Source: Spirochaetaceae bacterium (lineage in GTDB: Bacteria > Spirochaetota > Spirochaetia > CADAEX01). From it: 64,000 nt of DNA. Under the pieces are notes generated by a model. That model did not search any database and was not told the origin of the DNA. It was given only the letters and a program-made list of their open reading frames with translations. A program made the position numbers and the translations under genes. The first letter of the stretch is position 1. Every line of letters begins with the position of its first letter. The stretch lies in NCBI GenBank assembly GCA_009780675.1, contig WQZP01000008.1, positions 1 to 64,000 of the forward strand, written 5' to 3'. Below, piece after piece: positions 1 through 64,000 of the stretch.

Positions 1-18
1 GCCAAAGCTGTGGTATAA

Positions 19-138
19 TTGCTGATTGCTGATTGCTGATTGCTGATTGCTGATTGCTGATTGCTGATTGCTGATTGCTGATTGCTGATTGCTGATTGCT
101 GATTGCTGATTGCTGATTGCTGATTGCTGATTGCTGAT
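19..138. repeat. 7-bp tandem repeat, about 17 copies of TTGCTGA
   Basis: Perfect head-to-tail copies of TTGCTGA run without interruption for 120 bp, directly after a TATAAT-like hexamer at 14-19 and about 200 bp upstream of mnmA. On the plus strand every frame meets TGA within three units. On the minus strand all three frames stay open, because the unit TCAGCAA encodes a cycling heptapeptide (S-A-I-S-N-Q-Q). A 7-mer is not a multiple of three, so copy-number change would shift any frame crossing it. A minus-strand ATG at 147 is in frame with the run and stays open to the window edge, but it has no visible ribosome binding site. The copy number could vary between strains. Confidence 0.95.
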
Positions 139-336
139 AAGTTTCATCAAAAAATACAAATTTGCATTAAGTACTTGATATACTGTATGAAGCTGTATAT
201 AACTATCAACTTTATTGAAGAAACTATGTATACTCATTTTGTAAAACATACCACCCTGGGGATAGTGTTGTCAAGAGCTGTTTTTTTAAATAATATATAC
301 AAATCATAATTGCTCAGATAGGATAACAGCATAAAA

Positions 337-1476
337 TTGGAACAAAAAGAGAAAAGAAAAATCATTCTTGCCCTAAGCGGCGGAGTAGATTCTGGAATGT
401 CTATAAGAAAACTCAAAAACTCAGGGTGGCAGGAGATTTTTGGGGCAAATCACATTGTGTGCAAAGGGGTAAAATCAAGCAGCCCGGAAGTGCTTGGAAA
501 AGCAGAAAGCTTGTGCAAAGCAGAAAATATCCCTTTTTATGTAGTAGATGCAGTTAAAGAATTCAAACAAACGATTATTTCAGACTTTATCAATAAATAT
601 ATAGAAGGATTTACCCCAAATCCCTGCGTAATCTGCAACGAAACCATTAAATTTACATGGTTCTATGACACTGTTGTAAAAAAACTTTTGGAAGAAGATA
701 AAATCAAAGAGCAGGAAAAAGTTTTTTTCGCAACAGGCCACTATGCGCAAATAGAAGAAAAAAATGGAAATCTTTTTATAAAAAAAGGGGTTGATAGAAC
801 AAAAGACCAGAGCTATATGTTATACAGGCTTCCACGGGAAATACTTTCACGATGTGTATTCCCTTTGGGAACTGTTCATAAAAAAGACCTTATAATAGAA
901 GCAAAAGAGCTTGGCTATTCTTTTGAAACTGTAAAGGAGAGTCAGGATATTTGTTTTATAGAAGGGGAGTATGGTGATTTTATAAAGCAGAATTGCCCGG
1001 AAAACACCCCGAAAATAAAACAAGGAAATATAACAGATACTGATGGCAATTATTTGGGAAAACATAAAGGGTATATATATTACACTGTGGGCCAGCGCAA
1101 AGGGCTTTCGCTCGGAAGCGGGCCATGGTATGTTGTTGAAGTGGATGCCAAGAGAAACAGAGTGGTTGTAGGCCGCGATTTTCAGCAAGGGCAAAATAAA
1201 TTTACTATAGAAAAGACTAACTGGTTTATAGAGGCAACCGAAAGCAGCGCAATAGAATGTAACGTAATGGTAAGATACAACTCATCAGAAAAACCCTGCA
1301 AAGTAGAGATAAACGCAAACAATTGCGCGACAGTTTTTCTCGAAGAGAAAACAGTAATAACCCCAGGACAATCTGCTGTGTTTTATAAGGAAGATATTGT
1401 TCTCGGCGGAGGGATTATCAGCGGCATGGACACCGAGCGAAGCTTACCTTGCTCGCGAGGTGGTCAGCATCCATAG
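337..1476 (+). CDS. mnmA: tRNA-specific 2-thiouridylase MnmA
   Basis: Cytosolic ATP-dependent enzyme that thiolates uridine 34 of tRNAs for Lys, Glu and Gln. The PP-loop motif SGGVDSG is at residues 14-20, where most relatives have SGGVDSS. The two catalytic cysteines are in NPCVIC (Cys97/Cys100 region) and SQDICFI (Cys206). The tRNA-binding YYTVGQRKGL segment follows, then a C-terminal beta-barrel. The length (379 aa) fits the family. The start is TTG; the first internal ATG would remove the PP-loop, so it cannot be the start. The last 14 or so residues (TERSLPCSRGG...) do not look like MnmA and are encoded by a locally GC-rich inverted-repeat stretch at 1428-1485. birA follows 33 bp later on the same strand. 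Confidence 0.93.
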   Translation: MEQKEKRKIILALSGGVDSGMSIRKLKNSGWQEIFGANHIVCKGVKSSSPEVLGKAESLCKAENIPFYVVDAVKEFKQTIISDFINKYIEGFTPNPCVICNETIKFTWFYDTVVKKLLEEDKIKEQEKVFFATGHYAQIEEKNGNLFIKKGVDRTKDQSYMLYRLPREILSRCVFPLGTVHKKDLIIEAKELGYSFETVKESQDICFIEGEYGDFIKQNCPENTPKIKQGNITDTDGNYLGKHKGYIYYTVGQRKGLSLGSGPWYVVEVDAKRNRVVVGRDFQQGQNKFTIEKTNWFIEATESSAIECNVMVRYNSSEKPCKVEINANNCATVFLEEKTVITPGQSAVFYKEDIVLGGGIISGMDTERSLPCSRGGQHP

Positions 1477-1509
1477 GGATGTTGACAAGCAATTAGGTGG
1501 AGAGATTAT

Positions 1510-2265
1510 TTGCAAAGATTAAATCTTGAAAATCCCTTTAGTGTAATCGAAAAAGCAGAAATTTATTATAAAGAAATAACTTCTTCAACAATGGACGATG
1601 TAAGGGAGCTAATCCCCCAAAACCCGCCGTCCGGAACACTTGTTCTTGCTTCCCTCCAGACAGAGGGGAAGGGGCGTCTCAAAGGCCGTAAATGGGTTTC
1701 TGCAAAAGGGGAAAGCCTTATGTTTACGATCCTTATAAAAGATAACGATGTTAGTTTCGCTCTTTCTCTTTTCCCCCTTTTTATTGGATATTGTATATCC
1801 GAGCTTCTTAAAAAAGAGTTTGGACTAGAGAACGCCATAAAATGGCCTAATGATGTTCTTATAAATGGGAAAAAAATATCAGGTATTTTATGTGAAAACA
1901 GTCATGGTTATGTTTTATGCGGCATAGGTATTAATTGTAATCAAAAAAATATGAAAGAGATCTCTGAGGAAAAGGGGATTTCTATTTATGAACTTACAGA
2001 AATTAAATCAAATATAAATGATATTCTCTTAAAGCTTCTTGATTTTATGAAAAACAACTGGAATAACCAAAGCTGGAAAGATGTTGTTTCCGGGCGACTC
2101 TATAATAAAGGGAAAAAAGTTGTTTTTTATAACCCTTACTTTGAAAAAGAGAGCCCAATTACAGGGATTATTGAGGGAATTGGGGAAGAGGGTGAATTGA
2201 TTATGACAGAAGAAATAAGCGGCCAGACAAAAAAGTACTATAGCGGCGAAATTTCTTTTAGTTGA
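1510..2265 (+). CDS. birA: Biotin--[acetyl-CoA-carboxylase] ligase (BirA, catalytic type)
   Basis: Activates biotin as biotinyl-AMP and attaches it to the carboxyl carrier protein. The catalytic signature is visible: EGKGRLKGRKW (biotinyl-5'-AMP loop, GRKGR-like), KWPNDVLINGKKISGIL, and the C-terminal SH3-like domain. At 251 aa it has no N-terminal helix-turn-helix, so it is a ligase only and not the repressor form. The start is TTG, preceded by AGGTGGAG at a good distance. The 3' end overlaps the convergent transporter gene by 8 bp. Confidence 0.92.
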   Translation: MQRLNLENPFSVIEKAEIYYKEITSSTMDDVRELIPQNPPSGTLVLASLQTEGKGRLKGRKWVSAKGESLMFTILIKDNDVSFALSLFPLFIGYCISELLKKEFGLENAIKWPNDVLINGKKISGILCENSHGYVLCGIGINCNQKNMKEISEEKGISIYELTEIKSNINDILLKLLDFMKNNWNNQSWKDVVSGRLYNKGKKVVFYNPYFEKESPITGIIEGIGEEGELIMTEEISGQTKKYYSGEISFS

Positions 2266-3454
2266 TCTCTTTATTTTCTTTGGAAGAGCGTGATTTCCGG
2301 TAAAAAGGGAGCCAATAGAATATTTCGAGAAGTACGAGAGCGCTGCCTGCCACAATAGCAATAGTCGCAAATGTCCCGGTTGTCCCAAAGCGGGGCAAAA
2401 AATAGCCAACAATAAGAGGTGTTATGAAAAACCCAGTGTCATAGAGTAGAAGCGCTGTTGCTGTACCCTTTGGCCGCAGCACTGGATCAAGAAGATCGCT
2501 GATTAGCGCGTGGTACATGGGCCATCCTGCTCCAAGGCCTAAGCCAAAGAGGATGCCGCCTGCGATTAACGTGCTGTTCGATGGAAAAAGCGCCACTAAA
2601 ATCATGGAGCAGGACATAAAAATGCCGCAAGGTGCAAGCAACGGTATGCGTGGAAGCGCGTTAAGAAGTGATGCGCCAGGCAAACGTACTATTATTGCGG
2701 TTACAGAAGCGCCAACGAGAAAATAGGAAGTCACGAGCCCCTGCTCGTAGGCGAGCAGAGAAAGTTTTATAATAAGCGCATCCACAAGCGCGATAACTGT
2801 GCCTGTTAAAGCCAGAAACAAAAAAGCGCGCGATGAAAAAAGCCCAGAGTAGGTTCCCCATGCTTTTTTACTGATGTTGTGTGTTTCTTGCGTTATTGCT
2901 ATGTTTACTCTTCCGCCAAAAAAGCAGCAGAGCAAGCTCAAAGCTGGCCCAATAGCCAGATAGAGCGTGTATCGCGAGCTGTACAGAAACCACTCTCCAA
3001 GTGGAGCCACAGCGCCCATTGGCAAAATACTGCCCAGCACCAGGAGCGAAAACATTGCCCCGCGTCTTTTTTCAGACACACAAAGAGCCTGATGAGAAAA
3101 AAGCCCCATAGAGTAGATGCCAAAAGCAGCGCCGCTCACAGCCCTTCCAATCAAAAGCAGTGTTGTTGATTCTTTAAAAAATAAAAGTGAGCAACCAATT
3201 AGGCTGAGCATTCCGCTCCAGACAAGCATTTTGCGAATACCAAAATTCTCAAGTAACCAACTGCCAAGCGGACGGGTCAGCATTGCAGCCAGAGAATAAG
3301 TGCCTATGACCAACCCTGTTGCTTCGTACGAGAATCCATAGCTCCGAAGCAGTATTGCGTATGTCAGATATATCTGTTGTACACAATGGATAAGGAAAAA
3401 AGGCAAAAAGAGGCTTACAAGGAGTTTTACATCTTGTGACATTTTGGCGAACAT
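2258..3454 (-). CDS. Major facilitator superfamily transporter
   Basis: A 398-aa integral inner-membrane protein with about 12 hydrophobic segments. It has the MFS loop 2-3 motif in the form AAMLTRPLGSWLLENFGIRK (roughly residues 56-75), compared with the family G-x-L-x-D-R-x-G-R-R-x pattern. The substrate cannot be assigned; drug or sugar efflux-type MFS proteins look similar. It lies 27 bp downstream of the radical SAM gene on the same strand, so the two are probably co-transcribed. Both are richer in G+C than the flanking mnmA/birA and groEL genes, which may mean shared acquisition. Confidence 0.85.
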   Translation of the reverse strand: MFAKMSQDVKLLVSLFLPFFLIHCVQQIYLTYAILLRSYGFSYEATGLVIGTYSLAAMLTRPLGSWLLENFGIRKMLVWSGMLSLIGCSLLFFKESTTLLLIGRAVSGAAFGIYSMGLFSHQALCVSEKRRGAMFSLLVLGSILPMGAVAPLGEWFLYSSRYTLYLAIGPALSLLCCFFGGRVNIAITQETHNISKKAWGTYSGLFSSRAFLFLALTGTVIALVDALIIKLSLLAYEQGLVTSYFLVGASVTAIIVRLPGASLLNALPRIPLLAPCGIFMSCSMILVALFPSNSTLIAGGILFGLGLGAGWPMYHALISDLLDPVLRPKGTATALLLYDTGFFITPLIVGYFLPRFGTTGTFATIAIVAGSALVLLEIFYWLPFYRKSRSSKENKEIN

Positions 3455-3481
3455 GATGCTTTTAATACTTCGAAGTTTGGA

Positions 3482-4513
3482 TCAATGAAAGTTCCTCAAG
3501 CCAGCTTCCCGCGCCCATCGCATTGCCTGCGTGAACTCTTCCTGCGTCAATCGTCTATCCAGTGGCGGATGTGCGTGCGCCCGAAACATTGGCATATACT
3601 GCCCCATGATGTTGACATGGGTATCTGGACCCAGCTCAGAGACAACCCAACGGGCAAAAACATCAGTAGCTGCCATATTTTCCGGCAAAACCAGATGGCG
3701 GATAATCATTCCGCGTTGTGCGATACCATCAGATACCCGAAGCACTCCAACTTGCCGGTGCATCTCTTTGACTGCAGCAGCAGTGTGGAGTGTATAGTCA
3801 GGCGCGCCTTGTGAAAAACGGGCAGCCAGCGCTGAGTCCTGGTACTTGAAGTCCGGCAGGTAGATGTCGACAACTCCGTCAAGCAACTGAAGCACCTCAA
3901 GTGTTTCATAGCCACTGCTGTTGTAGAGCAAAGGCAGGGTCAACCCCTGTGCAATAGCGAGCCGAAGCGCTTTTACAATATGAGGCACCAAGTGCGTGGG
4001 CGTAACCAGATTGATGTTATGGCAGCGCCTGCGCTGGAGATCAAGCATTATGTTGGCGAGCTCTTCGTGGGTGGTCAGTCTCCCGTCGCCCCGGTGAGCG
4101 ATTTGCCAGTTCAGACAAAATACACAGAGCAAGTTGCAGTTAGAGAAGAATATTGTCCCTGAGCCGCGAGTGCCGCGAAGCGGGTTTTCTTCGCCATGGT
4201 GAGGGCCAAAAGAGGCAACTCTGAAGTTTTCAGCAACAGAACAGGCGCCTGCTCTGCCTGTAGCGCGGGTGGTATTGCACAAACGGGGGCAAAGGCGGCA
4301 AGGCGAGAATAAATCCCATAGCGCTTGTTCGCGCCGCGCAAGTTCGCCGCTGCGTTCCAGGTCAAGGTACCTTAGCGGTTGCCCCCCCCCTCTGGCAGGA
4401 GCGCTGTCTGCAAACAGGTTACGCACGCAGCCTATCCCCCCGCCAAGTGTAGCTGCGGCAGCTCCAGCAGCCACGAGACCACTTTTTATGAAATCTCTTC
4501 GCGATAGTGCCAT
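3482..4513 (-). CDS. Radical SAM protein, PflX-like (COG1313 type), with Tat signal
   Basis: The N terminus carries a twin-arginine motif SRRDFIK (residues 4-10), a hydrophobic Ala-rich stretch and Cys29 (GGGIGC, lipobox-like). A Cys-rich segment CRLCPRLC (72-79, with Cys91) follows, then the SAM-radical [4Fe-4S] motif CNLLCVFC (Cys126/130/133). The C-terminal half fits the PFL-activase-like TIM-barrel. COG1313 proteins carry this Cys-rich block in front of the radical SAM core. The target is unknown. A predicted export signal on a radical SAM enzyme is unusual. Residues 42-44 (GGG) are encoded by a run of nine Gs, so slippage would cut the protein just after the signal. GC is higher than in the neighbours. 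Confidence 0.85.
   Translation of the reverse strand: MALSRRDFIKSGLVAAGAAAATLGGGIGCVRNLFADSAPARGGGQPLRYLDLERSGELARREQALWDLFSPCRLCPRLCNTTRATGRAGACSVAENFRVASFGPHHGEENPLRGTRGSGTIFFSNCNLLCVFCLNWQIAHRGDGRLTTHEELANIMLDLQRRRCHNINLVTPTHLVPHIVKALRLAIAQGLTLPLLYNSSGYETLEVLQLLDGVVDIYLPDFKYQDSALAARFSQGAPDYTLHTAAAVKEMHRQVGVLRVSDGIAQRGMIIRHLVLPENMAATDVFARWVVSELGPDTHVNIMGQYMPMFRAHAHPPLDRRLTQEEFTQAMRWAREAGLRNFH
4382..4390. repeat. C9 (G9 on coding strand) homopolymer inside the radical SAM gene
   Basis: Nine consecutive C on the plus strand encode Gly42-Gly44 on the minus strand, about 13 codons after the end of the Tat signal peptide. Gain or loss of one G would frameshift the whole catalytic domain. Confidence 0.95.
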
Positions 4514-4730
4514 TTATTCTCTACCTCCAATTTTCAAAGGACAGGACGAATACGTTGAGTTTTTCCAATCTTCCAAAATTTCAGTTTTAGATAATATCTT
4601 TCTATAAAATATCAATATTTTATTGTATATCGACCTCTAAATGATTGTCAATTAATAACATTGTTAATACATTTAATTAAATTAAGGCTATGAAAAAAAT
4701 CTAAAAATATGAATAATAAAATATTGATGA

Positions 4731-6461
<1,731 letters not shown>

Positions 6462-6513
6462 AAACATCTTTTTGCTTATTAAAAAATAACTTAATAGAGG
6501 GGTTTATCCCGCT

Positions 6514-6546
6514 GGGAATGTTCTCTTTTTAGGACATTCCCTCTTT
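6514..6546 (+). terminator. Rho-independent terminator of groEL
   Basis: The inverted repeat GGGAATGT (6514-6521) / ACATTCCC (6534-6541) with a 12-nt loop is followed by TCTTTTAATTTT. It sits about 50 bp after the groEL stop. Confidence 0.8.
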
Positions 6547-6566
6547 TAATTTTGGGGTTTAAAGGT

Positions 6567-6860
6567 ATGAGAAGAGAAGATTTTATATTTACAGTAGGGT
6601 ATGACGGGAATACTGCAATAGTGGACAGTAAAGCAAGAAGAAGATATTCCAGGCTGACAACAATGCAATTGCTGGAAGCAGGTTTTTTCAAGCCCGCGTT
6701 ATGTTCTGCAATATATTCAGAAAACCCTGATGAATTAAGCGCTGTTCTTGAAAAATATAATTCTTTTGCAGAGAAGAAAATAGATAGTGTGGAACAGCTA
6801 AAACTTGTTATTGGGATACAAAAAGTTCCCAAAGAAATAAGACAAATTGTTCTAGTTTAA
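6567..6860 (+). CDS. Small conserved-looking protein of unknown function
   Basis: A 97-aa soluble protein beginning MRREDFIFTVGYDGN. I do not recognise a family. The N-terminal half reads as one compact domain (VGYDGNTAIVDSKARRRYSRLTTMQLLEAGFFKPALCSAIY), followed by a charged helix ending KKIDSVEQLKLVIGI. I chose ATG 6567 because GGGG lies about 9 nt upstream; a TTG at 6552 in the same frame has no ribosome binding site. It sits between the groEL terminator and yajC on the same strand and may be the first gene of the sec operon. Reading-frame quality and base composition match the neighbours. Confidence 0.7.
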   Translation: MRREDFIFTVGYDGNTAIVDSKARRRYSRLTTMQLLEAGFFKPALCSAIYSENPDELSAVLEKYNSFAEKKIDSVEQLKLVIGIQKVPKEIRQIVLV

Positions 6861-6942
6861 TCTATTATTGACTACTGTTGCGATAGATGATAACTTTTTC
6901 TATAATTTAAATAAAATATTTTTGAAAAATAAGGAAAATTCT

Positions 6943-7302
6943 ATGATTGACTTAATGGGGAGCCTCCCTCTATTACAGGCAGGCGGCGGACAAATGTTTA
7001 CTACTGTTCTTACTTTTGGTGGAGTAATTGCTATATTCTACTTTCTTATTATAAGGCCGCAGGGTAAAAGGCAAAAAGAGACTCAGCGGATGATCAGTGA
7101 ACTCAAAAAATTCGACAAAGTTGTTACGATTGGCGGAATAAGAGGAGTTGTCCAAACTGTAAAAGAAGGCACTGTTATTATTAAAGTTGATGATAATACA
7201 AAGATTGAATTTTCAAAAAGCGCTGTTGCTTCTGTTCTTGAAAAATATGAACCAAAAAGTGATAAAGTTGATGCCTCATCCAGCGAGGAAAAAGATAAAT
7301 AA
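6943..7302 (+). CDS. yajC: Preprotein translocase subunit YajC
   Basis: A single-span inner-membrane protein of the SecDF-YajC complex. Residues 19-38 form the transmembrane helix ending IIRPQGKRQKE, the YajC hallmark, followed by the VVTIGGIRGVV segment. The length (119 aa) is usual. The start is ATG 6943, with AAGGAAAA upstream; the longer frame back to 6868 has no signal. It is followed by secD after 21 bp. Confidence 0.95.
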   Translation: MIDLMGSLPLLQAGGGQMFTTVLTFGGVIAIFYFLIIRPQGKRQKETQRMISELKKFDKVVTIGGIRGVVQTVKEGTVIIKVDDNTKIEFSKSAVASVLEKYEPKSDKVDASSSEEKDK

Positions 7303-7323
7303 TTTCAAAACCGGAGTAACTGA

Positions 7324-9054
7324 ATGAATAAGCGTTATAGATTTTTCGTTGTACTTCTGGTATTGGTCATTGCCGGATTTTTCTTATATCCTACATTGAG
7401 CTGGTACTTTATGGTGCCGCAAGACAAAAAAGATATTGCATTAGGCTCAAGAGATCAAATAAGAAGTTATGCAATAAGCAGAGCTTCGCAAGAACTTGAC
7501 AGACTCAATGAAATGGCCAGTGTGGATGGGAATAGAGAAATTCCAGGCGAATACCAATTTCTTGTAAGACAAGCCAGAACTAATTATAGAAACATGGGGA
7601 GAGACATTCCCAGAAGATGGACAGTATCAGAAGTTCTTTTAAGTTTTGGAACAGAAGATAGAGTTTTTAATGCGCTTGAAGCACATTATCGTACAGAAAT
7701 TTTTGACCTCAAAGAAAGAAGCAGAGGAATTTTGCAACTGGGGCTGGATCTCTCTGGCGGTATGAATGTTCTTCTAAGAGCAGATATGGAGAGCCTTAGG
7801 CAAAGGCTTGGCCGCACCCCTACAGCAGATGATAGAAGAATTGCTATTGAGCAGGCTATAGAAATACTTAATAACAGAATAGACAGGTTTGGAGTTACAG
7901 AACCTGTTCTTCGCAGGCAGGGAGATGGTTATATTTCTATTGAAATTCCCGGAGCTGCGGATCCAGAGAGGGTAAATGCTTTTCTTATGGGAAGAGGAAG
8001 CCTCCATTTTCATATTGTTCATGATGAAGCTACTGAAAGAGCCATGCGATATATACTTGAAACCAGAAACCCACTTCGTCAGGAAGATGGGCAGCCACAT
8101 GACCCAACAATTCTCCCTCCAGGTGTTGTTTTAAGAGAATTTGTGCAAAAAGATGAATATGGGATCGACAGGGCTGTCAGACATGTTGCGATAATGGAAG
8201 AAGTAGGTCTGGATGGTCAGCATATTGTAAGCGCTTTGGTTGGAAGCGATCATCTTACAGGAAGACCAGTTATTAACTTTACTCTTGACAGGGAAGGTTC
8301 AGATATCTTTTTTAACTTAACAGCTGCCAATGTAGGTAGAACAATGGCAATAGTTCTTGATGACAGAGCAAGAGCAGGAGCTGTTATACAGGAGGCAATT
8401 CCAACTGGTCAGGTTAGAATGACAGGGTTTGACAGGGAAGAAGCTTCGGCTCTTGCTATTGTTCTTAGAACAGCAGCGCTTCCTGTTGATCTTATAATAG
8501 AAAGCCAACAAGCTGTTGGAGCTTCTCTTGGAGAAGACTCAATTAGATTAGGTCTTCGGGCAATTGTACTTGGATTTTTTCTTGTTGTAGTATTTATGCT
8601 TATTTATTACAAAGGGGCAGGTCTTATTGCAGATATTGCGCTTGTTTTAAATTTGATCCTTATGTTGGCAATACTTTCGGCTTTCAATATGACATTGACC
8701 ATGACAAGTATAGCAGGATTGATTCTTTCTGTTGGTATGGCTATAGATGCAAATGTAATTATCTATGAGAGGATCAAGGAAGAACTAAGGCTTGGTAAAA
8801 CAGTAGAAGCTTCTGTTAATACAGGGTACAAAAAAGCTTTCTGGACAATCATGGACTCAAATTTAACAACGCTTATAGCAGCTGTTTTCCTTTCGCAGCT
8901 TGGATCAGGTCCTGTACAGGGATTTGCATATATTCTTGCAGTAGGTATAGTTTGCTCAATGTTTACAGCACTTTTTGTATCAAGATTGATTTTTGACTTT
9001 AAACTCAGTTACTTTGGGAAAAAGCATTTGAGCATTAGTTGGAGGATAAAATGA
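7324..9054 (+). CDS. secD: Protein translocase subunit SecD
   Basis: An RND-family inner-membrane protein that uses the proton gradient to help SecYEG export proteins. It has an N-terminal span (residues 7-27) and a large periplasmic P1 region with LGLDLSGGMNVLLR (about 139-152) and the DRFGVTEP motif. The membrane half holds five helices with GLILSVGMAIDANVIIYERIKEE, which carries the conserved Asp. At 576 aa it is of normal bacterial length. The GGAG upstream region is weak (CCGGAGTAACTGAATG). Its stop overlaps the secF start (ATGA). Confidence 0.97.
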   Translation: MNKRYRFFVVLLVLVIAGFFLYPTLSWYFMVPQDKKDIALGSRDQIRSYAISRASQELDRLNEMASVDGNREIPGEYQFLVRQARTNYRNMGRDIPRRWTVSEVLLSFGTEDRVFNALEAHYRTEIFDLKERSRGILQLGLDLSGGMNVLLRADMESLRQRLGRTPTADDRRIAIEQAIEILNNRIDRFGVTEPVLRRQGDGYISIEIPGAADPERVNAFLMGRGSLHFHIVHDEATERAMRYILETRNPLRQEDGQPHDPTILPPGVVLREFVQKDEYGIDRAVRHVAIMEEVGLDGQHIVSALVGSDHLTGRPVINFTLDREGSDIFFNLTAANVGRTMAIVLDDRARAGAVIQEAIPTGQVRMTGFDREEASALAIVLRTAALPVDLIIESQQAVGASLGEDSIRLGLRAIVLGFFLVVVFMLIYYKGAGLIADIALVLNLILMLAILSAFNMTLTMTSIAGLILSVGMAIDANVIIYERIKEELRLGKTVEASVNTGYKKAFWTIMDSNLTTLIAAVFLSQLGSGPVQGFAYILAVGIVCSMFTALFVSRLIFDFKLSYFGKKHLSISWRIK

Positions 9055-10445
9055 ACGAGAAAATAATCTATTTCTCCAAGCTAAGAATACCTACAGTTAT
9101 TTTAGCAATACTTATGCTTTTGGCTGGTGTAGGCGGAACAATCTATCATGGAGGTTTTAATCTTGGGATTGACTTTAGTTCCGGATTATCCATGAGGGTT
9201 CAAATCGCTGAAAGTGTCCTGGAAGTTTCTTACGCTGGAGAAGACAGAGCTACTATAAATGTTAGAGATAATGCTCTCCAGATAACTATTATAAGAGCTG
9301 GCGGCCTTGAAAGAGAAGAAAATATATTTGCCCTTGCAGATTACCCATCGATTTCCAGTTTGGCTTCTGCGCTATCTGCTATTGAAGGGATAGTAGCGGA
9401 GGAAACAGGCAATACTCAGGTTCCAGCTTCATTGATACTGGGACTTAACCATGCAACAGATTTAACAGAAAGTGTAGTTGTACTTAACCGTGTAAATACA
9501 AGTCCAGATAGATTTGTTAATATATCTGATGTAAGAAATACTCTTTCGGAACTTGGTTCCATAAAGATTCAAACAGTAGGAAGAGCAATAAACCAGGAAT
9601 TTATTATAATAATGCAGAACAGATATGGTGCGGAAGGTTTTAATGTAACAGCTACTGCTCAACTTATGGAAACTCTTGGAAACAGATATGGCGCATCTAA
9701 TCTGATTGTAAGACAGATAGATTATGTAGGCCCCCAGTTTTCTGAAGCTTTGGGCGGTCACGCAATGATGCTTGTGACTCTTACTCTTATTTTTATTCTT
9801 GTTTATATATGGTTCCGTTTTAAACTGCCTTATGCAATTTCATCTGTTGCATCGCTCGTATATGTTGCTGTATTTATGGTAGGGTTTGTGGGTCTTTTCC
9901 AGCTTGAAGTAAGCACAACAACTATTGCAGCGATTCTTACGGTAGTTGGTTATGCTCTTAATGACTCAATAGTAATTTTTGACAGAATAAGAGAAAATCA
10001 AATGCTTCTGAAAGAGAAAAATTTTGTCAAGATTGTTGATATAAGTGTTACAAAATCTTTGGGAAGAACTATTATAACTTCTTCTTCAACAATTCTTGCG
10101 GTAGCTGCGATATTTATTTTTGCTACAGGCGCGATAAGATTATTTGCTCTAAACGCTATGGTCGGAATAGCTATTGGTACATTCTCATCTATTTTTATAG
10201 CATCGCCTATACTTATTTTGTTAATAAAGTGGGCAACTAAAAGAGGAAAATTGGGAGATGCTGAGAAAAAATCTGATGATAAACCCAAGCTCCCGCCGGG
10301 AACAGAAGCAAAACAACTTCCAGCTGAATCAGAGCCAGCAGAAGATGCAGGAGAAAGTAACGAAGTTAAACCACAACTTGCGCCACAACCTGCTGCAGCG
10401 CAACAAGGGGCAAGGTGGCAGCCAAAGAGAAAGAGAAAAAGATAA
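9051..10445 (+). CDS. secF: Protein translocase subunit SecF
   Basis: Partner of SecD. FNLGIDFSSGLSMRVQI near residue 33 and VGYALNDSIVIFDRIREN in the membrane domain are diagnostic. I use ATG 9051 (TTGGAGGATAAAATG) and not the TTG at 9039, because GGAGG is then correctly spaced and the ATGA overlap with secD is kept. The C terminus has a long charged/Pro-rich tail ending RWQPKRKRKR, about 60 residues beyond the usual SecF end; this is probably cytosolic and could bind ribosomes or RNA (inference). Confidence 0.97.
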   Translation: MNEKIIYFSKLRIPTVILAILMLLAGVGGTIYHGGFNLGIDFSSGLSMRVQIAESVLEVSYAGEDRATINVRDNALQITIIRAGGLEREENIFALADYPSISSLASALSAIEGIVAEETGNTQVPASLILGLNHATDLTESVVVLNRVNTSPDRFVNISDVRNTLSELGSIKIQTVGRAINQEFIIIMQNRYGAEGFNVTATAQLMETLGNRYGASNLIVRQIDYVGPQFSEALGGHAMMLVTLTLIFILVYIWFRFKLPYAISSVASLVYVAVFMVGFVGLFQLEVSTTTIAAILTVVGYALNDSIVIFDRIRENQMLLKEKNFVKIVDISVTKSLGRTIITSSSTILAVAAIFIFATGAIRLFALNAMVGIAIGTFSSIFIASPILILLIKWATKRGKLGDAEKKSDDKPKLPPGTEAKQLPAESEPAEDAGESNEVKPQLAPQPAAAQQGARWQPKRKRKR

Positions 10446-10486
10446 GCTTCCTGGTTAAATAAATTGTTAGGGAGGGTGAAAGAAAG

Positions 10487-11737
10487 ATGGAATTTTTTGA
10501 AAAAAGACTTAAAGACAGTGATCCTGAAGTATGGTCTGCAATAGAGAAAGAAAAAGAGAGGCAGAACAAAAACCTTGAATTGATTGCTTCTGAAAACAAT
10601 GTCTCAATGGCTGTTTTGGAAGCTGATGGATCTGTCCTGACAAATAAATATGCCGAAGGGTATTCCGGAAAAAGATATTACGGAGGCTGTGAGCATGTTG
10701 ATGTAACAGAAACTCTTGCAATAGAAAGAATAAAAAAGCTTTTTAATGCAAAGTTTGCAAATGTTCAGGCGCATTCAGGTTCTCAGGCTAATATGGCTGC
10801 ATTTATGTCTCTTGTAAATATTGGCGATAAAGTTATGGGAATGGATTTAAGCCATGGTGGGCATCTTACCCACGGTCACCCTCTTAATTTTTCAGGCTCA
10901 CAATATAATATTGTATCTTATCAGGTTTCTCCTAAAACTTATCAGATAGATTATGATGAAGTAAGAGAAATTGCCGTTAGGGAAAAACCTAAAATGATTA
11001 TTGCGGGCGCAAGCGCTTATCCAAGGATTATAGATTTTGCAAAATTCAGGCAAATATGCGATGAAGTAGGGGCTTCCCTTATGGTAGATATAGCGCATAT
11101 TGGCGGGCAGATTGCAACAGGGCTTCACCCTTCGCCGGTTCCGTATGCAGAAATTGTAACAGGAACAACGCATAAAACACTGCGCGGTCCCAGAGGCGGA
11201 TATTTACTTACAAATAACGAAGAAATTGCGAAAAAAATAAATAAAGATATTTTTCCCGGTATTCAGGGCGGCCCTTTGATGCATATTATTGCAGCAAAAG
11301 CAGTTGCGTTTGCAGAGTGCCTTAAAGACGAATACAAAACTTATATGAAAAATGTTAATGAAAATGCAAAGGTACTCGCAGAAGAACTTATCAATAAAGG
11401 GGTTTCGATTGTTTCCGGTGGAACAGATAACCACTTGATGCTTCTTGATGTTTCCAAAAACAATCTTACTGGAAAAGTTGTTGAAGCAGCGCTGGATAAA
11501 GCAGGGATAAGCGCAAATAAAAATACAATACCTTTTGATACGCAAAAACCTATGGTTGCAAGCGGGATAAGGATAGGAACTCCCTCTATTACGACCAGGG
11601 GAATGGGTAAAAATGAAATGAAAATGGTGGCTGACTTTATTAAAAGAGTTATTGATAATGTAGCTAACGAAAGCGCTCTTGCCTCCATACGAGATGAAGT
11701 TTTTGCCTTAACTGCAAAGTTTCCAATGTATAAATAG
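10487..11737 (+). CDS. glyA: Serine hydroxymethyltransferase
   Basis: PLP enzyme that interconverts serine and glycine and supplies methylene-tetrahydrofolate. The 416-aa protein has [18 protein letters not shown] near residue 57, and the PLP lysine lies in [14 protein letters not shown] around residue 230. The start has GGGAGGGTGAAAGAAAG upstream. It follows secF by 41 bp on the same strand and may be read from the same transcript. Confidence 0.98.
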
Positions 11738-11870
11738 GGCATATCCCTTTTAGTTAACCCTTCATTTGCCTGCCATGTCCGGCGGGTAATAATCTGAATT
11801 TCTACTTTAAATCCAAAAGGCCACCTAAAATGGCAGTCTTTTCGTAAAAAAATATTTTTTATTAATTCTA

Positions 11871-11899
11871 TTGACTATTGATAATAATTACTATATAAT
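11871..11899 (+). promoter_or_regulatory. Sigma70-type promoter of the rubrerythrin-perR operon
   Basis: TTGACT (11871-11876) and TATAAT (11894-11899) are separated by 17 bp. The spacer and -10 (TTGATAATAATTACTATATAAT) are AT-rich and resemble a degenerate PerR/Fur box. Autoregulation by the downstream perR is plausible but not proven. Confidence 0.7.
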
Positions 11900-11942
11900 A
11901 CTAGCTATTGATACAAATAATAGCTTAATTAAGGAGAAGGTT

Positions 11943-12488
11943 ATGAAAAAATTTGTTTGTTCTATTTGTGGTTTTGTGCATGAGGGAAATGGGGCTCCTG
12001 AAAACTGTCCACAGTGCAAGGCGCCAAAAGCCAAGTTCATTGAGCAGTCTGGCACAGGTTTGGCTTTTGCAGATGAGCACAGAATCGGCGTTGCTAAAGA
12101 CGTTGATCCGGAAATTGTAGAAGGATTGCGCCAAAACTTTTTAGGTGAATGTACCGAAGTGGGAATGTACCTCGCCATGAGCCGCCAGGCAGACAGGGAA
12201 GGCTACCCAGAAGTAGCAGAAGCTTACAAGAGAATTGCTTTTGAAGAAGCTGAGCATGCTGCCAAGTTTGCCGAGCTATTGGGCGAAGTTGTTGATGTGT
12301 CAACCAAGAAAAACCTTGAAATGCGCGTTATGGCAGAGCATGGCGCAACACAGGGCAAAAAAGATCTTGCTACAAAAGCAAAGCAGCTTAATCTTGACGC
12401 TATACACGATACTGTGCATGAGATGTGTAAAGATGAAGCAAGACACGGTATGGCATTTCAGGGCTTGCTTAAAAGATATTTTAAATAA
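11943..12488 (+). CDS. Rubrerythrin with N-terminal rubredoxin-like domain (reverse rubrerythrin)
   Basis: Cytosolic non-haem iron peroxidase that protects anaerobes from H2O2. The rubredoxin-type FeS4 site is at the N terminus ([20 protein letters not shown], residues 5-24), followed by the ferritin-like four-helix domain with E/H ligands in [36 protein letters not shown]. Having rubredoxin first and the di-iron domain second is the reverse order of classical rubrerythrin. ATG 11943 has GGAGAAGG upstream. perR starts 2 bp after the stop, so they form one transcript. Confidence 0.95.
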
Positions 12489-12489
12489 T

Positions 12490-12879
12490 ATGGACAATAA
12501 GAGAAATACAATCCAGCGGCAATTAGTTCTCGATGCAGTAAGGGAGTTAGGCATACACCCTACGGCAGAACAGGTTTTTGATCATATTATTGAGAAATAT
12601 CCGTCCATCAGCAAGGCTACTGTTTACAGAAACCTCAGCCAGATGGCAGAGTCCTGCGAGTTGTTAAATATAGGTAGTTTTGATGGGTCGACACATTATG
12701 ACCATAATTGTCACAATCACTACCACTTTATATGTGACGAGTGCAAGCAGGTTTTTGATATTGATGACTACTTTCCAGACATTTGCGCAAGAATTAAAAA
12801 TATGGATGGGTTTGATATTACAAACCACAATATAAGTTTTAATGGTTTATGCAGGGTCTGTAAAAGCAAAAAACGTTAG
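12490..12879 (+). CDS. Fur-family peroxide-type regulator (PerR-like)
   Basis: A 129-aa metal-dependent repressor. It has a winged-helix domain (HPTAEQVFDHIIEKYPSISKATVYRNL, residues 21-47), then a His-rich metal site HYDHNCHNHYHFICDEC and a second CxxC (CRVC) for structural zinc. Its position behind rubrerythrin supports a peroxide-sensing (PerR) role over iron sensing, but sequence alone does not separate the two. ATG 12490 leaves a 1-nt gap after the preceding stop. Confidence 0.88.
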   Translation: MDNKRNTIQRQLVLDAVRELGIHPTAEQVFDHIIEKYPSISKATVYRNLSQMAESCELLNIGSFDGSTHYDHNCHNHYHFICDECKQVFDIDDYFPDICARIKNMDGFDITNHNISFNGLCRVCKSKKR

Positions 12880-12913
12880 TTGCCTGTTTAGATTGTATTT
12901 TGCAAGGTAAAAT

Positions 12914-12952
12914 AAAGGGGCTGTCCGATAAGTAATGGCAGCCCCTTTGATT
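12914..12952 (+). terminator. Rho-independent terminator after perR
   Basis: The 10-bp perfect stem AAAGGGGCTG (12914-12923) / CAGCCCCTTT (12939-12948) is followed by GATTT. The stretch to 13014 is GC-rich, with short inverted repeats and no gene. Confidence 0.75.
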
Positions 12953-13014
12953 TGGAAGCCACGCTGCAGGCGTAGCTGGAAGCAGCGCTGTCCGCGTTTG
13001 TTGGTGAACATTTT

Positions 13015-13998
13015 TTATTCGCGCTGCTGAGGGCGCAGTTTTTGTCTGAAGAAAATTTTCAGGAATTTTTCTTCTTTTATATTGCGTGTAATGAAAAAGA
13101 AAATCATGCACATTATGTATGCAAACAAGAATCTTCCTATTAAAATGGGAAAAGCAGCTCCTCCTACAGAAATCATCAGCATATTATCTTCAATAACAGC
13201 ATGCCACGTTGCAACAAAATTTACTGTGTAAAGAAACTCTTTTTTCTTGATTTTTCCTGTTTTTGATTCTTTTAAGAAAAACCCTCCTGCGTATGCAAAC
13301 CCAAGAATAACTCCAATTATTGTTATTGGTATTGCATCTTTCCCTATCCCTATAAATTTCAGGAATGGGCTTAGAATTTTTATCAGGAAAATTAAGGCTC
13401 CGGATTTTTCAAGAATTCTTATAATTATATTAAGAAGAAATATAATTGCTATTATGGTTAAATAAATTCTTATTTCTCCCAAAGCCCAACCCCATAAAGT
13501 TGTATCTGTATGAGTTACATTAGGCAAAAGAATCTGTGGAGCTGTATTAAAAAGATTAAAAAAAGAAAAAATAAAATTGAAAATTATGCCGGCAATTATT
13601 CCCATGGAAATTCTAAAAATAATAGCTATACTTAGCCTTATTCCTGCTTTTGTGGCAATGCCGCATTCTACCGGGAGAGAGTGGGCAGATAATATAACTA
13701 TTGTAAGCACAGTCATTTGAGCTGTGGTTATAGGGACTTCCGGGGATATGGAAAGGATAGCGATTACTGCAGCATATACATTAGTGCATAAGGCTGCTGC
13801 CCAGACAATACCGTAAGCTCCGGGAAGCCCTATCAGCGACATCACAGGTGAAAGAAATTCTCCAATATATGGTATTAGCCCCAGTTCGGTAATTACTTTC
13901 ATTGTAATGCTTACAGGTATCATTATTTTAAAAAGAGATTTGCATATATCTATTGTGTTTATGGCTGTCCGTTTTAATATTGAAAAGAACTTAATCAT
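13015..13998 (-). CDS. Nucleoside-recognition (Gate) domain membrane protein
   Basis: A 327-aa polytopic inner-membrane protein with two copies of a Gate-type half: IPVSITMKVITELGLIPYIGEFLSPVMSLIGLPGAYGIVWAAAL near residue 28 and a second set around residues 200-260. Gate-domain proteins include spore-maturation proteins and nucleoside or ion permeases; the substrate is unknown. Conserved Asn/His/Glu residues lie in hydrophobic stretches (SAHSLPVECGIATKAG; WHAVIEDN). It is followed at the other end by the thioesterase gene in the same direction (30-bp gap). Confidence 0.8.
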   Translation of the reverse strand: MIKFFSILKRTAINTIDICKSLFKIMIPVSITMKVITELGLIPYIGEFLSPVMSLIGLPGAYGIVWAAALCTNVYAAVIAILSISPEVPITTAQMTVLTIVILSAHSLPVECGIATKAGIRLSIAIIFRISMGIIAGIIFNFIFSFFNLFNTAPQILLPNVTHTDTTLWGWALGEIRIYLTIIAIIFLLNIIIRILEKSGALIFLIKILSPFLKFIGIGKDAIPITIIGVILGFAYAGGFFLKESKTGKIKKKEFLYTVNFVATWHAVIEDNMLMISVGGAAFPILIGRFLFAYIMCMIFFFITRNIKEEKFLKIFFRQKLRPQQRE

Positions 13999-14028
13999 AT
14001 AGTTTTGCTGTATTGCGTTGTATTTTTC

Positions 14029-14445
14029 CTACTTTTCTAACCCGCTTTCCAATAGCTTATATAGATCCGGCGCCTGTTTTTTTAAGTTAATTATTTTAAG
14101 ATTTTCATCTGTCCATGCATGAACAGTTACCCCTTCTGCAAGAAGCACTCCATCGCTTTTTCTATGCGCTTTATAATTTATTTCAATCCTTACAGGGGAA
14201 AGTTTTTTTATAGATGCTTTTACCAGGATTGTGTCGCCATATTTTGCGCCTTCCATGAAACTACATTCAAGACGGGAAAGAGGGAGCAATATCCCTTCTT
14301 TTTCTATACGTGCATAAGGATAACCTGCTTTTTCCATATAATCGGTTCTTGCAGCTTCAAACCAAACAGGATAAACAGAGTGGTGGACTACTTTCATTTG
14401 ATCGGTTTCTGCATATCTCACGATAATTTCTGTATCTGGTTTCAT
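14029..14445 (-). CDS. Acyl-CoA thioesterase, YbgC/4-hydroxybenzoyl-CoA type hotdog fold
   Basis: A 138-aa single hotdog-fold domain. The N-terminal RYAETDQMKVVHHSVYPVWFEAAR (residues 10-33) holds the catalytic Asp (ETDQM) and the helix typical of this family. It probably hydrolyses short- or medium-chain acyl-CoA in the cytosol. Divergent from plsC, it may share the 126-bp AT-rich intergenic promoter region. Confidence 0.88.
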   Translation of the reverse strand: MKPDTEIIVRYAETDQMKVVHHSVYPVWFEAARTDYMEKAGYPYARIEKEGILLPLSRLECSFMEGAKYGDTILVKASIKKLSPVRIEINYKAHRKSDGVLLAEGVTVHAWTDENLKIINLKKQAPDLYKLLESGLEK

Positions 14446-14571
14446 TTTTCTGCTCCTCTATAATGCCCGAACAGGGAATGCCCACAAAATAATTGGTAGT
14501 ACCAATTATTTTATATATTTAGTATAACTGTTATAGATTATATCATATATATTACACAAAGGGGTATATAA

Positions 14572-15375
14572 ATGCAGATTATTAAGCTGTGGAGGCTATT
14601 ATATAAAATAGTATTTGCGCTTCTTATTGTTTTCTTTTATTTTTTCTTTGCGTTTTTTGTATTTATTTTCCCTTTCAATAAATATAAGAGGAAAAGAATT
14701 CTTAGCAGGCTGTATGGCTTTTTGTCTACTATTTTTATAAAGGGTATAAACACAAAAGTTAACCTTATAAATAATAGTAATTATTCTAAAGAGAAAACAT
14801 GGTATATTATGAGTAATCATGTTTCTTTTCTGGATATTCTTATACTAATAACAAAACTTAAAACAGTTTTTATTACCTCGCTGGAAATGAAAAAGCGTTT
14901 TCTTTTGGGGCAGATTTGCATGATGGCAGGCTGTGTTTTTGTTGACAGAAGAAAAATAACAACGCTAAAAGATGAGATACCGGAAATAAGTGAAGCTTTG
15001 AAAAACAATGTAAATGTGTGTCTTTTTCCTGAATCCACATGCGCAAATGGTGTGGAGCTTATACCTTTTAAAGCAGCTCTTATGAGCGCGGTTTCCGGCA
15101 CACCAGCGGAAATTCTTCCGTTGAGTATAATGTATAGAAAAATAAACAACAGGCCATTTACTCCGGATGGTTTTAAAGAAATTGGTTATTATGCGGGGAT
15201 GAGGTTTTTCCCTCAGTTTGTAAAGTTGTTAACGTTAAAATCTCTTGAAGTTGACATAGAAATACTTGATCCGTTTGCTCCCGGAAATCTCGACCGCAAA
15301 GAGATGCGCGATAAAGTTTTTGACAGAATAAGCGCAAGATACTACCGTTATGTGGATGATATAAAAAAACCCTAA
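14572..15375 (+). CDS. plsC: 1-acyl-sn-glycerol-3-phosphate acyltransferase (PlsC family)
   Basis: Membrane-bound acyltransferase of phosphatidic-acid synthesis. It has an N-terminal membrane helix (residues 8-35), the catalytic NHxxxxD box as NHVSFLD (about 83-89), FVDRRK, and the second motif FPESTCANG, in place of the usual FPEGTRS. At 267 aa it is of typical length. An AAAGGGGT element precedes the ATG. The last 4 bp overlap the convergent ankyrin gene. Confidence 0.9.
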   Translation: MQIIKLWRLLYKIVFALLIVFFYFFFAFFVFIFPFNKYKRKRILSRLYGFLSTIFIKGINTKVNLINNSNYSKEKTWYIMSNHVSFLDILILITKLKTVFITSLEMKKRFLLGQICMMAGCVFVDRRKITTLKDEIPEISEALKNNVNVCLFPESTCANGVELIPFKAALMSAVSGTPAEILPLSIMYRKINNRPFTPDGFKEIGYYAGMRFFPQFVKLLTLKSLEVDIEILDPFAPGNLDRKEMRDKVFDRISARYYRYVDDIKKP

Positions 15376-16025
15376 CTATTTTCCTCGTACATCCTTGCGA
15401 CGATTTCAAATACTTTATCCTTGTTTTTGCCAAAAACCACTTGTGAAAAGTACTTATCGATACAATCTTCGCAAACAATGTATCTGCCTGTTGGAGCTGC
15501 TTTTTTGATTTGCTCTTTCATGACTTGTTTGATTTCATCATCAGTTTTATTTTTGATCAAAGCAGGCTCCTGTTTTTTTACCTGTTCAACAACTTTGCTG
15601 GCATAGTCATCTACAGTAAAAACTTCATCTACAGTAAGCATTGTGCTTTCTTCCTGCTTTACGATTCCAAGACATACATCACAATATGATTCTTTTATTT
15701 TATGTTTTTTCCATATAGCAGTTGCTTCATACAATCGGTCAAGATAATCCCACGCTATTAGGAAAAACGCGGCATTGTTATTGTCCTGCTCTTTTGCCCA
15801 TTCGATTGCTGTTTTCCCATCTTTCATGCACGTTTTTTTATCTGCGTTTCTGCTTAGGAGGAATTCTGTTTCATCTATTTTGTCACTTATAAGGGCAACT
15901 GTAAGAGGTGTTGAGCCATCGCTATTAGCGTTATTGACCATTTCTGAATGTTTTTCTATTAGTTCTTTTAGTTTTTCTAATTCTCCGGAAGAAACAGCTG
16001 TTATTATTTTATCCAAAGTATCCAT
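15372..16025 (-). CDS. Ankyrin-repeat protein with C-terminal CxxC pairs
   Basis: A 217-aa soluble protein. Residues 1-90 read as two to three ankyrin repeats (ELEKLKELIEKHSEMVNNANSDGSTPL; NADKKTCMKDGKTAIEWAK). The C-terminal half contains CDVC (near residue 115) and CEDC (near 184), spaced like a split zinc-binding site. I do not recognise the C-terminal domain. Ankyrin proteins usually bind other proteins; no partner is evident. It is monocistronic, and the gap to 16168 contains no gene. Confidence 0.75.
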   Translation of the reverse strand: MDTLDKIITAVSSGELEKLKELIEKHSEMVNNANSDGSTPLTVALISDKIDETEFLLSRNADKKTCMKDGKTAIEWAKEQDNNNAAFFLIAWDYLDRLYEATAIWKKHKIKESYCDVCLGIVKQEESTMLTVDEVFTVDDYASKVVEQVKKQEPALIKNKTDDEIKQVMKEQIKKAAPTGRYIVCEDCIDKYFSQVVFGKNKDKVFEIVARMYEENS

Positions 16026-16167
16026 AAAAACTCCAGGTATATTATTTTTGTTCCATAGAACTACGGCGAAAGCAATTGTAGCTGCATTTTCCTATATAAG
16101 AAGCGTGCTGCTGCCTTTTTTAGGATATCCTATAGCTTTAAGAGATTCAACCCCATGTTCTTTTCCT

Positions 16168-16947
16168 TCACAAATCTAATTGCTGAATAACTGAAAGCCC
16201 TTTTCTTTTTGCTAAATCTTTGCAAAGATCTATTGATGCTATCACATCTTCTGGAAAGTGCGCATCTGAACTGCAAATAGTTTCAACCCCATAATCCGCT
16301 GCTATTTCCCAAAAAGCTTCAACAGGGCAAGGGTGCCTTATCCCTTCTTTGGTTTGCATTAGTGGTTTTCGAAATCCACCCCCATTTATTTCAAGCGGTA
16401 TTTTAAAACTTTTGGCAGCTTCGCATATTTCTTTGCTTGCCCTGATGGCTGTTGCATCCCATTCGAGTGTAAATAATCCAAACAAATCTGGATGGGCAAT
16501 GAAATCAAAAATCCTCGATTCTATCATTTTTACTACAGCATCAGCGTATTCTATTGTTTTGCCTTGAGCTTCTTGAGTAAAAGAACAAACCCATTCACCC
16601 TTATAAGGGAAAAGATGTACAGCGCCTATAAGGTAATCATATTTTCTTTTATTCTTTAATTCCTCTATCAGATAATCTTTATATTCAGGAACCCAATCAC
16701 ACTCCATCCCTTTTAATATCTTGACCTCTGGATGAGCTTCTCTTGCAGTTATAAATGCTTTATCATAATCATTAAGCTCATCAATATCCATTTTATCTGA
16801 GCTCCATCTTCTGTCCGGAAAAGGGGAATGGTCTGATACCCCCAATATTTTAAGATTTTTCTCAACAGCTTTTGCAGCATAATCTATTACATCGCCTGTA
16901 GCGTGTTTACATCTGAATGTATGAGTGTGATAATTTGCAGTTATCAT
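16168..16947 (-). CDS. PHP-domain phosphatase, histidinol-phosphatase (HisK) like
   Basis: A 259-aa cytosolic metal-dependent phosphoesterase. The PHP signatures are NYHTHTFRCKHA (His7, His9; residues 5-16), DHSPFP near residue 40, the GME/CDW glutamate segment, IAHPDLF and CSSDAHFPEDV. The length and motif order fit the HisK branch, but no other his gene is in the window, so a different phosphate substrate is possible. The ATG directly abuts the stop of the upstream ACT gene (TAA then ATG), so they are translationally coupled. Confidence 0.85.
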   Translation of the reverse strand: MITANYHTHTFRCKHATGDVIDYAAKAVEKNLKILGVSDHSPFPDRRWSSDKMDIDELNDYDKAFITAREAHPEVKILKGMECDWVPEYKDYLIEELKNKRKYDYLIGAVHLFPYKGEWVCSFTQEAQGKTIEYADAVVKMIESRIFDFIAHPDLFGLFTLEWDATAIRASKEICEAAKSFKIPLEINGGGFRKPLMQTKEGIRHPCPVEAFWEIAADYGVETICSSDAHFPEDVIASIDLCKDLAKRKGLSVIQQLDL

Positions 16948-17670
16948 TTAGTATTTATCACCATGTACTTTTAGGAGGTTAAAAGCTCCTATATTGCTTA
17001 TAAGCATTACAGCCATTACGCCAGCTTCAACAGGGTCGCTAACTACAAGGTCGCATACTTTTGTAACACTGCCTGCCATGTTAAGCGCTATTACCGGGAT
17101 GCCATGTACAGATCTTAAATTTTTTACAGATTTAGTTATTTTACCGCCCATAAGAGAGCCTGCGAGGACAAGAATTCCTACTCTGTGCAGCTTTCCAACA
17201 GCATCAATTGTGTTTGAAATTTCATCTTCTCCAATTACCGCAATTGTATCAACAGATATTGTTTCTCCTCTGATATTATGTCTGTCTGCTTCTGTAATTG
17301 CGCCTGATGCTACACTTGAAACCTGCGCGCCGCCGCCAATAATAATTATCCTTTTTCCCCATGTTTTTTTGCTTGTAGAAGTTATTTCCACTGAAATTAT
17401 TTCAGGGATTTCCTGAATGGATTTTAATATTGCGTCGAAGTTGGATTTGTTATCTACCTGAATAACTGTATGGCATTTGCCATCATATTCACTCCATGAC
17501 TGAAAAAATAAAATATCGCTTCCGAGATTATAAATCTTTGTTGAAATTTCTGAAATAAGTCCGCGCTTATCTTCGCTTATAATTTCAAAAGCAAGAGAAG
17601 AGTTCTCTTCGTGCGCAGAATGTTGTTTAAACCATGTATATCGTTCTTTTAATTTTTTGGGAATACTCAT
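16948..17670 (-). CDS. ACT-domain protein, DUF5612-like
   Basis: A 240-aa protein. Residues 25-95 form an ACT ligand-binding domain (LAFEIISEDKRGLISEISTKIYN...; amino-acid sensing fold). The C-terminal 140 residues have a Gly-rich nucleotide-binding-like start (IIIIGGGAQVSSVASGAI) and a second glycine stretch (VLAGSLMGGKITKSVKNL). The architecture resembles the DUF5612 proteins I associate mainly with methanogenic archaea (from memory). Coupling with the PHP phosphatase suggests a role in amino-acid metabolism or its sensing. The function is unknown. Confidence 0.7.
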   Translation of the reverse strand: MSIPKKLKERYTWFKQHSAHEENSSLAFEIISEDKRGLISEISTKIYNLGSDILFFQSWSEYDGKCHTVIQVDNKSNFDAILKSIQEIPEIISVEITSTSKKTWGKRIIIIGGGAQVSSVASGAITEADRHNIRGETISVDTIAVIGEDEISNTIDAVGKLHRVGILVLAGSLMGGKITKSVKNLRSVHGIPVIALNMAGSVTKVCDLVVSDPVEAGVMAVMLISNIGAFNLLKVHGDKY

Positions 17671-17819
17671 AAGGTAATAATTTTATTATTTCTTTTTTTA
17701 GTCAATATGGGGACTGTAAATTATTGGATTTCATCACATTGTCCTCTAAAGAATTTGACTGGATTGCTTATCCAGAGCGCGCAATTGACAATTATACCTA
17801 ATCAGCCTAATATTTTTTA

Positions 17820-18443
17820 ATGGACTTTGATTACCTACGAAGTTTTATAACTTCAGATAACAATATTATTGATAGAATTGAGAAGGGAAGTGTTGGCAGA
17901 GATGATATCCAGCCAGGTGTTGAGCCTGAAACAGGGAAATTCCTCTCTTTTATTATAAAACTAACTAATGCTTTGAACGTGCTTGAACTTGGTACAGGGA
18001 TTGGCAGTTCAGCTATTTGGATCGGAGAGGCTCTAAAGGAGAAAAAAGGGAAACTTACAACTATAGATTATCATCCCATTACAAGACTCGAAGCAGCAAA
18101 AAATATTTCAGATGCAGGGCTTGATGATGTTATTACAATGACTTTTGGTAATGCCGAAGATATTATCGAAACTATGTGTAGAGATGGCAATTTGTTGTTT
18201 GATGTTATTTTTCAGGATTGTGGTAAATATCTTTATCCTTTGCTTTATGAAAAAATTCTTACTCTTGTAAGACCCGGAGGAGTAATAATTGCTGATGACA
18301 CCCTTTTTTATATCAATTCTAAAGTAAGAAAAGGTCTTGGAAAATATATGGATCAGTATAATAAAATTGTTTTTGCAGATAAAAGACTGTATTCGACCAT
18401 AATTCCCGTGGGGCATGGGCTTACACTTAGTTTAAAGCTTTAA
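17820..18443 (+). CDS. SAM-dependent O-methyltransferase (class I, COMT-like)
   Basis: A 207-aa Rossmann methyltransferase. The SAM-binding motif NVLELGTGIGSSAIWIGEAL is around residue 55, the acidic strand end is TIDYHP, and the metal-ligand-like segments are FQDCGK and ADDTLF (normally D-x-x-K and DN). The family methylates catechol-like or small phenolic substrates; the physiological target is unknown. No clear ribosome binding site precedes ATG 17820. Confidence 0.83.
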   Translation: MDFDYLRSFITSDNNIIDRIEKGSVGRDDIQPGVEPETGKFLSFIIKLTNALNVLELGTGIGSSAIWIGEALKEKKGKLTTIDYHPITRLEAAKNISDAGLDDVITMTFGNAEDIIETMCRDGNLLFDVIFQDCGKYLYPLLYEKILTLVRPGGVIIADDTLFYINSKVRKGLGKYMDQYNKIVFADKRLYSTIIPVGHGLTLSLKL

Positions 18444-18489
18444 GCATCCCCTTTGCATCTTCAGAGTTTTTTTGATAGGATTATATAAT

Positions 18490-19317
18490 ATGGATATACT
18501 TATGGCAGAGCATCTGGGATTTTGTATGGGCGTTAAAAAAGCAACAGAAGCTGTTTACAGTTTGATCGAAAAGGGCGGAAAGGAGAAAATATCAACATTT
18601 GGCCCTCTTATACATAACCCTCTTGTGCTTGATTATCTTGCAAAAAAAGGGGTTGGGATAATTGATGAGCCGGAAAATGTTGAAGGGGTAATTGTTATAC
18701 GTGCGCATGGAATACATCCTGATATAAGAAAAAAACTTGAACAAAAAAGTATTGAACTTATAGATGCAACGTGTCCCAGGGTTCTTAATTCACAGAAAAA
18801 AGTTAGAAAAGCATCTGAAGATGGTATGTCTGTTATAATCGTGGGAGATAAAGATCACGGAGAAGTGCAGGGAGTCGCAGGTTATGCGAAAAATGTTTCT
18901 ATTATTGAAAATAGAGCAGAAGCGGAAAAAATTTCTGTAATACTGCCAGCGCTGCTTATAAGTCAAACAACTTACAGCAAAGAAGAATATGATTCTATAA
19001 GCGCTATTTTGACTGCAAGATTTCCTGGAATCGAAGTTGCAGACTCAATATGCCCTGCCACAAGTGAAAGACAAAAAGCGCTTATTGATATGGCAGGCAA
19101 AGTTGATGCGATTATAGTAATAGGCGGGAAAAATAGCGCAAATACAGTAAGGCTTTACGAAACTGCGCTAAAGTTGGAGAAAAAAGTGTGGCACATAGAA
19201 AGTGAAAATGAAATACCCAATGAGGTAAAAGATTTTTCTATAATAGGGATTACTGCAGGGGCATCTACTCCTGAATGGGTAATAAAAGAAGTAGCAGATA
19301 AATTAAAAACATATTAA
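18490..19317 (+). CDS. ispH: 4-hydroxy-3-methylbut-2-enyl diphosphate reductase (LytB/IspH)
   Basis: Last step of the MEP isoprenoid pathway; a [4Fe-4S] enzyme giving IPP and DMAPP. The three cluster cysteines are in AEHLGFCMGVKKA (Cys13), IDATCPRV and SICPATSERQKA; VIRAHGIHP and GGKNSANT are also typical. I take ATG 18490 (MDILMAEH...), since the frame upstream to 18472 would add non-family residues; AGGA lies at 18477. DUF5312-type gene follows after 13 bp. Confidence 0.95.
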   Translation: MDILMAEHLGFCMGVKKATEAVYSLIEKGGKEKISTFGPLIHNPLVLDYLAKKGVGIIDEPENVEGVIVIRAHGIHPDIRKKLEQKSIELIDATCPRVLNSQKKVRKASEDGMSVIIVGDKDHGEVQGVAGYAKNVSIIENRAEAEKISVILPALLISQTTYSKEEYDSISAILTARFPGIEVADSICPATSERQKALIDMAGKVDAIIVIGGKNSANTVRLYETALKLEKKVWHIESENEIPNEVKDFSIIGITAGASTPEWVIKEVADKLKTY

Positions 19318-19330
19318 AATATAAAAACTT

Positions 19331-21310
19331 ATGTATGAAATAATTGAAAAAATAATAAAAGTTCTTGTTGTAAAACGTGAAAATCCAGTAATAAACTTCA
19401 CATTTTTTAGTGACCAGCTTGCTTCTTACTTTGAATCAAACAGAGAGCATGTTGAAGCAAAAAATCTTGAAGAATTTATAAATTCAGCAATCCCTGCTAT
19501 TAAACGTATGGAAGCAGAAGAAGTTTGTACTATAGATTATGATGGTCCCAATATTCGTTCATTTCAGGTACATAAATATTACAGGCAACTTGTAATGAAA
19601 CACTATAAAATAATTGAAGAAAGACCAGAGTGCGCTTTTCCGGATCAAAAAACTTTTAGTTTTTCTATCCACAATGACTGGCTTATTTCTTATAATGCAC
19701 AGCAAAATTTTATGGAAGCTCCAGAACTTGTTAATAACGATAGGGGAAAAATTTTAGCAATTACATTTGGAGAAGGGGTATCCAGTATTATAATTCCTCC
19801 GGAAATTGTAAATACGACACTTTTTGATATTGTTTTGAAAAAAGTCCACCTTTATGTGCAAAACCAGAATAACTTTGCATATCTTGGCCGGTATTTAAAT
19901 AAAGCATTTGAAAAAAGTGAAGGTGCTGTAAAAACTATGATGCAATCAATGCTAAGTGGCCCACCTGGGTTCAGAGAGCATATAAGAAAACCAGAGGATT
20001 TTTCCTTTAAGTTTTTTTCATATTTATCTAATAAGGTTATTAAAGACTTATCTGGTAAAAGTGAGAAAACAGCTCCGGATATAGCTAATTATCAGGCAAT
20101 GGCGCTTTTAAGGGCTTTTACAACTTATGGAAGAGCTTCTTCGCAAAAAGATGCTCAAAAAATATCTGATATGAAGGATCTTTCATTTAAAGTAAAAAAA
20201 CCTCCATATATATTTAGTACAGCAGAGATGTTTGAATTAAAAGATAATGTAGGAACCCCTTATAGCAAGAAATATTCTAATGAATTTGTAACGGAATTTA
20301 TAAATAAAGCGACAACACGAAAAGAAAAAGAAGATCTCCCTTCTCTTGTAAAAGTATCGGCAGACCCAAAAAAAGAATATTATATTGCTCGCGATATGGT
20401 GCCGCAAGTATTTCTTAAAACACTTGTAGAGAGCAGTAAAGAGATAAAAGATAAATACTTTAAAGAGTGGGAACAACTTTTGCGTAAATATAAAACAAAT
20501 AGAGATATGCAAAACGATATTACTTTTAATGAATCGCTTAACGTGCTTCTCAAGAGTGATTATAAACTTCTTAATGCTCTTTTAAATCCCGATCTTATAT
20601 ATCTTGCAAACAGGCTATCTACTGCAAATAAAAATATAAAAATGTCTGTTGATTCATGTTTTTCGGAGCCGGGAAAATTTAGATCTCTTGATAAATTACT
20701 TAATATTGACAGAGAAGATTTTATAAAAGAAATAAGAGCAACTCTTCCTTTGCATTACAGCGTCCCTTTTTTTGGCAGGCTAATAAGTCTTTTTATTTCA
20801 ATGCTTTTCAAAAAAAATGGAGGCAAGAAAGCAGAGTCAGGCGATATATCCAATCAGGATAAAAGAACAAATGTTGATGGCGAAGAAGTTTTTCAGGAAT
20901 TTGGTTCAGCTCTTAATGAAAATGAAAATTCTAAAAAGGCTGCTTCTGTTAAAGCTGACAAAAACCAGGATTTTTTAAGCTCCATAAGCAACCTTAGAAA
21001 TAAATATCTTTCACCTGGCAAAGATCTGGAGCAAACACTGGAAGAACTTATTGAAAAATGGAATTTTATGGTAGACAAAACAGCAAGAAAAAATCTTACG
21101 CTGGATATTAATTCTTTGATAAAAGGTTTTTTGCGGAGTAGAAAGCGTGTTTTAGTCCGTTATAAGACGCTGAATGAAAAAAGGATATCTGAGTTGACTG
21201 ATGATCTTTTAATACAAATGACAAATCTAGGTATTAAAAACAAGGATGCTTTCAGGGTGTATATTGAGCTTTATATGCTAAAGCTGCTTGGTAATATGAG
21301 GACGCTTTAA
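19331..21310 (+). CDS. Large spirochaete protein, DUF5312-like
   Basis: A 659-aa protein with no catalytic motif I can see. It is rich in charged helices, with a short hydrophobic patch near residue 480 (YSVPFFGRLISLFISMLF) followed by a low-complexity Lys/Ser/Asp linker (about 495-545), and a C-terminal helical domain. It resembles the long DUF5312 proteins known to me only from Treponema and relatives (from memory). Immediate linkage to ispH suggests a shared transcript. Localisation is uncertain: there is no signal peptide, and the single hydrophobic patch may be a membrane-associating helix. Confidence 0.75.
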   Translation: MYEIIEKIIKVLVVKRENPVINFTFFSDQLASYFESNREHVEAKNLEEFINSAIPAIKRMEAEEVCTIDYDGPNIRSFQVHKYYRQLVMKHYKIIEERPECAFPDQKTFSFSIHNDWLISYNAQQNFMEAPELVNNDRGKILAITFGEGVSSIIIPPEIVNTTLFDIVLKKVHLYVQNQNNFAYLGRYLNKAFEKSEGAVKTMMQSMLSGPPGFREHIRKPEDFSFKFFSYLSNKVIKDLSGKSEKTAPDIANYQAMALLRAFTTYGRASSQKDAQKISDMKDLSFKVKKPPYIFSTAEMFELKDNVGTPYSKKYSNEFVTEFINKATTRKEKEDLPSLVKVSADPKKEYYIARDMVPQVFLKTLVESSKEIKDKYFKEWEQLLRKYKTNRDMQNDITFNESLNVLLKSDYKLLNALLNPDLIYLANRLSTANKNIKMSVDSCFSEPGKFRSLDKLLNIDREDFIKEIRATLPLHYSVPFFGRLISLFISMLFKKNGGKKAESGDISNQDKRTNVDGEEVFQEFGSALNENENSKKAASVKADKNQDFLSSISNLRNKYLSPGKDLEQTLEELIEKWNFMVDKTARKNLTLDINSLIKGFLRSRKRVLVRYKTLNEKRISELTDDLLIQMTNLGIKNKDAFRVYIELYMLKLLGNMRTL

Positions 21311-21341
21311 AGCCTGATTACAAAGTCTGGCAAATACTATT

Positions 21342-22043
21342 TTAAAAAGCGCCTCTGAAAAATGCAGGAATTTGGTGTTGCTTGAGTATTTCAAGAAAAA
21401 TTTTATATTCTTCTTCTGAGTATGGGGTTATGTCAGAGTATCCCTTATCCAGGGTATTTTTATTTGAAAACTTATTTAAGGTATATTTCCTGCACCCTTT
21501 TGCCATAAAAGCAATTTCCTCCATATCTTTATGTTCTATAATTCCCGGCGCCAGAGTTGTTCTGAATTCATACATAATGTTGCTTTCCATAATTGCTCTT
21601 ATGGAGTTATTTATTTTTTCTGCAATATTCTGGTCATAAAAATCGCCTGTAAGCATATTATATTTTTCGGGAGTTGTTTTTATATCCATTGCAATATAAT
21701 CAGGATTAGCATCAAATAATCTTTCAGTAAGAATTCCATTTGTATCCAGTTTAACACTTTTTACGCCATTGGATCTTATTTCTCTTACCAGATCCGGGAG
21801 ATCTTTATAAATAAGGGGCTCTCCGCCGCTTATGCATACTCCTTGAAGAATATTTTTTCTTTTATTTATATATTTGATTATTTCTTCAATTGGGAGAAGA
21901 TTTTTTTCATCTTCAAGTACAAGGTCTTTGTTGTGGCAGAACGGGCAACGCAAATTACAGCCAGGCAAAAAAATAGTGCATGCAATTTTTTCAGGATAAT
22001 CTATTAGTGTTGTTTTAAGAAAAGCTGCTTTGGTTATTTGCAT
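21342..22043 (-). CDS. nrdG: Anaerobic ribonucleotide reductase activating protein NrdG
   Basis: Radical SAM activase that installs the glycyl radical on NrdD. The cluster motif CNLRCPFCHN is near residue 30, then CISGGEPLIY (SAM-binding GGE motif) and the KLDTNG segment. I chose ATG 22043 (MQITKAAFLKTTLIDYPEK), which is the family N terminus; an in-frame GTG at 22070 would add nine residues. It is 89 bp downstream of the glycyl-radical/glutaredoxin gene, the separating gap being a GC-rich repeat patch. It closes the nrdR-nrdD-grx-nrdG cluster. Confidence 0.93.
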   Translation of the reverse strand: MQITKAAFLKTTLIDYPEKIACTIFLPGCNLRCPFCHNKDLVLEDEKNLLPIEEIIKYINKRKNILQGVCISGGEPLIYKDLPDLVREIRSNGVKSVKLDTNGILTERLFDANPDYIAMDIKTTPEKYNMLTGDFYDQNIAEKINNSIRAIMESNIMYEFRTTLAPGIIEHKDMEEIAFMAKGCRKYTLNKFSNKNTLDKGYSDITPYSEEEYKIFLEILKQHQIPAFFRGAF

Positions 22044-22065
22044 AGCTAAATAAATTAGTGGCTGC

Positions 22066-22131
22066 GACACGGATGCCGCGTCATGCGCTGCGGCACGGAT
22101 GCCACGATAAAGCGCAGCATCCGGCTACAGG
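22066..22131. repeat. GC-rich REP-like inverted/direct repeat patch
   Basis: Between nrdG and the glutaredoxin gene, CACGGATGCC occurs twice (about 22069 and 22093), along with a related GCATCCGG in opposite orientation and GCGCTGCGGC/GCGCAGC arms. This gives several overlapping hairpins in an otherwise AT-rich neighbourhood. The composition and GGATGC cores recall repetitive extragenic palindromes. No gene is present. Confidence 0.55.
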
Positions 22132-22647
22132 TTAAACAGTACAAAAAGCTAAAGAAGAAGATGCTGATTCTTTTAAATCTTTTATATTTCTTGCTCTGTA
22201 AATTTCTTTTCTCTGATTATTTGAAAAAATTACAGTTGGCACAGAAAGTATGCCCTTCTCTCTTGCAATAGATATTCCATCAGGAGTATCTACATCAACA
22301 GCCTCTCCATTGATTTCAAGTTTATCAAGATATTTTTTTACAGAAGGACAGCTGGGGCATGTTTTTCTGAAAAAATAAGAGTAAGATGATATTTCATCTT
22401 CGCTTTTCTGCTCAAATGGATTGACATTTTTTTCTTCATCATTATTAGTCCAAACAACTTTTTCGTTATGCAGGCTGGAAAAACACACTCTATGATTGTA
22501 TTCTTCCCTTTTTCCCTTATTCCAGTTTTTTACAGCCCTGTAATAACCTACAATTCTCGTATAAACTTCTGTTTCCCTCCCTTTTACTTCTGAAAGTTCT
22601 TTTTCCAGAAGATTTATTTCATCCTCAATTTTTTTGACCCTATCCAT
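22132..22647 (-). CDS. Detached NrdD glycyl-radical loop fused to glutaredoxin
   Basis: A 171-aa protein. Residues 1-25 are a coiled-coil-like helix. Residues 29-53 (VYTRIVGYYRAVKNWNKGK) are the glycyl-radical segment normally at the very C terminus of class III NrdD, with Gly34 the radical site. Residues 92-171 are a glutaredoxin/NrdH-like fold with CPSC (97-100) and the cis-Pro motif VPTVIF. The catalytic NrdD body ends just upstream without a glycyl-radical motif. The two frames are joined by an eight-G run; with seven Gs they would read as one protein. Thus this is either a separate subunit made from its own ATG (the G-run serves as ribosome binding site), a frameshift product, or half of a gene split by a homopolymer change or sequencing error. 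Confidence 0.8.
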   Translation of the reverse strand: MDRVKKIEDEINLLEKELSEVKGRETEVYTRIVGYYRAVKNWNKGKREEYNHRVCFSSLHNEKVVWTNNDEEKNVNPFEQKSEDEISSYSYFFRKTCPSCPSVKKYLDKLEINGEAVDVDTPDGISIAREKGILSVPTVIFSNNQRKEIYRARNIKDLKESASSSLAFCTV

Positions 22648-22648
22648 A

Positions 22649-24784
22649 TTAGTTCCCCCCCCTGTTGTCGATAGTTTGTTTTAATATTTCTTTTTTTTCT
22701 TCGTTAAGTTTTCTAATTTCATGTTTTATTTTTTCTTTTTCTTCTTCCCTGCATTTAGGGCAGTTAAAGTGTTCTCCCTGAAGATAACCATGAATCTGAC
22801 ATACTGAAAATGTTGGCGATATTGTAAAGTAGGGCAGCCTGTAGTTTGATGAAATTGTTTTTACAAGTTCTCTGCAGGAACTCCAGTCATCAAGAGCTTC
22901 GCCTATGAATGCATGAAAAACTGTTCCACCTGTATATTTTACCTGAAGCTCATCCTGATGATCGAGCGCTTCAAAAACATCTTCTGTATAATCTACAGGA
23001 AGCTGGGTGGAGTTTGTATAATATGGGTCTTTATCTCCGGATGTAACTATATCCGGGTATCTCTCCTTATCATGCCTTGCAAGTCTGTAGCTTGTGCTTT
23101 CTGCTGGAGTTGCCTCAAGATTAAAAAGATCTCCTGTCTCTTCCTGAAATTCTGAAAGTTTATTTCTCATAAAATCAAGAATTTCGATTGCAAACCCTTT
23201 TGCTTCTGGTACAGATATATCTTTGCCCATAAAGTTAAGAAGACATTCATTCATCCCTGTTATTCCAATTGTTGAAAAATGGTTGTCAAGGTGCTTAAGA
23301 TATCTTTTTGTATATGGGAAAAGGCCAGTATGAAGAAGATGATTTATAACTTTTCTTTTGATTTTTAGAGATTTTGCCGCAACTTCCATTAAATCCGAAA
23401 GGCGTTTAAAAAATTCGTTTTTTGAACTGGAAAGATACCCGATCCTTGGCATATTTATCGTTACTACTCCAATCGAGCCTGTAAACTCATCTGATCCAAA
23501 AAGACCGCCGCCCCGTTTTCTTAATTCCCTTTTATCGAGCTGCAGCCTGCAGCACATGGACCTTACATCTCCGGGATTAAGATCGCTGTTTATAAAATTC
23601 TGAAAATATGGTGTGCCGTATTTTGCTGTCATTTCAAAAAGAAGCTTTGCATTTTCACTATCCCAGTCAAAACTTTTTGTAATATTATATGTTGGTATAG
23701 GATACTGGAAGCCTCTTCCATTTGCATCGCCGTTAAGCATAAGCTGGATAAAACACTTGTTTATAATATCCATCTCTCTCTGGCAATCGCCATAGGTAAA
23801 ATCCTGTTCATCGCCACCAACAATTGCTTTTATACTTTTAAGATCATCAGGAACTGTCCAGTCAAGCGTTATGTTTGTAAAAGGAGCCTGGCTTCCCCAT
23901 CTTGAAGGGGTATTTACTCCAAACACAAAGCTTTGAAGACACTGTTTGATCTGATCCTCTGTGAGGTTGTCTTTTTTTACAAAAGGGGCAAGATAAGTAT
24001 CAAAGCTGGAAAGCGCCTGCGCCCCTGCCCACTCATTTTGCATTATACCCAAAAAATTGACAGTCTGCTGTATAAGTGTAGAAAGGTGCTTTGATGGCTT
24101 GGATGTTATTTTATCCGGCACTCCTCCAAGCCCTTCCTGTATAAGCTGCCTGAGGGACCACCCTGCGCAATACCCCGAAAACATGGAAAGATCATGAAGA
24201 TGAAAATCCGCTTCCCTGTGTGCTATTGATACATCATCAGGATATATATTTTTAAGCCAATAGTTTGCTGTTATTGCACCTGAGTTGTGGAGAATAAGCC
24301 CACCAAGTGAAAAATTTACATTTGCATTTTCATTTACACGCCAGTCAGACTGTAAAAGATAGCCATCCATTGTGTTATTGATATCAAGCATTAGCTTTTT
24401 TGCATCGCGCATTGCTTCATGCTTTGCTCTGTATATGATATATGCTTTAGCTATTTCTGGTAGATTTGCTTCTATGAGTACTGTTTCAACAATATCCTGA
24501 ATTTCTTCAACAGCAGGAATAGAGTTTGTATGCCTTTTTCCCATCATTTCCTTGATTTTTTTCTCTGTATTATCTGCAAGTAATTCTGTAAGCTCTTTAT
24601 CTTCCTTATTTTTTGTATAAAATATTGCTTTTCCTATAGCGTTTGTAATTCTACGCCTGTCATATTGCTCTATTTTGCCATCTCTTTTTGCAATTTGGCG
24701 AATAACTGTAAAATTTCTTTCTTCTTTATCTTTGAGATCAAGAATTTCTTTCCAATCCCTGCTATTACTAATACTCAAAACCAT
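22649..24784 (-). CDS. nrdD: Anaerobic ribonucleoside-triphosphate reductase NrdD (catalytic body)
   Basis: Class III ribonucleotide reductase making dNTPs without oxygen. It has an N-terminal ATP-cone (VIRQIAKRDGKIEQYDRRRITNAI..., residues 26-120) and the ten-stranded barrel with VNTPSRWGSQAPFTNITLDW and DVRSMCCRLQLD. The C-terminal zinc site appears as CQIHGYLQGEHFNCPKC. Normally the RVxGY glycyl-radical loop follows; here the frame ends 35 residues after the zinc site at ...NRGGN, and the loop is in the next reading frame. The start is ATG 24784 or the adjacent GTG 24787, six to nine bp after nrdR. 711 aa. Confidence 0.93.
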   Translation of the reverse strand: MVLSISNSRDWKEILDLKDKEERNFTVIRQIAKRDGKIEQYDRRRITNAIGKAIFYTKNKEDKELTELLADNTEKKIKEMMGKRHTNSIPAVEEIQDIVETVLIEANLPEIAKAYIIYRAKHEAMRDAKKLMLDINNTMDGYLLQSDWRVNENANVNFSLGGLILHNSGAITANYWLKNIYPDDVSIAHREADFHLHDLSMFSGYCAGWSLRQLIQEGLGGVPDKITSKPSKHLSTLIQQTVNFLGIMQNEWAGAQALSSFDTYLAPFVKKDNLTEDQIKQCLQSFVFGVNTPSRWGSQAPFTNITLDWTVPDDLKSIKAIVGGDEQDFTYGDCQREMDIINKCFIQLMLNGDANGRGFQYPIPTYNITKSFDWDSENAKLLFEMTAKYGTPYFQNFINSDLNPGDVRSMCCRLQLDKRELRKRGGGLFGSDEFTGSIGVVTINMPRIGYLSSSKNEFFKRLSDLMEVAAKSLKIKRKVINHLLHTGLFPYTKRYLKHLDNHFSTIGITGMNECLLNFMGKDISVPEAKGFAIEILDFMRNKLSEFQEETGDLFNLEATPAESTSYRLARHDKERYPDIVTSGDKDPYYTNSTQLPVDYTEDVFEALDHQDELQVKYTGGTVFHAFIGEALDDWSSCRELVKTISSNYRLPYFTISPTFSVCQIHGYLQGEHFNCPKCREEEKEKIKHEIRKLNEEKKEILKQTIDNRGGN
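22655..22662. repeat. C8 (G8 on coding strand) tract at the nrdD / glycyl-radical ORF junction
   Basis: Eight C on the plus strand, a few bases before the nrdD stop codon and 7 nt upstream of the ATG of the glycyl-radical/glutaredoxin frame. Deleting one base makes the two frames continuous. Confidence 0.95.
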
Positions 24785-24793
24785 CACTCCACT

Positions 24794-25261
24794 TTATTTT
24801 TCATATTTCCCTGTGAAATTTTCTATTTCACTTATGAACTCACTTACATTATTGAACATTCTGTAAACAGAGGCAAATCTTACATAAGCAACCTTGTCTA
24901 TATTAAAAAGGTGTTTAAGAACAAGGTCTCCAACTTCGCCTGCTGTAATTTCCATACTGTTTTTCCCTATCATATATGCTTCATCTTCTATCATTTGAAG
25001 CAATTCTTCTGCTTTCGCTGTTGGAACAGGCCTTTTTTCAAGAGATTTTCCAAGCCCTCTTGCTATTTTAGTTATATCAAAAGGTTCTCTGCTTCCATCT
25101 TTTTTTATAACCATAAGTTTTTTTTCTTCTATCTGCTCGTAAGAAGTAAAACGGTACTTACAGTCATAACACTCCCGCCGCCTTCTTATTGCAGTGCCGG
25201 AAATGTTTTGTCTTGTTTCTACTACTTTGTCTTCAAGACTACCACAATAAGGACAGCGCAT
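24794..25261 (-). CDS. nrdR: Transcriptional repressor NrdR
   Basis: A 155-aa ATP/dATP-sensing repressor of ribonucleotide reductase genes. It has a zinc ribbon MRCPYCGSLEDKVVETRQ...CYDCKYRFTSYE (residues 1-41) followed by an ATP-cone (VIKKDGSREPFDITKIARGL). It is first gene of the nrd cluster, a few bases before nrdD, and sits under its own predicted boxes. Confidence 0.97.
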   Translation of the reverse strand: MRCPYCGSLEDKVVETRQNISGTAIRRRRECYDCKYRFTSYEQIEEKKLMVIKKDGSREPFDITKIARGLGKSLEKRPVPTAKAEELLQMIEDEAYMIGKNSMEITAGEVGDLVLKHLFNIDKVAYVRFASVYRMFNNVSEFISEIENFTGKYEK

Positions 25262-25290
25262 CTCTATACAACCTTATCGGCTTTAAAAGC

Positions 25291-25348
25291 CCTTTATATA
25301 TAGCGTTTTTATTCAATAAATAGTATGATAATACACTATATCTTGTGT
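25291..25348 (-). promoter_or_regulatory. NrdR boxes and promoter of the nrd cluster
   Basis: ACACTATATCTTGTGT (25333-25348) matches the NrdR-box pattern ACACwATATATwGTGT closely. A weaker second copy, CCTTTATATATAGCGT, is at 25291-25306. The centres are 42 bp apart, a whole number of helical turns. On the minus strand TTGAAA, 17 bp, TATCAT overlaps the first box, so NrdR bound there would block RNA polymerase. Confidence 0.75.
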
Positions 25349-25386
25349 TTCAAGTATGGTAATTGATTTTTTAGGTAAATTTAAAT

Positions 25387-26481
25387 TTATTTATTCAGAA
25401 TATACGAAGTTATTTTATCCCCAAATGCTTTTGTACTTAAAATATTATCAGCTGATTTATCTTCTGAGAGTTCATAAGTGGTATAACCATCGCTAAAGAG
25501 CTTAAAAAGGGAATCCCAGATAATTTTTCCCTCTTTTTTTAGCCCAAAAAGCTTGTCAAAAAGGAGAGCAACACTTCCTATCATTGAGTAAGGATTTGCA
25601 ATGTTTTTTCCCGCAATATCAGGGGCAGAACCATGTGCTGCTTCTACATATCCTTTTTTTGCTCCAATACATGCAGATGGCATAAGCCCCATGGAGCCTA
25701 AAATACCTCCTGCCTGGTCTGTAATTATATCGCCCTGCATATTTTCCAAAAGCATTACGCCATTAAACTGCCTGGGGTTGATCATAAGTTGATACGCAGC
25801 ATTATCAACAAGTATTGATCTATATGGAACTTCCGGGTACTTTTCTCTCACAGAATCTACAACAGCGCTCCAAAACCGCGAGGTAGCAAGAACGTTCGAT
25901 TTGTGAACATTCGTTAAAAGAGAGCCCCCTTTTTTTGCTTCTTCAAATGCTATTATTGCGATCCGTTCAACTTGCTCCCATGTATAAACGCAATCATCGC
26001 TTGAGTATTTCATGCCTGTTGATTCACCTTCGGTTTTTTTGCCAAAATAGATCCCGCCAATAAGCTCCCGCAGCATAAGTATGTCTATTCCATCACAAAT
26101 AATGTTTTTTTTCAGAGGAGAAAAATGAGCAAGCTCTTTGGGAAGTTTTACAGGTCTATAATTAGCATAGGTCTCGTATCTTTTTCGTAGTGGAAGAAGA
26201 GCCCCTGTTTCGGGCCTTAAATTTGTGGGGATTTTATTCATTTCTTCTATAGAAAGCCCTACAGGTCCTTTTATAATAGCATCGGCTTTGTCGCAAATTT
26301 CTATTGTTTCTTCTGGAAAAGGGGAGCCATGGGAAAAATAAGCAACAGCTCCAAATGGGGCATAAAGCAGTTCAAACTGATGATCGAATTTTTCTTCAAC
26401 AGCTTTAAGTGCCTTAATACCTTCTGCCACTATTTCCGGCCCAATTCCATCTCCTTCAAGTACTGCAATAAGTTTTTTCAA
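25387..26481 (-). CDS. leuB: 3-isopropylmalate dehydrogenase
   Basis: NAD-dependent oxidative decarboxylation in leucine biosynthesis. The 364-aa protein has the family N terminus (LIAVLEGDGIGPEIV), LRELIGGIYFG near residue 140, the NAD-site HGSAPDIAGKNIANP near 280, and the catalytic Tyr and Lys segments (TGMKYSSDD; VHKSNVL). No other leu gene is nearby, so the pathway is either completed elsewhere or the enzyme acts on a related malate. The LREL signature favours LeuB over tartrate or homoisocitrate enzymes. Confidence 0.92.
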   Translation of the reverse strand: MKKLIAVLEGDGIGPEIVAEGIKALKAVEEKFDHQFELLYAPFGAVAYFSHGSPFPEETIEICDKADAIIKGPVGLSIEEMNKIPTNLRPETGALLPLRKRYETYANYRPVKLPKELAHFSPLKKNIICDGIDILMLRELIGGIYFGKKTEGESTGMKYSSDDCVYTWEQVERIAIIAFEEAKKGGSLLTNVHKSNVLATSRFWSAVVDSVREKYPEVPYRSILVDNAAYQLMINPRQFNGVMLLENMQGDIITDQAGGILGSMGLMPSACIGAKKGYVEAAHGSAPDIAGKNIANPYSMIGSVALLFDKLFGLKKEGKIIWDSLFKLFSDGYTTYELSEDKSADNILSTKAFGDKITSYILNK

Positions 26482-26588
26482 TTATAATGCCTCTTTTTGT
26501 ATTATAAACCACACTTGTATAATTATATACTAGATTATACAGTGCTTTTTTGAGGCTGTAAATAAGCGAACATTTCAGCAATGGGCGG

Positions 26589-27605
26589 CTACTGATACAC
26601 AAAGCGCTTAGAGTGGCGTATAGCAATTCCTTCAAAGTCTCCGACAGGGCTAAAGAGGTCCCGCAGCCCTTTTGGAAGCACTTCTTCGGGTACTTCGTCA
26701 GATATGGTAAGTCGCCCTGCTTCTGCCTGTTTTTCTCCCAGATGATAAATATAATTCACTGCCTCAGAAACAACAGAGCCGGTTTTTCCAGGCGCGCGAA
26801 AAAGGGTTTTACCGTAGTGCATTGCAAAGGTAAAATCAACTGGATGTGAAATGCCCAGCTTCTCAACACAGATAATACGGCTGTTCAGAATAACTTTAAG
26901 GGCTGCTTCAATAGCTGCCATAGCATTAGGTGCTCTGGCTGGGACAAGAAAGAGACAAGTGTTTTCCTTGTCCATCCAGAGCAGGGCATCTGCATTACTG
27001 AGAGCCTGCTGCAACACATCACGCAGCCGGTTTTTTACAGCATTAAAAGCAGCTTCTCTTGCCTGGGATTTTATGGGGAGAGACACAAAAAGAAAGAAAA
27101 AGGGTGCAGTTGCTCCAGAGTGTATTGATTTCCAGCCCTCAAATTTACTGGTAGGCAGTTTTACTTTGCTTGAAGGTGATGTAGCGCTTTTTTGTTTTCC
27201 CATAGATTGAGACTGGTCTTTTGCAGTGCTACTAGGAGCTTTCGCTTTAGAAATATTAGAAAAAGCAATGTCAAAACGCTTTTTGTTCAAGCCCTTTTTA
27301 ACAAGAGCAGGGCCAATATAATCGCAAGCGCTATCAAAGAAAAATAAAGCAGGGTCTTCGGCAGCGCCCTTTGGATCAATGATACCCCAAAAAGAACCAG
27401 GTCGGCTTTTTTTAAGCGAGCCAAGAATCTTTTTTAATTCGGAAGAGGAAAGGCTGGAAATATCAAGATAAACCTGATCATTTGCCTGAATTTCGCTTAT
27501 CTCCAGTATCTTCATGTTATGCGGGAGTTGCAGCACTTTGGCCCAGGTTGATTTATCGCTCAGCCCAAGGCTAGCAGGTTTTTGTGATGAAAATATATAA
27601 ATCAT
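26589..27605 (-). CDS. Cyclase-homology protein, probably catalytically degenerate
   Basis: A 338-aa protein. The N-terminal 140 residues are unrecognised, followed by a Ser/Lys-rich linker (SSTAKDQSQSMGKQKSATSPSSK). The C-terminal domain (about 160-330) looks like a class III nucleotidyl-cyclase or CHASE-like fold: KNRLRDVLQQAL...DALLWMDKENTCLFLVPA, AMAAIEAALKVIL, HPVDFTFAMHYG. It lacks the metal-binding Asp pair. It overlaps the upstream cyclase-like gene by 4 bp (ATGA), so the two are probably partners. Confidence 0.6.
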   Translation of the reverse strand: MIYIFSSQKPASLGLSDKSTWAKVLQLPHNMKILEISEIQANDQVYLDISSLSSSELKKILGSLKKSRPGSFWGIIDPKGAAEDPALFFFDSACDYIGPALVKKGLNKKRFDIAFSNISKAKAPSSTAKDQSQSMGKQKSATSPSSKVKLPTSKFEGWKSIHSGATAPFFFLFVSLPIKSQAREAAFNAVKNRLRDVLQQALSNADALLWMDKENTCLFLVPARAPNAMAAIEAALKVILNSRIICVEKLGISHPVDFTFAMHYGKTLFRAPGKTGSVVSEAVNYIYHLGEKQAEAGRLTISDEVPEEVLPKGLRDLFSPVGDFEGIAIRHSKRFVYQ

Positions 27606-28522
27606 TTTTCCAGTCCTATACTATAAAGCCTGTATTTACCGCAGCGGCCACTCTTTTCATCGCTGAAAGAGTTCAGAATATTGGAGTCCATAGAGTTGTA
27701 AAGATTATAGGAAACACATAACGAGTTTGTCGCTGCCATAGCCTCAAGAGCCGTCGCGTGTTTGATGGTTTCATTTTTTAAACGTCCCACTTCGTTTTCC
27801 GAATACTGAACCATGCCAAGGTGGGCGCCGAGCCGTACGTTGATAGGGGCGTTCAGCGGATTGTTGAGACGGTTATAGAAAAAGATTTCGTGAAGAATTT
27901 CCATGCCAGCACAGATCGTCATTTGTTCAATTGGGCCAAAGAGAAAGGCTGCAAGCATTCCGTCCCCTTCCCACGACCAGAGTCTTCCAAGCCGGACAAT
28001 TACCACCCTGTTCACAATTTGCCGAATGTCATCATATGCTTTTTCGATTTTGGGCTGAGGATTGTTTCTAACCAGCGCAGAGTTGCCCTTGATGTCCAGC
28101 CGCAGCACTGCCATTTTTCGCTCATCGCCTTCCAGCAATCTGCCCCAGTTTTCCGTTATCCGCTTCTGCTGATTTTCAAAAAACTGGCTTGTTGCTTTAT
28201 CAAAACAGTAGCCTTCACTAAGAAGTCCTTCCACCACATTGTTTAGACCATGCAGGGTATACTGACGCCCCATGTAGCCTTCGGTTTTAGCTTTGATCAG
28301 GAATTCCACAAAATCAATGAAAAACCCGTCCTGAACCATATCTGCAACCACACGCTCTGCTGCATGATCACTTGGTATGGGCATTCCCTCTTTATAACCT
28401 GATCGTCTGTAAAAGTCGTATTTAGGATTAACCAGCTGGGCGAAGTTGATCATTTCTCCCACTGACAGGGAAAGCTGGAGGCACTTCATACAAGACCTGG
28501 TATTCCCACTTCGTATTTTCAT
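27602..28522 (-). CDS. Class III nucleotidyl-cyclase-like protein
   Basis: A 306-aa protein. Residues 140-260 match the cyclase-homology pattern: KMAVLRLDIKGNSALVRN (F-x-D-I-x-G-F strand), WSWEGDGMLAAFLFG (the G-D-G turn), and INVRLGAHLGMV. The first Asp (LRLDI) and the GDG Asp could bind metals; base-recognising residues are unclear, so cAMP production is not certain. The N-terminal region (CMKCLQLSL and an alpha-helical block) is unrecognised. It is the first gene of a two-gene transcript with the second cyclase-like protein. Confidence 0.65.
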   Translation of the reverse strand: MKIRSGNTRSCMKCLQLSLSVGEMINFAQLVNPKYDFYRRSGYKEGMPIPSDHAAERVVADMVQDGFFIDFVEFLIKAKTEGYMGRQYTLHGLNNVVEGLLSEGYCFDKATSQFFENQQKRITENWGRLLEGDERKMAVLRLDIKGNSALVRNNPQPKIEKAYDDIRQIVNRVVIVRLGRLWSWEGDGMLAAFLFGPIEQMTICAGMEILHEIFFYNRLNNPLNAPINVRLGAHLGMVQYSENEVGRLKNETIKHATALEAMAATNSLCVSYNLYNSMDSNILNSFSDEKSGRCGKYRLYSIGLEK

Positions 28523-28639
28523 TATTCTATTATACTATGGAATTGGTAAAGTAGTAAACCGTAGTTTGTTTTATCTAATATGGAATAGGTTTATTTTTAA
28601 TGATTTATATTTTTAGGCAGGCAAAAAGGGATTAACTAA

Positions 28640-28677
28640 AATAATGGAATGCCCATATTGCATGACATTCCATTATT
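28640..28677 (-). terminator. Hairpin terminator downstream of phnD
   Basis: A 12-bp perfect stem, AATAATGGAATG (28640-28651) with CATTCCATTATT (28666-28677), lies about 60 bp past the phnD stop. Read on the minus strand it is followed by TTTAGTT. It could work in both directions. Confidence 0.6.
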
Positions 28678-28735
28678 TGTGCAAACTTTGCGCTATAGTA
28701 GCAACGAATCAATTTGGTTTCTTTTTAATTCTATT

Positions 28736-29659
28736 TTATTGATCCATTACTCTTCTCATTACTTCTCGAACATAATCATAGTCTCTATCCCGCATTCTTA
28801 TGAATCTAGGCTCTTGATCTGGTGGTATGTTATACATATTCTGGAAGTAAGTTAGATCATTATAAGAAAGGAAAAAATTTCTTACATCTCTCTTTACACT
28901 GTTTGGTAGGTCTCTGCGTATAGCCATTACTGAAGGTGGAATTCTAGGGGACTTGTGGATAACTCTAAAATCATTTTCATTTACCCGTCCGGTTCTGACT
29001 TCAGTTGCAAGAGCCGCAGAAGAAATAGCTATTGCATCAACTCTTCTCTCTGTTAATAACATGGGCAAGCCAAGCACTTGTCTATTTGACCACTCTATTC
29101 TGGAGAAGAATCTGCCAGGGTTGCGTAAATCTTCAACAGTAGTTCCTGGATTAGCATTCATTATTTCCAACATTGGTACAAAGAAACCTGATGTTGAATT
29201 TGGATCAACAAAGCCGAAAACCCTGCCTCTAAGATCTGTTAATGTTCTAATATCGCTGTCTGCTCTTACAAGTATCCAGGAATAGAAACCAGCTCTACCT
29301 CTATCGCCAAACGCAGTGGGTGATGCCAAGGCTTCTGCAAATTCGCTTGCTAATACATATGTTACAGGTCCATGGAAAACAATATCTACTTCACCCCTTC
29401 GCTGAGCTTCCACTGCAGCATAATAATCAGGAATAAATACGTCTGATACTGGAATCCCAAGTGCTTTACTCATAGCTTCTTCCAATAAAGTCCTGTATGG
29501 AGCTTGCGCTGGAAATGCCTGGTTTGGAAGGTAGCCTATCCGCAACTCTGTTACACTTCCACTTGTACCTGTACCCGCACATCCTGTGGTAAAAGCAAAA
29601 ATACTAAAAATCGCAATGACCACTATAACTGTGGAAAAGCGTTTTTTCACAAAATTCAT
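28736..29659 (-). CDS. Phosphate/phosphonate-type ABC transporter substrate-binding lipoprotein (PhnD family)
   Basis: A 307-aa precursor. The signal peptide with lipobox is MNFVKKRF...IFAFTTGC (Cys at about residue 26). The mature part shows the PhnD fold: RIGYLPNQAFPAQAPYRTLLE, DIVFHGPVTYVLASE, LRGRVFGFVDPNSTSGFF. ATG 29659 has GGAGGT upstream; a longer frame starts with non-family residues. No phnC/phnE permease or ATPase gene is adjacent, so it must share a transporter elsewhere or act as an orphan sensor or adhesin. Ligands of this family include phosphonates, phosphite and phosphate. Confidence 0.87.
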   Translation of the reverse strand: MNFVKKRFSTVIVVIAIFSIFAFTTGCAGTGTSGSVTELRIGYLPNQAFPAQAPYRTLLEEAMSKALGIPVSDVFIPDYYAAVEAQRRGEVDIVFHGPVTYVLASEFAEALASPTAFGDRGRAGFYSWILVRADSDIRTLTDLRGRVFGFVDPNSTSGFFVPMLEIMNANPGTTVEDLRNPGRFFSRIEWSNRQVLGLPMLLTERRVDAIAISSAALATEVRTGRVNENDFRVIHKSPRIPPSVMAIRRDLPNSVKRDVRNFFLSYNDLTYFQNMYNIPPDQEPRFIRMRDRDYDYVREVMRRVMDQ

Positions 29660-30149
29660 TCTAACCTCCGTTTTTTTAAAAAAATTAATTTCAATACTAT
29701 ATAAAAATAGTATTACATAAAAATTATCACACGGCATTTGGGAAAATACAAGAAATAATTTCCAGATTTCATTTTTTAAAAGGTAAGGCTAATAATTAGC
29801 CTTACTATTAGCCCCCCCCCCATGCGTAAAGGATTTTAAAGAAAGCTCCATCCAGCAAAATTGTCAGTAGAGTATTTAGTGTTAAAAGGTTATAGATTCA
29901 CAATAATAAAAAAATATATTATATTTTATAAAGTTAAAAAAAGCATTGAAATAGTCTGTTTTTTGTATAGACATATAGATTGGATAAATATTTTAAACCA
30001 ACCACTAAATAGCAGTGAAAGCAACTGTGTTTTACAATATGTACGGGTGAAAAATATCAAGGCTTTTTAATTGGCTACAGTCCCAGATAATACAGAACAA
30101 TAAGAATCCGGGATAAAAAAACAAGACAACCCTTTAAGGAGATATATAT
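29660..30149. other. Divergent intergenic region with palindrome and C10 tract
   Basis: 490 bp between phnD (minus) and thrS (plus) with no convincing gene. It contains a perfect 11+1+11 inverted repeat at 29783-29805 (arms GTAAGGCTAAT / ATTAGCCTTAC), a partial third ATTAGCC copy, and a run of ten C at 29812-29821. The remainder is AT-rich. The C10 tract is about 155 bp upstream of the phnD start, where length variation could alter promoter geometry. No T-box was seen in front of thrS. Confidence 0.7.
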
Positions 30150-31883
30150 ATGTCAGAAAAAAAACTAGATACAGTACGCCACTCTATGTCACATGTAATG
30201 GCAGAGGCTGTGCTCCAGATGTTTCCGGATGCAAAAATAGCAATAGGACCTGCCATTGAAAATGGCTTTTACTATGATTTTGATCTTTCAAGGTCATTAA
30301 AAGAAGAAGACCTTTTGGAAATAGAAGAGAGAATGAGGAAAATTATTGCAGCAAAAACAGACTTTGTATGCAAAGTTGTCTCAAAAGAAGAAGCATTAAA
30401 ACTTTTCACAGGACAAGATTATAAGATAGAGCTTATAAAAAACCTTTCAGGGGATGAACAGATATCTGTTTATACGCAGGGAATTTTTACAGATTTGTGC
30501 AGGGGGCCTCATGTAAAAAATACATCAGAGCTTAATGCCCAGTCTTTTAAGCTCCTTTCAGTTGCCGGCGCATATTGGAGAGGCGATGAAAGCAGACCAA
30601 TGCTTCAGAGGATATATGCAACAGCATGGGAAAATCCCAAAGATTTAAGGCTTCATCTCCAGCATATTGAAGAAATGGAAAAACGCGACCACAGAAAGCT
30701 TGGCAAAGAGCTTGACCTTTTTTCTCTGCATGAAGAAGCAGGGGCTGGTCTTGTTTACTGGCACCCTAAAGGCTCGAGAATAAGAGTTGCCATAGAAAAT
30801 TTCTGGAGAGATGAACATCTTAAAAATGGATATGAAATGATTTTTTCTCCCCATGTCGGGAAATCGTGGTTGTGGGAAACTTCGAATCATCTTTATTTCT
30901 ATAACGAAGGGATGTATCCGCCAATGGTTATGGATAATGCAAACTATTATGCAAAACCAATGAATTGTCCGTTTCATATTATGATCTACAATAACAAAAA
31001 AAGATCTTACCGCGAGCTTCCGTGCAGATGGGCAGAACTGGGAACTGTTTACAGGTATGAGAAATCAGGTGTTCTTCACGGTCTTATGAGGGTACGCGGA
31101 TTTACGCAGGACGATGCGCACATATTTTGCACTCCTCAGCAGATGGAAGAAGAAATACTGACAGTTTTGCGCTTTAGCCTTAAGATGCTTAAGGGTTTTG
31201 GATTCAGTGAAATTACTGCATACCTTTCAACAAAACCGGAAAAAAGTGTTGGGGAGCAGGAAAAGTGGGATGCAGCTACTGCATCTCTCAAAAAAGCAAT
31301 AGAAGCAGAAAATCTTGAATATGAGATCGACGAAGGGGGCGGCGCTTTTTATGGTCCAAAAATTGATTTGAAAATAAAAGATGCAATGGGCCGTGCTTGG
31401 CAGCTTTCAACTGTACAGTTTGATTTTAATGAACCTGAGCTTTTTAAAATGACTTATGTAGATAACGATGGAGCAGAGAAGCGGCCATACATGATTCACC
31501 GCGCTCTTTTGGGTTCTATCGAAAGATTTTTTGGAGTACTTATAGAGCACTATGCAGGGGCATTTCCTGTATGGCTTTCCCCTGTTCAAGCTGTGGTTAT
31601 CCCTGTTGCGCCTGCTTTTGATGATTACGCGAAAAAAGTTGAAGAAGCATTTAAAGAAAAAATGATCCGGGTTGAGTCTGATTTAAGTGACCAAAGAATG
31701 AATGCGAAAATCAGAGATGCGCAGAATGAAAAAATTCCATACATGATTGTTTGCGGGGAAAAAGAGGTTGAAAGTAATTCTGTTTCCATAAGATTAAGAA
31801 CAGGAACGCAAAAGAATGCGATCCCGCTTGCAGAAGCAATCTCTTTTATAGAAAACAAAATTGCGAACAAAGAAGTTATTTAA
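30150..31883 (+). CDS. thrS: Threonyl-tRNA synthetase without TGS domain
   Basis: Class II aminoacyl-tRNA synthetase charging tRNA-Thr. It begins directly with the editing/SAD domain (DTVRHSMSHVMAEAVLQMFPDAKIAIGPAIENGFYYDFD; HxxxH at about 10-15). It continues into the catalytic core with PMNCPFHIMIY, RWAELGTVYRYEKSGVLHGLMRVRGFTQDDAHIF, the zinc ligands, and the C-terminal anticodon domain. At 577 aa it is some 60 residues shorter than E. coli ThrS because the N-terminal TGS domain is absent. AAGGAGATATATAT precedes the ATG. Confidence 0.96.
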   Translation: MSEKKLDTVRHSMSHVMAEAVLQMFPDAKIAIGPAIENGFYYDFDLSRSLKEEDLLEIEERMRKIIAAKTDFVCKVVSKEEALKLFTGQDYKIELIKNLSGDEQISVYTQGIFTDLCRGPHVKNTSELNAQSFKLLSVAGAYWRGDESRPMLQRIYATAWENPKDLRLHLQHIEEMEKRDHRKLGKELDLFSLHEEAGAGLVYWHPKGSRIRVAIENFWRDEHLKNGYEMIFSPHVGKSWLWETSNHLYFYNEGMYPPMVMDNANYYAKPMNCPFHIMIYNNKKRSYRELPCRWAELGTVYRYEKSGVLHGLMRVRGFTQDDAHIFCTPQQMEEEILTVLRFSLKMLKGFGFSEITAYLSTKPEKSVGEQEKWDAATASLKKAIEAENLEYEIDEGGGAFYGPKIDLKIKDAMGRAWQLSTVQFDFNEPELFKMTYVDNDGAEKRPYMIHRALLGSIERFFGVLIEHYAGAFPVWLSPVQAVVIPVAPAFDDYAKKVEEAFKEKMIRVESDLSDQRMNAKIRDAQNEKIPYMIVCGEKEVESNSVSIRLRTGTQKNAIPLAEAISFIENKIANKEVI

Positions 31884-31949
31884 GCAGTCTTGAAGGTGGC
31901 TAATGCAACATCGGCAACGTAATAAAAATAGTCCGGGCGTATGGCCTGC

Positions 31950-32765
31950 TTACAGATATTTTTTTATTGGGCCGCCTGTAACACGAGCGTGCAGCTCAAC
32001 ATAAGGCTTGATGGGACTCATGTTAAGCTTTGGAAAAAGCACCTCTTCCACCTGGAAAAAGCCTGCATCAGACTTCATCTGTATTTCGATTTTTATTGGC
32101 TTTCCAGTTCCCTGCTTTATTACAAGGCTCTCGATAGCTGCTGAAGAATATTGGTGGATATCTCCCACTTTTGCGTCATGTGAGAGTAGGGCAGGGATCC
32201 TGGCTCTCCCTTTCTCCATGTCTGCGCCATCAGCAATGAGGATTATCCCTGCTTCGAGGCTGTTGACCTTGACGATCCCCATGTGTCCCACAATACACTC
32301 AATGCAAAGACCGCGCAGCAGAACCTGCTTGCGTATATCTTGCGGGTATAACATTTCCAGAAAGCGGCTCACTATTGGCAGGGCAAGAGGAACTCCCAGG
32401 TTTTCGTGGTTCATACGCGTCACGCACATTCCAATATCGTGCATAAGCCCTGCCAGAATAAGCGCTGCGCGGGAGTCATCGTAGGAGCCTGCCCCTTCTT
32501 GCTCCAGGCTTAAAGGGATACCAGCCTCGTGGAGAAGCTCCGCAAGAGTGAGCGCATTGAGTACAACCTTGCGCATGTGGACAGGACCGTGGTCATTGTA
32601 CTTGAGCCGCATAATGGAAACCGCGTTTGCGCATTCCTGGTAAGCATTGAGCTCCGGGTCTTTCAGAATAACTTCTGCAAAATTCGTAAGGGAGCTTCCC
32701 TTTAATTTCTGGAGTATGGCGCGTTCGATCGCTTCTTTTTTGGGTGATTTTGTCATGGTCAGCAT
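31950..32765 (-). CDS. HD-domain phosphohydrolase
   Basis: A 271-aa protein with an HD superfamily metal site: NDHGPVHMRKVVLNALTLAELL (residues 53-74, first His) and AGLMHDIGMCVTRMNHENLG (HD pair near 109-110). It is related to nucleotide or cyclic-dinucleotide hydrolases. The substrate is unknown. The gene is G+C-rich relative to thrS. It is convergent with thrS and divergent from mgtE. Confidence 0.82.
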   Translation of the reverse strand: MLTMTKSPKKEAIERAILQKLKGSSLTNFAEVILKDPELNAYQECANAVSIMRLKYNDHGPVHMRKVVLNALTLAELLHEAGIPLSLEQEGAGSYDDSRAALILAGLMHDIGMCVTRMNHENLGVPLALPIVSRFLEMLYPQDIRKQVLLRGLCIECIVGHMGIVKVNSLEAGIILIADGADMEKGRARIPALLSHDAKVGDIHQYSSAAIESLVIKQGTGKPIKIEIQMKSDAGFFQVEEVLFPKLNMSPIKPYVELHARVTGGPIKKYL

Positions 32766-32808
32766 TATAGAAAAATAAAGGGAAGAAGTAAATCATATTG
32801 CGCAAGTG

Positions 32809-32836
32809 TTGACAAAAAATCAGTTTCTGCTACAAT
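32809..32836 (+). promoter_or_regulatory. Promoter of the mgtE leader
   Basis: TTGACA (32809-32814) and TACAAT (32831-32836) with 16-bp spacing. Transcription would begin around 32843 and give a leader of about 210 nt before mgtE. Confidence 0.7.
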
Positions 32837-32849
32837 AAAGAAATCCAAA

Positions 32850-33045
32850 TCAAGTACGGAGGTTATGGTGAGCTTGCGAAAAATTGACAACCCGGACAGC
32901 GACCCTTACAGTAGTAAGAACTATGCTGCGAGCTTACCAGAAACAGCCGCTTCCTGTCGCTAAAATGCGTATTTAAGCAAAAGTTTTTTCTGTAAAAGCT
33001 CTTATTGTCCGGTGTCCTTAAAATGTTCAGCGTAAGCCAAAGGAT
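32850..33045 (+). ncRNA. Structured 5' leader of mgtE, candidate metal-sensing riboswitch
   Basis: GGTGAGCTTGC (32867-32877) pairs with GCGAGCTTACC (32928-32938) over 11 bp, including two G-U pairs. It encloses a CTTAC/GTAAG hairpin (32905-32918). CCGGACA (32892-32898), inside that loop, is fully complementary to TGTCCGG (33006-33012) near the mgtE start. The second helix excludes or pseudoknots the first, as expected for a switch. mgtE genes in other bacteria are often under the M-box Mg2+ riboswitch. I could not match the M-box core base for base, so the class is left open. Confidence 0.5.
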
Positions 33046-33051
33046 ACCAAA

Positions 33052-34404
33052 ATGAAGAAAGAAGAAATTTTATCAACTATTACCGGCGGCCCTGCTGACA
33101 CAACACAGCTAAAAGACGTACTTTCCGAAGTGAACACCATGAATACTGCGGACATAGCCGAAGTTTTTGAAGATCTGCACGAGGGACAACTTATCCAGAT
33201 GTTCAGAATTTTGCCCAAAGCCATTGCAGCAGATGTTTTCGCTTTTATGGACAGTGACCATCAGCAGCACATCATTGAAGCTCTTACCCATACAGAAATC
33301 AGCGAGATTATGGACAAGTTATTCGTGGACGATGCCGTAGACTTTCTCGAAGAAATGCCAGCTAACGTAGTCAGGCGGGTATTGAAAAATGTTCAGAGAG
33401 AAAAGCGAAAAATAATCAATCAGATTTTAAGGTATCCGGATGATTCAGCTGGCAGCATTATGACCACGGAGTTTGTGGATTTAAGCGAAGATGCCACAGT
33501 TAAAGAAGCCTTTGATACTATCCGCAAAATCGGCCTTAACAGCGAGACCATATATAACTGTTATGTAATGCGCAAAGACAGGACGCTCGTGGGGGTGATC
33601 TCTGCAAAGACACTTATGCTTTCCCGCCCCAGAGACCGTATCGGCGATATAATGGATACAAACGTTGTTTTTGCCTACACTACCGATGACCAGGAAACCA
33701 TTGCTGACCAGTTCCAAAAATACGGTTTTTTGGCTATGCCTGTAGTTGATAAGGAAAAACGGCTGGTTGGCATTATTACTGTTGACGACATTGTAGATGT
33801 TATTATTGAGGAACATACCGAAGACATTGAAAAGATGGCAGCTCTTGTCCCATCGGACGATCCATATCTTAAAACAAGTATTCTTCGACATTCAAAAAAC
33901 CGTTTTGTGTGGATGCTAATCCTTATGCTTTCTGCGACCATAACAGGAACTATTATTTCAAGCTTTGAAGATGGACTGATGGTTCTCCCCATCCTTATGT
34001 CATTTATCCCTATGCTTATGAATACAGGGGGTATTGCAGGTTCTCAGTCATCAACCCTGATCGTTCGCGGTATGGCAGTAGGTGAAATAAATTTAAAAGA
34101 TATTGCCATCGTATTATGGAAGGAAATACGCATAGGAATGTTATGCGGACTTGGGCTTGGGCTGGTTAATTTTATTAGGGTTTTTATTATGAACAACCAG
34201 GATGTACTGCTTTGTCTTACCATAACCTTATCGTTGTTCTGTACGATTCTTATGGCAAAAACCGTTGGCAGTGTTCTCCCTATTTTCGCAAAACGCCTTA
34301 AAATTGACCCTGCTATTATGTCAGCGCCACTACTCACCACTATAGTTGACGCAGTTTCGCTTATAATTTACTTTTCATTCGCAAAGATAATTTTTGGACT
34401 GTAA
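33052..34404 (+). CDS. mgtE: Magnesium transporter MgtE
   Basis: A 450-aa dimeric inner-membrane Mg2+ channel. The N domain of superhelical repeats is at residues 20-130 (DIAEVFEDLHEGQLIQMFRILPK; DDAVDFLEEMPANVVRRVLK). Two CBS domains follow (about 135-255), with PDDSAGSIMTTEFVDL and VVDKEKRLVGIITVDDIVDVI. Five transmembrane helices end the protein, with the pore motif PMLMNTGGIAGSQSSTLIVRGMA. The structured leader upstream suggests control by cytosolic Mg2+. Confidence 0.96.
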   Translation: MKKEEILSTITGGPADTTQLKDVLSEVNTMNTADIAEVFEDLHEGQLIQMFRILPKAIAADVFAFMDSDHQQHIIEALTHTEISEIMDKLFVDDAVDFLEEMPANVVRRVLKNVQREKRKIINQILRYPDDSAGSIMTTEFVDLSEDATVKEAFDTIRKIGLNSETIYNCYVMRKDRTLVGVISAKTLMLSRPRDRIGDIMDTNVVFAYTTDDQETIADQFQKYGFLAMPVVDKEKRLVGIITVDDIVDVIIEEHTEDIEKMAALVPSDDPYLKTSILRHSKNRFVWMLILMLSATITGTIISSFEDGLMVLPILMSFIPMLMNTGGIAGSQSSTLIVRGMAVGEINLKDIAIVLWKEIRIGMLCGLGLGLVNFIRVFIMNNQDVLLCLTITLSLFCTILMAKTVGSVLPIFAKRLKIDPAIMSAPLLTTIVDAVSLIIYFSFAKIIFGL

Positions 34405-34511
34405 ACCATTCTTATACAAGCAGTGTTTGGTAACAAACATTGTTTGGCGACTTTGACACAAAGCTTGCCTTTGACTTGACAATATTTGCTTTTTATTATT
34501 AGAGTTTTAGT

Positions 34512-35090
34512 ATGAGTTTGGCAAATATTTTAACAGCAAGCAGGATTGTGTTGTCTCCAGTTTTTCTGCTTATATTTTTTCTTCCTGAATATACAAAAAC
34601 AAACCCTCTTGTGATTGCAATAGTTTTATGGGTTCTGTTCATTTATATGGAACTATCAGACCTTTTTGATGGAATGGCTGCCCGTGCTACAAATACTGTT
34701 AGCGATTTAGGGAAAATATTTGACCCTTTTGGGGATGTAATCAGCAGAATAACATATTTCTTGTGTTTTATGAAAATAGGAATAATGCCTGTTCTTGTTT
34801 TTGCCATAATAATGTACAGGGAATTTATAATACTTTTTATAAGAATACTTGCCATGAAAAAAGGGTTTGCAATGGGCGCAAGGGTAGGGGGAAAGCTAAA
34901 AGCATGTAGCTATGCATTGGCAGGGATTTTTGGCCTTCTTTATGTTTCTATTATAAGAACTGATTTGTTTATAGCATTTTCTGACCCAATTTTAGCTATT
35001 GCAAAGATTTTCTTCATACTTTCAGCAGTTGCCGCGTTTTTATCCCTTGTAGATTATCTGCTTATGCTCAGGAAAAAGTTCTCCAAATAA
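34512..35090 (+). CDS. pgsA: CDP-diacylglycerol--glycerol-3-phosphate phosphatidyltransferase family (PgsA-like)
   Basis: A 192-aa inner-membrane CDP-alcohol phosphatidyltransferase. The signature D-G-x2-A-R-x8-G-x3-D-x3-D is visible as DLFDGMAARATNTVSDLGKIFDPFGD (residues 51-76), with several hydrophobic helices. It makes phosphatidylglycerolphosphate or a related phospholipid; the acceptor is not certain from sequence alone. A terminator-like inverted repeat lies between it and mgtE (GTGTTTG/CAAACA). Confidence 0.88.
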   Translation: MSLANILTASRIVLSPVFLLIFFLPEYTKTNPLVIAIVLWVLFIYMELSDLFDGMAARATNTVSDLGKIFDPFGDVISRITYFLCFMKIGIMPVLVFAIIMYREFIILFIRILAMKKGFAMGARVGGKLKACSYALAGIFGLLYVSIIRTDLFIAFSDPILAIAKIFFILSAVAAFLSLVDYLLMLRKKFSK

Positions 35091-35127
35091 ATAATAATGA
35101 CCCCATTTTTAAGGCGTTGTATTACAA

Positions 35128-35145
35128 TTATACAAATTTGTATAA
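35128..35145. promoter_or_regulatory. Perfect 18-bp palindrome upstream of the por operon (site 1)
   Basis: TTATACAAATTTGTATAA is its own reverse complement. It lies 150 bp upstream of porC, before a weak TTGACT element at 35170. It is a candidate operator. Confidence 0.65.
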
Positions 35146-35219
35146 GTAGTGCATTTTTGGAAAAAGAAATTGACTTATTTTGATAGAATTGGAACAATAA
35201 ACTGAAATAAAAAAAATGT

Positions 35220-35237
35220 GTTATATGTACATATAAC
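35220..35237. promoter_or_regulatory. Perfect 18-bp palindrome upstream of the por operon (site 2)
   Basis: GTTATATGTACATATAAC is a perfect palindrome 43 bp before the porC start, downstream of the likely promoter. It could be an operator or a transcript hairpin. Its centre is 92 bp from that of site 1. Confidence 0.65.
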
Positions 35238-35279
35238 AACTTAATCAAAAACAATCTAAAAACTAAAGGTGGTTCTGTT

Positions 35280-35858
35280 GTGTCAAAAATGGTAGAAATA
35301 CGCTGGCATGGACGAGGTGGGCAAGGTGCTAAGACAGCATCACTGCTTTTAGCCGATGCTGCGTTCAACACTGGCAAATATGTGCAGGGTTTCCCTGAAT
35401 ACGGACCTGAACGCATGGGTGCTCCCATATCTGCGTTCAATCGCATTAGCGAGGAGCGCACTACGCTGCACTCCAACATCTACGAACCCGATTATGTCGT
35501 TGTTGTAGATGCAACGCTTTTGTCGGCAGTAGCGGTGACAAGCGGCCTTAAAAAAGAAGGCGCTATCATCATTAATTCCAATAAATCCCCTGCGGATTTA
35601 AAGCCTCTTTTGGATGGCTACGAAGGCCGAGTCTACACTATAGACGCGGGCAAAATCTCCCAAGAGGAATTAGGCAGGAATTTCCCCAATACCCCTATGT
35701 TGGGTGCTGTGGTAAAGGTTAGCGGAGTTATCCCCGAAGATAAGTTCATCGCTGACATGGAGCAATCTTTTAAACATGCATTTGCCTCAAAAACTCAGGT
35801 AATTGAGGGCAATATGAAGGCGTTAAAGCGCTCAATGCAGGAGGTAAAAGGACTATGA
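35280..35858 (+). CDS. porC: Pyruvate:ferredoxin oxidoreductase, gamma subunit
   Basis: A 192-aa gamma subunit of the four-subunit 2-oxoacid:ferredoxin oxidoreductase (MVEIRWHGRGGQGAKTASLLLADAAF, the gamma-domain start; FPEYGPERMGAPISAFNR). The start is GTG 35280 with AAAGGTGG upstream; ATG 35289 is the alternative. First gene of the porCDAB operon. The complex oxidises pyruvate to acetyl-CoA and CO2 with ferredoxin in the cytosol, or runs in reverse. Confidence 0.93.
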   Translation: MSKMVEIRWHGRGGQGAKTASLLLADAAFNTGKYVQGFPEYGPERMGAPISAFNRISEERTTLHSNIYEPDYVVVVDATLLSAVAVTSGLKKEGAIIINSNKSPADLKPLLDGYEGRVYTIDAGKISQEELGRNFPNTPMLGAVVKVSGVIPEDKFIADMEQSFKHAFASKTQVIEGNMKALKRSMQEVKGL

Positions 35859-36157
35859 TTTATGTAAAAGACGCATATTTAAATCTTTCTTGGAAAGAAA
35901 TTGATCCGGGTGGGACTATTCTCAAGGCAGGAACCTCACTGGAGATTAAAACTGGAGATTGGCGCATTATGATTCCGGGTTTTGTAGCAGAAAAGTGCAA
36001 GCAATGCTTGCTTTGCTTCCCTGTTTGTGCAGACAGCGCGATTCCTGTAAAGAATGAAAAACGCCTTGATTTTGAATTTAAGCACTGCAAAGGCTGCGGC
36101 GTATGCTATAAAGTTTGCCCATTTGGTGCGATTACTTTTGTAAAGGAGGATAAATAA
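35855..36157 (+). CDS. porD: Pyruvate:ferredoxin oxidoreductase, delta (ferredoxin) subunit
   Basis: A 100-aa subunit with two [4Fe-4S] motifs, CKQCLLCFPVCADSAIP (near residue 49) and CKGCGVCYKVCPFGAI (near 79). It passes electrons from the TPP site to external ferredoxin. Its ATG overlaps the porC stop by 4 bp. Confidence 0.94.
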   Translation: MIYVKDAYLNLSWKEIDPGGTILKAGTSLEIKTGDWRIMIPGFVAEKCKQCLLCFPVCADSAIPVKNEKRLDFEFKHCKGCGVCYKVCPFGAITFVKEDK

Positions 36158-37338
36158 TGGGAATTCGTGAAAGACTTGCTGGCAACGAAGCAGTTGCAAT
36201 TGCCCTAAGGCAAATAGATTTGGATGTTTTGCCTGCGTATCCTATAACGCCATCAACAGACGTTCCAATGTATTATTCACAATACGTAGCTGATGGTAAG
36301 GTTAAAACAGAGTTTGTAGCAGTAGAATCTGAACACAGTGCTATGTCTGCTTGTATTGCGGCAGCAGCTTGTGGTGGACGTACAGCTACCGCGACCTCCG
36401 GTCCTGGCCTTGCACTCATGTGGGAGCTTCTCTACGTTGCTTCTGGTACCCGTGTGCCTATAACACTTGCTGTTATTAACCGCGCTATGAGTGCTCCTAT
36501 TAACATAAACAACGATCACAGCGACTCTATGGGCGCAAGAGATACTGGTTGGATACAACTCTACTCAGAGAACAATCAGGAAGCTTATGATAACCATATT
36601 ATGGCATCACGCATTAGCGAACACAAAGATATAATGCTTCCAATCATGGTTTGTCAGGACGGTTTTATTACTTCTCACGCTATTGAAAACATTGAGCTCC
36701 TTGAAGATGATAAAGTAAAAGCATTTATTGGTGAATATAAACCAGCATGGTCGATGATCGCAGGCAAGCCTGTATCAGTAGGTCCACTGGATATTCCACA
36801 GTTCTATACAGAACACGCATACCAGAGAGCGCAAGCTATGAAAAACTCCAAAAAGGTTATTCTGGACGTGTTTAAGGAATTTGGCGCTCTTACCGGACGC
36901 AAGTACGACCTCTTTGAGGAATACAAGATGGAAGATGCTGAAAGGGCTATTATTGTCCTCAATTCCAGCGCTGGAACTGCAAAATGTGCATGTGACGCTC
37001 TTCGTGCAAAGGGAGAAAAAGTAGGAGTTATTAAACTTCGCGTTTTCCGCCCATTTCCACTTGAAGAACTTGCAAAAGCTCTTTCCCATGTTAAAGCTGT
37101 TGCAGTTATGGATAAAGCAGAATGCTTCTCTGCAATTGGCGGGCCTGTTTTCGCAGATGTGCGCACTGCTTGCTATGACTTGGAAAAACGTCCACAAATT
37201 ATCAATTACATTTACGGTCTTGGTGGCCGCGATGTACGCCTTGAGGACTTTACATTTGTTTACAACAAGCTGGATGAGGTTGTCAAAACAGGAAAATCCG
37301 GTGAAATTTATCGCCATCTCGGCGTGAGGGGGGTATAA
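36157..37338 (+). CDS. porA: Pyruvate:ferredoxin oxidoreductase, alpha subunit
   Basis: A 393-aa alpha subunit. GNEAVAIALRQIDLDVLPAYPITPSTDVP (residues 8-36) and the TSGPGLALMWE segment are typical of the PYR domain. Domain III and the CoA-binding region follow (VGVIKLRVFRPFPLEELAKAL). The start overlaps the porD stop by one base (TAATG). The subunit completes the TPP active site with PorB. Confidence 0.94.
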   Translation: MGIRERLAGNEAVAIALRQIDLDVLPAYPITPSTDVPMYYSQYVADGKVKTEFVAVESEHSAMSACIAAAACGGRTATATSGPGLALMWELLYVASGTRVPITLAVINRAMSAPININNDHSDSMGARDTGWIQLYSENNQEAYDNHIMASRISEHKDIMLPIMVCQDGFITSHAIENIELLEDDKVKAFIGEYKPAWSMIAGKPVSVGPLDIPQFYTEHAYQRAQAMKNSKKVILDVFKEFGALTGRKYDLFEEYKMEDAERAIIVLNSSAGTAKCACDALRAKGEKVGVIKLRVFRPFPLEELAKALSHVKAVAVMDKAECFSAIGGPVFADVRTACYDLEKRPQIINYIYGLGGRDVRLEDFTFVYNKLDEVVKTGKSGEIYRHLGVRGV

Positions 37339-37339
37339 G

Positions 37340-38269
37340 ATGTCATTTAATCTTAAGAAAGAAGCTTCTAAGCCGGAGCGTTTTGTTGGAGGACACCGCT
37401 TGTGCGCGGGTTGTGGAGCCGGAGTTGCGGTACGCGGAGTTCTTCGCGCACTGAACGAAGAAGATAAATCGGTTTGCGGTGTTGCGACCAGTTGTCTTGA
37501 GGTTTCAAGTTACTTGTATCCGTTTACCGCATGGCAGGAAAGTTATATCCACTCTGCTTTTGAAAACGTAGCAGCTACGATAAGTGGTGCAGAAGCTGCT
37601 TATAAAGCCCTTAAAAATAAGGGGAAAATGAAAGAATCCTACAAATTCATTGCTTTTGCCGGAGACGGTGGAACATACGATATTGGTTTCCAGAGCCTTT
37701 CAGGAGCTATGGAACGCGGTCATGACATGGTATATGTTTGTTACGATAACGAAGCATACATGAACACTGGTTTACAGCGTTCATCAGCTACTCCCAAGTT
37801 TGCGGAAGTATCTACTGCACCAGTAGGATCAGTTATTCCTGGTAAAATGCAGCATAAAAAAGATCTCACCGAGACTATGGTAGCGCATAATGTTCCATAC
37901 ATTGCTCAAACTACATTTGTTGGCAATTGTAAGGATATGCACGAAAAATCATATAAAGCACATTACACTCCTGGTCCGGCGTTTTTGAACATTTTAGCGC
38001 CTTGTCCACGCGGATGGCGTTATCCGCCAGAAGAGTTGATGACTTTGTGTAAGCTTGCGGTAGAAACTTGTGTATGGCCGCTCTACGAGGTTATTGATGG
38101 AGAGTGGAAGCTTTCATATGAACCAAAAACCAAGTTGCCAGTTACAGATTATCTGAAGCTTCAGGGCCGTTTTAGCCATATGTTTGAAAAAGGCGCTGAG
38201 TGGATGATTGAAGATTTCCAAAAATTCACAGATAAAAAATGGGAAAGACTTCTCAAAAAATGTAAGTAA
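37340..38269 (+). CDS. porB: Pyruvate:ferredoxin oxidoreductase, beta subunit
   Basis: A 309-aa TPP-binding subunit. Cys ligands of the proximal cluster are in HRLCAGCGAG (residues 20-29). The TPP/Mg motif GDGGTYDIGFQSLSGA is near 112, and YDNEAYMNTGLQRSS is characteristic of pyruvate-specific PorB. Hence pyruvate is the best substrate call, though other 2-oxoacid enzymes are close. Last gene of the operon, followed by a terminator. Confidence 0.94.
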   Translation: MSFNLKKEASKPERFVGGHRLCAGCGAGVAVRGVLRALNEEDKSVCGVATSCLEVSSYLYPFTAWQESYIHSAFENVAATISGAEAAYKALKNKGKMKESYKFIAFAGDGGTYDIGFQSLSGAMERGHDMVYVCYDNEAYMNTGLQRSSATPKFAEVSTAPVGSVIPGKMQHKKDLTETMVAHNVPYIAQTTFVGNCKDMHEKSYKAHYTPGPAFLNILAPCPRGWRYPPEELMTLCKLAVETCVWPLYEVIDGEWKLSYEPKTKLPVTDYLKLQGRFSHMFEKGAEWMIEDFQKFTDKKWERLLKKCK

Positions 38270-38305
38270 CACTACTAAGTAAGTTAATTACTTTGATTTT
38301 TACGG

Positions 38306-38334
38306 GGGCTGTAGCAATACAGCCCTTATTTTTT
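38306..38334 (+). terminator. Rho-independent terminator of the por operon
   Basis: GGGCTG (38306-38311) / CAGCCC (38320-38325) stem with an 8-nt loop, followed by TTATTTTTTT. Confidence 0.85.
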
Positions 38335-38383
38335 TGATAGTGTGAATAAATCATACGTTTTTTGAGATATAAAAGTAAAGAAA

Positions 38384-40051
38384 TTATCTTTCTGATAAAA
38401 GGAGTCTTAGGAATTCCGGTCTAAAGAAAAGATGTAATAAATTTTGTGATATTGCATGGCTTTTATCATTTTCATTTGAATCATCTTTGCTTAAATTTAT
38501 TTTAGGCAAATTATTATCAAAAGAATTTATGATCTTAAAAAATGTGGTTGCAAATGATCTGAATGAAAAATAATCTGCTAATTTCAAAGGGTCATAATTT
38601 TGTTTAGTTTTTATTGTTTTTAGTAATTTTTCTGTTAAACTGCTGTTTAATGCTTTTACTTCTTTTTTATAAACTTTATCATGTGAAACTTTAGTAAGAA
38701 TTTCTATTTGTAAATATACTGGTAAGTATGAGAAATCAACTAAGTCACGGTTTAAGATAGAATCTATTTGATGCAATGCCAGATCAATGCAGTTCTTTTC
38801 CATGATTTTTGTATATCTTCTTATACTGTCAAAATATAGCTGCTTTATTTTTTCTCTGTCATTCTGCTTTACAGGAACAGTAACAAAATCATAAAAAAAC
38901 GATGCGGTATTTTTAAATACATCGCTAAACCCTTCCTGTATATCAAGGTATTTTGTTATTACAGGCTTACTCCATAATAGAGAATCAATCATGTGATATC
39001 CAAACCCTTCCATAATGGAAGAGGATATTACAAAGTCCGAAGCGCTTACTATATTTTCAAAAGGGACAGGCTCCCCATATATTTTACTTCCGCATCCCCA
39101 TATTCCAGGGATATATCCTTTTTCAAAACATTCTTTTACAGTGTCGGAATATTTTAGCTCCTGGGTTGAAACTCCGGGTAAAGTTACAATAAGGTTAAAA
39201 CCTCTGTTTGTTATTTTTGCAAGCAGCGCTGCTTCAAGTATGTTTTTTCTCCGTATTGTTCTTACTGGATATAAGGCAAAAGGGTTTTCCGGATTAAGGG
39301 CAGGGAAAAATTTTTTGAATTGCTCTACAAGTTTTTCTTTGCATACCTTTTTTTTCTGTAAATATTCTGATGTATCTGTTTGAGTTATTACTCTTTTTGT
39401 AATAGCGCTTTTATTTTTGCTATCCTGACTAAGCTCTTTGCTAAGTCCGGAAACAGGGTCATATAAAAGCCATGACATATTGTCAGGCATTCCTGCTTCT
39501 TTAAGATATCGTTCATCTCGCGCATTTATTGTTACATATCTGACATTATTTATGAGAGGGTAGATTGTATATTCTGTTTCCACAAGAATGCGGTAATTGT
39601 CAGGGCGGGCACATTCAGGAAAATCATGTATTTGCAGAATAGCATTTTGGTTATTATTTTTTTGAAGATATTCTGTTATTACCCGTGTGAAAACAGGATT
39701 TTTACCAAGATGATAATTGTGTGTCCACCAGATAAAGCCTTCATATTTTTTAAATAATAGAAGTATTTTTTCTTCGATTTCCTGCTCATTATATTTGTCA
39801 TTATCTGATGAATAATCTACAGTATTGTCAACATCATATTTTATAACAGTATCTGTTTTTTCTTTTATGATTTTTTCCTGGATTATACTCTCCAGGTTTT
39901 CTTCTCTTCCGGATATAAATACAATTTCCTCTACAATGAAGGAATTTAAAGAAGCATATTTTATTATTGCATTTACTGCATTTACTGCAACAGTAGTTAT
40001 GCCTCCAGGGAGAAAATGATAATGAAATAGTGCAATTTTTACTTTTCTCAT
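38384..40051 (-). CDS. Glycosyltransferase, GT-B fold (GT4-like)
   Basis: A 555-aa cytosolic protein. The start IALFHYHFLPGGITTVAVNAV (residues 5-25) is the Gly-rich acceptor loop. The nucleotide-sugar motif is in FVISSSIMEGFGYHMIDSLLWSKPVI (E-x7-E form, about 335-360). A 150-residue C-terminal extension is unrecognised. The donor and acceptor are unknown. It stands alone on its transcript, between the por operon and carbonic anhydrase, without other polysaccharide genes. Confidence 0.8.
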   Translation of the reverse strand: MRKVKIALFHYHFLPGGITTVAVNAVNAIIKYASLNSFIVEEIVFISGREENLESIIQEKIIKEKTDTVIKYDVDNTVDYSSDNDKYNEQEIEEKILLLFKKYEGFIWWTHNYHLGKNPVFTRVITEYLQKNNNQNAILQIHDFPECARPDNYRILVETEYTIYPLINNVRYVTINARDERYLKEAGMPDNMSWLLYDPVSGLSKELSQDSKNKSAITKRVITQTDTSEYLQKKKVCKEKLVEQFKKFFPALNPENPFALYPVRTIRRKNILEAALLAKITNRGFNLIVTLPGVSTQELKYSDTVKECFEKGYIPGIWGCGSKIYGEPVPFENIVSASDFVISSSIMEGFGYHMIDSLLWSKPVITKYLDIQEGFSDVFKNTASFFYDFVTVPVKQNDREKIKQLYFDSIRRYTKIMEKNCIDLALHQIDSILNRDLVDFSYLPVYLQIEILTKVSHDKVYKKEVKALNSSLTEKLLKTIKTKQNYDPLKLADYFSFRSFATTFFKIINSFDNNLPKINLSKDDSNENDKSHAISQNLLHLFFRPEFLRLLLSER

Positions 40052-40103
40052 TTACAAAAAGTTAAAAATTAAAAAGCTTGCCTATTATCTTTTTAACTTT
40101 TAA

Positions 40104-40748
40104 TTACCAATTAACCTCACCAGACTCAATACAATAATGAGCGCCCAATACTTTTGCTTTCATTTTTTTAACTATTTTATTTTTACCGATCTGTTTGACA
40201 ACATAATCTACATTTGCATGGATCGCTTCATCAGCGTCTTTGCATTTTTTAACCGCAGGATTAATTGTGTTAAGAAGCGCCTGCAAATTTTCTGAATATT
40301 CACCGCCATTATAAGCGCTTATAACTGCTCCGCAGGAACTATGGCCAACAACAACAACCAATGGTGTTTTAAGATGCCCAACTGCGAATTCAATAGACCC
40401 TAATGTTGTTGCATCTGCAATATTTCCAGCATTTCGGATTACAAAAATACCACCAAGCTTCTGGTCAAAGTAGATTTCCGGTGCAGTACGGGAGTCAGAA
40501 CAAGTAAGAACAACAGCAAAAGGTTGTTGCCCACTCTTTAATATTTTTCTGTCCTTTGTATGAGTGTCCTTCTTAATAGTCAGGTCTTTAAGGTATCTTT
40601 TATTTCCTTCTTTTAAGAATTTTAGCGCTGTTTCCCAATCAGTTATTCTCTCGCCTGGATCATGTATATCACCAGTTCCATTGGAGTTATTTGTAGTACC
40701 GCAGCAACCACCCGTAGGTAATAATATTAAATCAATTAAGTTTTTCAT
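40104..40748 (-). CDS. Beta-carbonic anhydrase
   Basis: A 214-aa Zn enzyme that interconverts CO2 and bicarbonate. The zinc ligands are visible: CSDSRTAPE (Cys/Asp-Arg dyad, near residue 82) and GHSSCGAV (His, Cys, near 135), with FVIRNAGN between. The N terminus MKNLIDLILLPTGGCC is short and Cys-containing and could be a weak lipoprotein-like signal, or merely an extension. Bicarbonate supply for carboxylations is the likely role. Confidence 0.92.
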   Translation of the reverse strand: MKNLIDLILLPTGGCCGTTNNSNGTGDIHDPGERITDWETALKFLKEGNKRYLKDLTIKKDTHTKDRKILKSGQQPFAVVLTCSDSRTAPEIYFDQKLGGIFVIRNAGNIADATTLGSIEFAVGHLKTPLVVVVGHSSCGAVISAYNGGEYSENLQALLNTINPAVKKCKDADEAIHANVDYVVKQIGKNKIVKKMKAKVLGAHYCIESGEVNW

Positions 40749-40993
40749 TTTTTTTCCATCTCTTTTTATTAGAATCTATCCAATAATGAAAAACATTATG
40801 GACAGGCTATTTAAAGCATTAATTATAGTTATTGTCTATATATTAATTGAATATTTATAGATTTTTTATATTTTGTCAAAGTTTGCTGAATGTTTCAAGA
40901 TAAAAAATAAACTTGCTATCTTTAAGACAAATAGTGAAAAAAAACGCGCTATTGCAATTTGGGCTGGATTAATTATAAGGCTATTTCGTGGTA

Positions 40994-41023
40994 TTGCAAA
41001 AGTTTGTGTATATGTTGTATAGT
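40994..41023 (+). promoter_or_regulatory. Promoter of the lactate permease gene
   Basis: TTGCAA (40994-40999) and TATAGT (41018-41023) with 18-bp spacing, about 37 bp before the ATG; AAGGAG precedes the start. Confidence 0.5.
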
Positions 41024-41059
41024 ACAGCAATTATAATTTTTAGATAAGGAGCGCGTGAT

Positions 41060-42589
41060 ATGATGACAATTTTATCGTTGTTGCCAATAATCAGTCTACT
41101 ATTGTGTTTAATTGTTATTAAGGTTTCAGTGGCAAAAGCTGGAGCCATTTCTTTGACTATTGCTCTTGCTATTGCTTTTGGTTTTTTTGGATTATCAACG
41201 TTTGGCTTGTCTATTGCTGTGGGAAAAGCTCTGTCGCTGGCATTGTTTGTCTCACTGATAGTATGGTGCGCGCTTTTTCTCTATCATTTGGTTGATGATT
41301 TCAAAGCTATTGATGTTATAAATAAAAACATCGTCATATTCATAGAAGATAAGTTTGTAGCATTTGTGCTTCTTGCTTGGCTCTTTACTGGATTGCTGCA
41401 AGGTATGGCAGGCTTTGGTGTGCCTATAGTTATTGTTGCCCCTATTTTGATTGCTCTTGGGTTTGACAAAATAAAGTCGCTGGCTGCGGCATTGCTCGGA
41501 CACTCTTGGGCTGTTACGTTTGGTTCTATGGGAGCTGCTTTTTTTATCATTCAGATGATCACAGGTATTCCGCCAGAAGATTTAGGCATACCAATGTGGA
41601 TATTCAACACGATTGCCCATTTAATGACTGGTATTGGTGTTTGTTGGTTATATGATGGAATGAAAGGGGTAAAAAAAGGGATATCGTATGTATTGCCAGT
41701 GTCCGCTGTTATGGCAGTTGTGCAATATTTTACCATTTTCTTTGGTATGTACTCGCTTGCTACTTTAACTACAGCATTGTCAGGGCTTGTGACAATGTTT
41801 CTTTTGTACAAGATACGGACAAAAGCAAAGGCTGCAGGTGGTCTATACGCAGGCTCATTGACTTTGGGACAGTCAGTATTGCCTTATGCAGTTATCCTTG
41901 GATTATCATTGGTGTTTATATTATTGCCATCATGGCTCAGGGATATTTCGCTTTCATTCAGGTTTCCCGGGTTTGAGACAGGTTTGGGATATGTGGTTCA
42001 GGCAGAAGCAGGCTATGCAAGGATGAGGCTGTTTGGCCATCCTGCTGTTAAGTTGCTCTGTGCTGCTTTGGTTGCAGTTATTATATACAAACGGGCAAAG
42101 GTATGGGATACAGGTGTTTTCAAAGGCGCAGTTAAAAAGACTGTTAAAAAAGGAATTCCTGCAACTCTTGCGCTTTTGGCTTTGGGAAATATGTCTTTGA
42201 TCATGATGGATTCAGGCATGATGCATAGGCTTGCTTCTGACACAGCTACTCTAATGGGCCGGTTTTATCCTCTTGCTGCGCCATTTTTCGGCGTACTTGC
42301 CAGCTTTTTGACAGGTAACAACACCAATTCAAATGTTTTGTTTGGCGCTTTTCAGCAAACAATAGCATTGCAGCTGGGTGTAAGCGATGCGGTGATGTCT
42401 GCGGTGCAGTCAATATCAGGAGCAGTAGGCGTAGCGCTTGGTCCAACACTCATATTGATGGGTGCGATCGCGACAGAGCAGGTTGGGAAAGAATCATTGA
42501 TTTACAAAAAACTCATTGGTATCGTATTATTGATTGCTCTTGTAATGGGGATTGTAAATTTTATATTGCTGGGAATATTAAGCCATTAG
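41060..42589 (+). CDS. L-lactate permease family transporter (LctP/LldP)
   Basis: A 509-aa inner-membrane protein with about 12-14 hydrophobic helices. Family features include GLLQGMAGFGVPIVIVAPILIALGF near residue 115 and SFLTGNNTNSNVLFGAFQQTIA near residue 415. It probably imports or exports lactate or a related hydroxyacid with protons. Standing alone with its own promoter and a terminator, it is not next to a lactate dehydrogenase. Confidence 0.9.
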   Translation: MMTILSLLPIISLLLCLIVIKVSVAKAGAISLTIALAIAFGFFGLSTFGLSIAVGKALSLALFVSLIVWCALFLYHLVDDFKAIDVINKNIVIFIEDKFVAFVLLAWLFTGLLQGMAGFGVPIVIVAPILIALGFDKIKSLAAALLGHSWAVTFGSMGAAFFIIQMITGIPPEDLGIPMWIFNTIAHLMTGIGVCWLYDGMKGVKKGISYVLPVSAVMAVVQYFTIFFGMYSLATLTTALSGLVTMFLLYKIRTKAKAAGGLYAGSLTLGQSVLPYAVILGLSLVFILLPSWLRDISLSFRFPGFETGLGYVVQAEAGYARMRLFGHPAVKLLCAALVAVIIYKRAKVWDTGVFKGAVKKTVKKGIPATLALLALGNMSLIMMDSGMMHRLASDTATLMGRFYPLAAPFFGVLASFLTGNNTNSNVLFGAFQQTIALQLGVSDAVMSAVQSISGAVGVALGPTLILMGAIATEQVGKESLIYKKLIGIVLLIALVMGIVNFILLGILSH

Positions 42590-42600
42590 CATAGATTTTA

Positions 42601-42640
42601 TAAACCACCTTGACTGAGCCTCAAGTAAGGTGGTTTATGC
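42601..42640 (+). terminator. Terminator hairpin after the lactate permease gene
   Basis: An 11-bp perfect stem TAAACCACCTT (42601-42611) / AAGGTGGTTTA (42627-42637), 12 bp after the stop. The T tract is weak, so it may also serve the convergent kinase gene. Confidence 0.6.
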
Positions 42641-42681
42641 CATATATATAAAGTATAGCTTTGAGTTTTGACGGGCTGATT

Positions 42682-44826
42682 TTATCTTTGCTGATTTTTT
42701 GGGAGGTAACGCCCAAGTTTGTCAAGTAATTCATTGATATCGATCGGCTTTCCAATATGGTCATTCATGCCTGCCAAAAGACATTTCTCAATATCTTCTT
42801 TGAATACATTTGCTGTCAGAGCAATTATAGGGATTGCTTTTGCTTTTGGGTTATTGAATGACCGGATACGGCGCGTTGCTTCATACCCATCCAGGCCCGG
42901 CATCTGAACATCCATAAGGATTATATCGTAAAGGTCTGGATTTTCAACAAACTTATTGACTGCCTCAATACCGGTTTTCGCGCAGTCAATTTTGAGCGAC
43001 ATAGGTTCAAGCATTGCCTGTACGATCTCTCGATTTATCTCCACATCTTCTGCAAGCAGTATGCGGCGCCCTTCAAAATTAATATAAGCATGAAACTGTG
43101 AGTCGTCCACTTGTTTTTGTATATGCCCTACACTCTCGTTTATGATATCTGCTATTGAGGAAGAAAATAATGGCTTGGAGATGAATTTATCAACTCCTGC
43201 GGTTCTTGCTTCTGCCTCGATTGTGTTCCACTCAGCAGCTGAAATCATGATTATAACAGATTTGCCGGGTGCAGATGTTTTTTCTTTTAATTCTTTTGTT
43301 AGTTTTATGCCATTGATGCCTGGCATTTTCCAATCAATAAAATAAATATTGTAGGCGCCCTTTTGTTCGACAAGTGTAAGAGCCTCTTCGCCGCTCGCTG
43401 CAATATCGCATGAAATACCGAATTCCTGCATAAGCCGCATAAAGAATGCTAAAATATCATTGTCATCATCCACTACCAGAATGCGGACATTGTCCAAACC
43501 AATATCTGAATCCAAAAGCGTGCGTTTTTTATTTGTACCCTTCTGTGCCTGTATCGTAAAGCTAAAAGAAGAGCCTTTATTGAGCTCAGACTCAACCCAA
43601 ATATTACCGCCCATAACTTCTACTATGTTTTTGGAAATTGAAAGGCCAAGACCTGTACCCCCGAATTTCCGTGTTGTGCTTGATTCTGCTTGTTGAAATG
43701 ACTGGAACAAACGGGACTGCTGTTCTGGACTTATGCCGATTCCTGTATCAGTCACAGTAATTTTAATTGTACAGATGCCGTTATCTTCGCTTAATAGCCG
43801 GGTATCAAGGTGAATGGATCCATTTTCTGGCGTAAACTTTACAGCATTACCAAGCAGATTTGTAATAACTTGAGCCAGGCGCTGGCTGTCTCCGATCAGC
43901 GTATTGGGAATGGTTTTATCTATATGCACTGAGAATTTTTGCTGTTTTTTGTCAATGCGAAAGTTCACGACATTCACAACTCTTTGAAGCATTCTTTCAA
44001 AATCAAATTCTTCTGAGTCGAGTTCAAATTTGCCTGCTTCGATTTTTGACATATCCAAAATATCATTTATTATACCAAGCAGATACTTGGAAGCATCGTC
44101 AATTTTTGTAAAACAGTACTTCATCTGCTCTATATTGGAAGAAGCTTTTCCAATGGAAGTCATGCCGATTATGGCATTCATTGGTGTGCGAATTTCGTGC
44201 GACATATTCGAGAGAAAATCACTTTTGGCGCGGTTTGCCTGCTCTGCTATTTCCTTTGCTTTTGCGATCTCTGTTATGTTATGCATAAGCAAAAAAACAC
44301 CAATAAAAACAGTATTTTTTTTATAGAGAGGCAGTACATAGACCGCATATTTACCAATATCAATGGAGACTTCAAAATTTTTCTTAGCATTAGTCTCACT
44401 GTGGTTTAAAATTATATTCTTTAGTTGAGAGGTTACTTCTTTTGTAAAAACAGAAGGGTGGTATCTTTCTATAATATTATCAAGATCGCGCCCCTGTAGC
44501 AGAGAAACATCATTGATATCGATAATTTTAACTATAGATTGGGAACCCAACAGGAATTTTAAGTTTTCGTCAAAAACAAAAATAATATCAGGACTTGATT
44601 TCAAAAGCAGATGGACATATGTTTCCTGCATTGTTTTTTCATCGGCAATTATTTTGTTAAGCCTTGCCTGAGTATCAGCATTCAGCCTGTTGATCTCATT
44701 ACGCTTCAAAAGTGTTCTGAGTTCCCGTGCAAGCTTGTTTTTTTCAATTTCAGTAGCTTTGAGTTTTTGCGTCAGTTCATTGTACTCGCTTCTTGAAACA
44801 AATTCGCTTTCATTGGCGCCCAACAT
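42682..44826 (-). CDS. Hybrid sensor histidine kinase with two receiver domains
   Basis: A 714-aa protein without transmembrane helices. It has an N-terminal coiled coil (12-65), a PAS domain (about 70-190), and HisKA with the phospho-His in [15 protein letters not shown] (His210). HATPase_c follows with [26 protein letters not shown] and [12 protein letters not shown]1 starts at 446 (phospho-Asp in FIDWKMPG) and REC2 at about 584 ([11 protein letters not shown]). No output domain exists, so the signal passes to a partner. It is 58 bp downstream of the FIST gene in the same direction. Confidence 0.93.
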
Positions 44827-44884
44827 AATCTTTCCTCATTTTCCTGGTTCGTACCTCTTATAATTTAATAGATAGATAATAACA

Positions 44885-46060
44885 TTAAATTATAAGGATA
44901 ACTAGCGAGTAATTATGGAATCTGTTGGTTGGTATGCAATTCCTGACCAGGGTCGGGCTGATTTCACCGCCTGCATAGCCCATAATAAAGGGAATTTCGG
45001 AGCGAATCGTATCCACCACGGTTTCCAACTCCATAAGAGGATTACCGCACATTGTCATCATACGGCGGGCAATACATGAAAATAAAAGAACTCCATTGAC
45101 ATCAGACAAGTCGTTTAGTTGCTCGATTTTTTGACGCGTTGCCAGCAATACATCATCAGGCTTGCTTGTTAATAAGGTAAAGGTAGAGCCTTCATCAACA
45201 TTGCCGCGGAAGATTGCTGTTCCATCCTCTCCAAAAAGAGCAATTCCACGGATAACCGGTATACCGTCATAATCCGCGCGCTTTTTTTGGTCGATCGCGA
45301 ATGGTACAAGATTAAAATTGTTAGCAAAGTTGCCGTTGTCCACGAACCCAATACTATCAAAATATTTAAGTGCGTTTATATTATTGATTTCATGCACAAG
45401 AGAGCCGCTTGATTTTGTTATTTCCCCTTTGTAGGGTGTAGCTTTGTTTTCTGGAAATGTTCCGACAATAAAGCGGGGGTTTATATTGCCGTAGCACAAA
45501 ATAAATGACATTGCTGTTCTATGATTTTCACCTTTATAGATGGTCTCGCTTAAGTCATAAGTGAGTGTATCATCTACAGCAATAGTTCCAAATATTGGTA
45601 TATTTGGGATGTTTTTTTGCACTGCGTCAACATAAGAATCTCCTGAATACTTAAGGATAAGTGGGGGGAATATAAGGGCAAGCTTTGGTGATTCGGAAAC
45701 ACCTGTTGTAGCTTTATCAATAGCAGTTTTGATTGGTCCATCGATATTTTCTTCTAATCCCTCTGTCATGCCTGTTTTGAACCAAACATCATCCGAAGTA
45801 ATCACAAAAATAGTCAGGATAAGTTCGCCAGCAGCGCCATTTACAGCTTGCGCAGATGTTGTAATCCCTGCTAAATCAAAGGGCAATTTTTCGCAAATAT
45901 GCTTTACAACGTTGCTGGTGATAAATTCAGGATGACACAAGATGACCCCTACTGAGTGTTCAAGAAGTGATATTTTTTCATCAAGCTGGGTTTTTATTTC
46001 TTTAAAAGCTGCTTCCGGGTCGTCAATTTCATAAGTGCAAACACTCGCACACTTTAGCAT
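44885..46060 (-). CDS. FIST-domain sensory protein
   Basis: A 391-aa cytosolic protein. The N half (FIST_N) includes GVILCHPEFITSNVVKHICEKLPFDLAGITTSAQ. The C half (FIST_C) includes LLFSCIARRMMTMCGNPLMELETVVDTI and IPFIMGYAGGEISP with a conserved Cys and Gly-rich loop. FIST domains sense small molecules, likely amino acids, in signalling proteins. It is first in a two-gene unit with the hybrid kinase and so is the likely input module for it (inference from linkage). Confidence 0.88.
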   Translation of the reverse strand: MLKCASVCTYEIDDPEAAFKEIKTQLDEKISLLEHSVGVILCHPEFITSNVVKHICEKLPFDLAGITTSAQAVNGAAGELILTIFVITSDDVWFKTGMTEGLEENIDGPIKTAIDKATTGVSESPKLALIFPPLILKYSGDSYVDAVQKNIPNIPIFGTIAVDDTLTYDLSETIYKGENHRTAMSFILCYGNINPRFIVGTFPENKATPYKGEITKSSGSLVHEINNINALKYFDSIGFVDNGNFANNFNLVPFAIDQKKRADYDGIPVIRGIALFGEDGTAIFRGNVDEGSTFTLLTSKPDDVLLATRQKIEQLNDLSDVNGVLLFSCIARRMMTMCGNPLMELETVVDTIRSEIPFIMGYAGGEISPTLVRNCIPTNRFHNYSLVILII

Positions 46061-46201
46061 TATAATGCCCCCTGTTTTTAATGCGTATTAATATATTATA
46101 AGTTAATATTGCTTAATTTCAACACGTTATTTCAGATATATTGTTGATTTATCATAAATATAAACTCGACAATTAGCTTTTTATGTATTAAAATTGTTAT
46201 T

Positions 46202-47998
46202 ATGAATTACTCAACTATAAAAAAGCTTATTTGTTTTATTTATAATGTTGAAGAAGATAATAAAGTTGTTTCTTCAATAATGGCTATGCTTAAGAAAAAA
46301 GCTGCAAAAATAAAGATGCCTGAATGGTTCTCGTCTCTTTCTCCTTCTGAAAGAGAGTTGCCGCTTGATCATAAAGATTCGGTCCTTATAACTTATGGCG
46401 ACCAATTTAGTGGAAAAGAAGAAATGCCGTTAAAAGTTTTAAAGAAATTTATTAAACAGTATATAGGCAATTCCATATCAACAATACATATATTGCCATT
46501 TTATCCATATTCATCTGATGATGGCTTTTCTGTAATAGATTACAAAGCTGTAGACCCTAAACTTGGAACATGGAAAGATGTTGCAAGTATTGGAAAATCC
46601 CATAAGTTGATGGCAGATCTTGTCCTTAATCATTGTTCTGCAAAAAGCGTGTGGTTTAAAAAATTTCTTAAGTGGGACAAGAAGTACAAAGATTTTTTTA
46701 TAACAGCAGACCCTAATACAGATCTTTCAATGGTATTCAGACCCCGCGCGCTTCCTCTTTTAACTCCATATGATACAGCAGATGGCAAAAAATTTGTTTG
46801 GACAACTTTTAGCGCAGATCAGGTTGATTTGAACTTTGCAAACCCGGAAGTATTGAAAGAAATGCTCTCAATTTTTCTTTTTTACATAAAAAACGGTGTA
46901 AGTATTGTACGCCTTGATGCTATAGCTTATTTGTGGAAAGAGACAGGACACACTTGCCTTCATCATGAAAAAACTCATGCTGTTGTAAAACTTTTCCGGG
47001 AAGTTGTGAAAATTTTTACACCTTGGGTTATTATTATAACAGAGACAAATGTACCGCATAAAGAGAATCTTTCATATTTTGGAAATGGGAATGATGAAGC
47101 CCAAATGGTATACCAGTTTGCCCTTCCTCCGCTGGTTCTTGATGCTCACATAAGGGAAGATGCTAACCATCTTAGGAACTGGGCATCTGATCTTAAGAAT
47201 TTTTCAGATACTACTACTTTTTTTAATTTCCTTTCATCGCATGATGGAATTGGTGTTCTCCCCTCAAGAGGTATTTTAAGTTCCGAAGAAATTGAAAATA
47301 TGATTTCTGCTGTCAAGGACAGGGGTGGTCGTATTTCATATAAAGCGGTAAAAGATGGGCAAGTTCCCTATGAAATGAATATAAATTATCGCTCTGCAAT
47401 AACAGGCAATCTGCAGAAGAAAGATCTGCATAAAAAAGATGCAATAAATAAGTTTATTGCTTCGCAGGCTATAATGATTGCGCTGCAGGGTGTTCCGGGA
47501 ATCTATGTCCATAGCATTATTGGATCATTAAATTATAGCAAAGGTGTTGAGATTACCAAAGCTAACAGAACAATCAACAGGGAAAAATTTGATTATAAAA
47601 CTGTTAAAAAAGAGCTTGATGATAAAAAATCCAGCAGAACTATAATCCTTTCAAAATTTAAAAGATTGCTTGATGTTAAAAGAAAAGAAAAAGCATTTCA
47701 CCCTCAGTCAGAGCAAATAATATTGCCGGGATCAGATAATCTTTTTGCTTTTTTAAAGATTCCCAAAGGTATTAAATCAAAGAAAAAATGCAGCATAAGC
47801 TTTGGCGCGGTTTTGTGTATTTATAATATGAGTGGAAAAATTCTAAAATATTCTCCTGAGTGGAAAAATTTTGATCTATCGGGTTCTGCCAAGTTTAAAG
47901 ATATCATAACAGGTAAAAAATCCTCTGCTTTTGCAGTATCTGATGGTTCAATTAAGATTACTCTGCAGCCATGGGAATTTGCCTGGATAAAGATTTAA
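46202..47998 (+). CDS. GH13 family sucrose-phosphorylase-like enzyme (GH13_18)
   Basis: A 598-aa cytosolic (beta/alpha)8 enzyme. ILPFYPYSSDDGFSVIDY (region I-like), LMADLVLNHCSAKS, VRLDAIAYLWKE (nucleophile Asp), IITETNVPHKENLSYFGNGNDEA (acid/base Glu) and LSSHDGIG are in order. These fit the retaining phosphorylase branch including sucrose phosphorylase and glucosylglycerate phosphorylase. The length (about 100 aa more than bifidobacterial sucrose phosphorylase) makes a non-sucrose substrate possible. It is monocistronic. Confidence 0.85.
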   Translation: MNYSTIKKLICFIYNVEEDNKVVSSIMAMLKKKAAKIKMPEWFSSLSPSERELPLDHKDSVLITYGDQFSGKEEMPLKVLKKFIKQYIGNSISTIHILPFYPYSSDDGFSVIDYKAVDPKLGTWKDVASIGKSHKLMADLVLNHCSAKSVWFKKFLKWDKKYKDFFITADPNTDLSMVFRPRALPLLTPYDTADGKKFVWTTFSADQVDLNFANPEVLKEMLSIFLFYIKNGVSIVRLDAIAYLWKETGHTCLHHEKTHAVVKLFREVVKIFTPWVIIITETNVPHKENLSYFGNGNDEAQMVYQFALPPLVLDAHIREDANHLRNWASDLKNFSDTTTFFNFLSSHDGIGVLPSRGILSSEEIENMISAVKDRGGRISYKAVKDGQVPYEMNINYRSAITGNLQKKDLHKKDAINKFIASQAIMIALQGVPGIYVHSIIGSLNYSKGVEITKANRTINREKFDYKTVKKELDDKKSSRTIILSKFKRLLDVKRKEKAFHPQSEQIILPGSDNLFAFLKIPKGIKSKKKCSISFGAVLCIYNMSGKILKYSPEWKNFDLSGSAKFKDIITGKKSSAFAVSDGSIKITLQPWEFAWIKI

Positions 47999-48030
47999 GG
48001 GATATAGCCTACGGTTTTTGCCAAAGCAAG

Positions 48031-48113
48031 TCCACTTATTCCATTGAGAAGTGGATTCCTATGTCATCTTATTGAAAAACAAACCTTCATGTTATCCCGT
48101 TGAAAAACGGGAT
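48031..48113. terminator. Two hairpins between convergent GH13 and hemerythrin genes
   Basis: TCCACTT (48031-48037) / AAGTGGA (48049-48055), and ATCCCGT (48094-48100) / ACGGGAT (48107-48113). The second overlaps the hemerythrin stop. They are likely bidirectional transcript ends, although neither has a long T run. Confidence 0.5.
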
Positions 48114-48607
48114 CAACCATTTATCTGCTGGTCGTTAAGTAACCCTTTTTTCTTTTGATTTGCAATATATAAAGCATAGTTTTTGTCATGAAAAGCAATA
48201 TGCCCAAATACCCAGTCTTTTAGGGTTCGAACAAAACTGTTGGGAACAAAATGTTTACCACTGTTGTAGTCCTGTGCAGCTTCAAGGATTTTTCCTATCA
48301 GTTCGTCATGCATTGCCTTATGTGCCGGATAATCAGGATAATTGATTCGCTTCAAAAGCTCCACTTCTGCGTTAAAGTGAAAGCGGACATATTCCACCAT
48401 CTGTTGTAAAGCTTTTTTAAAAGCATCCTTAACCTTGTCAGGATCTCTGCCCATGCAGGTCTGGTAAAGATTATTGGTAAGATTAACAAGTTCTTTGTGT
48501 TGTTTGTCAATTAAATCTATGTTAGTGACAAACTTATTTTCCCAGACAACCAGTGCGCTCTTATCATGCCCGCCTATGGCGGCTTTTAGGTCTTCTTTAT
48601 TTTTCAT
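48113..48607 (-). CDS. Bacteriohemerythrin
   Basis: A 164-aa four-helix protein with a di-iron O2 site. The ligands are LIDKQHKELVNL (His36 region), RFHFNAEVELL (HxxxE), YPAHKAMHDEL (HxxxH), and WVFGHIAFHDKNYA (HxxxxD). A stand-alone hemerythrin in an anaerobe suits oxygen sensing or scavenging. It has no fused chemotaxis or signalling domain. Confidence 0.93.
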   Translation of the reverse strand: MKNKEDLKAAIGGHDKSALVVWENKFVTNIDLIDKQHKELVNLTNNLYQTCMGRDPDKVKDAFKKALQQMVEYVRFHFNAEVELLKRINYPDYPAHKAMHDELIGKILEAAQDYNSGKHFVPNSFVRTLKDWVFGHIAFHDKNYALYIANQKKKGLLNDQQING

Positions 48608-48629
48608 TGAAAAAGTGTATCACAACAAA

Positions 48630-49589
48630 TCAAATCTGAAAAGTAAAACTTATTACATCCTGTATCTTGTTTGCCCCTGTAATTGCCATAACAAGCCTGT
48701 CAATGCCAAGCGCAACTCCTGAGCAATCAGGAAAATTTTTTGAAAATATTTCAGTATATGATTTGTCTATGTAATGATTCACAAGAGAGTTTTTCTTTAG
48801 ATTTTCCTGTTCTTTAAAAAAAGCATCTATAATTGTTTTATCGGTTTCCTCTGTATAACAATTGGCAAGTTCAATTCCATTAACGTATAATTCCCATCTC
48901 TGGAACCATTTTCCATCTTCTGTTTTTTTTGCAAGACATGGAATTTGAATAGGATAATCTGTAACAATAACCGGCTTTTCCTTTGGAAGAGAAGGTTCGA
49001 TAATTGAGACAAATATATAATTAAAAGCTTGTTCCCATGTATAGTTTTTTTTGTCTCCAAATCCTGCTTCTTTAATTGCTTCTGTTAAAAGTTCTGCGGT
49101 TTTAAACTTTTCCAAATCAATGCCAGTATGTTTCAGGAAAAGTTCTTTTACTGAAATTTTTAAGCATGGGGATTTAAGAAAATTGCAATTAAAAGCTGCA
49201 GCAAGTTTATCAAAAAGATTTTCTGTAATTATGATTGAGTCCTTGTAATCTGCGTTTGTACTATACCACTCAAGCATTGTAAATTCTGGATTGTGAAATC
49301 TCCCTGTTTGCTCTGAATTTCTAAAAGATTTTGTTATTTGAAAAATAGGCCCGCTCCCTTCTGCAAGTAGTTTTTTCATCCATATTTCCGGGGATGGGGT
49401 AAGATAAAACTCTTTTTCACTGCCATAAGGGTTTAGGGATTTTGTACTAAAAACTTCAAGATGAGATTCAGGAATAAGAGATGGAGATAAAACAGGGGTT
49501 TCGATCTCCAGATATCCTATATCTGAAAAATATTTTCTTATCTCTTTTATTATTTTATCTCTGTTTTTTAAAAAGGAAATTTTTGTCAT
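48630..49589 (-). CDS. epmA: EF-P lysine ligase-like protein (EpmA/GenX, LysRS paralogue)
   Basis: A 319-aa class II synthetase catalytic domain without an anticodon-binding domain. It has motif 1 ETPVLSPSLIPESHLEVF, motif 2 FRNSEQTGRFHNPEFTMLEWY and motif 3 GVALGIDRLVMAI. EpmA family members lysylate elongation factor P. The epmB and efp genes are not in this window, so activity on EF-P is inferred from family only. Confidence 0.88.
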   Translation of the reverse strand: MTKISFLKNRDKIIKEIRKYFSDIGYLEIETPVLSPSLIPESHLEVFSTKSLNPYGSEKEFYLTPSPEIWMKKLLAEGSGPIFQITKSFRNSEQTGRFHNPEFTMLEWYSTNADYKDSIIITENLFDKLAAAFNCNFLKSPCLKISVKELFLKHTGIDLEKFKTAELLTEAIKEAGFGDKKNYTWEQAFNYIFVSIIEPSLPKEKPVIVTDYPIQIPCLAKKTEDGKWFQRWELYVNGIELANCYTEETDKTIIDAFFKEQENLKKNSLVNHYIDKSYTEIFSKNFPDCSGVALGIDRLVMAITGANKIQDVISFTFQI

Positions 49590-49754
49590 AATATTTTATC
49601 TGTTTTAAATATAAAATGAATATTATTTTTTTGTAATATCAGTTTATAAAAATTATGTTATTATCTGTTATTAAGTTTTGGAAGCTTCTCCTCTGTGGAG
49701 GGGTAGCGCATAGCAACAGGGCGATCAATACCACGGAATAATAAGGAATCCAGC

Positions 49755-52718
49755 ATGAAAACAGATGAAATAACAGGAAGCTTTAGAGTTTCCGCCATAG
49801 ACCAGCTTCCTGAACATAATGGAGAGGGAAGGTTATTTACCCATATAAAAACAGGATGTGAAATTTATCATCTGTTTAATGAAGATAAAGAAAATCTTTT
49901 TTCTTTTATTTTTCGCACCATTCCTCTAAATAGCAAGGGTGTTCCCCACATTTTGGAACATTCAGTCCTCTCTGGTTCTGAAAAATTTCCTGTTAAAGAC
50001 CCATTTGTGCAGCTTTTAAAAGGGAGTATGCATACGTTTCTTAATGCTATAACTTATCCGGATAAAACCATATATCCAGGAGCAACCATTGTAGAAGCAG
50101 ATTATTTTAACTTAATGTCTGTATATGGGGATGCTGTGTTTTTTCCGCTCTTGCGCAAAGAGACATTTTTGCAGGAGGGGGTGCGTATTCAAAAAAATAG
50201 TGATGGAACGTATGAGTATATGGGCGTGGTTTATAATGAGATGAAAGGGGCTTACAGCGACCATAATTCAATACTTGCTGAATGGTCTGGAAGGTCGCTT
50301 TTTCCTGATACAAGCTATAGATATGATTCCGGAGGAATGCCGGAAGAAATAAAAACTCTTGGGTATCAGGAGTTCATAGAGTTTCATAAAAAAAATTATC
50401 ATCCATCCAATTGCAAAATATTTCTCTACGGAAATATAGATAGTGAAAAACAACTCGATTTTATCGATAAAAAATTTCTTTCATTTTTTGACAAGCAGGA
50501 AAAAAGCGCTTCTGTAAAAGCGCAAAAATATATTCCGGAACCTGTTTATCTTGAGAAATACTCCTTGTCGGATGATGGCAAAGGGACTACGAGCATTACG
50601 ATCAATTGGCTGTGCGGAGATTCTACAGAACCATTTGAACTACTTAGTATGGAAATATTGGGAGAGCTTCTTATAGGAAGTTCTGGTTCACCGTTATATC
50701 TTTCTATTAATAATTCAGGGCTTGGAGAAGATTTATCGCCTGTAAGCGGTATGGATAATGGTATGTACCAGACAATGTTTTCTGTAGGGATAAGGGGGAC
50801 AGACAGCCGCAAGCGGGATGCATTTGTTGATTTGGTAAATAATTCACTTATAGAGATTCGGGATAAAGGGTTTGACAAAGACCTTCTTGAGGGGACTTTG
50901 CGTCTTTTTGAATTCTCAAACAGGGAGATAAAGGGGGGGAGGCCAGAGGGATTAAAACTTATGGAACTATGCAGCAAAGCATGGCTTTATGATAAAGACC
51001 CGGCTCTATTTTTATCATTTACTCCCTATATGGAAAAAATAAGAAAAACAGTTTTGGAAGATGACAGATATTTTGAAAAAATATTAAATAATGCTTTGAT
51101 ACAGAATAATCACAGGTCAATAGTAACAGTAATGCCAGACAACGCAAATCAGGCTGATATTTCTGACAATGCCACGCTTGATATTGCAACAAAGCAGGAA
51201 GTTGATAATGATTTTTCTGAATTTGAAAAGTATCAGCTATGTCAGGACAGCGCAGCAGATATTGGAAAAATACCTGTTCTTAAAAAAAGCGATATACCTG
51301 AAAAAATAGAAACAATAGAGTGCGAAGAAAAATATGATAATGGATTATGCACCTTGCTTCATGGAGTACATACAGCAGGCATTACATATACAGACCTTTA
51401 TTATGATACATCGTTACTTGATGAAGAACTAAAAATATATCTCCCTATTTTTTCCAGATTTTTAAGAGAAACAGGGCTACCAGGGATTCCGTATTATGAA
51501 ACAGCGAAGATATTCGGGTTAAAAACAGGGGGTTTTTATGCTTCGCCGGAAACAGGAACAACTGTTTACGGAAACAACCTGGAATTTCTTACTCTTCATT
51601 TTAAATCCCTTACTGAAAAATATAAAGAAGCAGCAGAGTTTGTTTTTAATTTTATAATAAATGCAGATTTTGATGATCTTGGTCGGCTAAAAGATATTTT
51701 TAAAGAAACAGTAAATGATTTTAAAGCTCGGATTATAAGAAGGGGAAACTATATAGCATCTCTTTATGCTTCAAAAAATTACACCCCTTCCCTGGCTAAA
51801 ATGGAAGAGTGGGGTGGAATAACCCAGCTTTTAAAACTAACAGCTATTAACCCGGAAGATAAAAAAGACCTTGAAGATTTGGCTCAAAAACTTAAAAAAA
51901 TAAAAACTATTTTTTCTTCAAGTAAAGTTATTTCCAATATTACTTCCGAAGAAAACAGCATATCGGATTGCTACAAAAATTTACTGTTTTATCTTCCATC
52001 TGCAAGTAACGGGAAAATAGGTGATCCCATTTTTGCTTCTGGTTGTTACACCAGCGCCAATGCTTCAAAAACAGCAGATAACACTAAGTCGAATCACTTG
52101 CAGAAAGAGCTTCAAAGCAAAACATCTATTATTGTTCCTGCTCTTGTAAATTATAATAGCGCAGTTATGAGAGCTTCAAGAATAGGGAGCAACGAAGTTG
52201 TATATGAAAAACTCCTTTCAAGAATAATAGAGACTGGATTTTTATGGGAAAATATCAGGATGAAAGGTGGGGCTTATGGTGTAAGCGCTTCCAGCAATAG
52301 CATGGAAGGGGTTTTTAGTTTTTCTTCTTACAGAGACCCCCATATAGAGGAAACTCAAAAAATATTTTATGAATCATTAAATAGTATTTCCGCTTCCAAT
52401 GGGACAATATTGAATGATGATATTATTTTGAAATCTGTGATAAACAGTGTTGGAAAAGAGATAAGACCTGTTTCTCCGGAAGAAAAAGGGATTGTAAATG
52501 CTTTAAGAAAAATATATGGGGTTAATGATGATTTAAGGCAGAAAAACAGGGATATTATGCTTGCTGCTACAACAAAAAATATTTTAGATGCAGCTAACAG
52601 GTTAAAAGCCCAGTATGAAGCTGCTTCAAGATGTGTTATTGCCGGAAGTGATCCATATAAGAAATATGAAAAGTATTTTATTCAAAATAAATTTGAAAAA
52701 ATCGAGTTAGAGATTTAA
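49755..52718 (+). CDS. M16C metallopeptidase (presequence-protease/PreP-like)
   Basis: A 987-aa peptidase made of four homologous domains. The inverted zinc motif HILEH is at residues 65-69, and the distal Glu lies in VYNEMKGAYSD near residue 170. IRMKGGAYGV in the C-terminal half is the substrate-binding R/Y segment. There is no signal peptide, so it is probably cytosolic and degrades short peptides. The next gene (an outer-membrane barrel) follows after 29 bp and may be co-transcribed. It contains a seven-G run at 50933-50939, in frame here. Confidence 0.92.
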   Translation: MKTDEITGSFRVSAIDQLPEHNGEGRLFTHIKTGCEIYHLFNEDKENLFSFIFRTIPLNSKGVPHILEHSVLSGSEKFPVKDPFVQLLKGSMHTFLNAITYPDKTIYPGATIVEADYFNLMSVYGDAVFFPLLRKETFLQEGVRIQKNSDGTYEYMGVVYNEMKGAYSDHNSILAEWSGRSLFPDTSYRYDSGGMPEEIKTLGYQEFIEFHKKNYHPSNCKIFLYGNIDSEKQLDFIDKKFLSFFDKQEKSASVKAQKYIPEPVYLEKYSLSDDGKGTTSITINWLCGDSTEPFELLSMEILGELLIGSSGSPLYLSINNSGLGEDLSPVSGMDNGMYQTMFSVGIRGTDSRKRDAFVDLVNNSLIEIRDKGFDKDLLEGTLRLFEFSNREIKGGRPEGLKLMELCSKAWLYDKDPALFLSFTPYMEKIRKTVLEDDRYFEKILNNALIQNNHRSIVTVMPDNANQADISDNATLDIATKQEVDNDFSEFEKYQLCQDSAADIGKIPVLKKSDIPEKIETIECEEKYDNGLCTLLHGVHTAGITYTDLYYDTSLLDEELKIYLPIFSRFLRETGLPGIPYYETAKIFGLKTGGFYASPETGTTVYGNNLEFLTLHFKSLTEKYKEAAEFVFNFIINADFDDLGRLKDIFKETVNDFKARIIRRGNYIASLYASKNYTPSLAKMEEWGGITQLLKLTAINPEDKKDLEDLAQKLKKIKTIFSSSKVISNITSEENSISDCYKNLLFYLPSASNGKIGDPIFASGCYTSANASKTADNTKSNHLQKELQSKTSIIVPALVNYNSAVMRASRIGSNEVVYEKLLSRIIETGFLWENIRMKGGAYGVSASSNSMEGVFSFSSYRDPHIEETQKIFYESLNSISASNGTILNDDIILKSVINSVGKEIRPVSPEEKGIVNALRKIYGVNDDLRQKNRDIMLAATTKNILDAANRLKAQYEAASRCVIAGSDPYKKYEKYFIQNKFEKIELEI

Positions 52719-52747
52719 AAGAGAAATTCAACAGGTAGTAAAATATT

Positions 52748-53824
52748 ATGGTAAAAAAAATATTGAAAATATTATTTTTATTATTCTTTATAAGCGTTGT
52801 ATGCCTGGCTCAAGATGCACAGGAGAAAAATAGCAGTTTTTGGGAAGGAATTGCCAGGCCTGCTGTTTTTGGCAAGCCTTTTTGGGCAGATATGCATTCA
52901 ACTTTAATCAGGATTGAAATAGCTTATGCAACCAACAGCCCTGATTATGATTGGGGAAATTTTAATACCAGTTATCGCCCATATATTTTTACAAATCTTG
53001 GTGTAGATATTCCTCTGTGGTCAGGTAATTTTGCGGATGGAAAATATGGTTTAAGTATCACGTTACCGTTCATGCTTGATATATGGTATGACAGGTTTGA
53101 ATGGGTAACATCGCCGGTTATAAACACAGCTTACAGATTTGGGGCGCCTGATGTTAACTTTATATACCGCCTTGATTCCCCTGTGTTGGTTTTCCCACAT
53201 TTTAATATTTACAACTGGGCGTTAAAACTTTCATTATTAAAACATGAATCTACACATATTGGCGATGAGCTTACTATCCATAGAATGCATGAAAATTTGG
53301 ATATAATCAGAGTCGATGTATTATCAAATTATTTTGAATTGATTTTTTCAATAAATGACCCGGATGGGCAAACCCGTCTTAATCATGGTTTTAGATTTGG
53401 TTTTTTATTTAATTATAATTTTAGAGATGGCTGGTATACTGTTCTGGAGTCAGAAGCAAATCCAGAGCTTTTTGGTCCAAGCAGGTTCCCATTTGAATTA
53501 TATATGCAGTATCAGTTTCAATCACCGCTTTTTTCGCGGGGATTCCAGATGATTGCTTCGCTAGAGTATCGTTTAAGAGAGCGATATAATTACCCATTTT
53601 TATATTCAGGCGCAATAAACGATTCTCTTCAGGTTAAACATAAAAATACTAGTCTTGTAAACTGTTTTAATATTTTGATAGGGGCCAGATATGATAATCA
53701 AAAGCGCAATTATTTTTCAAAAATCGGGATAGGTGTCCGTTACTATTTTGGAATAAATCCATACGGCCAATTCCGCTCCATGCCGCGTTACAGACAACTT
53801 GGATTAGTAGCTATTTTTGAATAA
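52748..53824 (+). CDS. Outer-membrane beta-barrel protein, DUF1207-like
   Basis: A 358-aa precursor. The signal peptide (residues 1-22) ends at CLAQDAQ. The mature part is rich in alternating aromatic strands (FRFGFLFNYNFRDGWYTVLE), includes LKHESTHIGDELTIHR like the H-x-S-x-H-x-G-D-E signature of DUF1207, and ends in aromatic Phe-Glu. It probably sits in the outer membrane. The function is unknown. Confidence 0.75.
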   Translation: MVKKILKILFLLFFISVVCLAQDAQEKNSSFWEGIARPAVFGKPFWADMHSTLIRIEIAYATNSPDYDWGNFNTSYRPYIFTNLGVDIPLWSGNFADGKYGLSITLPFMLDIWYDRFEWVTSPVINTAYRFGAPDVNFIYRLDSPVLVFPHFNIYNWALKLSLLKHESTHIGDELTIHRMHENLDIIRVDVLSNYFELIFSINDPDGQTRLNHGFRFGFLFNYNFRDGWYTVLESEANPELFGPSRFPFELYMQYQFQSPLFSRGFQMIASLEYRLRERYNYPFLYSGAINDSLQVKHKNTSLVNCFNILIGARYDNQKRNYFSKIGIGVRYYFGINPYGQFRSMPRYRQLGLVAIFE

Positions 53825-53922
53825 GATTATTAAGACTCTTTTTCTCAATTAATAAATATTGCATGGTATAGGGGAATTTTTCATTAGCAATTAGCCCTAA
53901 AAAAGTGTCTGTCATGGTATGG

Positions 53923-54276
53923 TTATTTTTTTGGTTTTTGGATTTCCTGATACTCCAGGGCAAGGCGGATCTGTTTTAAGACATAGTCCTGTAAATGTTC
54001 ATCAAGTTTTTTAAAATTACTGATAACTTCTTCCAGCTTGTAATCTCTCCCTTTTTCAAACATATCTCCTTTGCCGGTCTTGAGCCAATTCTCGTTTACC
54101 CCATAGGTATAAGAGATAATTTTCAGGATACGGTCTGGTACTTTGCGGGTACTCAATTCCATTGCCCCTGCATGGGACTTGCTTACTTTTATACCTTCAG
54201 CAAATTCCTGTTGAGTTAATCCCAGAGCTTTACGGACTTCTACAATTCTTTGGCTTATTTTCGCATCATTTTCCAA
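53923..54276 (-). CDS. XRE-family helix-turn-helix regulator
   Basis: A 117-aa DNA-binding protein. The HTH is residues 10-62: RIVEVRKALGLTQQEFAEGIKVSKSHAGAMELSTRKVPDRIL. A C-terminal helix follows. The start is TTG (54276) preceded by AAGAAGGGA. It is divergent from the small gene at 54421, and the region between holds a promoter-like pair. It is probably a phage or accessory-element regulator controlling both directions. Confidence 0.82.
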   Translation of the reverse strand: MENDAKISQRIVEVRKALGLTQQEFAEGIKVSKSHAGAMELSTRKVPDRILKIISYTYGVNENWLKTGKGDMFEKGRDYKLEEVISNFKKLDEHLQDYVLKQIRLALEYQEIQKPKK

Positions 54277-54350
54277 AAACTATTCCCTTCTTAATGAGTT
54301 TAATAGTAACAGCATGACTGCGACCAAGCAAGAGATAATGTTTTTTTGTA

Positions 54351-54379
54351 TTGACGAAATATTCATTGTAGCTTAATAT
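54351..54379 (+). promoter_or_regulatory. Promoter for the small gene divergent from the XRE regulator
   Basis: TTGACG (54351-54356) and TAATAT (54374-54379) with 17-bp spacing, in the intergenic region where the XRE regulator should bind. Confidence 0.5.
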
Positions 54380-54420
54380 TGTCTTCTATGTAGTTAAATT
54401 TGTTTACAAAAGGTAGCTTC

Positions 54421-54588
54421 GTGGAAAAAAACGAAAAGTTAAACATTCTGGTTGATATTTTTGGAAAGCTCGAAGAAAGCCGGAAAGATTACGTTCGGGA
54501 ACTGTGTCAGAAACTTGCAGATATCCACTCCTCTGAAACCTGCCTTCGGACAGACAATGGCGAGTCCAATTTGGGCAATCCTGATTAG
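54421..54588 (+). CDS. Small protein of unknown function, divergent from the XRE gene
   Basis: A 55-aa mostly helical protein (VEKNEKLNILVDIFGKLEESRKDYVRELCQKLADI). The start is GTG 54421 with AAAGGTAG 6 nt upstream. The helix resembles the C-terminal helix of the XRE neighbour (EVISNFKKLDEHLQDYVLKQI), which hints at a shared dimerisation element. No known family. Confidence 0.5.
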   Translation: MEKNEKLNILVDIFGKLEESRKDYVRELCQKLADIHSSETCLRTDNGESNLGNPD

Positions 54589-54645
54589 AATATTTAAAGT
54601 TTCAGCATTTGACTAAATTAATAAAAAATATTAGGAGTTTTGAAA

Positions 54646-55020
54646 ATGATTAAAAAAGCTTTGTTTATTTTGTTCTTCTTATCTACTTTTTTTCTTGCTT
54701 GCGGTCAAAGCCGTCAAATAGAAAATCCTGCAAGTGATTTTGAATATCTTGAAGAAGAAGGGAAAATAATAATAAGTAGGTATATAGGAGAATCAAAAGA
54801 TGTAGTTATACCCAGAAGAATAAATCAAATGCCGGTGGTTGCAATTGGAGACAGTGCATTTATGGAAAGTGAACTAACCAGCGTAACCATTCCCAATTCT
54901 GTTACTCATATTGATATACGGGCATTTGCGGAGAATCAACTAACCAGCGTAACTATCCCCAACTCTATTGCAACACATATTGGAAATAGGGCTTTTGATT
55001 CCAATGTGAGGATATGTTGA
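54646..55020 (+). CDS. Truncated BspA-like leucine-rich-repeat lipoprotein
   Basis: A 124-aa protein. The signal peptide with lipobox is MIKKALF...STFFLACG (Cys about 19). A short linker is followed by 1.5 to 2 Treponema-type LRRs: [20 protein letters not shown] and [21 protein letters not shown]. BspA-like proteins usually carry many repeats, so this one is a short remnant or a minimal form. The start is ATG 54646 with AGGAG upstream. The frame ends at a normal stop. Confidence 0.75.
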
Positions 55021-55153
55021 TAAGAGCAGAGAATAGATTAGGAAATAGCAGAGAATAGGCGGGAATTTCTGGGTTTTTCTGGAATTTTATGGGATTTGAT
55101 TTTCAATAGAGTTGCATAATATGTAATATTTTTAGCATTTAAATTTTTAAAAC

Positions 55154-55180
55154 AAAGGGATCAAATTGACCCCTTTTTAT
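55154..55180. terminator. Hairpin at the end of the gp27-like gene
   Basis: AAAGGGATCAA (from 55154) and TTGACCCCTTT (to 55176) form an almost perfect stem about 25 bp beyond the gp27-like stop. It can serve the minus-strand repressor/gp27 unit. Confidence 0.55.
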
Positions 55181-55200
55181 AATGTTTTAACCTATTTTGT

Positions 55201-55488
55201 TTATCGCTTTTCTAAAGAAGAAGAAATTTCTTTTAAAGACTCTGCTATTCTTTCCAGCGATTCTTTAATAGATGGGGACTTATATTCTCGTCCTCTCTGC
55301 ATGCCTGTAAGTTTTTTCATATTTCGGACAAAGCGATTAAGAGAAGATTTTGAGATAAGTTTTTCACCTGCTTCGACGTTAATTATATCCACAATTTTTA
55401 CTAGTGAAAAACTTGGGTTTTTTAGCATATCAAGAAGTTTGTAATATAGAACATCTGGCAGCTTGTCAACTGATCTTATTTGACTCAT
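55201..55488 (-). CDS. Mu gp27-like small terminase-region protein (DUF3486)
   Basis: A 95-aa helical protein. Its pattern SVDKLPDVLYYKLLDMLKNPSFSLVKIVDIINVEAGEKLISKSSLNRFVRNMKKL matches the DUF3486/Mu gp27 layout: a helix-turn-helix-like core with 'xxLPxxxxxxL...SxSxxNRxxxxM'. ATG 55488 has a GGGGG ribosome site; the longer frame to 55518 enters the repressor gene. It follows the repressor by 11 bp. In Mu it sits near the terminase genes, which are absent here. Confidence 0.65.
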   Translation of the reverse strand: MSQIRSVDKLPDVLYYKLLDMLKNPSFSLVKIVDIINVEAGEKLISKSSLNRFVRNMKKLTGMQRGREYKSPSIKESLERIAESLKEISSSLEKR

Positions 55489-55499
55489 TAATCCCCCGC

Positions 55500-56147
55500 T
55501 TATTTCGTATATCCCCAAATTAAATCTTTAACCACGGACACAATTCTCCCAATAGGTTTGAAAGTTAAGTAATCACACGGAATTGATTTATTCTTTGCCA
55601 TAGTTAGAATAATAGAATTGCCTTTTCTCGTGATGTGACTAATATAAAGCTTGCCTCCCATCTGATACAAATAAATTCCTTCACCATTCCAGCCTGTAGC
55701 TTCAAATAGTACAATGTCACCTGTATGAAAAAGCGGAGCCATATGGTTGTTAAAGACCACGATAGCCCGCAGATCAGTGCTGTAAGATAAAATCCGCAAA
55801 GGGACAAAAATTGTTGAAGCTTTTGGATATTCTCCTGAATGAGCTTTTGGGTCTGGGATCTCTTTTTCTGGGTCGAACTTAAGAGCCTTATCCATTGTCA
55901 AAAGGGGAATTTCATACCCATTACTTCCCATCATTTCACCGTTACCGGTAAAAAGCCAATTAAGGTTTATGCCGTCCTGAATTAAAGAATATTCAAGTTC
56001 TGCGGGTATTTCAGAAAGCCCGGTTTCATAACGGGAAATAGATTTTTGATTAGAATGGTATTTTTCAGCAAATTCAACCTGATTCAATCGTAAAGTTTCA
56101 CGGTATAACCGCAAGCGGTCGCCCTTTTGAATTTGATTATAAGACAT
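55500..56147 (-). CDS. Phage-type repressor, XRE HTH plus S24 peptidase-like domain
   Basis: A 215-aa protein. The N-terminal HTH (residues 8-60: KGDRLRLYRETLRLNQVEFAEKYHSNQKSISRYETGL) is followed by a C-terminal LexA/CI-like domain with NNHMAPLFHTGDIVLFEA (S-x-M-like motif, with Asn-His-Met replacing Ser) and KSIPCDYLTFKPIGRIV. The usual catalytic Ser of the S/N-x-M motif is not obvious, so self-cleavage may be lost. ATG 56147 has GGAGG upstream. First of two genes with gp27-like. Confidence 0.8.
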   Translation of the reverse strand: MSYNQIQKGDRLRLYRETLRLNQVEFAEKYHSNQKSISRYETGLSEIPAELEYSLIQDGINLNWLFTGNGEMMGSNGYEIPLLTMDKALKFDPEKEIPDPKAHSGEYPKASTIFVPLRILSYSTDLRAIVVFNNHMAPLFHTGDIVLFEATGWNGEGIYLYQMGGKLYISHITRKGNSIILTMAKNKSIPCDYLTFKPIGRIVSVVKDLIWGYTK

Positions 56148-56275
56148 ATAATTCCTCCAAAGATTTAATTTAATAAGACATTTAGACATATTTTTAGTAA
56201 TCAAATACAATAATAATTGTTATTGTTTTTGATTCTCCCAAAGGAAGTTAAGACAAAATGTTATATATATTTCCC

Positions 56276-56299
56276 AAATACGCACACGTGTGCGCATTT
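56276..56299. repeat. Palindrome family member, left-most copy
   Basis: A 24-bp palindrome with AAAT/ATTT ends and core ACGCACAC|GTGTGCGC; one A/C mismatch reads as G-U on the minus-strand transcript. Flanking CCC/GGG extends the dyad to 30 bp (56273-56302). It lies just before the small minus-strand genes. Confidence 0.9.
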
Positions 56300-56338
56300 G
56301 GGAGCTTTTTAATTCCTCAAGGTCTATTCATCTATATA

Positions 56339-56542
56339 TTAATTTGCTTCTTTTTTTAAACCCTCCAATTTTTCAATACAATCATCAATAATTATTACAA
56401 GACCGTCAAAAGATTTATTTCTAAAATTGACGGGAATGTTATGTTCTTCTAGGGTCTGATAAAAATTAAAGAGATTGGTAATAACAAGAAGTTTGTTTTG
56501 GATTGCATCAATAACTTCATTGTTTGAAGGTGTGTACTTCAT
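56339..56542 (-). CDS. Small protein of unknown function, paralogue of the upstream gene
   Basis: A 67-aa helical protein. IQNKLLVITNLFNFYQTLEE...KSFDGLVIIIDDCIEKLEGL aligns with the C-terminal half of the 116-aa protein encoded at 56517-56867 (IINRLSTLDDLFTFYWYAHN...ESIEGIFSILGDCITELKEA). AAGGAGG precedes ATG 56542. It overlaps the paralogue by 26 bp, so the two are co-translated. Function unknown; it may form a heterodimer. Confidence 0.65.
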   Translation of the reverse strand: MKYTPSNNEVIDAIQNKLLVITNLFNFYQTLEEHNIPVNFRNKSFDGLVIIIDDCIEKLEGLKKEAN

Positions 56543-56867
56543 TAACAGCCTCCTTGAGTTCGGTTATACAGTCACCGAGTATTGAAAAAATGCCTTCAAT
56601 TGATTCTTTTTGAAAATCGGCTTTATTATGTGCATACCAGTAAAATGTAAAAAGATCGTCCAACGTAGAAAGCCTATTTATAATTTTCCAAATTTTATCT
56701 TGACTATCCATAGACTTATCCTGCTCTGTCGCTTGTGGTGTGTGAAGTTTCAAATACGAAATCGATTTTGTATTTGGCGACTCATAACACGGTGGAGATT
56801 TTTTTTCTGATGGAGCTTTTGAAAAGCTGGAGATTTTTGACTGTGAGGTCATTGCTTGTGATGTCAT
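56517..56867 (-). CDS. Small protein of unknown function carrying a palindrome in frame
   Basis: A 116-aa protein. The first 50 residues are low-complexity (MTSQAMTSQSKISSFSKAP...) and include a segment encoded by a palindrome copy (56752-56775; NTKSISYL). The last 60 residues are the helical domain shared with the next gene. An excellent ribosome site AAGGAGGTGTC stands before ATG 56867. The 198-bp structured unit lies immediately upstream, so its RNA would be the 5' leader. Not recognised. Confidence 0.62.
   Translation of the reverse strand: MTSQAMTSQSKISSFSKAPSEKKSPPCYESPNTKSISYLKLHTPQATEQDKSMDSQDKIWKIINRLSTLDDLFTFYWYAHNKADFQKESIEGIFSILGDCITELKEAVNEVHTFKQ
56752..56775. repeat. Palindrome family member inside a reading frame
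   Basis: AAAT/ATTT ends with core ACGAAATC|GATTTTGT; the single non-Watson-Crick position is G-T. Embedded in frame in the 116-aa minus-strand gene. Confidence 0.88.
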
Positions 56868-56878
56868 AAAGACACCTC

Positions 56879-57093
56879 CTTGTTGTTTGGTATTTCGGCA
56901 ATAAAAATAGCCGAACTGTTACCACGCCAACAAGGGCGCCCGGCCCTCACGGGTTCCCGGACAGTTCGACTATTATCAATAGATCGAGGTCTTTCAACAT
57001 CGTTTTATGTCAAAACCTCAATCTATTGATTAAAACAGGCACAAAAAAAGCCGCTATTGTGACGGTGCGGACGCCGCTTGTTGTTTGGTATTT
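56879..57093 (-). ncRNA. 198-bp unit bounded by 17-bp direct repeats with strong RNA folding on the minus strand
   Basis: CTTGTTGTTTGGTATTT occurs at 56879-56895 and 57077-57093. Between them, read on the minus strand, there are two long stems. One is 16 bp, arms at 57015-57030 and 56975-56990, with one G-U pair. The other is 14 bp, arms at 56961-56974 and 56906-56919, with one G-U pair; its loop holds CCC-GTGA-GGG (a GNRA tetraloop hairpin) and CGCC-CTTGTT-GGCG. A T7 run lies near 57043-57049. Both non-canonical pairs are G-U only for a minus-strand transcript, which supports an RNA read in that direction, directly 5' of the 116-aa gene. It matches no RNA class I know. Confidence 0.6.
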
Positions 57094-57129
57094 ATAGGAT
57101 AGTCCTAATGTAGATCTTTTGTCAATGCC

Positions 57130-57243
57130 AAATTCTGCACATGTGAGAATTTGGACTAACATTTAAGTATGAAATCGGCAATCGATTGCCGATTTTTGAT
57201 TAGGGAAAACAATTTGGGCAAATACGCAGACGACTGCCGTTTT
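57130..57243. repeat. Palindrome cluster, three copies
   Basis: Copies at 57130-57152 (TCTGCACA|TGTGAGA, one base short), 57172-57195 (CGGCAATC|GATTGCCG, perfect) and 57220-57243 (ACGCAGAC|GACTGCCG, imperfect), each with AAAT/ATTT-type ends. No convincing gene covers them, although a 75-aa frame 57169-57396 stays open through them. Confidence 0.9.
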
Positions 57244-57305
57244 GAACAAATTGGACAATATCCTCTTTGGAAAAAAAGGTTATACATCTTGCTTTTCTTA
57301 CTCCC

Positions 57306-57421
57306 AAATTCTGCACCAGTGCAGAATTTGCGCCCATTTTTTCAAATATCAACATTTTTAGTATCCAGACAAATGTTGCAACGCTACAATATTTAGCAAA
57401 TTCGCAGACGACTGCGAATTT
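57306..57421. repeat. Palindrome cluster, three copies including a pair with a 3-nt linker
   Basis: 57306-57329 (TCTGCACC|AGTGCAGA; the CA centre is the only mismatch), 57371-57394 (GTTGCAAC|GCTACAAT, decayed) and 57398-57421 (TCGCAGAC|GACTGCGA). The last two are separated by the trinucleotide AGC. Confidence 0.9.
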
Positions 57422-57549
57422 ATAGGACTATACACGAATAAATTGGACTTTTTTATTCGCTTTTAATTTTTCAAAATTGTTTTGTCCCAATTGCCAAAAA
57501 GACTAAATTTTATGCCGTGTATATTTTTTAACAACTTGAAAAACTTATA

Positions 57550-57615
57550 AAATTCGCAATCGATTGCGAATTTGAGAGTAAAGAATAATTCAAATTTTCA
57601 CTGCTGTGAAGATTT
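57550..57615. repeat. Palindrome cluster, two copies
   Basis: 57550-57573 (TCGCAATC|GATTGCGA, perfect) and 57592-57615 (TTTCACTG|CTGTGAAG, with one T-G pair and one central mismatch). Confidence 0.88.
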
Positions 57616-57649
57616 AAAGCAGATACAAAAAAATTATAAATTAAAAAAT

Positions 57650-57830
57650 AAATACGCAGGCGCCTGCGTATTTGGCCGATTTGAGTATCCAGCTAAATAT
57701 TGCAATTTGCAATATTTAGCAAATACGAAATCGATTTCGTATTTAGCAATGGGGAATTTGAACAAACACTTAAATGCGAAATCGGCACACGTGTGCCGAT
57801 TTTAACAAATGTGAAATCGAATTCACATTT
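57650..57830. repeat. Palindrome cluster, five copies including two linked pairs
   Basis: 57650-57673 (ACGCAGGC|GCCTGCGT, perfect), 57695-57717 (a 23-bp variant, perfect around one central base), 57721-57744 (ACGAAATC|GATTTCGT, perfect), 57779-57802 (CGGCACAC|GTGTGCCG, perfect) and 57807-57830 (GTGAAATC|GAATTCAC, one mismatch). Linkers between paired copies are AGC and TAAC. Confidence 0.92.
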
Positions 57831-57965
57831 AATCTTTTAAAAGTTGGAATGGAGCCCACTCTTTACAGAAGCGCAAAAAGTATCAAGGATTAGTAAAAAG
57901 TCTGTGAAGGAGTACTCCTTTTCAGACTGGGGGGATTTTTAAATGGAGCTTGAAACACCGAAGAA

Positions 57966-58313
57966 ATGGTTTTAGATTACCTTGTTTTTAGGGCAGAAAG
58001 AGCAGCCGAGGAATTACTTCAATTTGGCAGATATTGTCTTTGGCTAAAAGCAGAGGTTGGATATGGAAACTTTTATAAAGCCTTAGAACGAAGAAATATC
58101 ATCCCTCAATCTGCTGATTGGGCAATGCTGATATGTGAAAAGTTTGGAACAAATGTCACAACATTGCGACATTTGGCAAAACCCCAAGCACTCGGGGTTT
58201 TAGAACTAAAGGGCAAATCCGACAGCGCTGTCGGATTTGGGCAAACACTTAAAAAAGTTCACTTACAGAAAGGTAAAAACAGCGGGTTGGGTAAATTACT
58301 GCTTAGGCAATAA
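57966..58313 (+). CDS. DUF3102-like phage protein with palindrome-encoded C-terminal segment
   Basis: A 115-aa protein. Residues 8-60 (RAERAAEELLQFGRYCLWLKAEVGYGNFYKALERRNIIPQSADWAMLICEKFG) resemble DUF3102 phage proteins ('...G..L.EAK..L.HG.F..WLE......TA..F...'). The following 45 residues are encoded across three palindromes. A better start signal (GGGGGG, ATG 57943) lies 23 nt upstream in another frame and reaches a stop after ten codons (MELETPKKWF), so a -1 frameshift, a decayed start or a leader peptide is possible. Confidence 0.5.
   Translation: MVLDYLVFRAERAAEELLQFGRYCLWLKAEVGYGNFYKALERRNIIPQSADWAMLICEKFGTNVTTLRHLAKPQALGVLELKGKSDSAVGFGQTLKKVHLQKGKNSGLGKLLLRQ
58151..58238. repeat. Palindrome cluster inside the DUF3102-like gene, three copies
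   Basis: 58151-58174 (GTCACAAC|ATTGCGAC), 58178-58201 (AAAA/TTTT ends, CCCCAAGC|ACTCGGGG) and 58215-58238 (CCGACAGC|GCTGTCGG, perfect). The first two are separated by GGC. All three lie in the same open frame (24 nt is 8 codons). Confidence 0.88.
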
Positions 58314-58392
58314 GATTGTCTAGCAGTGCAGCATGAGGCTCTGGAGGAAAAATAAAATAGGGGTTAAAATTTATTGACAGATAAATTGAAGT

Positions 58393-58516
58393 CCCTTCCG
58401 CAGGCGTGCGGAAGGCCTTTGTGACAAAAATAAAAAGAGTCTGAACTATCAGAAAAAAATAGTTTAAATTTTGCAACGTTGTAAAGTTTAACAAATACGA
58501 AAACGTTTTCGCATTT
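58393..58516. repeat. Palindrome cluster, three copies including a linked pair
   Basis: 58393-58416 is a divergent GC-rich dyad (TTCCGCA GGCG TGCGGAA, without AAAT ends). 58466-58489 (TTTGCAAC|GTTGTAAA, two G-T pairs) and 58493-58516 (ACGAAAAC|GTTTTCGC, one A/C mismatch) are joined by the linker AAC. Confidence 0.85.
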
Positions 58517-58527
58517 GTTTTTTTCAT

Positions 58528-58778
58528 TACTTATTTTTAAATACGACAATAGAGTAAAACACAGCCTATTTTAAACCATTACTATATTATGATAATAAAC
58601 ACCATGTTGCGCATAAATGTGCTAGGCTTTAAAGCCTTGAGCCTCTGAGGGGAAAATAAAAAGATAAACAGATATGTTAATCGCTTTAAAATATGCAATT
58701 TAAAGAAAATATTAAATCATGAAAAATAAATAACTCCTGTTAAATGATTTAAACCACTGTTAGCATTAAACTGCTGTT
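58528..58778. other. AT-rich gap upstream of mor
   Basis: No gene seen. It contains a perfect 14-bp palindrome, AGGCTTTAAAGCCT (58624-58637). The promoter for mor is not clear. Confidence 0.5.
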
Positions 58779-59219
58779 ATGAAAAACAATAAATTAAGTA
58801 TTGTAGAAGACCTTATGTCAGCATGTGAAGAAGCTACAGGCAGCAAGGAAAAAGCCTTATGCGCTGTTCGTGCTTTGTGTAAAAAGTTTGGCGGTCAAAT
58901 TATTTATATTCCTTTTAAAGAGTCAAAAAAGATTACAGCAGAATATCTTAGAAAAGTACTTGTCCATAGTGCTGGAGAAAGCAACGGGGAAAAAATGCTT
59001 CTTAGAATTATGATTCTTATGGGAGGCGTTCAAATATATATCCCTATGGAGTATCGCGCGTTTCGTGATGAGATAGCAAAAGAAATTTACGAAAAATATG
59101 ATAGCAGCAGAAATAAGATGAGTGAATTATGTAACGAGCACCGCATAAGCTTTGCCCAATTATATCGCTTATGGCAAAGAGGTAAAGCATTAAAAATAAA
59201 TAAGGAGAATGAAAAATGA
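58779..59219 (+). CDS. Mor-family transcription activator (Mu-like prophage)
   Basis: A 146-aa protein. The N half is a dimerisation domain (CAVRALCKKFGGQIIYIPFKESKKI; a repeat-like GGVQIYIPMEYRAF) and the C-terminal HTH is FRDEIAKEIYEKYDSSRNKMSELCNEHRISFAQLYRLWQRG (residues 88-135). Mu Mor activates middle transcription. It directly precedes the head gene, with stop/start overlap (ATGA), which is not the Mu gene order and implies deletion of the intervening genes. Confidence 0.88.
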   Translation: MKNNKLSIVEDLMSACEEATGSKEKALCAVRALCKKFGGQIIYIPFKESKKITAEYLRKVLVHSAGESNGEKMLLRIMILMGGVQIYIPMEYRAFRDEIAKEIYEKYDSSRNKMSELCNEHRISFAQLYRLWQRGKALKINKENEK

Positions 59220-60130
59220 TTATTAAAGACGTGGTATTAGACGCACTTAGAACTATGGTAAAAGGTGAGTTCAGAACACAACTTGAATTTCTTATTGCTA
59301 ATGACATATATAAAACATTAGCAACAATAATTAGTTCAAATTCAAAAAGCAATACTTATGGTTGGCTTGGAAAATTTCCACAAATAAGGGAATGGGTTGG
59401 CGACAGAGTTTTAGAGTCAATAAAAGAAAGTTCTTATACTATTGAGAATAAAAAATATGAAGCAACACTTTCTATTGAACGCACAGATATTGAAGATGAC
59501 AACATTGGTATCTATAAGCCATTATCCCGCTCTATGGCAGATGAAGTTATTGCTTTTTTTAACCGCAATCTTGCGACTCTTTTAAAAGAAGGGTTTTCAA
59601 ATATATGCTATGACAAAGAACCTTTCTTTAGCGAAGAACATCCGGTTTATTCTAATGCAGATGGGACAGGGACAGCGGAAGAAGTGTCAAATATTTTAGG
59701 AGATAAAACAAAAAAAGGAAGTCCTTGGTTTCTTCTTTCTCTTTCAGGCTCGCTTAAACCATTTATTCTTCAACAAAGGAATAATCCAGAACTTGAAGAA
59801 ATAACTGATACTAAAAACGATACTGTTTTTTTAAAAGATAAATATCTTTATGGTGTTCGTTGGCGTGGTAGTTTTGGTTATGGATTTTGGCAGCAAGCTA
59901 TAGCGTCTAAAGAGCCACTCACTTCAGTTAATTTTGAAGCTGCACGGCTTCAAATGAGGCAATTTAAAAGAGATGGCGGAGATCCTCTTGGTATTGTACC
60001 TACCCATTTAGTAGTTAGTTCAGATAATGAAGTTGCTGCTTTACAAATACTTAAAGCCCAGCTTTTAGACAATGGTAAATCAAATATAAATTATAACACA
60101 GCGGAGCTTGTAGTATCTCCGTGGTTATAA
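59216..60130 (+). CDS. Mu-like major head subunit gpT
   Basis: A 304-aa capsid protein, the usual gpT length. The N-terminal NSKSNTYGWLGKFPQIREWVGDRV (about 43-66) and SFGYGFWQQAIASKEPL are characteristic of the Mu gpT family. AAGGAG precedes the ATG. It appears intact even though portal, protease and terminase genes are not in the window. Confidence 0.88.
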   Translation: MIIKDVVLDALRTMVKGEFRTQLEFLIANDIYKTLATIISSNSKSNTYGWLGKFPQIREWVGDRVLESIKESSYTIENKKYEATLSIERTDIEDDNIGIYKPLSRSMADEVIAFFNRNLATLLKEGFSNICYDKEPFFSEEHPVYSNADGTGTAEEVSNILGDKTKKGSPWFLLSLSGSLKPFILQQRNNPELEEITDTKNDTVFLKDKYLYGVRWRGSFGYGFWQQAIASKEPLTSVNFEAARLQMRQFKRDGGDPLGIVPTHLVVSSDNEVAALQILKAQLLDNGKSNINYNTAELVVSPWL

Positions 60131-60201
60131 TATAGATAAGTCTTTTTCCTTTGTGATATGAGGTAATATTTAGGATTTCATAATGGTTGAATTATTCCAT
60201 T

Positions 60202-60236
60202 ACACGCGGGCTTTTCTGCTTTCCCGCGTGTTTTTT
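60202..60236 (+). terminator. Rho-independent terminator after the gpT gene
   Basis: ACACGCGGG (60202-60210) / CCCGCGTGT (60223-60231), a perfect 9-bp stem with a 12-nt loop, then TTTTT. Confidence 0.88.
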
Positions 60237-60271
60237 ATTATTTGATAAAAAGTAATTTTAAAGTTTGGTTC

Positions 60272-60295
60272 AAATTTCCAAACGTTTGGAAATTT
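60272..60295. repeat. Palindrome family member, isolated right-most copy
   Basis: Perfect 24-bp palindrome with AAAT/ATTT ends and core TTCCAAAC|GTTTGGAA. It lies 1.75 kb away from the main array, between the gpT terminator and the gpP gene. Confidence 0.92.
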
Positions 60296-60324
60296 TTGGT
60301 TTAGGCTAATTACAAATATTAATA

Positions 60325-61449
60325 ATGTTTGAAAATAGGGTTAATTCAATGTCAGATTCTGCAAGTAACTTTGTCCAAGGTGACTCTGAGTCCCAAGAAA
60401 AAGAAAAAACTGAAGTCATTATTCGAGTATTACCTCAAGATAGTAATACTTTTCATAATCTTTTATGGAAAAGTGTAAAAGTTAAAAAGTCACTAGATGA
60501 AATATGCCACTCTGTTGAGCTAAAACTTCCTTTCAGTGAAAGGAATAAAATAAAAAGACATGATAAAATAGAAGTAAGAGTTTTTAATAAAAATTATACA
60601 GCCTCGAACAAAAGACCAAGACTTACAACTGTTTTTATTGATGAGATAACAGATTTAGCCACTGCAAAAGAAAGAAGCCTTGTTGTAATAGGGCGGTCTC
60701 CAGCAAGGGATATTATTGATTCAACTTGGACAGAGACACTTTTGGGTTCTACATCTTTTGAAAAGATTGTAAGAAATATAGGAGAAAAATTTAATATTCC
60801 ATTAGCCCTATTCCCAAGAAATTTAGAAACGCAACCAGTTTTCTCTTTTTCTTGGGACTCAGAGTCACCTTGGACAAAGTTACTTGCAGAAGCAGATAAT
60901 CAGGGACTAATTTTTACGAGTAATGAAGCTGGCGCGCTTTGTTTGTGGAAAGTTGCAGGTGAAAAAAGAAGTGAGGGGTTTTTTTTGGGGCTGGAAGAAA
61001 ATGAAAATAAAATAAAAAATGTAAGAAGTGTTCAAACCGTAGAAAATGGCGCAGGACAATTTAATACTTATGTTGTAATAGGCGGGGCAAATAAAGCAAT
61101 AGAAATTGATGACACTTGTAAAAACAATAGAGTTTTGACGATAAATCTTACTGACTTGATAGTATTTCCAGAAACTTTAAAAAGGAGGGCAAAAACGGAA
61201 TTACGGCGACGGCAAGAAATTAGAACTATTGTTTCTGTATCAGGCTGGGGGTTAGATGATTATCAACTTCAAAAGCTCGGCTGTACAGAAGAAAAAGAAG
61301 TTTTTTGGAATCCGAACTTTTTAATACCTGTCAAAATACCATCAAGTAATCTAAATGGCAATTATCTTATTTCTCAAGTTGAATATAATGCGGATCCATC
61401 AACTTTTTCTTGTGATATAACTTTAGTAAAAAGAGAGGCATATCTGTAA
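60325..61449 (+). CDS. Mu-like tail/baseplate protein gpP (late control D family)
   Basis: A 374-aa protein of the gpP/gpD baseplate-hub family. It has an N-terminal beta-rich domain (WKSVKVKKSLDEICHSVELKLPF; IKRHDKIEVRVFNKNYTA), SPARDIIDSTWT, and the hub domain with TVVVSVSGWG-like SVSGWGLDDYQL and PVKIPSSNLNGNYLISQVEYN. The start may be ATG 60325 or ATG 60349 (MSDSAS), the latter with AGGG upstream. Other tail genes are missing, so it is a remnant or under separate control. Confidence 0.85.
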   Translation: MFENRVNSMSDSASNFVQGDSESQEKEKTEVIIRVLPQDSNTFHNLLWKSVKVKKSLDEICHSVELKLPFSERNKIKRHDKIEVRVFNKNYTASNKRPRLTTVFIDEITDLATAKERSLVVIGRSPARDIIDSTWTETLLGSTSFEKIVRNIGEKFNIPLALFPRNLETQPVFSFSWDSESPWTKLLAEADNQGLIFTSNEAGALCLWKVAGEKRSEGFFLGLEENENKIKNVRSVQTVENGAGQFNTYVVIGGANKAIEIDDTCKNNRVLTINLTDLIVFPETLKRRAKTELRRRQEIRTIVSVSGWGLDDYQLQKLGCTEEKEVFWNPNFLIPVKIPSSNLNGNYLISQVEYNADPSTFSCDITLVKREAYL

Positions 61450-61546
61450 AATAATTCTTTTGTTCTAATCAAAAAGTTTATTTTTTATCATTTAAAAATC
61501 AATGCCATTACATATTATGTAATTATTATAAGAATTCTTTTCTCTG

Positions 61547-61738
61547 TCATTTTGCGTTTTTTTCGCTGCTCTTATCAATATGGCGGCGAGAATAAAACAT
61601 AAAAATACTGCCTAACCAGCTAATTCGCAGAGTGAGGGGTGTTGTCTGTTTCCAGTAATAGCCTAAAAGCGCCACTATTTTTGCATAGACTAAAGCTGAC
61701 TCCTCAATCTGCCCTATCTCTTGTCTTGAAAAAAGTCC
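61547..61738 (-). pseudogene. Protein-like fragment without a start codon
   Basis: A 63-codon open frame on the minus strand reads as a plausible protein tail (RQEIGQIEESALVYAKIVAL; TTPLTLRISWLGSIFMFYSR) and ends in a normal stop. No ATG, GTG or TTG near its 5' end and no ribosome site were seen, and an in-frame TAA lies just upstream. It is probably the 3' remnant of a lost gene; the family is not recognised. The rest of the gap 61450-61760 is AT-rich with nothing else evident. Confidence 0.35.
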
Positions 61739-61760
61739 TTATTGCTGTTATAATATATAT

Positions 61761-62225
61761 ATGTTGAAAGTATACCTCGAAACAACAATTTTCAATCGTT
61801 TTCTTGAAGAAAGTCGTGATTATAATATGGAAACAAGGATGCTTTTTGACAAAATACTGCAAAATGAGGTAGAAGCGTATTCATCAACCTACGTTATTGA
61901 AGAGCTTGATAGAGCGCCTGAACCTAAACGAAGTGAGATGTTAAACCTTATTCCAAAATACAAAATAACTATTTTGGAAATTGATCAAAGAGCCTATGAT
62001 TTATCGGAAACATATATCGAAATGGGAATAATTCCTAAAAAATTTAGAATAGATGGTATACATATTGCGATGGCAGCAATATATAATATGGATTGCATTG
62101 TTAGCTTGAATTTTCATCACATAAATAAACTTAAGACAAAAATGGCAGCCGAAATAATTCATCGTATGAAAGGATATAACAGTCCGTTTATATGTACCCC
62201 AATGGAGGTAATAGAACATGAATAG
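61761..62225 (+). CDS. PIN-domain protein (VapC-like)
   Basis: A 154-aa protein with PIN-fold acidic residues: MLKVYLETTIFNRF (Glu7 in place of the usual Asp), VIEELDRA, and DGIHIAMAAIYNMDCIVSLNFHHI (Asp-x-x-H-I-A-x-A). PIN domains of toxin-antitoxin systems are Mg-dependent RNases. The first catalytic Asp is changed to Glu, which may reduce activity. It overlaps the next small gene by 8 bp; here the toxin-like gene comes first and the antitoxin-like gene second. Confidence 0.72.
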   Translation: MLKVYLETTIFNRFLEESRDYNMETRMLFDKILQNEVEAYSSTYVIEELDRAPEPKRSEMLNLIPKYKITILEIDQRAYDLSETYIEMGIIPKKFRIDGIHIAMAAIYNMDCIVSLNFHHINKLKTKMAAEIIHRMKGYNSPFICTPMEVIEHE

Positions 62226-62388
62226 TTTTGAGAATCAGCTTGATGAGATAAGAATAAAACTGTATGAAGAAACAAAAGAAATGAGTAAAGAAGATATAAT
62301 CAAAAATGTGAATACCCATGCTCAAAAAATTGCACATGAGTTTGGAATCAAAATTGAAAAAATTGACTGCTCCCTAACTACTTCTTAG
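62218..62388 (+). CDS. Small antitoxin-like partner of the PIN protein
   Basis: A 56-aa helical protein: MNSFENQLDEIRIKLYEETK, then a helix around NTHAQKIAHEFGIKIEK. Its ATG (62218) overlaps the PIN stop (62225), with GGAGGTAATAG upstream as ribosome site. Size and coupling fit an antitoxin, but it has no recognisable DNA-binding fold. Confidence 0.6.
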   Translation: MNSFENQLDEIRIKLYEETKEMSKEDIIKNVNTHAQKIAHEFGIKIEKIDCSLTTS

Positions 62389-62588
62389 TTTCTCGATTTT
62401 AATCACCCTTATTATGCACAAATATAAGCTCAAAAACATGGCAAAAGATGTTTTTCTTCTATGATTAACAAACAACATATTTGGTTTTTCTCATTATCTA
62501 TTGAAGATAAATGAAATTTTTATTAAAATATCAGAATAAACAAATCAAGCAAAAAAGCTTTAAAATATAGATTACGCAAGAGGGAAAA

Positions 62589-64000
62589 ATGGCAACCGAT
62601 GATAAAAAAGTAATATACTCAATGGTAAGAGTCAGCAAAACACATGGAACGAAAAAAATTCTCGAAGATATTTATCTTTCCTACTTTTATGGAGCAAAAA
62701 TAGGGGTTCTTGGTCTTAATGGCTCTGGAAAAAGCTCCCTTCTAAAAATACTTGCAGGTGTTGATACACAATTTAATGGAGAAACAATTCTTTCCCCAGG
62801 CTTCACAATAGGTTTTCTTGAGCAGGAGCCGCTTCTTGATCCGGAAAAAACTGTAAGGGAAATAGTGGAAGAAGGGGTTGCTCCAATAGTTAAAATGCTT
62901 AAAGAATATGATGAAATAAATGAAAAATTCGCAGAGCCCATGAGCGAGGATGAGATGAATGCGCTTCTTGAAAAGCAGGGCAAAATACAGGAAAAACTTG
63001 ACAATGCAAATGCATGGGACCTTGATTCAAGGCTTGATATGGCAATGGATGCCCTAAGGTGTCCGCCCGAAGATACAAAAACAAAAGTGCTTTCCGGAGG
63101 GGAAAAAAGGCGTGTTGCGCTTTGCCGCCTTTTGCTACAGAAACCAGATATTTTACTTCTTGACGAACCAACAAACCATCTTGATGCAGAAACAGTAGCG
63201 TGGCTTGAACACCATTTGCAGCAATATGAAGGTACCATAATTGCAGTAACGCACGATAGATACTTTCTTGACAATGTAGCAGGCTGGATACTTGAGCTTG
63301 ACAGAGGCAAAGGAATTCCATGGAAAGGAAATTACTCATCATGGCTTGAGCAGAAAGAGAAAAGATTAAGAGAAGAAGAGAAACAGGAAACAGAAAGACA
63401 AAAGACTTTGCAAAAAGAGCTTGAGTGGATAAGGATGAATCCAAAAGGGAGACAGGCAAAATCAAAAGCAAGAATAAATGCGTATGAATCTCTTTTAAGT
63501 AAGGAAAAAGAAGAACAAATAAAAGACCTTCAGATATATATACCAGCAGGCCCAAGGCTTGGAGATCTTGTTATAGAAGCAAAGGGCATAGCAAAAACCT
63601 ATGGTGACAGAATACTTGTTGAAGATATGAATTTTTCCCTTCCTCCAGGAGGAATTATCGGAATAGTGGGGCCTAACGGCGCAGGTAAAACAACTCTTTT
63701 TAAAATGATAACAGGTCAGGAAAAACCAGATAAAGGGACAATAAGAATAGGGGAAACAGTAAGGCTCGCATACGTTGACCAGACAAGAGAAAACCTTAAA
63801 GACGATAAATCAGTATATGATACGATTTCCGGCGGAAGCGATATTGTCAAACTTGGGAACAGGGAAATCAATTCAAGAGCCTATGTTGCGAAGTTTAATT
63901 TTTCAGGAGCAGATCAACAGAAAAAAATGGGCATCCTTTCCGGCGGAGAACGAAACAGGGTAAATATAGCAATGATGCTGACAGAGGGCGCTAACGTAAT
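62589..64000 (+). CDS. ettA: Energy-dependent translational throttle protein EttA (ABC-F ATPase), 5' part
   Basis: A cytosolic ABC-F protein that acts at the ribosomal E site. The visible 470 residues include Walker A GLNGSGKSS (about 42-50), the first signature LSGGEKRRVALCRLLLQ, Walker B DILLLDEPTNHLD, the H-loop VTHDRYFLD, the PtIM linker (KRLREEEKQETERQKTLQKELEWIRMNPKGRQAKSKARI), second Walker A GPNGAGKTT and the second signature LSGGERNRVNIAMML. The arm and linker pattern fit EttA and not Uup. The start is ATG 62589. The gene is cut by the window edge. Confidence 0.95.
   Translation, partial: MATDDKKVIYSMVRVSKTHGTKKILEDIYLSYFYGAKIGVLGLNGSGKSSLLKILAGVDTQFNGETILSPGFTIGFLEQEPLLDPEKTVREIVEEGVAPIVKMLKEYDEINEKFAEPMSEDEMNALLEKQGKIQEKLDNANAWDLDSRLDMAMDALRCPPEDTKTKVLSGGEKRRVALCRLLLQKPDILLLDEPTNHLDAETVAWLEHHLQQYEGTIIAVTHDRYFLDNVAGWILELDRGKGIPWKGNYSSWLEQKEKRLREEEKQETERQKTLQKELEWIRMNPKGRQAKSKARINAYESLLSKEKEEQIKDLQIYIPAGPRLGDLVIEAKGIAKTYGDRILVEDMNFSLPPGGIIGIVGPNGAGKTTLFKMITGQEKPDKGTIRIGETVRLAYVDQTRENLKDDKSVYDTISGGSDIVKLGNREINSRAYVAKFNFSGADQQKKMGILSGGERNRVNIAMMLTEGANV

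Follow-up and report, generated by a model that had tools for sequence, protein, structure and literature searches.

Palindromes with unlike arms in a Mu-like prophage remnant as probable operators of DUF3102 phage proteins

The operators of phage Mu lie between the repressor gene and ner and are read by both the Mu repressor and the transposase; REP/BIME and Rickettsia palindromic elements are short palindromes. To our knowledge, DUF3102 is absent from Mu. ParB on parS and Noc on NBS each place a dimeric DNA-binding domain on a palindrome, and specificity has diversified within this family through a few recognition-helix residues together with one residue, at position 201 in a later helix, by which a further base is read (PMC7383237). 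In Cluster A mycobacteriophages, many stoperators are spread over the phage genome, and repressor and operators co-diverge and set immunity specificity; these stoperators are asymmetric, with one motif per phage (PMC6550527).

We analyzed a 64-kb window, meaning the whole stretch of DNA, in which a sequence-only reading had listed 21 dyads of 24 bp with differing arms in and around a Mu-like prophage remnant. The features are given from left to right, with dyad scores; palindromes have no strand.

55500..56210, minus strand: CI-like phage repressor with HTH and S24-like domain, adjoining the array on its left
56276..56299: palindrome with halves AAATACGCACAC and GTGTGCGCATTT, 11/12
56752..56775: palindrome with halves AAATACGAAATC and GATTTTGTATTT, 11/12
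57172..57195: palindrome, 12/12
57306..57329: palindrome with centre CCAG, 11/12
57371..57421: tandem pair of 57371 (9/12) and 57398 (11/12), gap 3 nt
57550..57573: palindrome, 12/12
57592..57615: palindrome, 10/12
57650..57673: palindrome with halves AAATACGCAGGC and GCCTGCGTATTT, 12/12
57695..57744: tandem pair of 57695 (perfect 23-bp dyad) and 57721 (12/12), gap 3 nt
57779..57830: tandem pair of 57779 (12/12) and 57807 (11/12), gap 4 nt
57966..58313, plus strand: putative decayed DUF3102 gene, central part with the HTH region; conserved start and end missing
58151..58174: palindrome, peptide NVTTLRHL, 10/12, at the intragenic-site position of the decayed DUF3102 gene
58178..58201: palindrome, 10/12, 3 nt past the 58151 site and still in frame
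58215..58238: palindrome with halves AAATCCGACAGC and GCTGTCGGATTT, 12/12; identical site at L188:6210
58466..58516: tandem pair of 58466 (10/12) and 58493 (11/12), gap 3 nt
58779..59219, plus strand: Mor-type late activator of the Mu-like prophage remnant (PF08765, E 1e-14)
59216..60130, plus strand: Mu-like major head protein gpT (PF10124, E 5e-105)
60272..60295: palindrome, 12/12, lying apart from the others, past gpT and before the baseplate-hub gene

Scoring of each listed coordinate, together with dinucleotide shuffles, confirmed that the palindromes are real. Seven of the 24-bp dyads are perfect (57172, 57550, 57650, 57721, 57779, 58215 and 60272), six score 11/12 (56276, 56752, 57306, 57398, 57807 and 58493) and four score 10/12 (57592, 58151, 58178 and 58466), so that 17 of the 21 stood at 10/12 or better. 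The other four fell short: 57695 is a perfect dyad of 23 bp with an odd centre, and 57371 (9/12), 57220 (8/12) and 57130 (7/11) are weak. An extra dyad at 58393 scores 10/12 and is without AAAT/ATTT ends. Several array members form tandem pairs spaced 3–4 nt apart, an arrangement absent from the earlier account.

The whole window contains 31 dyads of at least 10/12, 14 of them of at least 11/12, compared with a chance level of 3–6 and 0–1, respectively, in three dinucleotide shuffles of the entire 64 kb. The interval 56.2–60.4 kb holds 20 of the 31 and 13 of the 14. The pattern AAATN7CGN7ATTT occurs at 16 places in the 2.4-Mb genome; 13 lie inside the array and the other 3 are not palindromic. 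A covariance-model search of the host genome, with a model of the palindrome built with 11 pairs, returned nothing convincing outside the array (best outside match, E 0.48). Within the host genome, the palindromes occur only in this prophage remnant. Chance frequency, which the sequence-only reading had left to a genome-wide count, does not account for them: the dyads lie far above shuffles and are concentrated in the remnant. They share with REP/BIME and Rickettsia palindromic elements the form of short palindromes, some of them in frame in coding genes (L278), but unlike those elements they are not one sequence copied across the genome: they are not dispersed, their sequence is not conserved and they have no link to a transposase. 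The searches made here agree that no described repeat class fits, and the explanation came from protein-coding relatives, not from a repeat family. No match was found by blastn of the window against the phage collection, nor were gpT homologues found in the other genomes searched from the host's genus and family.

Related phages were located with gpT as the anchor. In related Mu-like phages, a DUF3102 gene lies directly upstream of the transposase gene and carries one such palindrome within its coding sequence. The palindrome sits at one fixed codon position in 89 of 94 loci found by protein, while its arms vary between phages; 64 non-identical protein-found ORFs have the site, which is perfect in 38. 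Across the family, 114 of 128 non-identical DUF3102 ORFs carry it; the other 14 do not, so the family can do without the site. Loci L171–L270 and L282–L311 were fetched by fixed arm patterns and are excluded from claims on frequency and covariation. Spirochaete matches of the type TGTAAACGTTTACA (L147, L154–L164) were attributed to a different regulator and left aside.

The window has a counterpart of this gene. The ORF at 57966–58313 matches phrog_1748 (E 4.8e-5, a profile without curated cut-off) and can be aligned with the L018 and L021 proteins, which pass the PF11300 curated cut-off of 24.4 bits at 30.9 and 31.2 bits; the ORF itself, at 13.1 bits, misses it. We read the ORF as a decayed DUF3102 fragment, and 58151 is a 24-bp palindrome in frame after its HTH region, at the homologous position. 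The presence of both 58151 and 58178 in frame within the gene remnant had escaped the earlier reading. The left half of the 56752 palindrome equals the left half of the L021 intragenic site, and the 57650 palindrome has the same sequence as the site inside the DUF3102 gene on viral contig L183. The neighbouring repressor is recognized by phrog_4 (E 5e-22), with Pfam HTH_19 and Peptidase_S24 below their cut-offs.

The claim that change in one arm is matched in the other held up, with 97.5% complementary pairs vs 68.9% when shuffled; the covariation score over 40 distinct sites from the window and relatives was 0.683 vs 0.153. Beyond this symmetry, the arms follow the DUF3102 protein: residue 100 predicts base 6, residue 97 base 7, residue 101 base 9 and residue 161 base 11, with mutual information equal to the full entropy for all four. 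These residues belong to the same protein but are not encoded by the palindrome. On a tree built from the rest of the protein, outside the specificity module, co-changes were found in 12 of 12 cases for 161/base 11, 5 of 5 for 97/base 7 and 20 of 24 for 100/base 6 (Jaccard 1.00, 1.00 and 0.71; at most 0.29 for 157 background columns). Linkage within a block fails to explain 161/base 11 because base 11 and residue 161 change while the arm bases lying between them do not.

This relation bears on two other origins of the symmetry. Template switching at a hairpin could re-template the arms and keep them symmetric with no protein reading them, and close relatives do show symmetric arm changes. Such copying, however, predicts no link between arms and residues encoded elsewhere in the gene, nor a fixed codon position across distant phages; already disfavoured by the protein-arm covariation, it is not needed and we consider it extremely improbable. 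An RNA hairpin or terminator within the DUF3102 mRNA would draw on the GC-rich arms and A-tract/T-tract ends, which resemble a bidirectional terminator, and on the excess of sense-strand G-T (17) over A-C (10) mismatches. Yet 66 of 69 distinct intragenic sites retain CG at the centre, the would-be loop, which upholds the earlier argument that a dyad with no loop speaks against a plain RNA hairpin. Whichever the gene orientation, cognate copies also lie outside transcribed context, and an RNA structure leaves the residue-to-base relation unexplained. We regard it as very improbable.

We propose that the palindromes are very probably operators, that is, binding sites, of DUF3102 proteins acting as dimeric DNA-binding phage regulators. 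In most phages with the gene, the cognate site would lie in the gene itself, 16 codons past the N-terminal part of the recognition helix. A single cassette of about 240 bp, travelling between phages as a unit, would comprise the recognition helix, the site and a second region of contact (roughly residues 127–162), so that protein and site stay matched. Exchange of such a segment is visible between B3 and Ps59, whose proteins differ at 26 positions in residues 81–165 and at none in 41–80 and 166–302, and it is visible at the DNA level too. Arms would vary because DUF3102 specificities vary, and a dimer with two-fold symmetry, by reading both halves, would maintain the symmetry of the site. The sequence-only reading's selection by a dimeric protein is supported, but not its single protein reading symmetry: family members appear to read the arm bases themselves, each with its own specificity. 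Intragenic position, symmetry, covariation, cassette exchange, cognate extra copies and heterotypic arrays elsewhere are all visible in the sequences; we infer actual binding, dimerisation and regulation of early genes.

Extra copies with the arms of the own gene occur in L141, L142, L139, L134 and Mae-JY22, close to where the DUF3102 gene starts or in the stretch from the repressor to ner. L137 and L143 also have extra sites, whose arms match those of their own gene incompletely. The positions of these same-arm copies suggest control of the phages' own early genes. Two cognate sites of L139 lie in the position of the Mu operators, and the arrays of L120, L243 and the window are near a repressor.

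As a putative dimer on a palindrome, with recognition-helix residues and a later residue setting the bases, DUF3102 resembles ParB-parS and Noc-NBS. Unlike parS, its site lies within the segment that encodes specificity and varies among phages. An AlphaFold2 model of the DNA-binding domain (pLDDT 95.6) did not match the ParB/KorB fold by Foldseek against PDB, which gave nothing at E < 1. PDB profile and Foldseek searches gave no significant relative (Raf1, at E 1.5, is not significant), and a Pfam scan of the L018 and L021 proteins detected DUF3102 only and no CTP-binding ParB/Srx domain (CTPase). The HTH reading draws on predicted helices and covariation.

The window would then be a decayed Mu-like prophage with a broken DUF3102 gene and a heterotypic array of about 18–20 sites beside the repressor. 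About six arrays elsewhere resemble it in mixing many specificities. It is surprising that one prophage remnant clusters sites with so many different "addresses". Arms differ widely in the window, L120, L243 and L302. Cluster A stoperators repeat a single motif many times in each phage; here, by contrast, the sites form palindromes, the gene of the regulator itself contains the main one and the arrays mix specificities. One DUF3102 protein cannot obviously serve the window's mixed array. Any role of the array we likewise infer.

A single DUF3102 protein of relaxed specificity might occupy every site in a cooperative manner and build a platform for nucleation or silencing, and the tight spacing (27–30 bp between centres at several places) and the AAAW ends and central CG common to all sites fit this; but the one-to-one residue-to-base relation points to strict reading and extra sites of other phages mostly fit their own gene, which makes such a platform unlikely. 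The sites could instead be relics of former own specificities or of broken DUF3102 gene copies. The window gene is decayed, and the tandem pairs at 57371 and 57695, with a 27-bp period and shared flanks (AGTATCCAG), resemble copies of gene segments; yet seven sites are still 12/12 although the remnant's genes have decayed, the L120 and L243 arrays adjoin an intact DUF3102 gene, and all six L302 sites score at least 11/12. We hold this origin to be possible, though tentatively.

Also possible, and no firmer than tentative, is that a prophage keeps a panel of decoys, operators for many different DUF3102 specificities, titrating or sensing the regulators of superinfecting phages, which would drive rapid change in DUF3102 specificity. 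Unrelated phages also have heterotypic arrays (L120, L243, L302, L254, L234 and L278); none of the L243 and L120 array sites has the arms of the phage's own gene, and three of four L243 sites share a half-site exactly with a gene of another phage. The window's 57650 site equals that of the L183 gene. The L120 and L243 arrays lie downstream of the repressor, in the operon that lysogens are expected to express. Against decoys, 5 of 19 window sites match a sequenced gene half-site vs 17% expected per position from base composition, which is not significant; in the exact-match test of array arms against gene arms, only L243 was suggestive. Moreover, single copies of such short sites may not titrate protein, and arrays are found also within coding genes or before structural genes. 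It is rather doubtful that the arrays are acquired operators of other phages, kept to catch or sense competitors' regulators and driving DUF3102 diversification; if they were, they would constitute a sequence-based exclusion system without RNA guides.

DUF3102 occurs in Mu-like phages, satellite phages and other mobile elements, and we found no paper on its function or on such arrays in the open-access literature. Our proposal, made from sequence comparison, would give the family its first function and mechanism. With the site of every protein contained in the gene that encodes it, natural variation may already hold a residue-to-base recognition code, and every sequenced member would be a protein-DNA pair, a rare resource directly usable for studies of specificity. 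An operator embedded in its reader's own coding segment would keep the two matched under recombination, and the mixed arrays raise a concrete question of competition between prophages.

Seventeen of the 21 palindromes listed in the sequence-only reading proved to be 24-bp dyads with at least 10 of 12 complementary pairs between the arms, and 7 of them were perfect; the one at 57695 is a 23-bp dyad without mismatch, and those at 57130, 57220 and 57371 are weak. The 64-kb window held 31 dyads with at least 10 of 12 pairs, 20 of them within 56.2-60.4 kb, compared with a chance level of 3-6 per 64 kb in three dinucleotide shuffles of the window. A genome-wide count over the 2.4-Mb draft genome found the pattern palindromic at the window array only. 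The claim that the arms change together also stood: across 40 distinct sites, 97.5% of pairs were complementary versus 68.9% after shuffling; the covariation score was 0.683 versus 0.153, falling to 0.08 when the partner was slid by one base. Inherited sameness does not account for this complementarity. Four tandem pairs with a 3-nt spacer were also present (57371-57421, 57695-57744, 58151-58201 and 58466-58516). Their first members are of a common, GTTGCAAC-like type, and the upstream word AGTATCCAG stands before both 57371 and 57695, a pattern resembling the copying of a longer segment.

The array sits inside a Mu-like prophage remnant with the gene order gp27-like ORF, CI-like repressor, array, Mor activator, head protein gpT and baseplate hub; the remnant in the window lacks a transposase. 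To its left (54640-55020) lies an apparently truncated leucine-rich-repeat protein fragment. Using gpT, we found nine related viral contigs, two of which (L018 and L021) each carried a single palindrome of this design within a 285-aa ORF directly upstream of the transposase. This ORF belongs to the DUF3102 family (PF11300 above cut-off; phrog_1748), and the window ORF at 57966-58313 is a decayed relative with palindrome 58151 at the equivalent position. The intragenic palindrome was also found in DUF3102 genes of E. coli, Klebsiella, Microcystis and Pseudomonas (B3, Ps59) phages, a Streptococcus satellite phage and several spirochaete genomes. Among loci gathered by protein similarity, 89 of 94 had a palindrome of at least 10 of 12 pairs at one common codon position, and with identical ORFs removed and distant members added the site was present in 114 of 128. 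Where ORFs with the site had been found by protein alone (64), 38 sites were perfect and 17 had one mismatch. Dyads of at least 11 of 12 pairs totaled 98 in 0.8 Mb of these loci and were mostly intragenic sites. The AAAW/WTTT ends and central CG are nearly fixed; the other arm bases vary. In one spirochaete genome (L144), the protein has a short repeat, IGTKIGTKIGTK, immediately ahead of the site.

The arms track recognition-helix residues of the same DUF3102 protein. In 48 non-redundant sequences (numbered as in locus L047, the palindrome itself encoding about residues 117-124), residue 100 fully determined base 6 (R, G; Q, C; V/H/A, T), residue 97 base 7 (R, G; Q/S, C), residue 101 base 9 (R, C; others, A), and residues 161 and 127 base 11 (T, G; S or A, A), while base 8 was largely set by residues 98 and 95. 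To control for kinship, we used a tree based solely on residues 1-80 and 173-302, with changes placed by parsimony. All 12 branches with a change in base 11 or residue 161 had both, as did all 5 for base 7 and residue 97, and base 6 and residue 100 shared 20 of 24 changes; by the same co-change measure, the 157 variable outside columns reached at most 0.29. Because base 11 is linked to residues far downstream despite the intervening outer arm bases, the tie is more than linkage. The case for binding of the palindrome by the DUF3102 protein is statistical and comes mainly from this covariation, and the arginine-guanine pairs fit common protein-DNA contacts.

The DNA-binding domain was predicted with high confidence to be all-helical (pLDDT 95.6). 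It matched DUF3102 proteins among viral predictions and had no significant match in the PDB; it was not assigned to ParB or KorB. ParB/Noc proteins read different bases with residues of the recognition helix and with one further along the chain (PMC7383237); by analogy, DUF3102 may be similar, its recognition-helix residues and a later residue being tied to different bases.

The B3 and Ps59 proteins were identical over residues 41-80 and 166-302 and differed at 26 of 85 residues in 81-165, and their DNA showed the same sharp divergent block (nt 241-480), synonymous changes included. So sharp a block indicates that the module of helix, site and second contact region is exchanged as one unit.

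Cognate copies, whose arms match the site inside the phage's own DUF3102 gene, also occurred outside that gene. L141 has an identical 24-mer 44-21 nt ahead of the start codon and within the gene, and L142 has a like arrangement with one mismatch. Two copies lie between the repressor and a ner-like gene in L139, two lie 45 bp apart in phage Mae-JY22, and L134 has one. The extra site of L143 partially matched its own gene's arms; that of L137 did not match. These placements suggest that DUF3102 likely regulates itself and controls early promoters. The finding is genuine and its main part has an explanation, with the palindromes as putative operators of a self-addressed regulator family.

Three further sets of palindromes were noted. 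One 86-kb viral contig (L255, L237, L253, L262) has seven to eight same-arm sites spread along it, and its DUF3102-like gene (L275) lacks an intragenic one; this may reflect a regulon or a partition-like function. A 59.9-kb contig (L213, L224) has at least three identical sites, AAATTCGCAAGCGCTTGCGAATTT, and no DUF3102 gene was detected. Palindromes around TGTAAACGTTTACA in spirochaete genomes of one genus (L147, L154-L164) are probably LacI-type regulator sites and unrelated.

The window array has counterparts at six other loci.

Heterotypic arrays outside the window
L120: eight sites, next to the repressor
L243: four sites at intervals of 25-28 bp, downstream of the repressor
L302: six sites
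L254, 258-1250: seven sites, centre CGCG or AACG-like, not [AG]CG[CT]
L234: four sites
L278, 1638-1763: four sites, 30 bp apart, in frame in an unrelated phage coding gene

The L254 array is perhaps read by a variant with different spacing, and the stretch holding the L278 palindromes is missing from that gene's homologues. Arms vary inside every array, with one L302 site in two copies. No array site in L120 or L243 had arms like those of the gene carried by the phage itself. Window site 57650 equals the gene site of L183, and three L243 half-sites equal gene sites of other phages; over the whole window, exact matches of array to gene sites were not above expectation. The array palindromes may be decoys, relics or sites of a relaxed protein, and the heterotypic array is the most interesting part of the finding.
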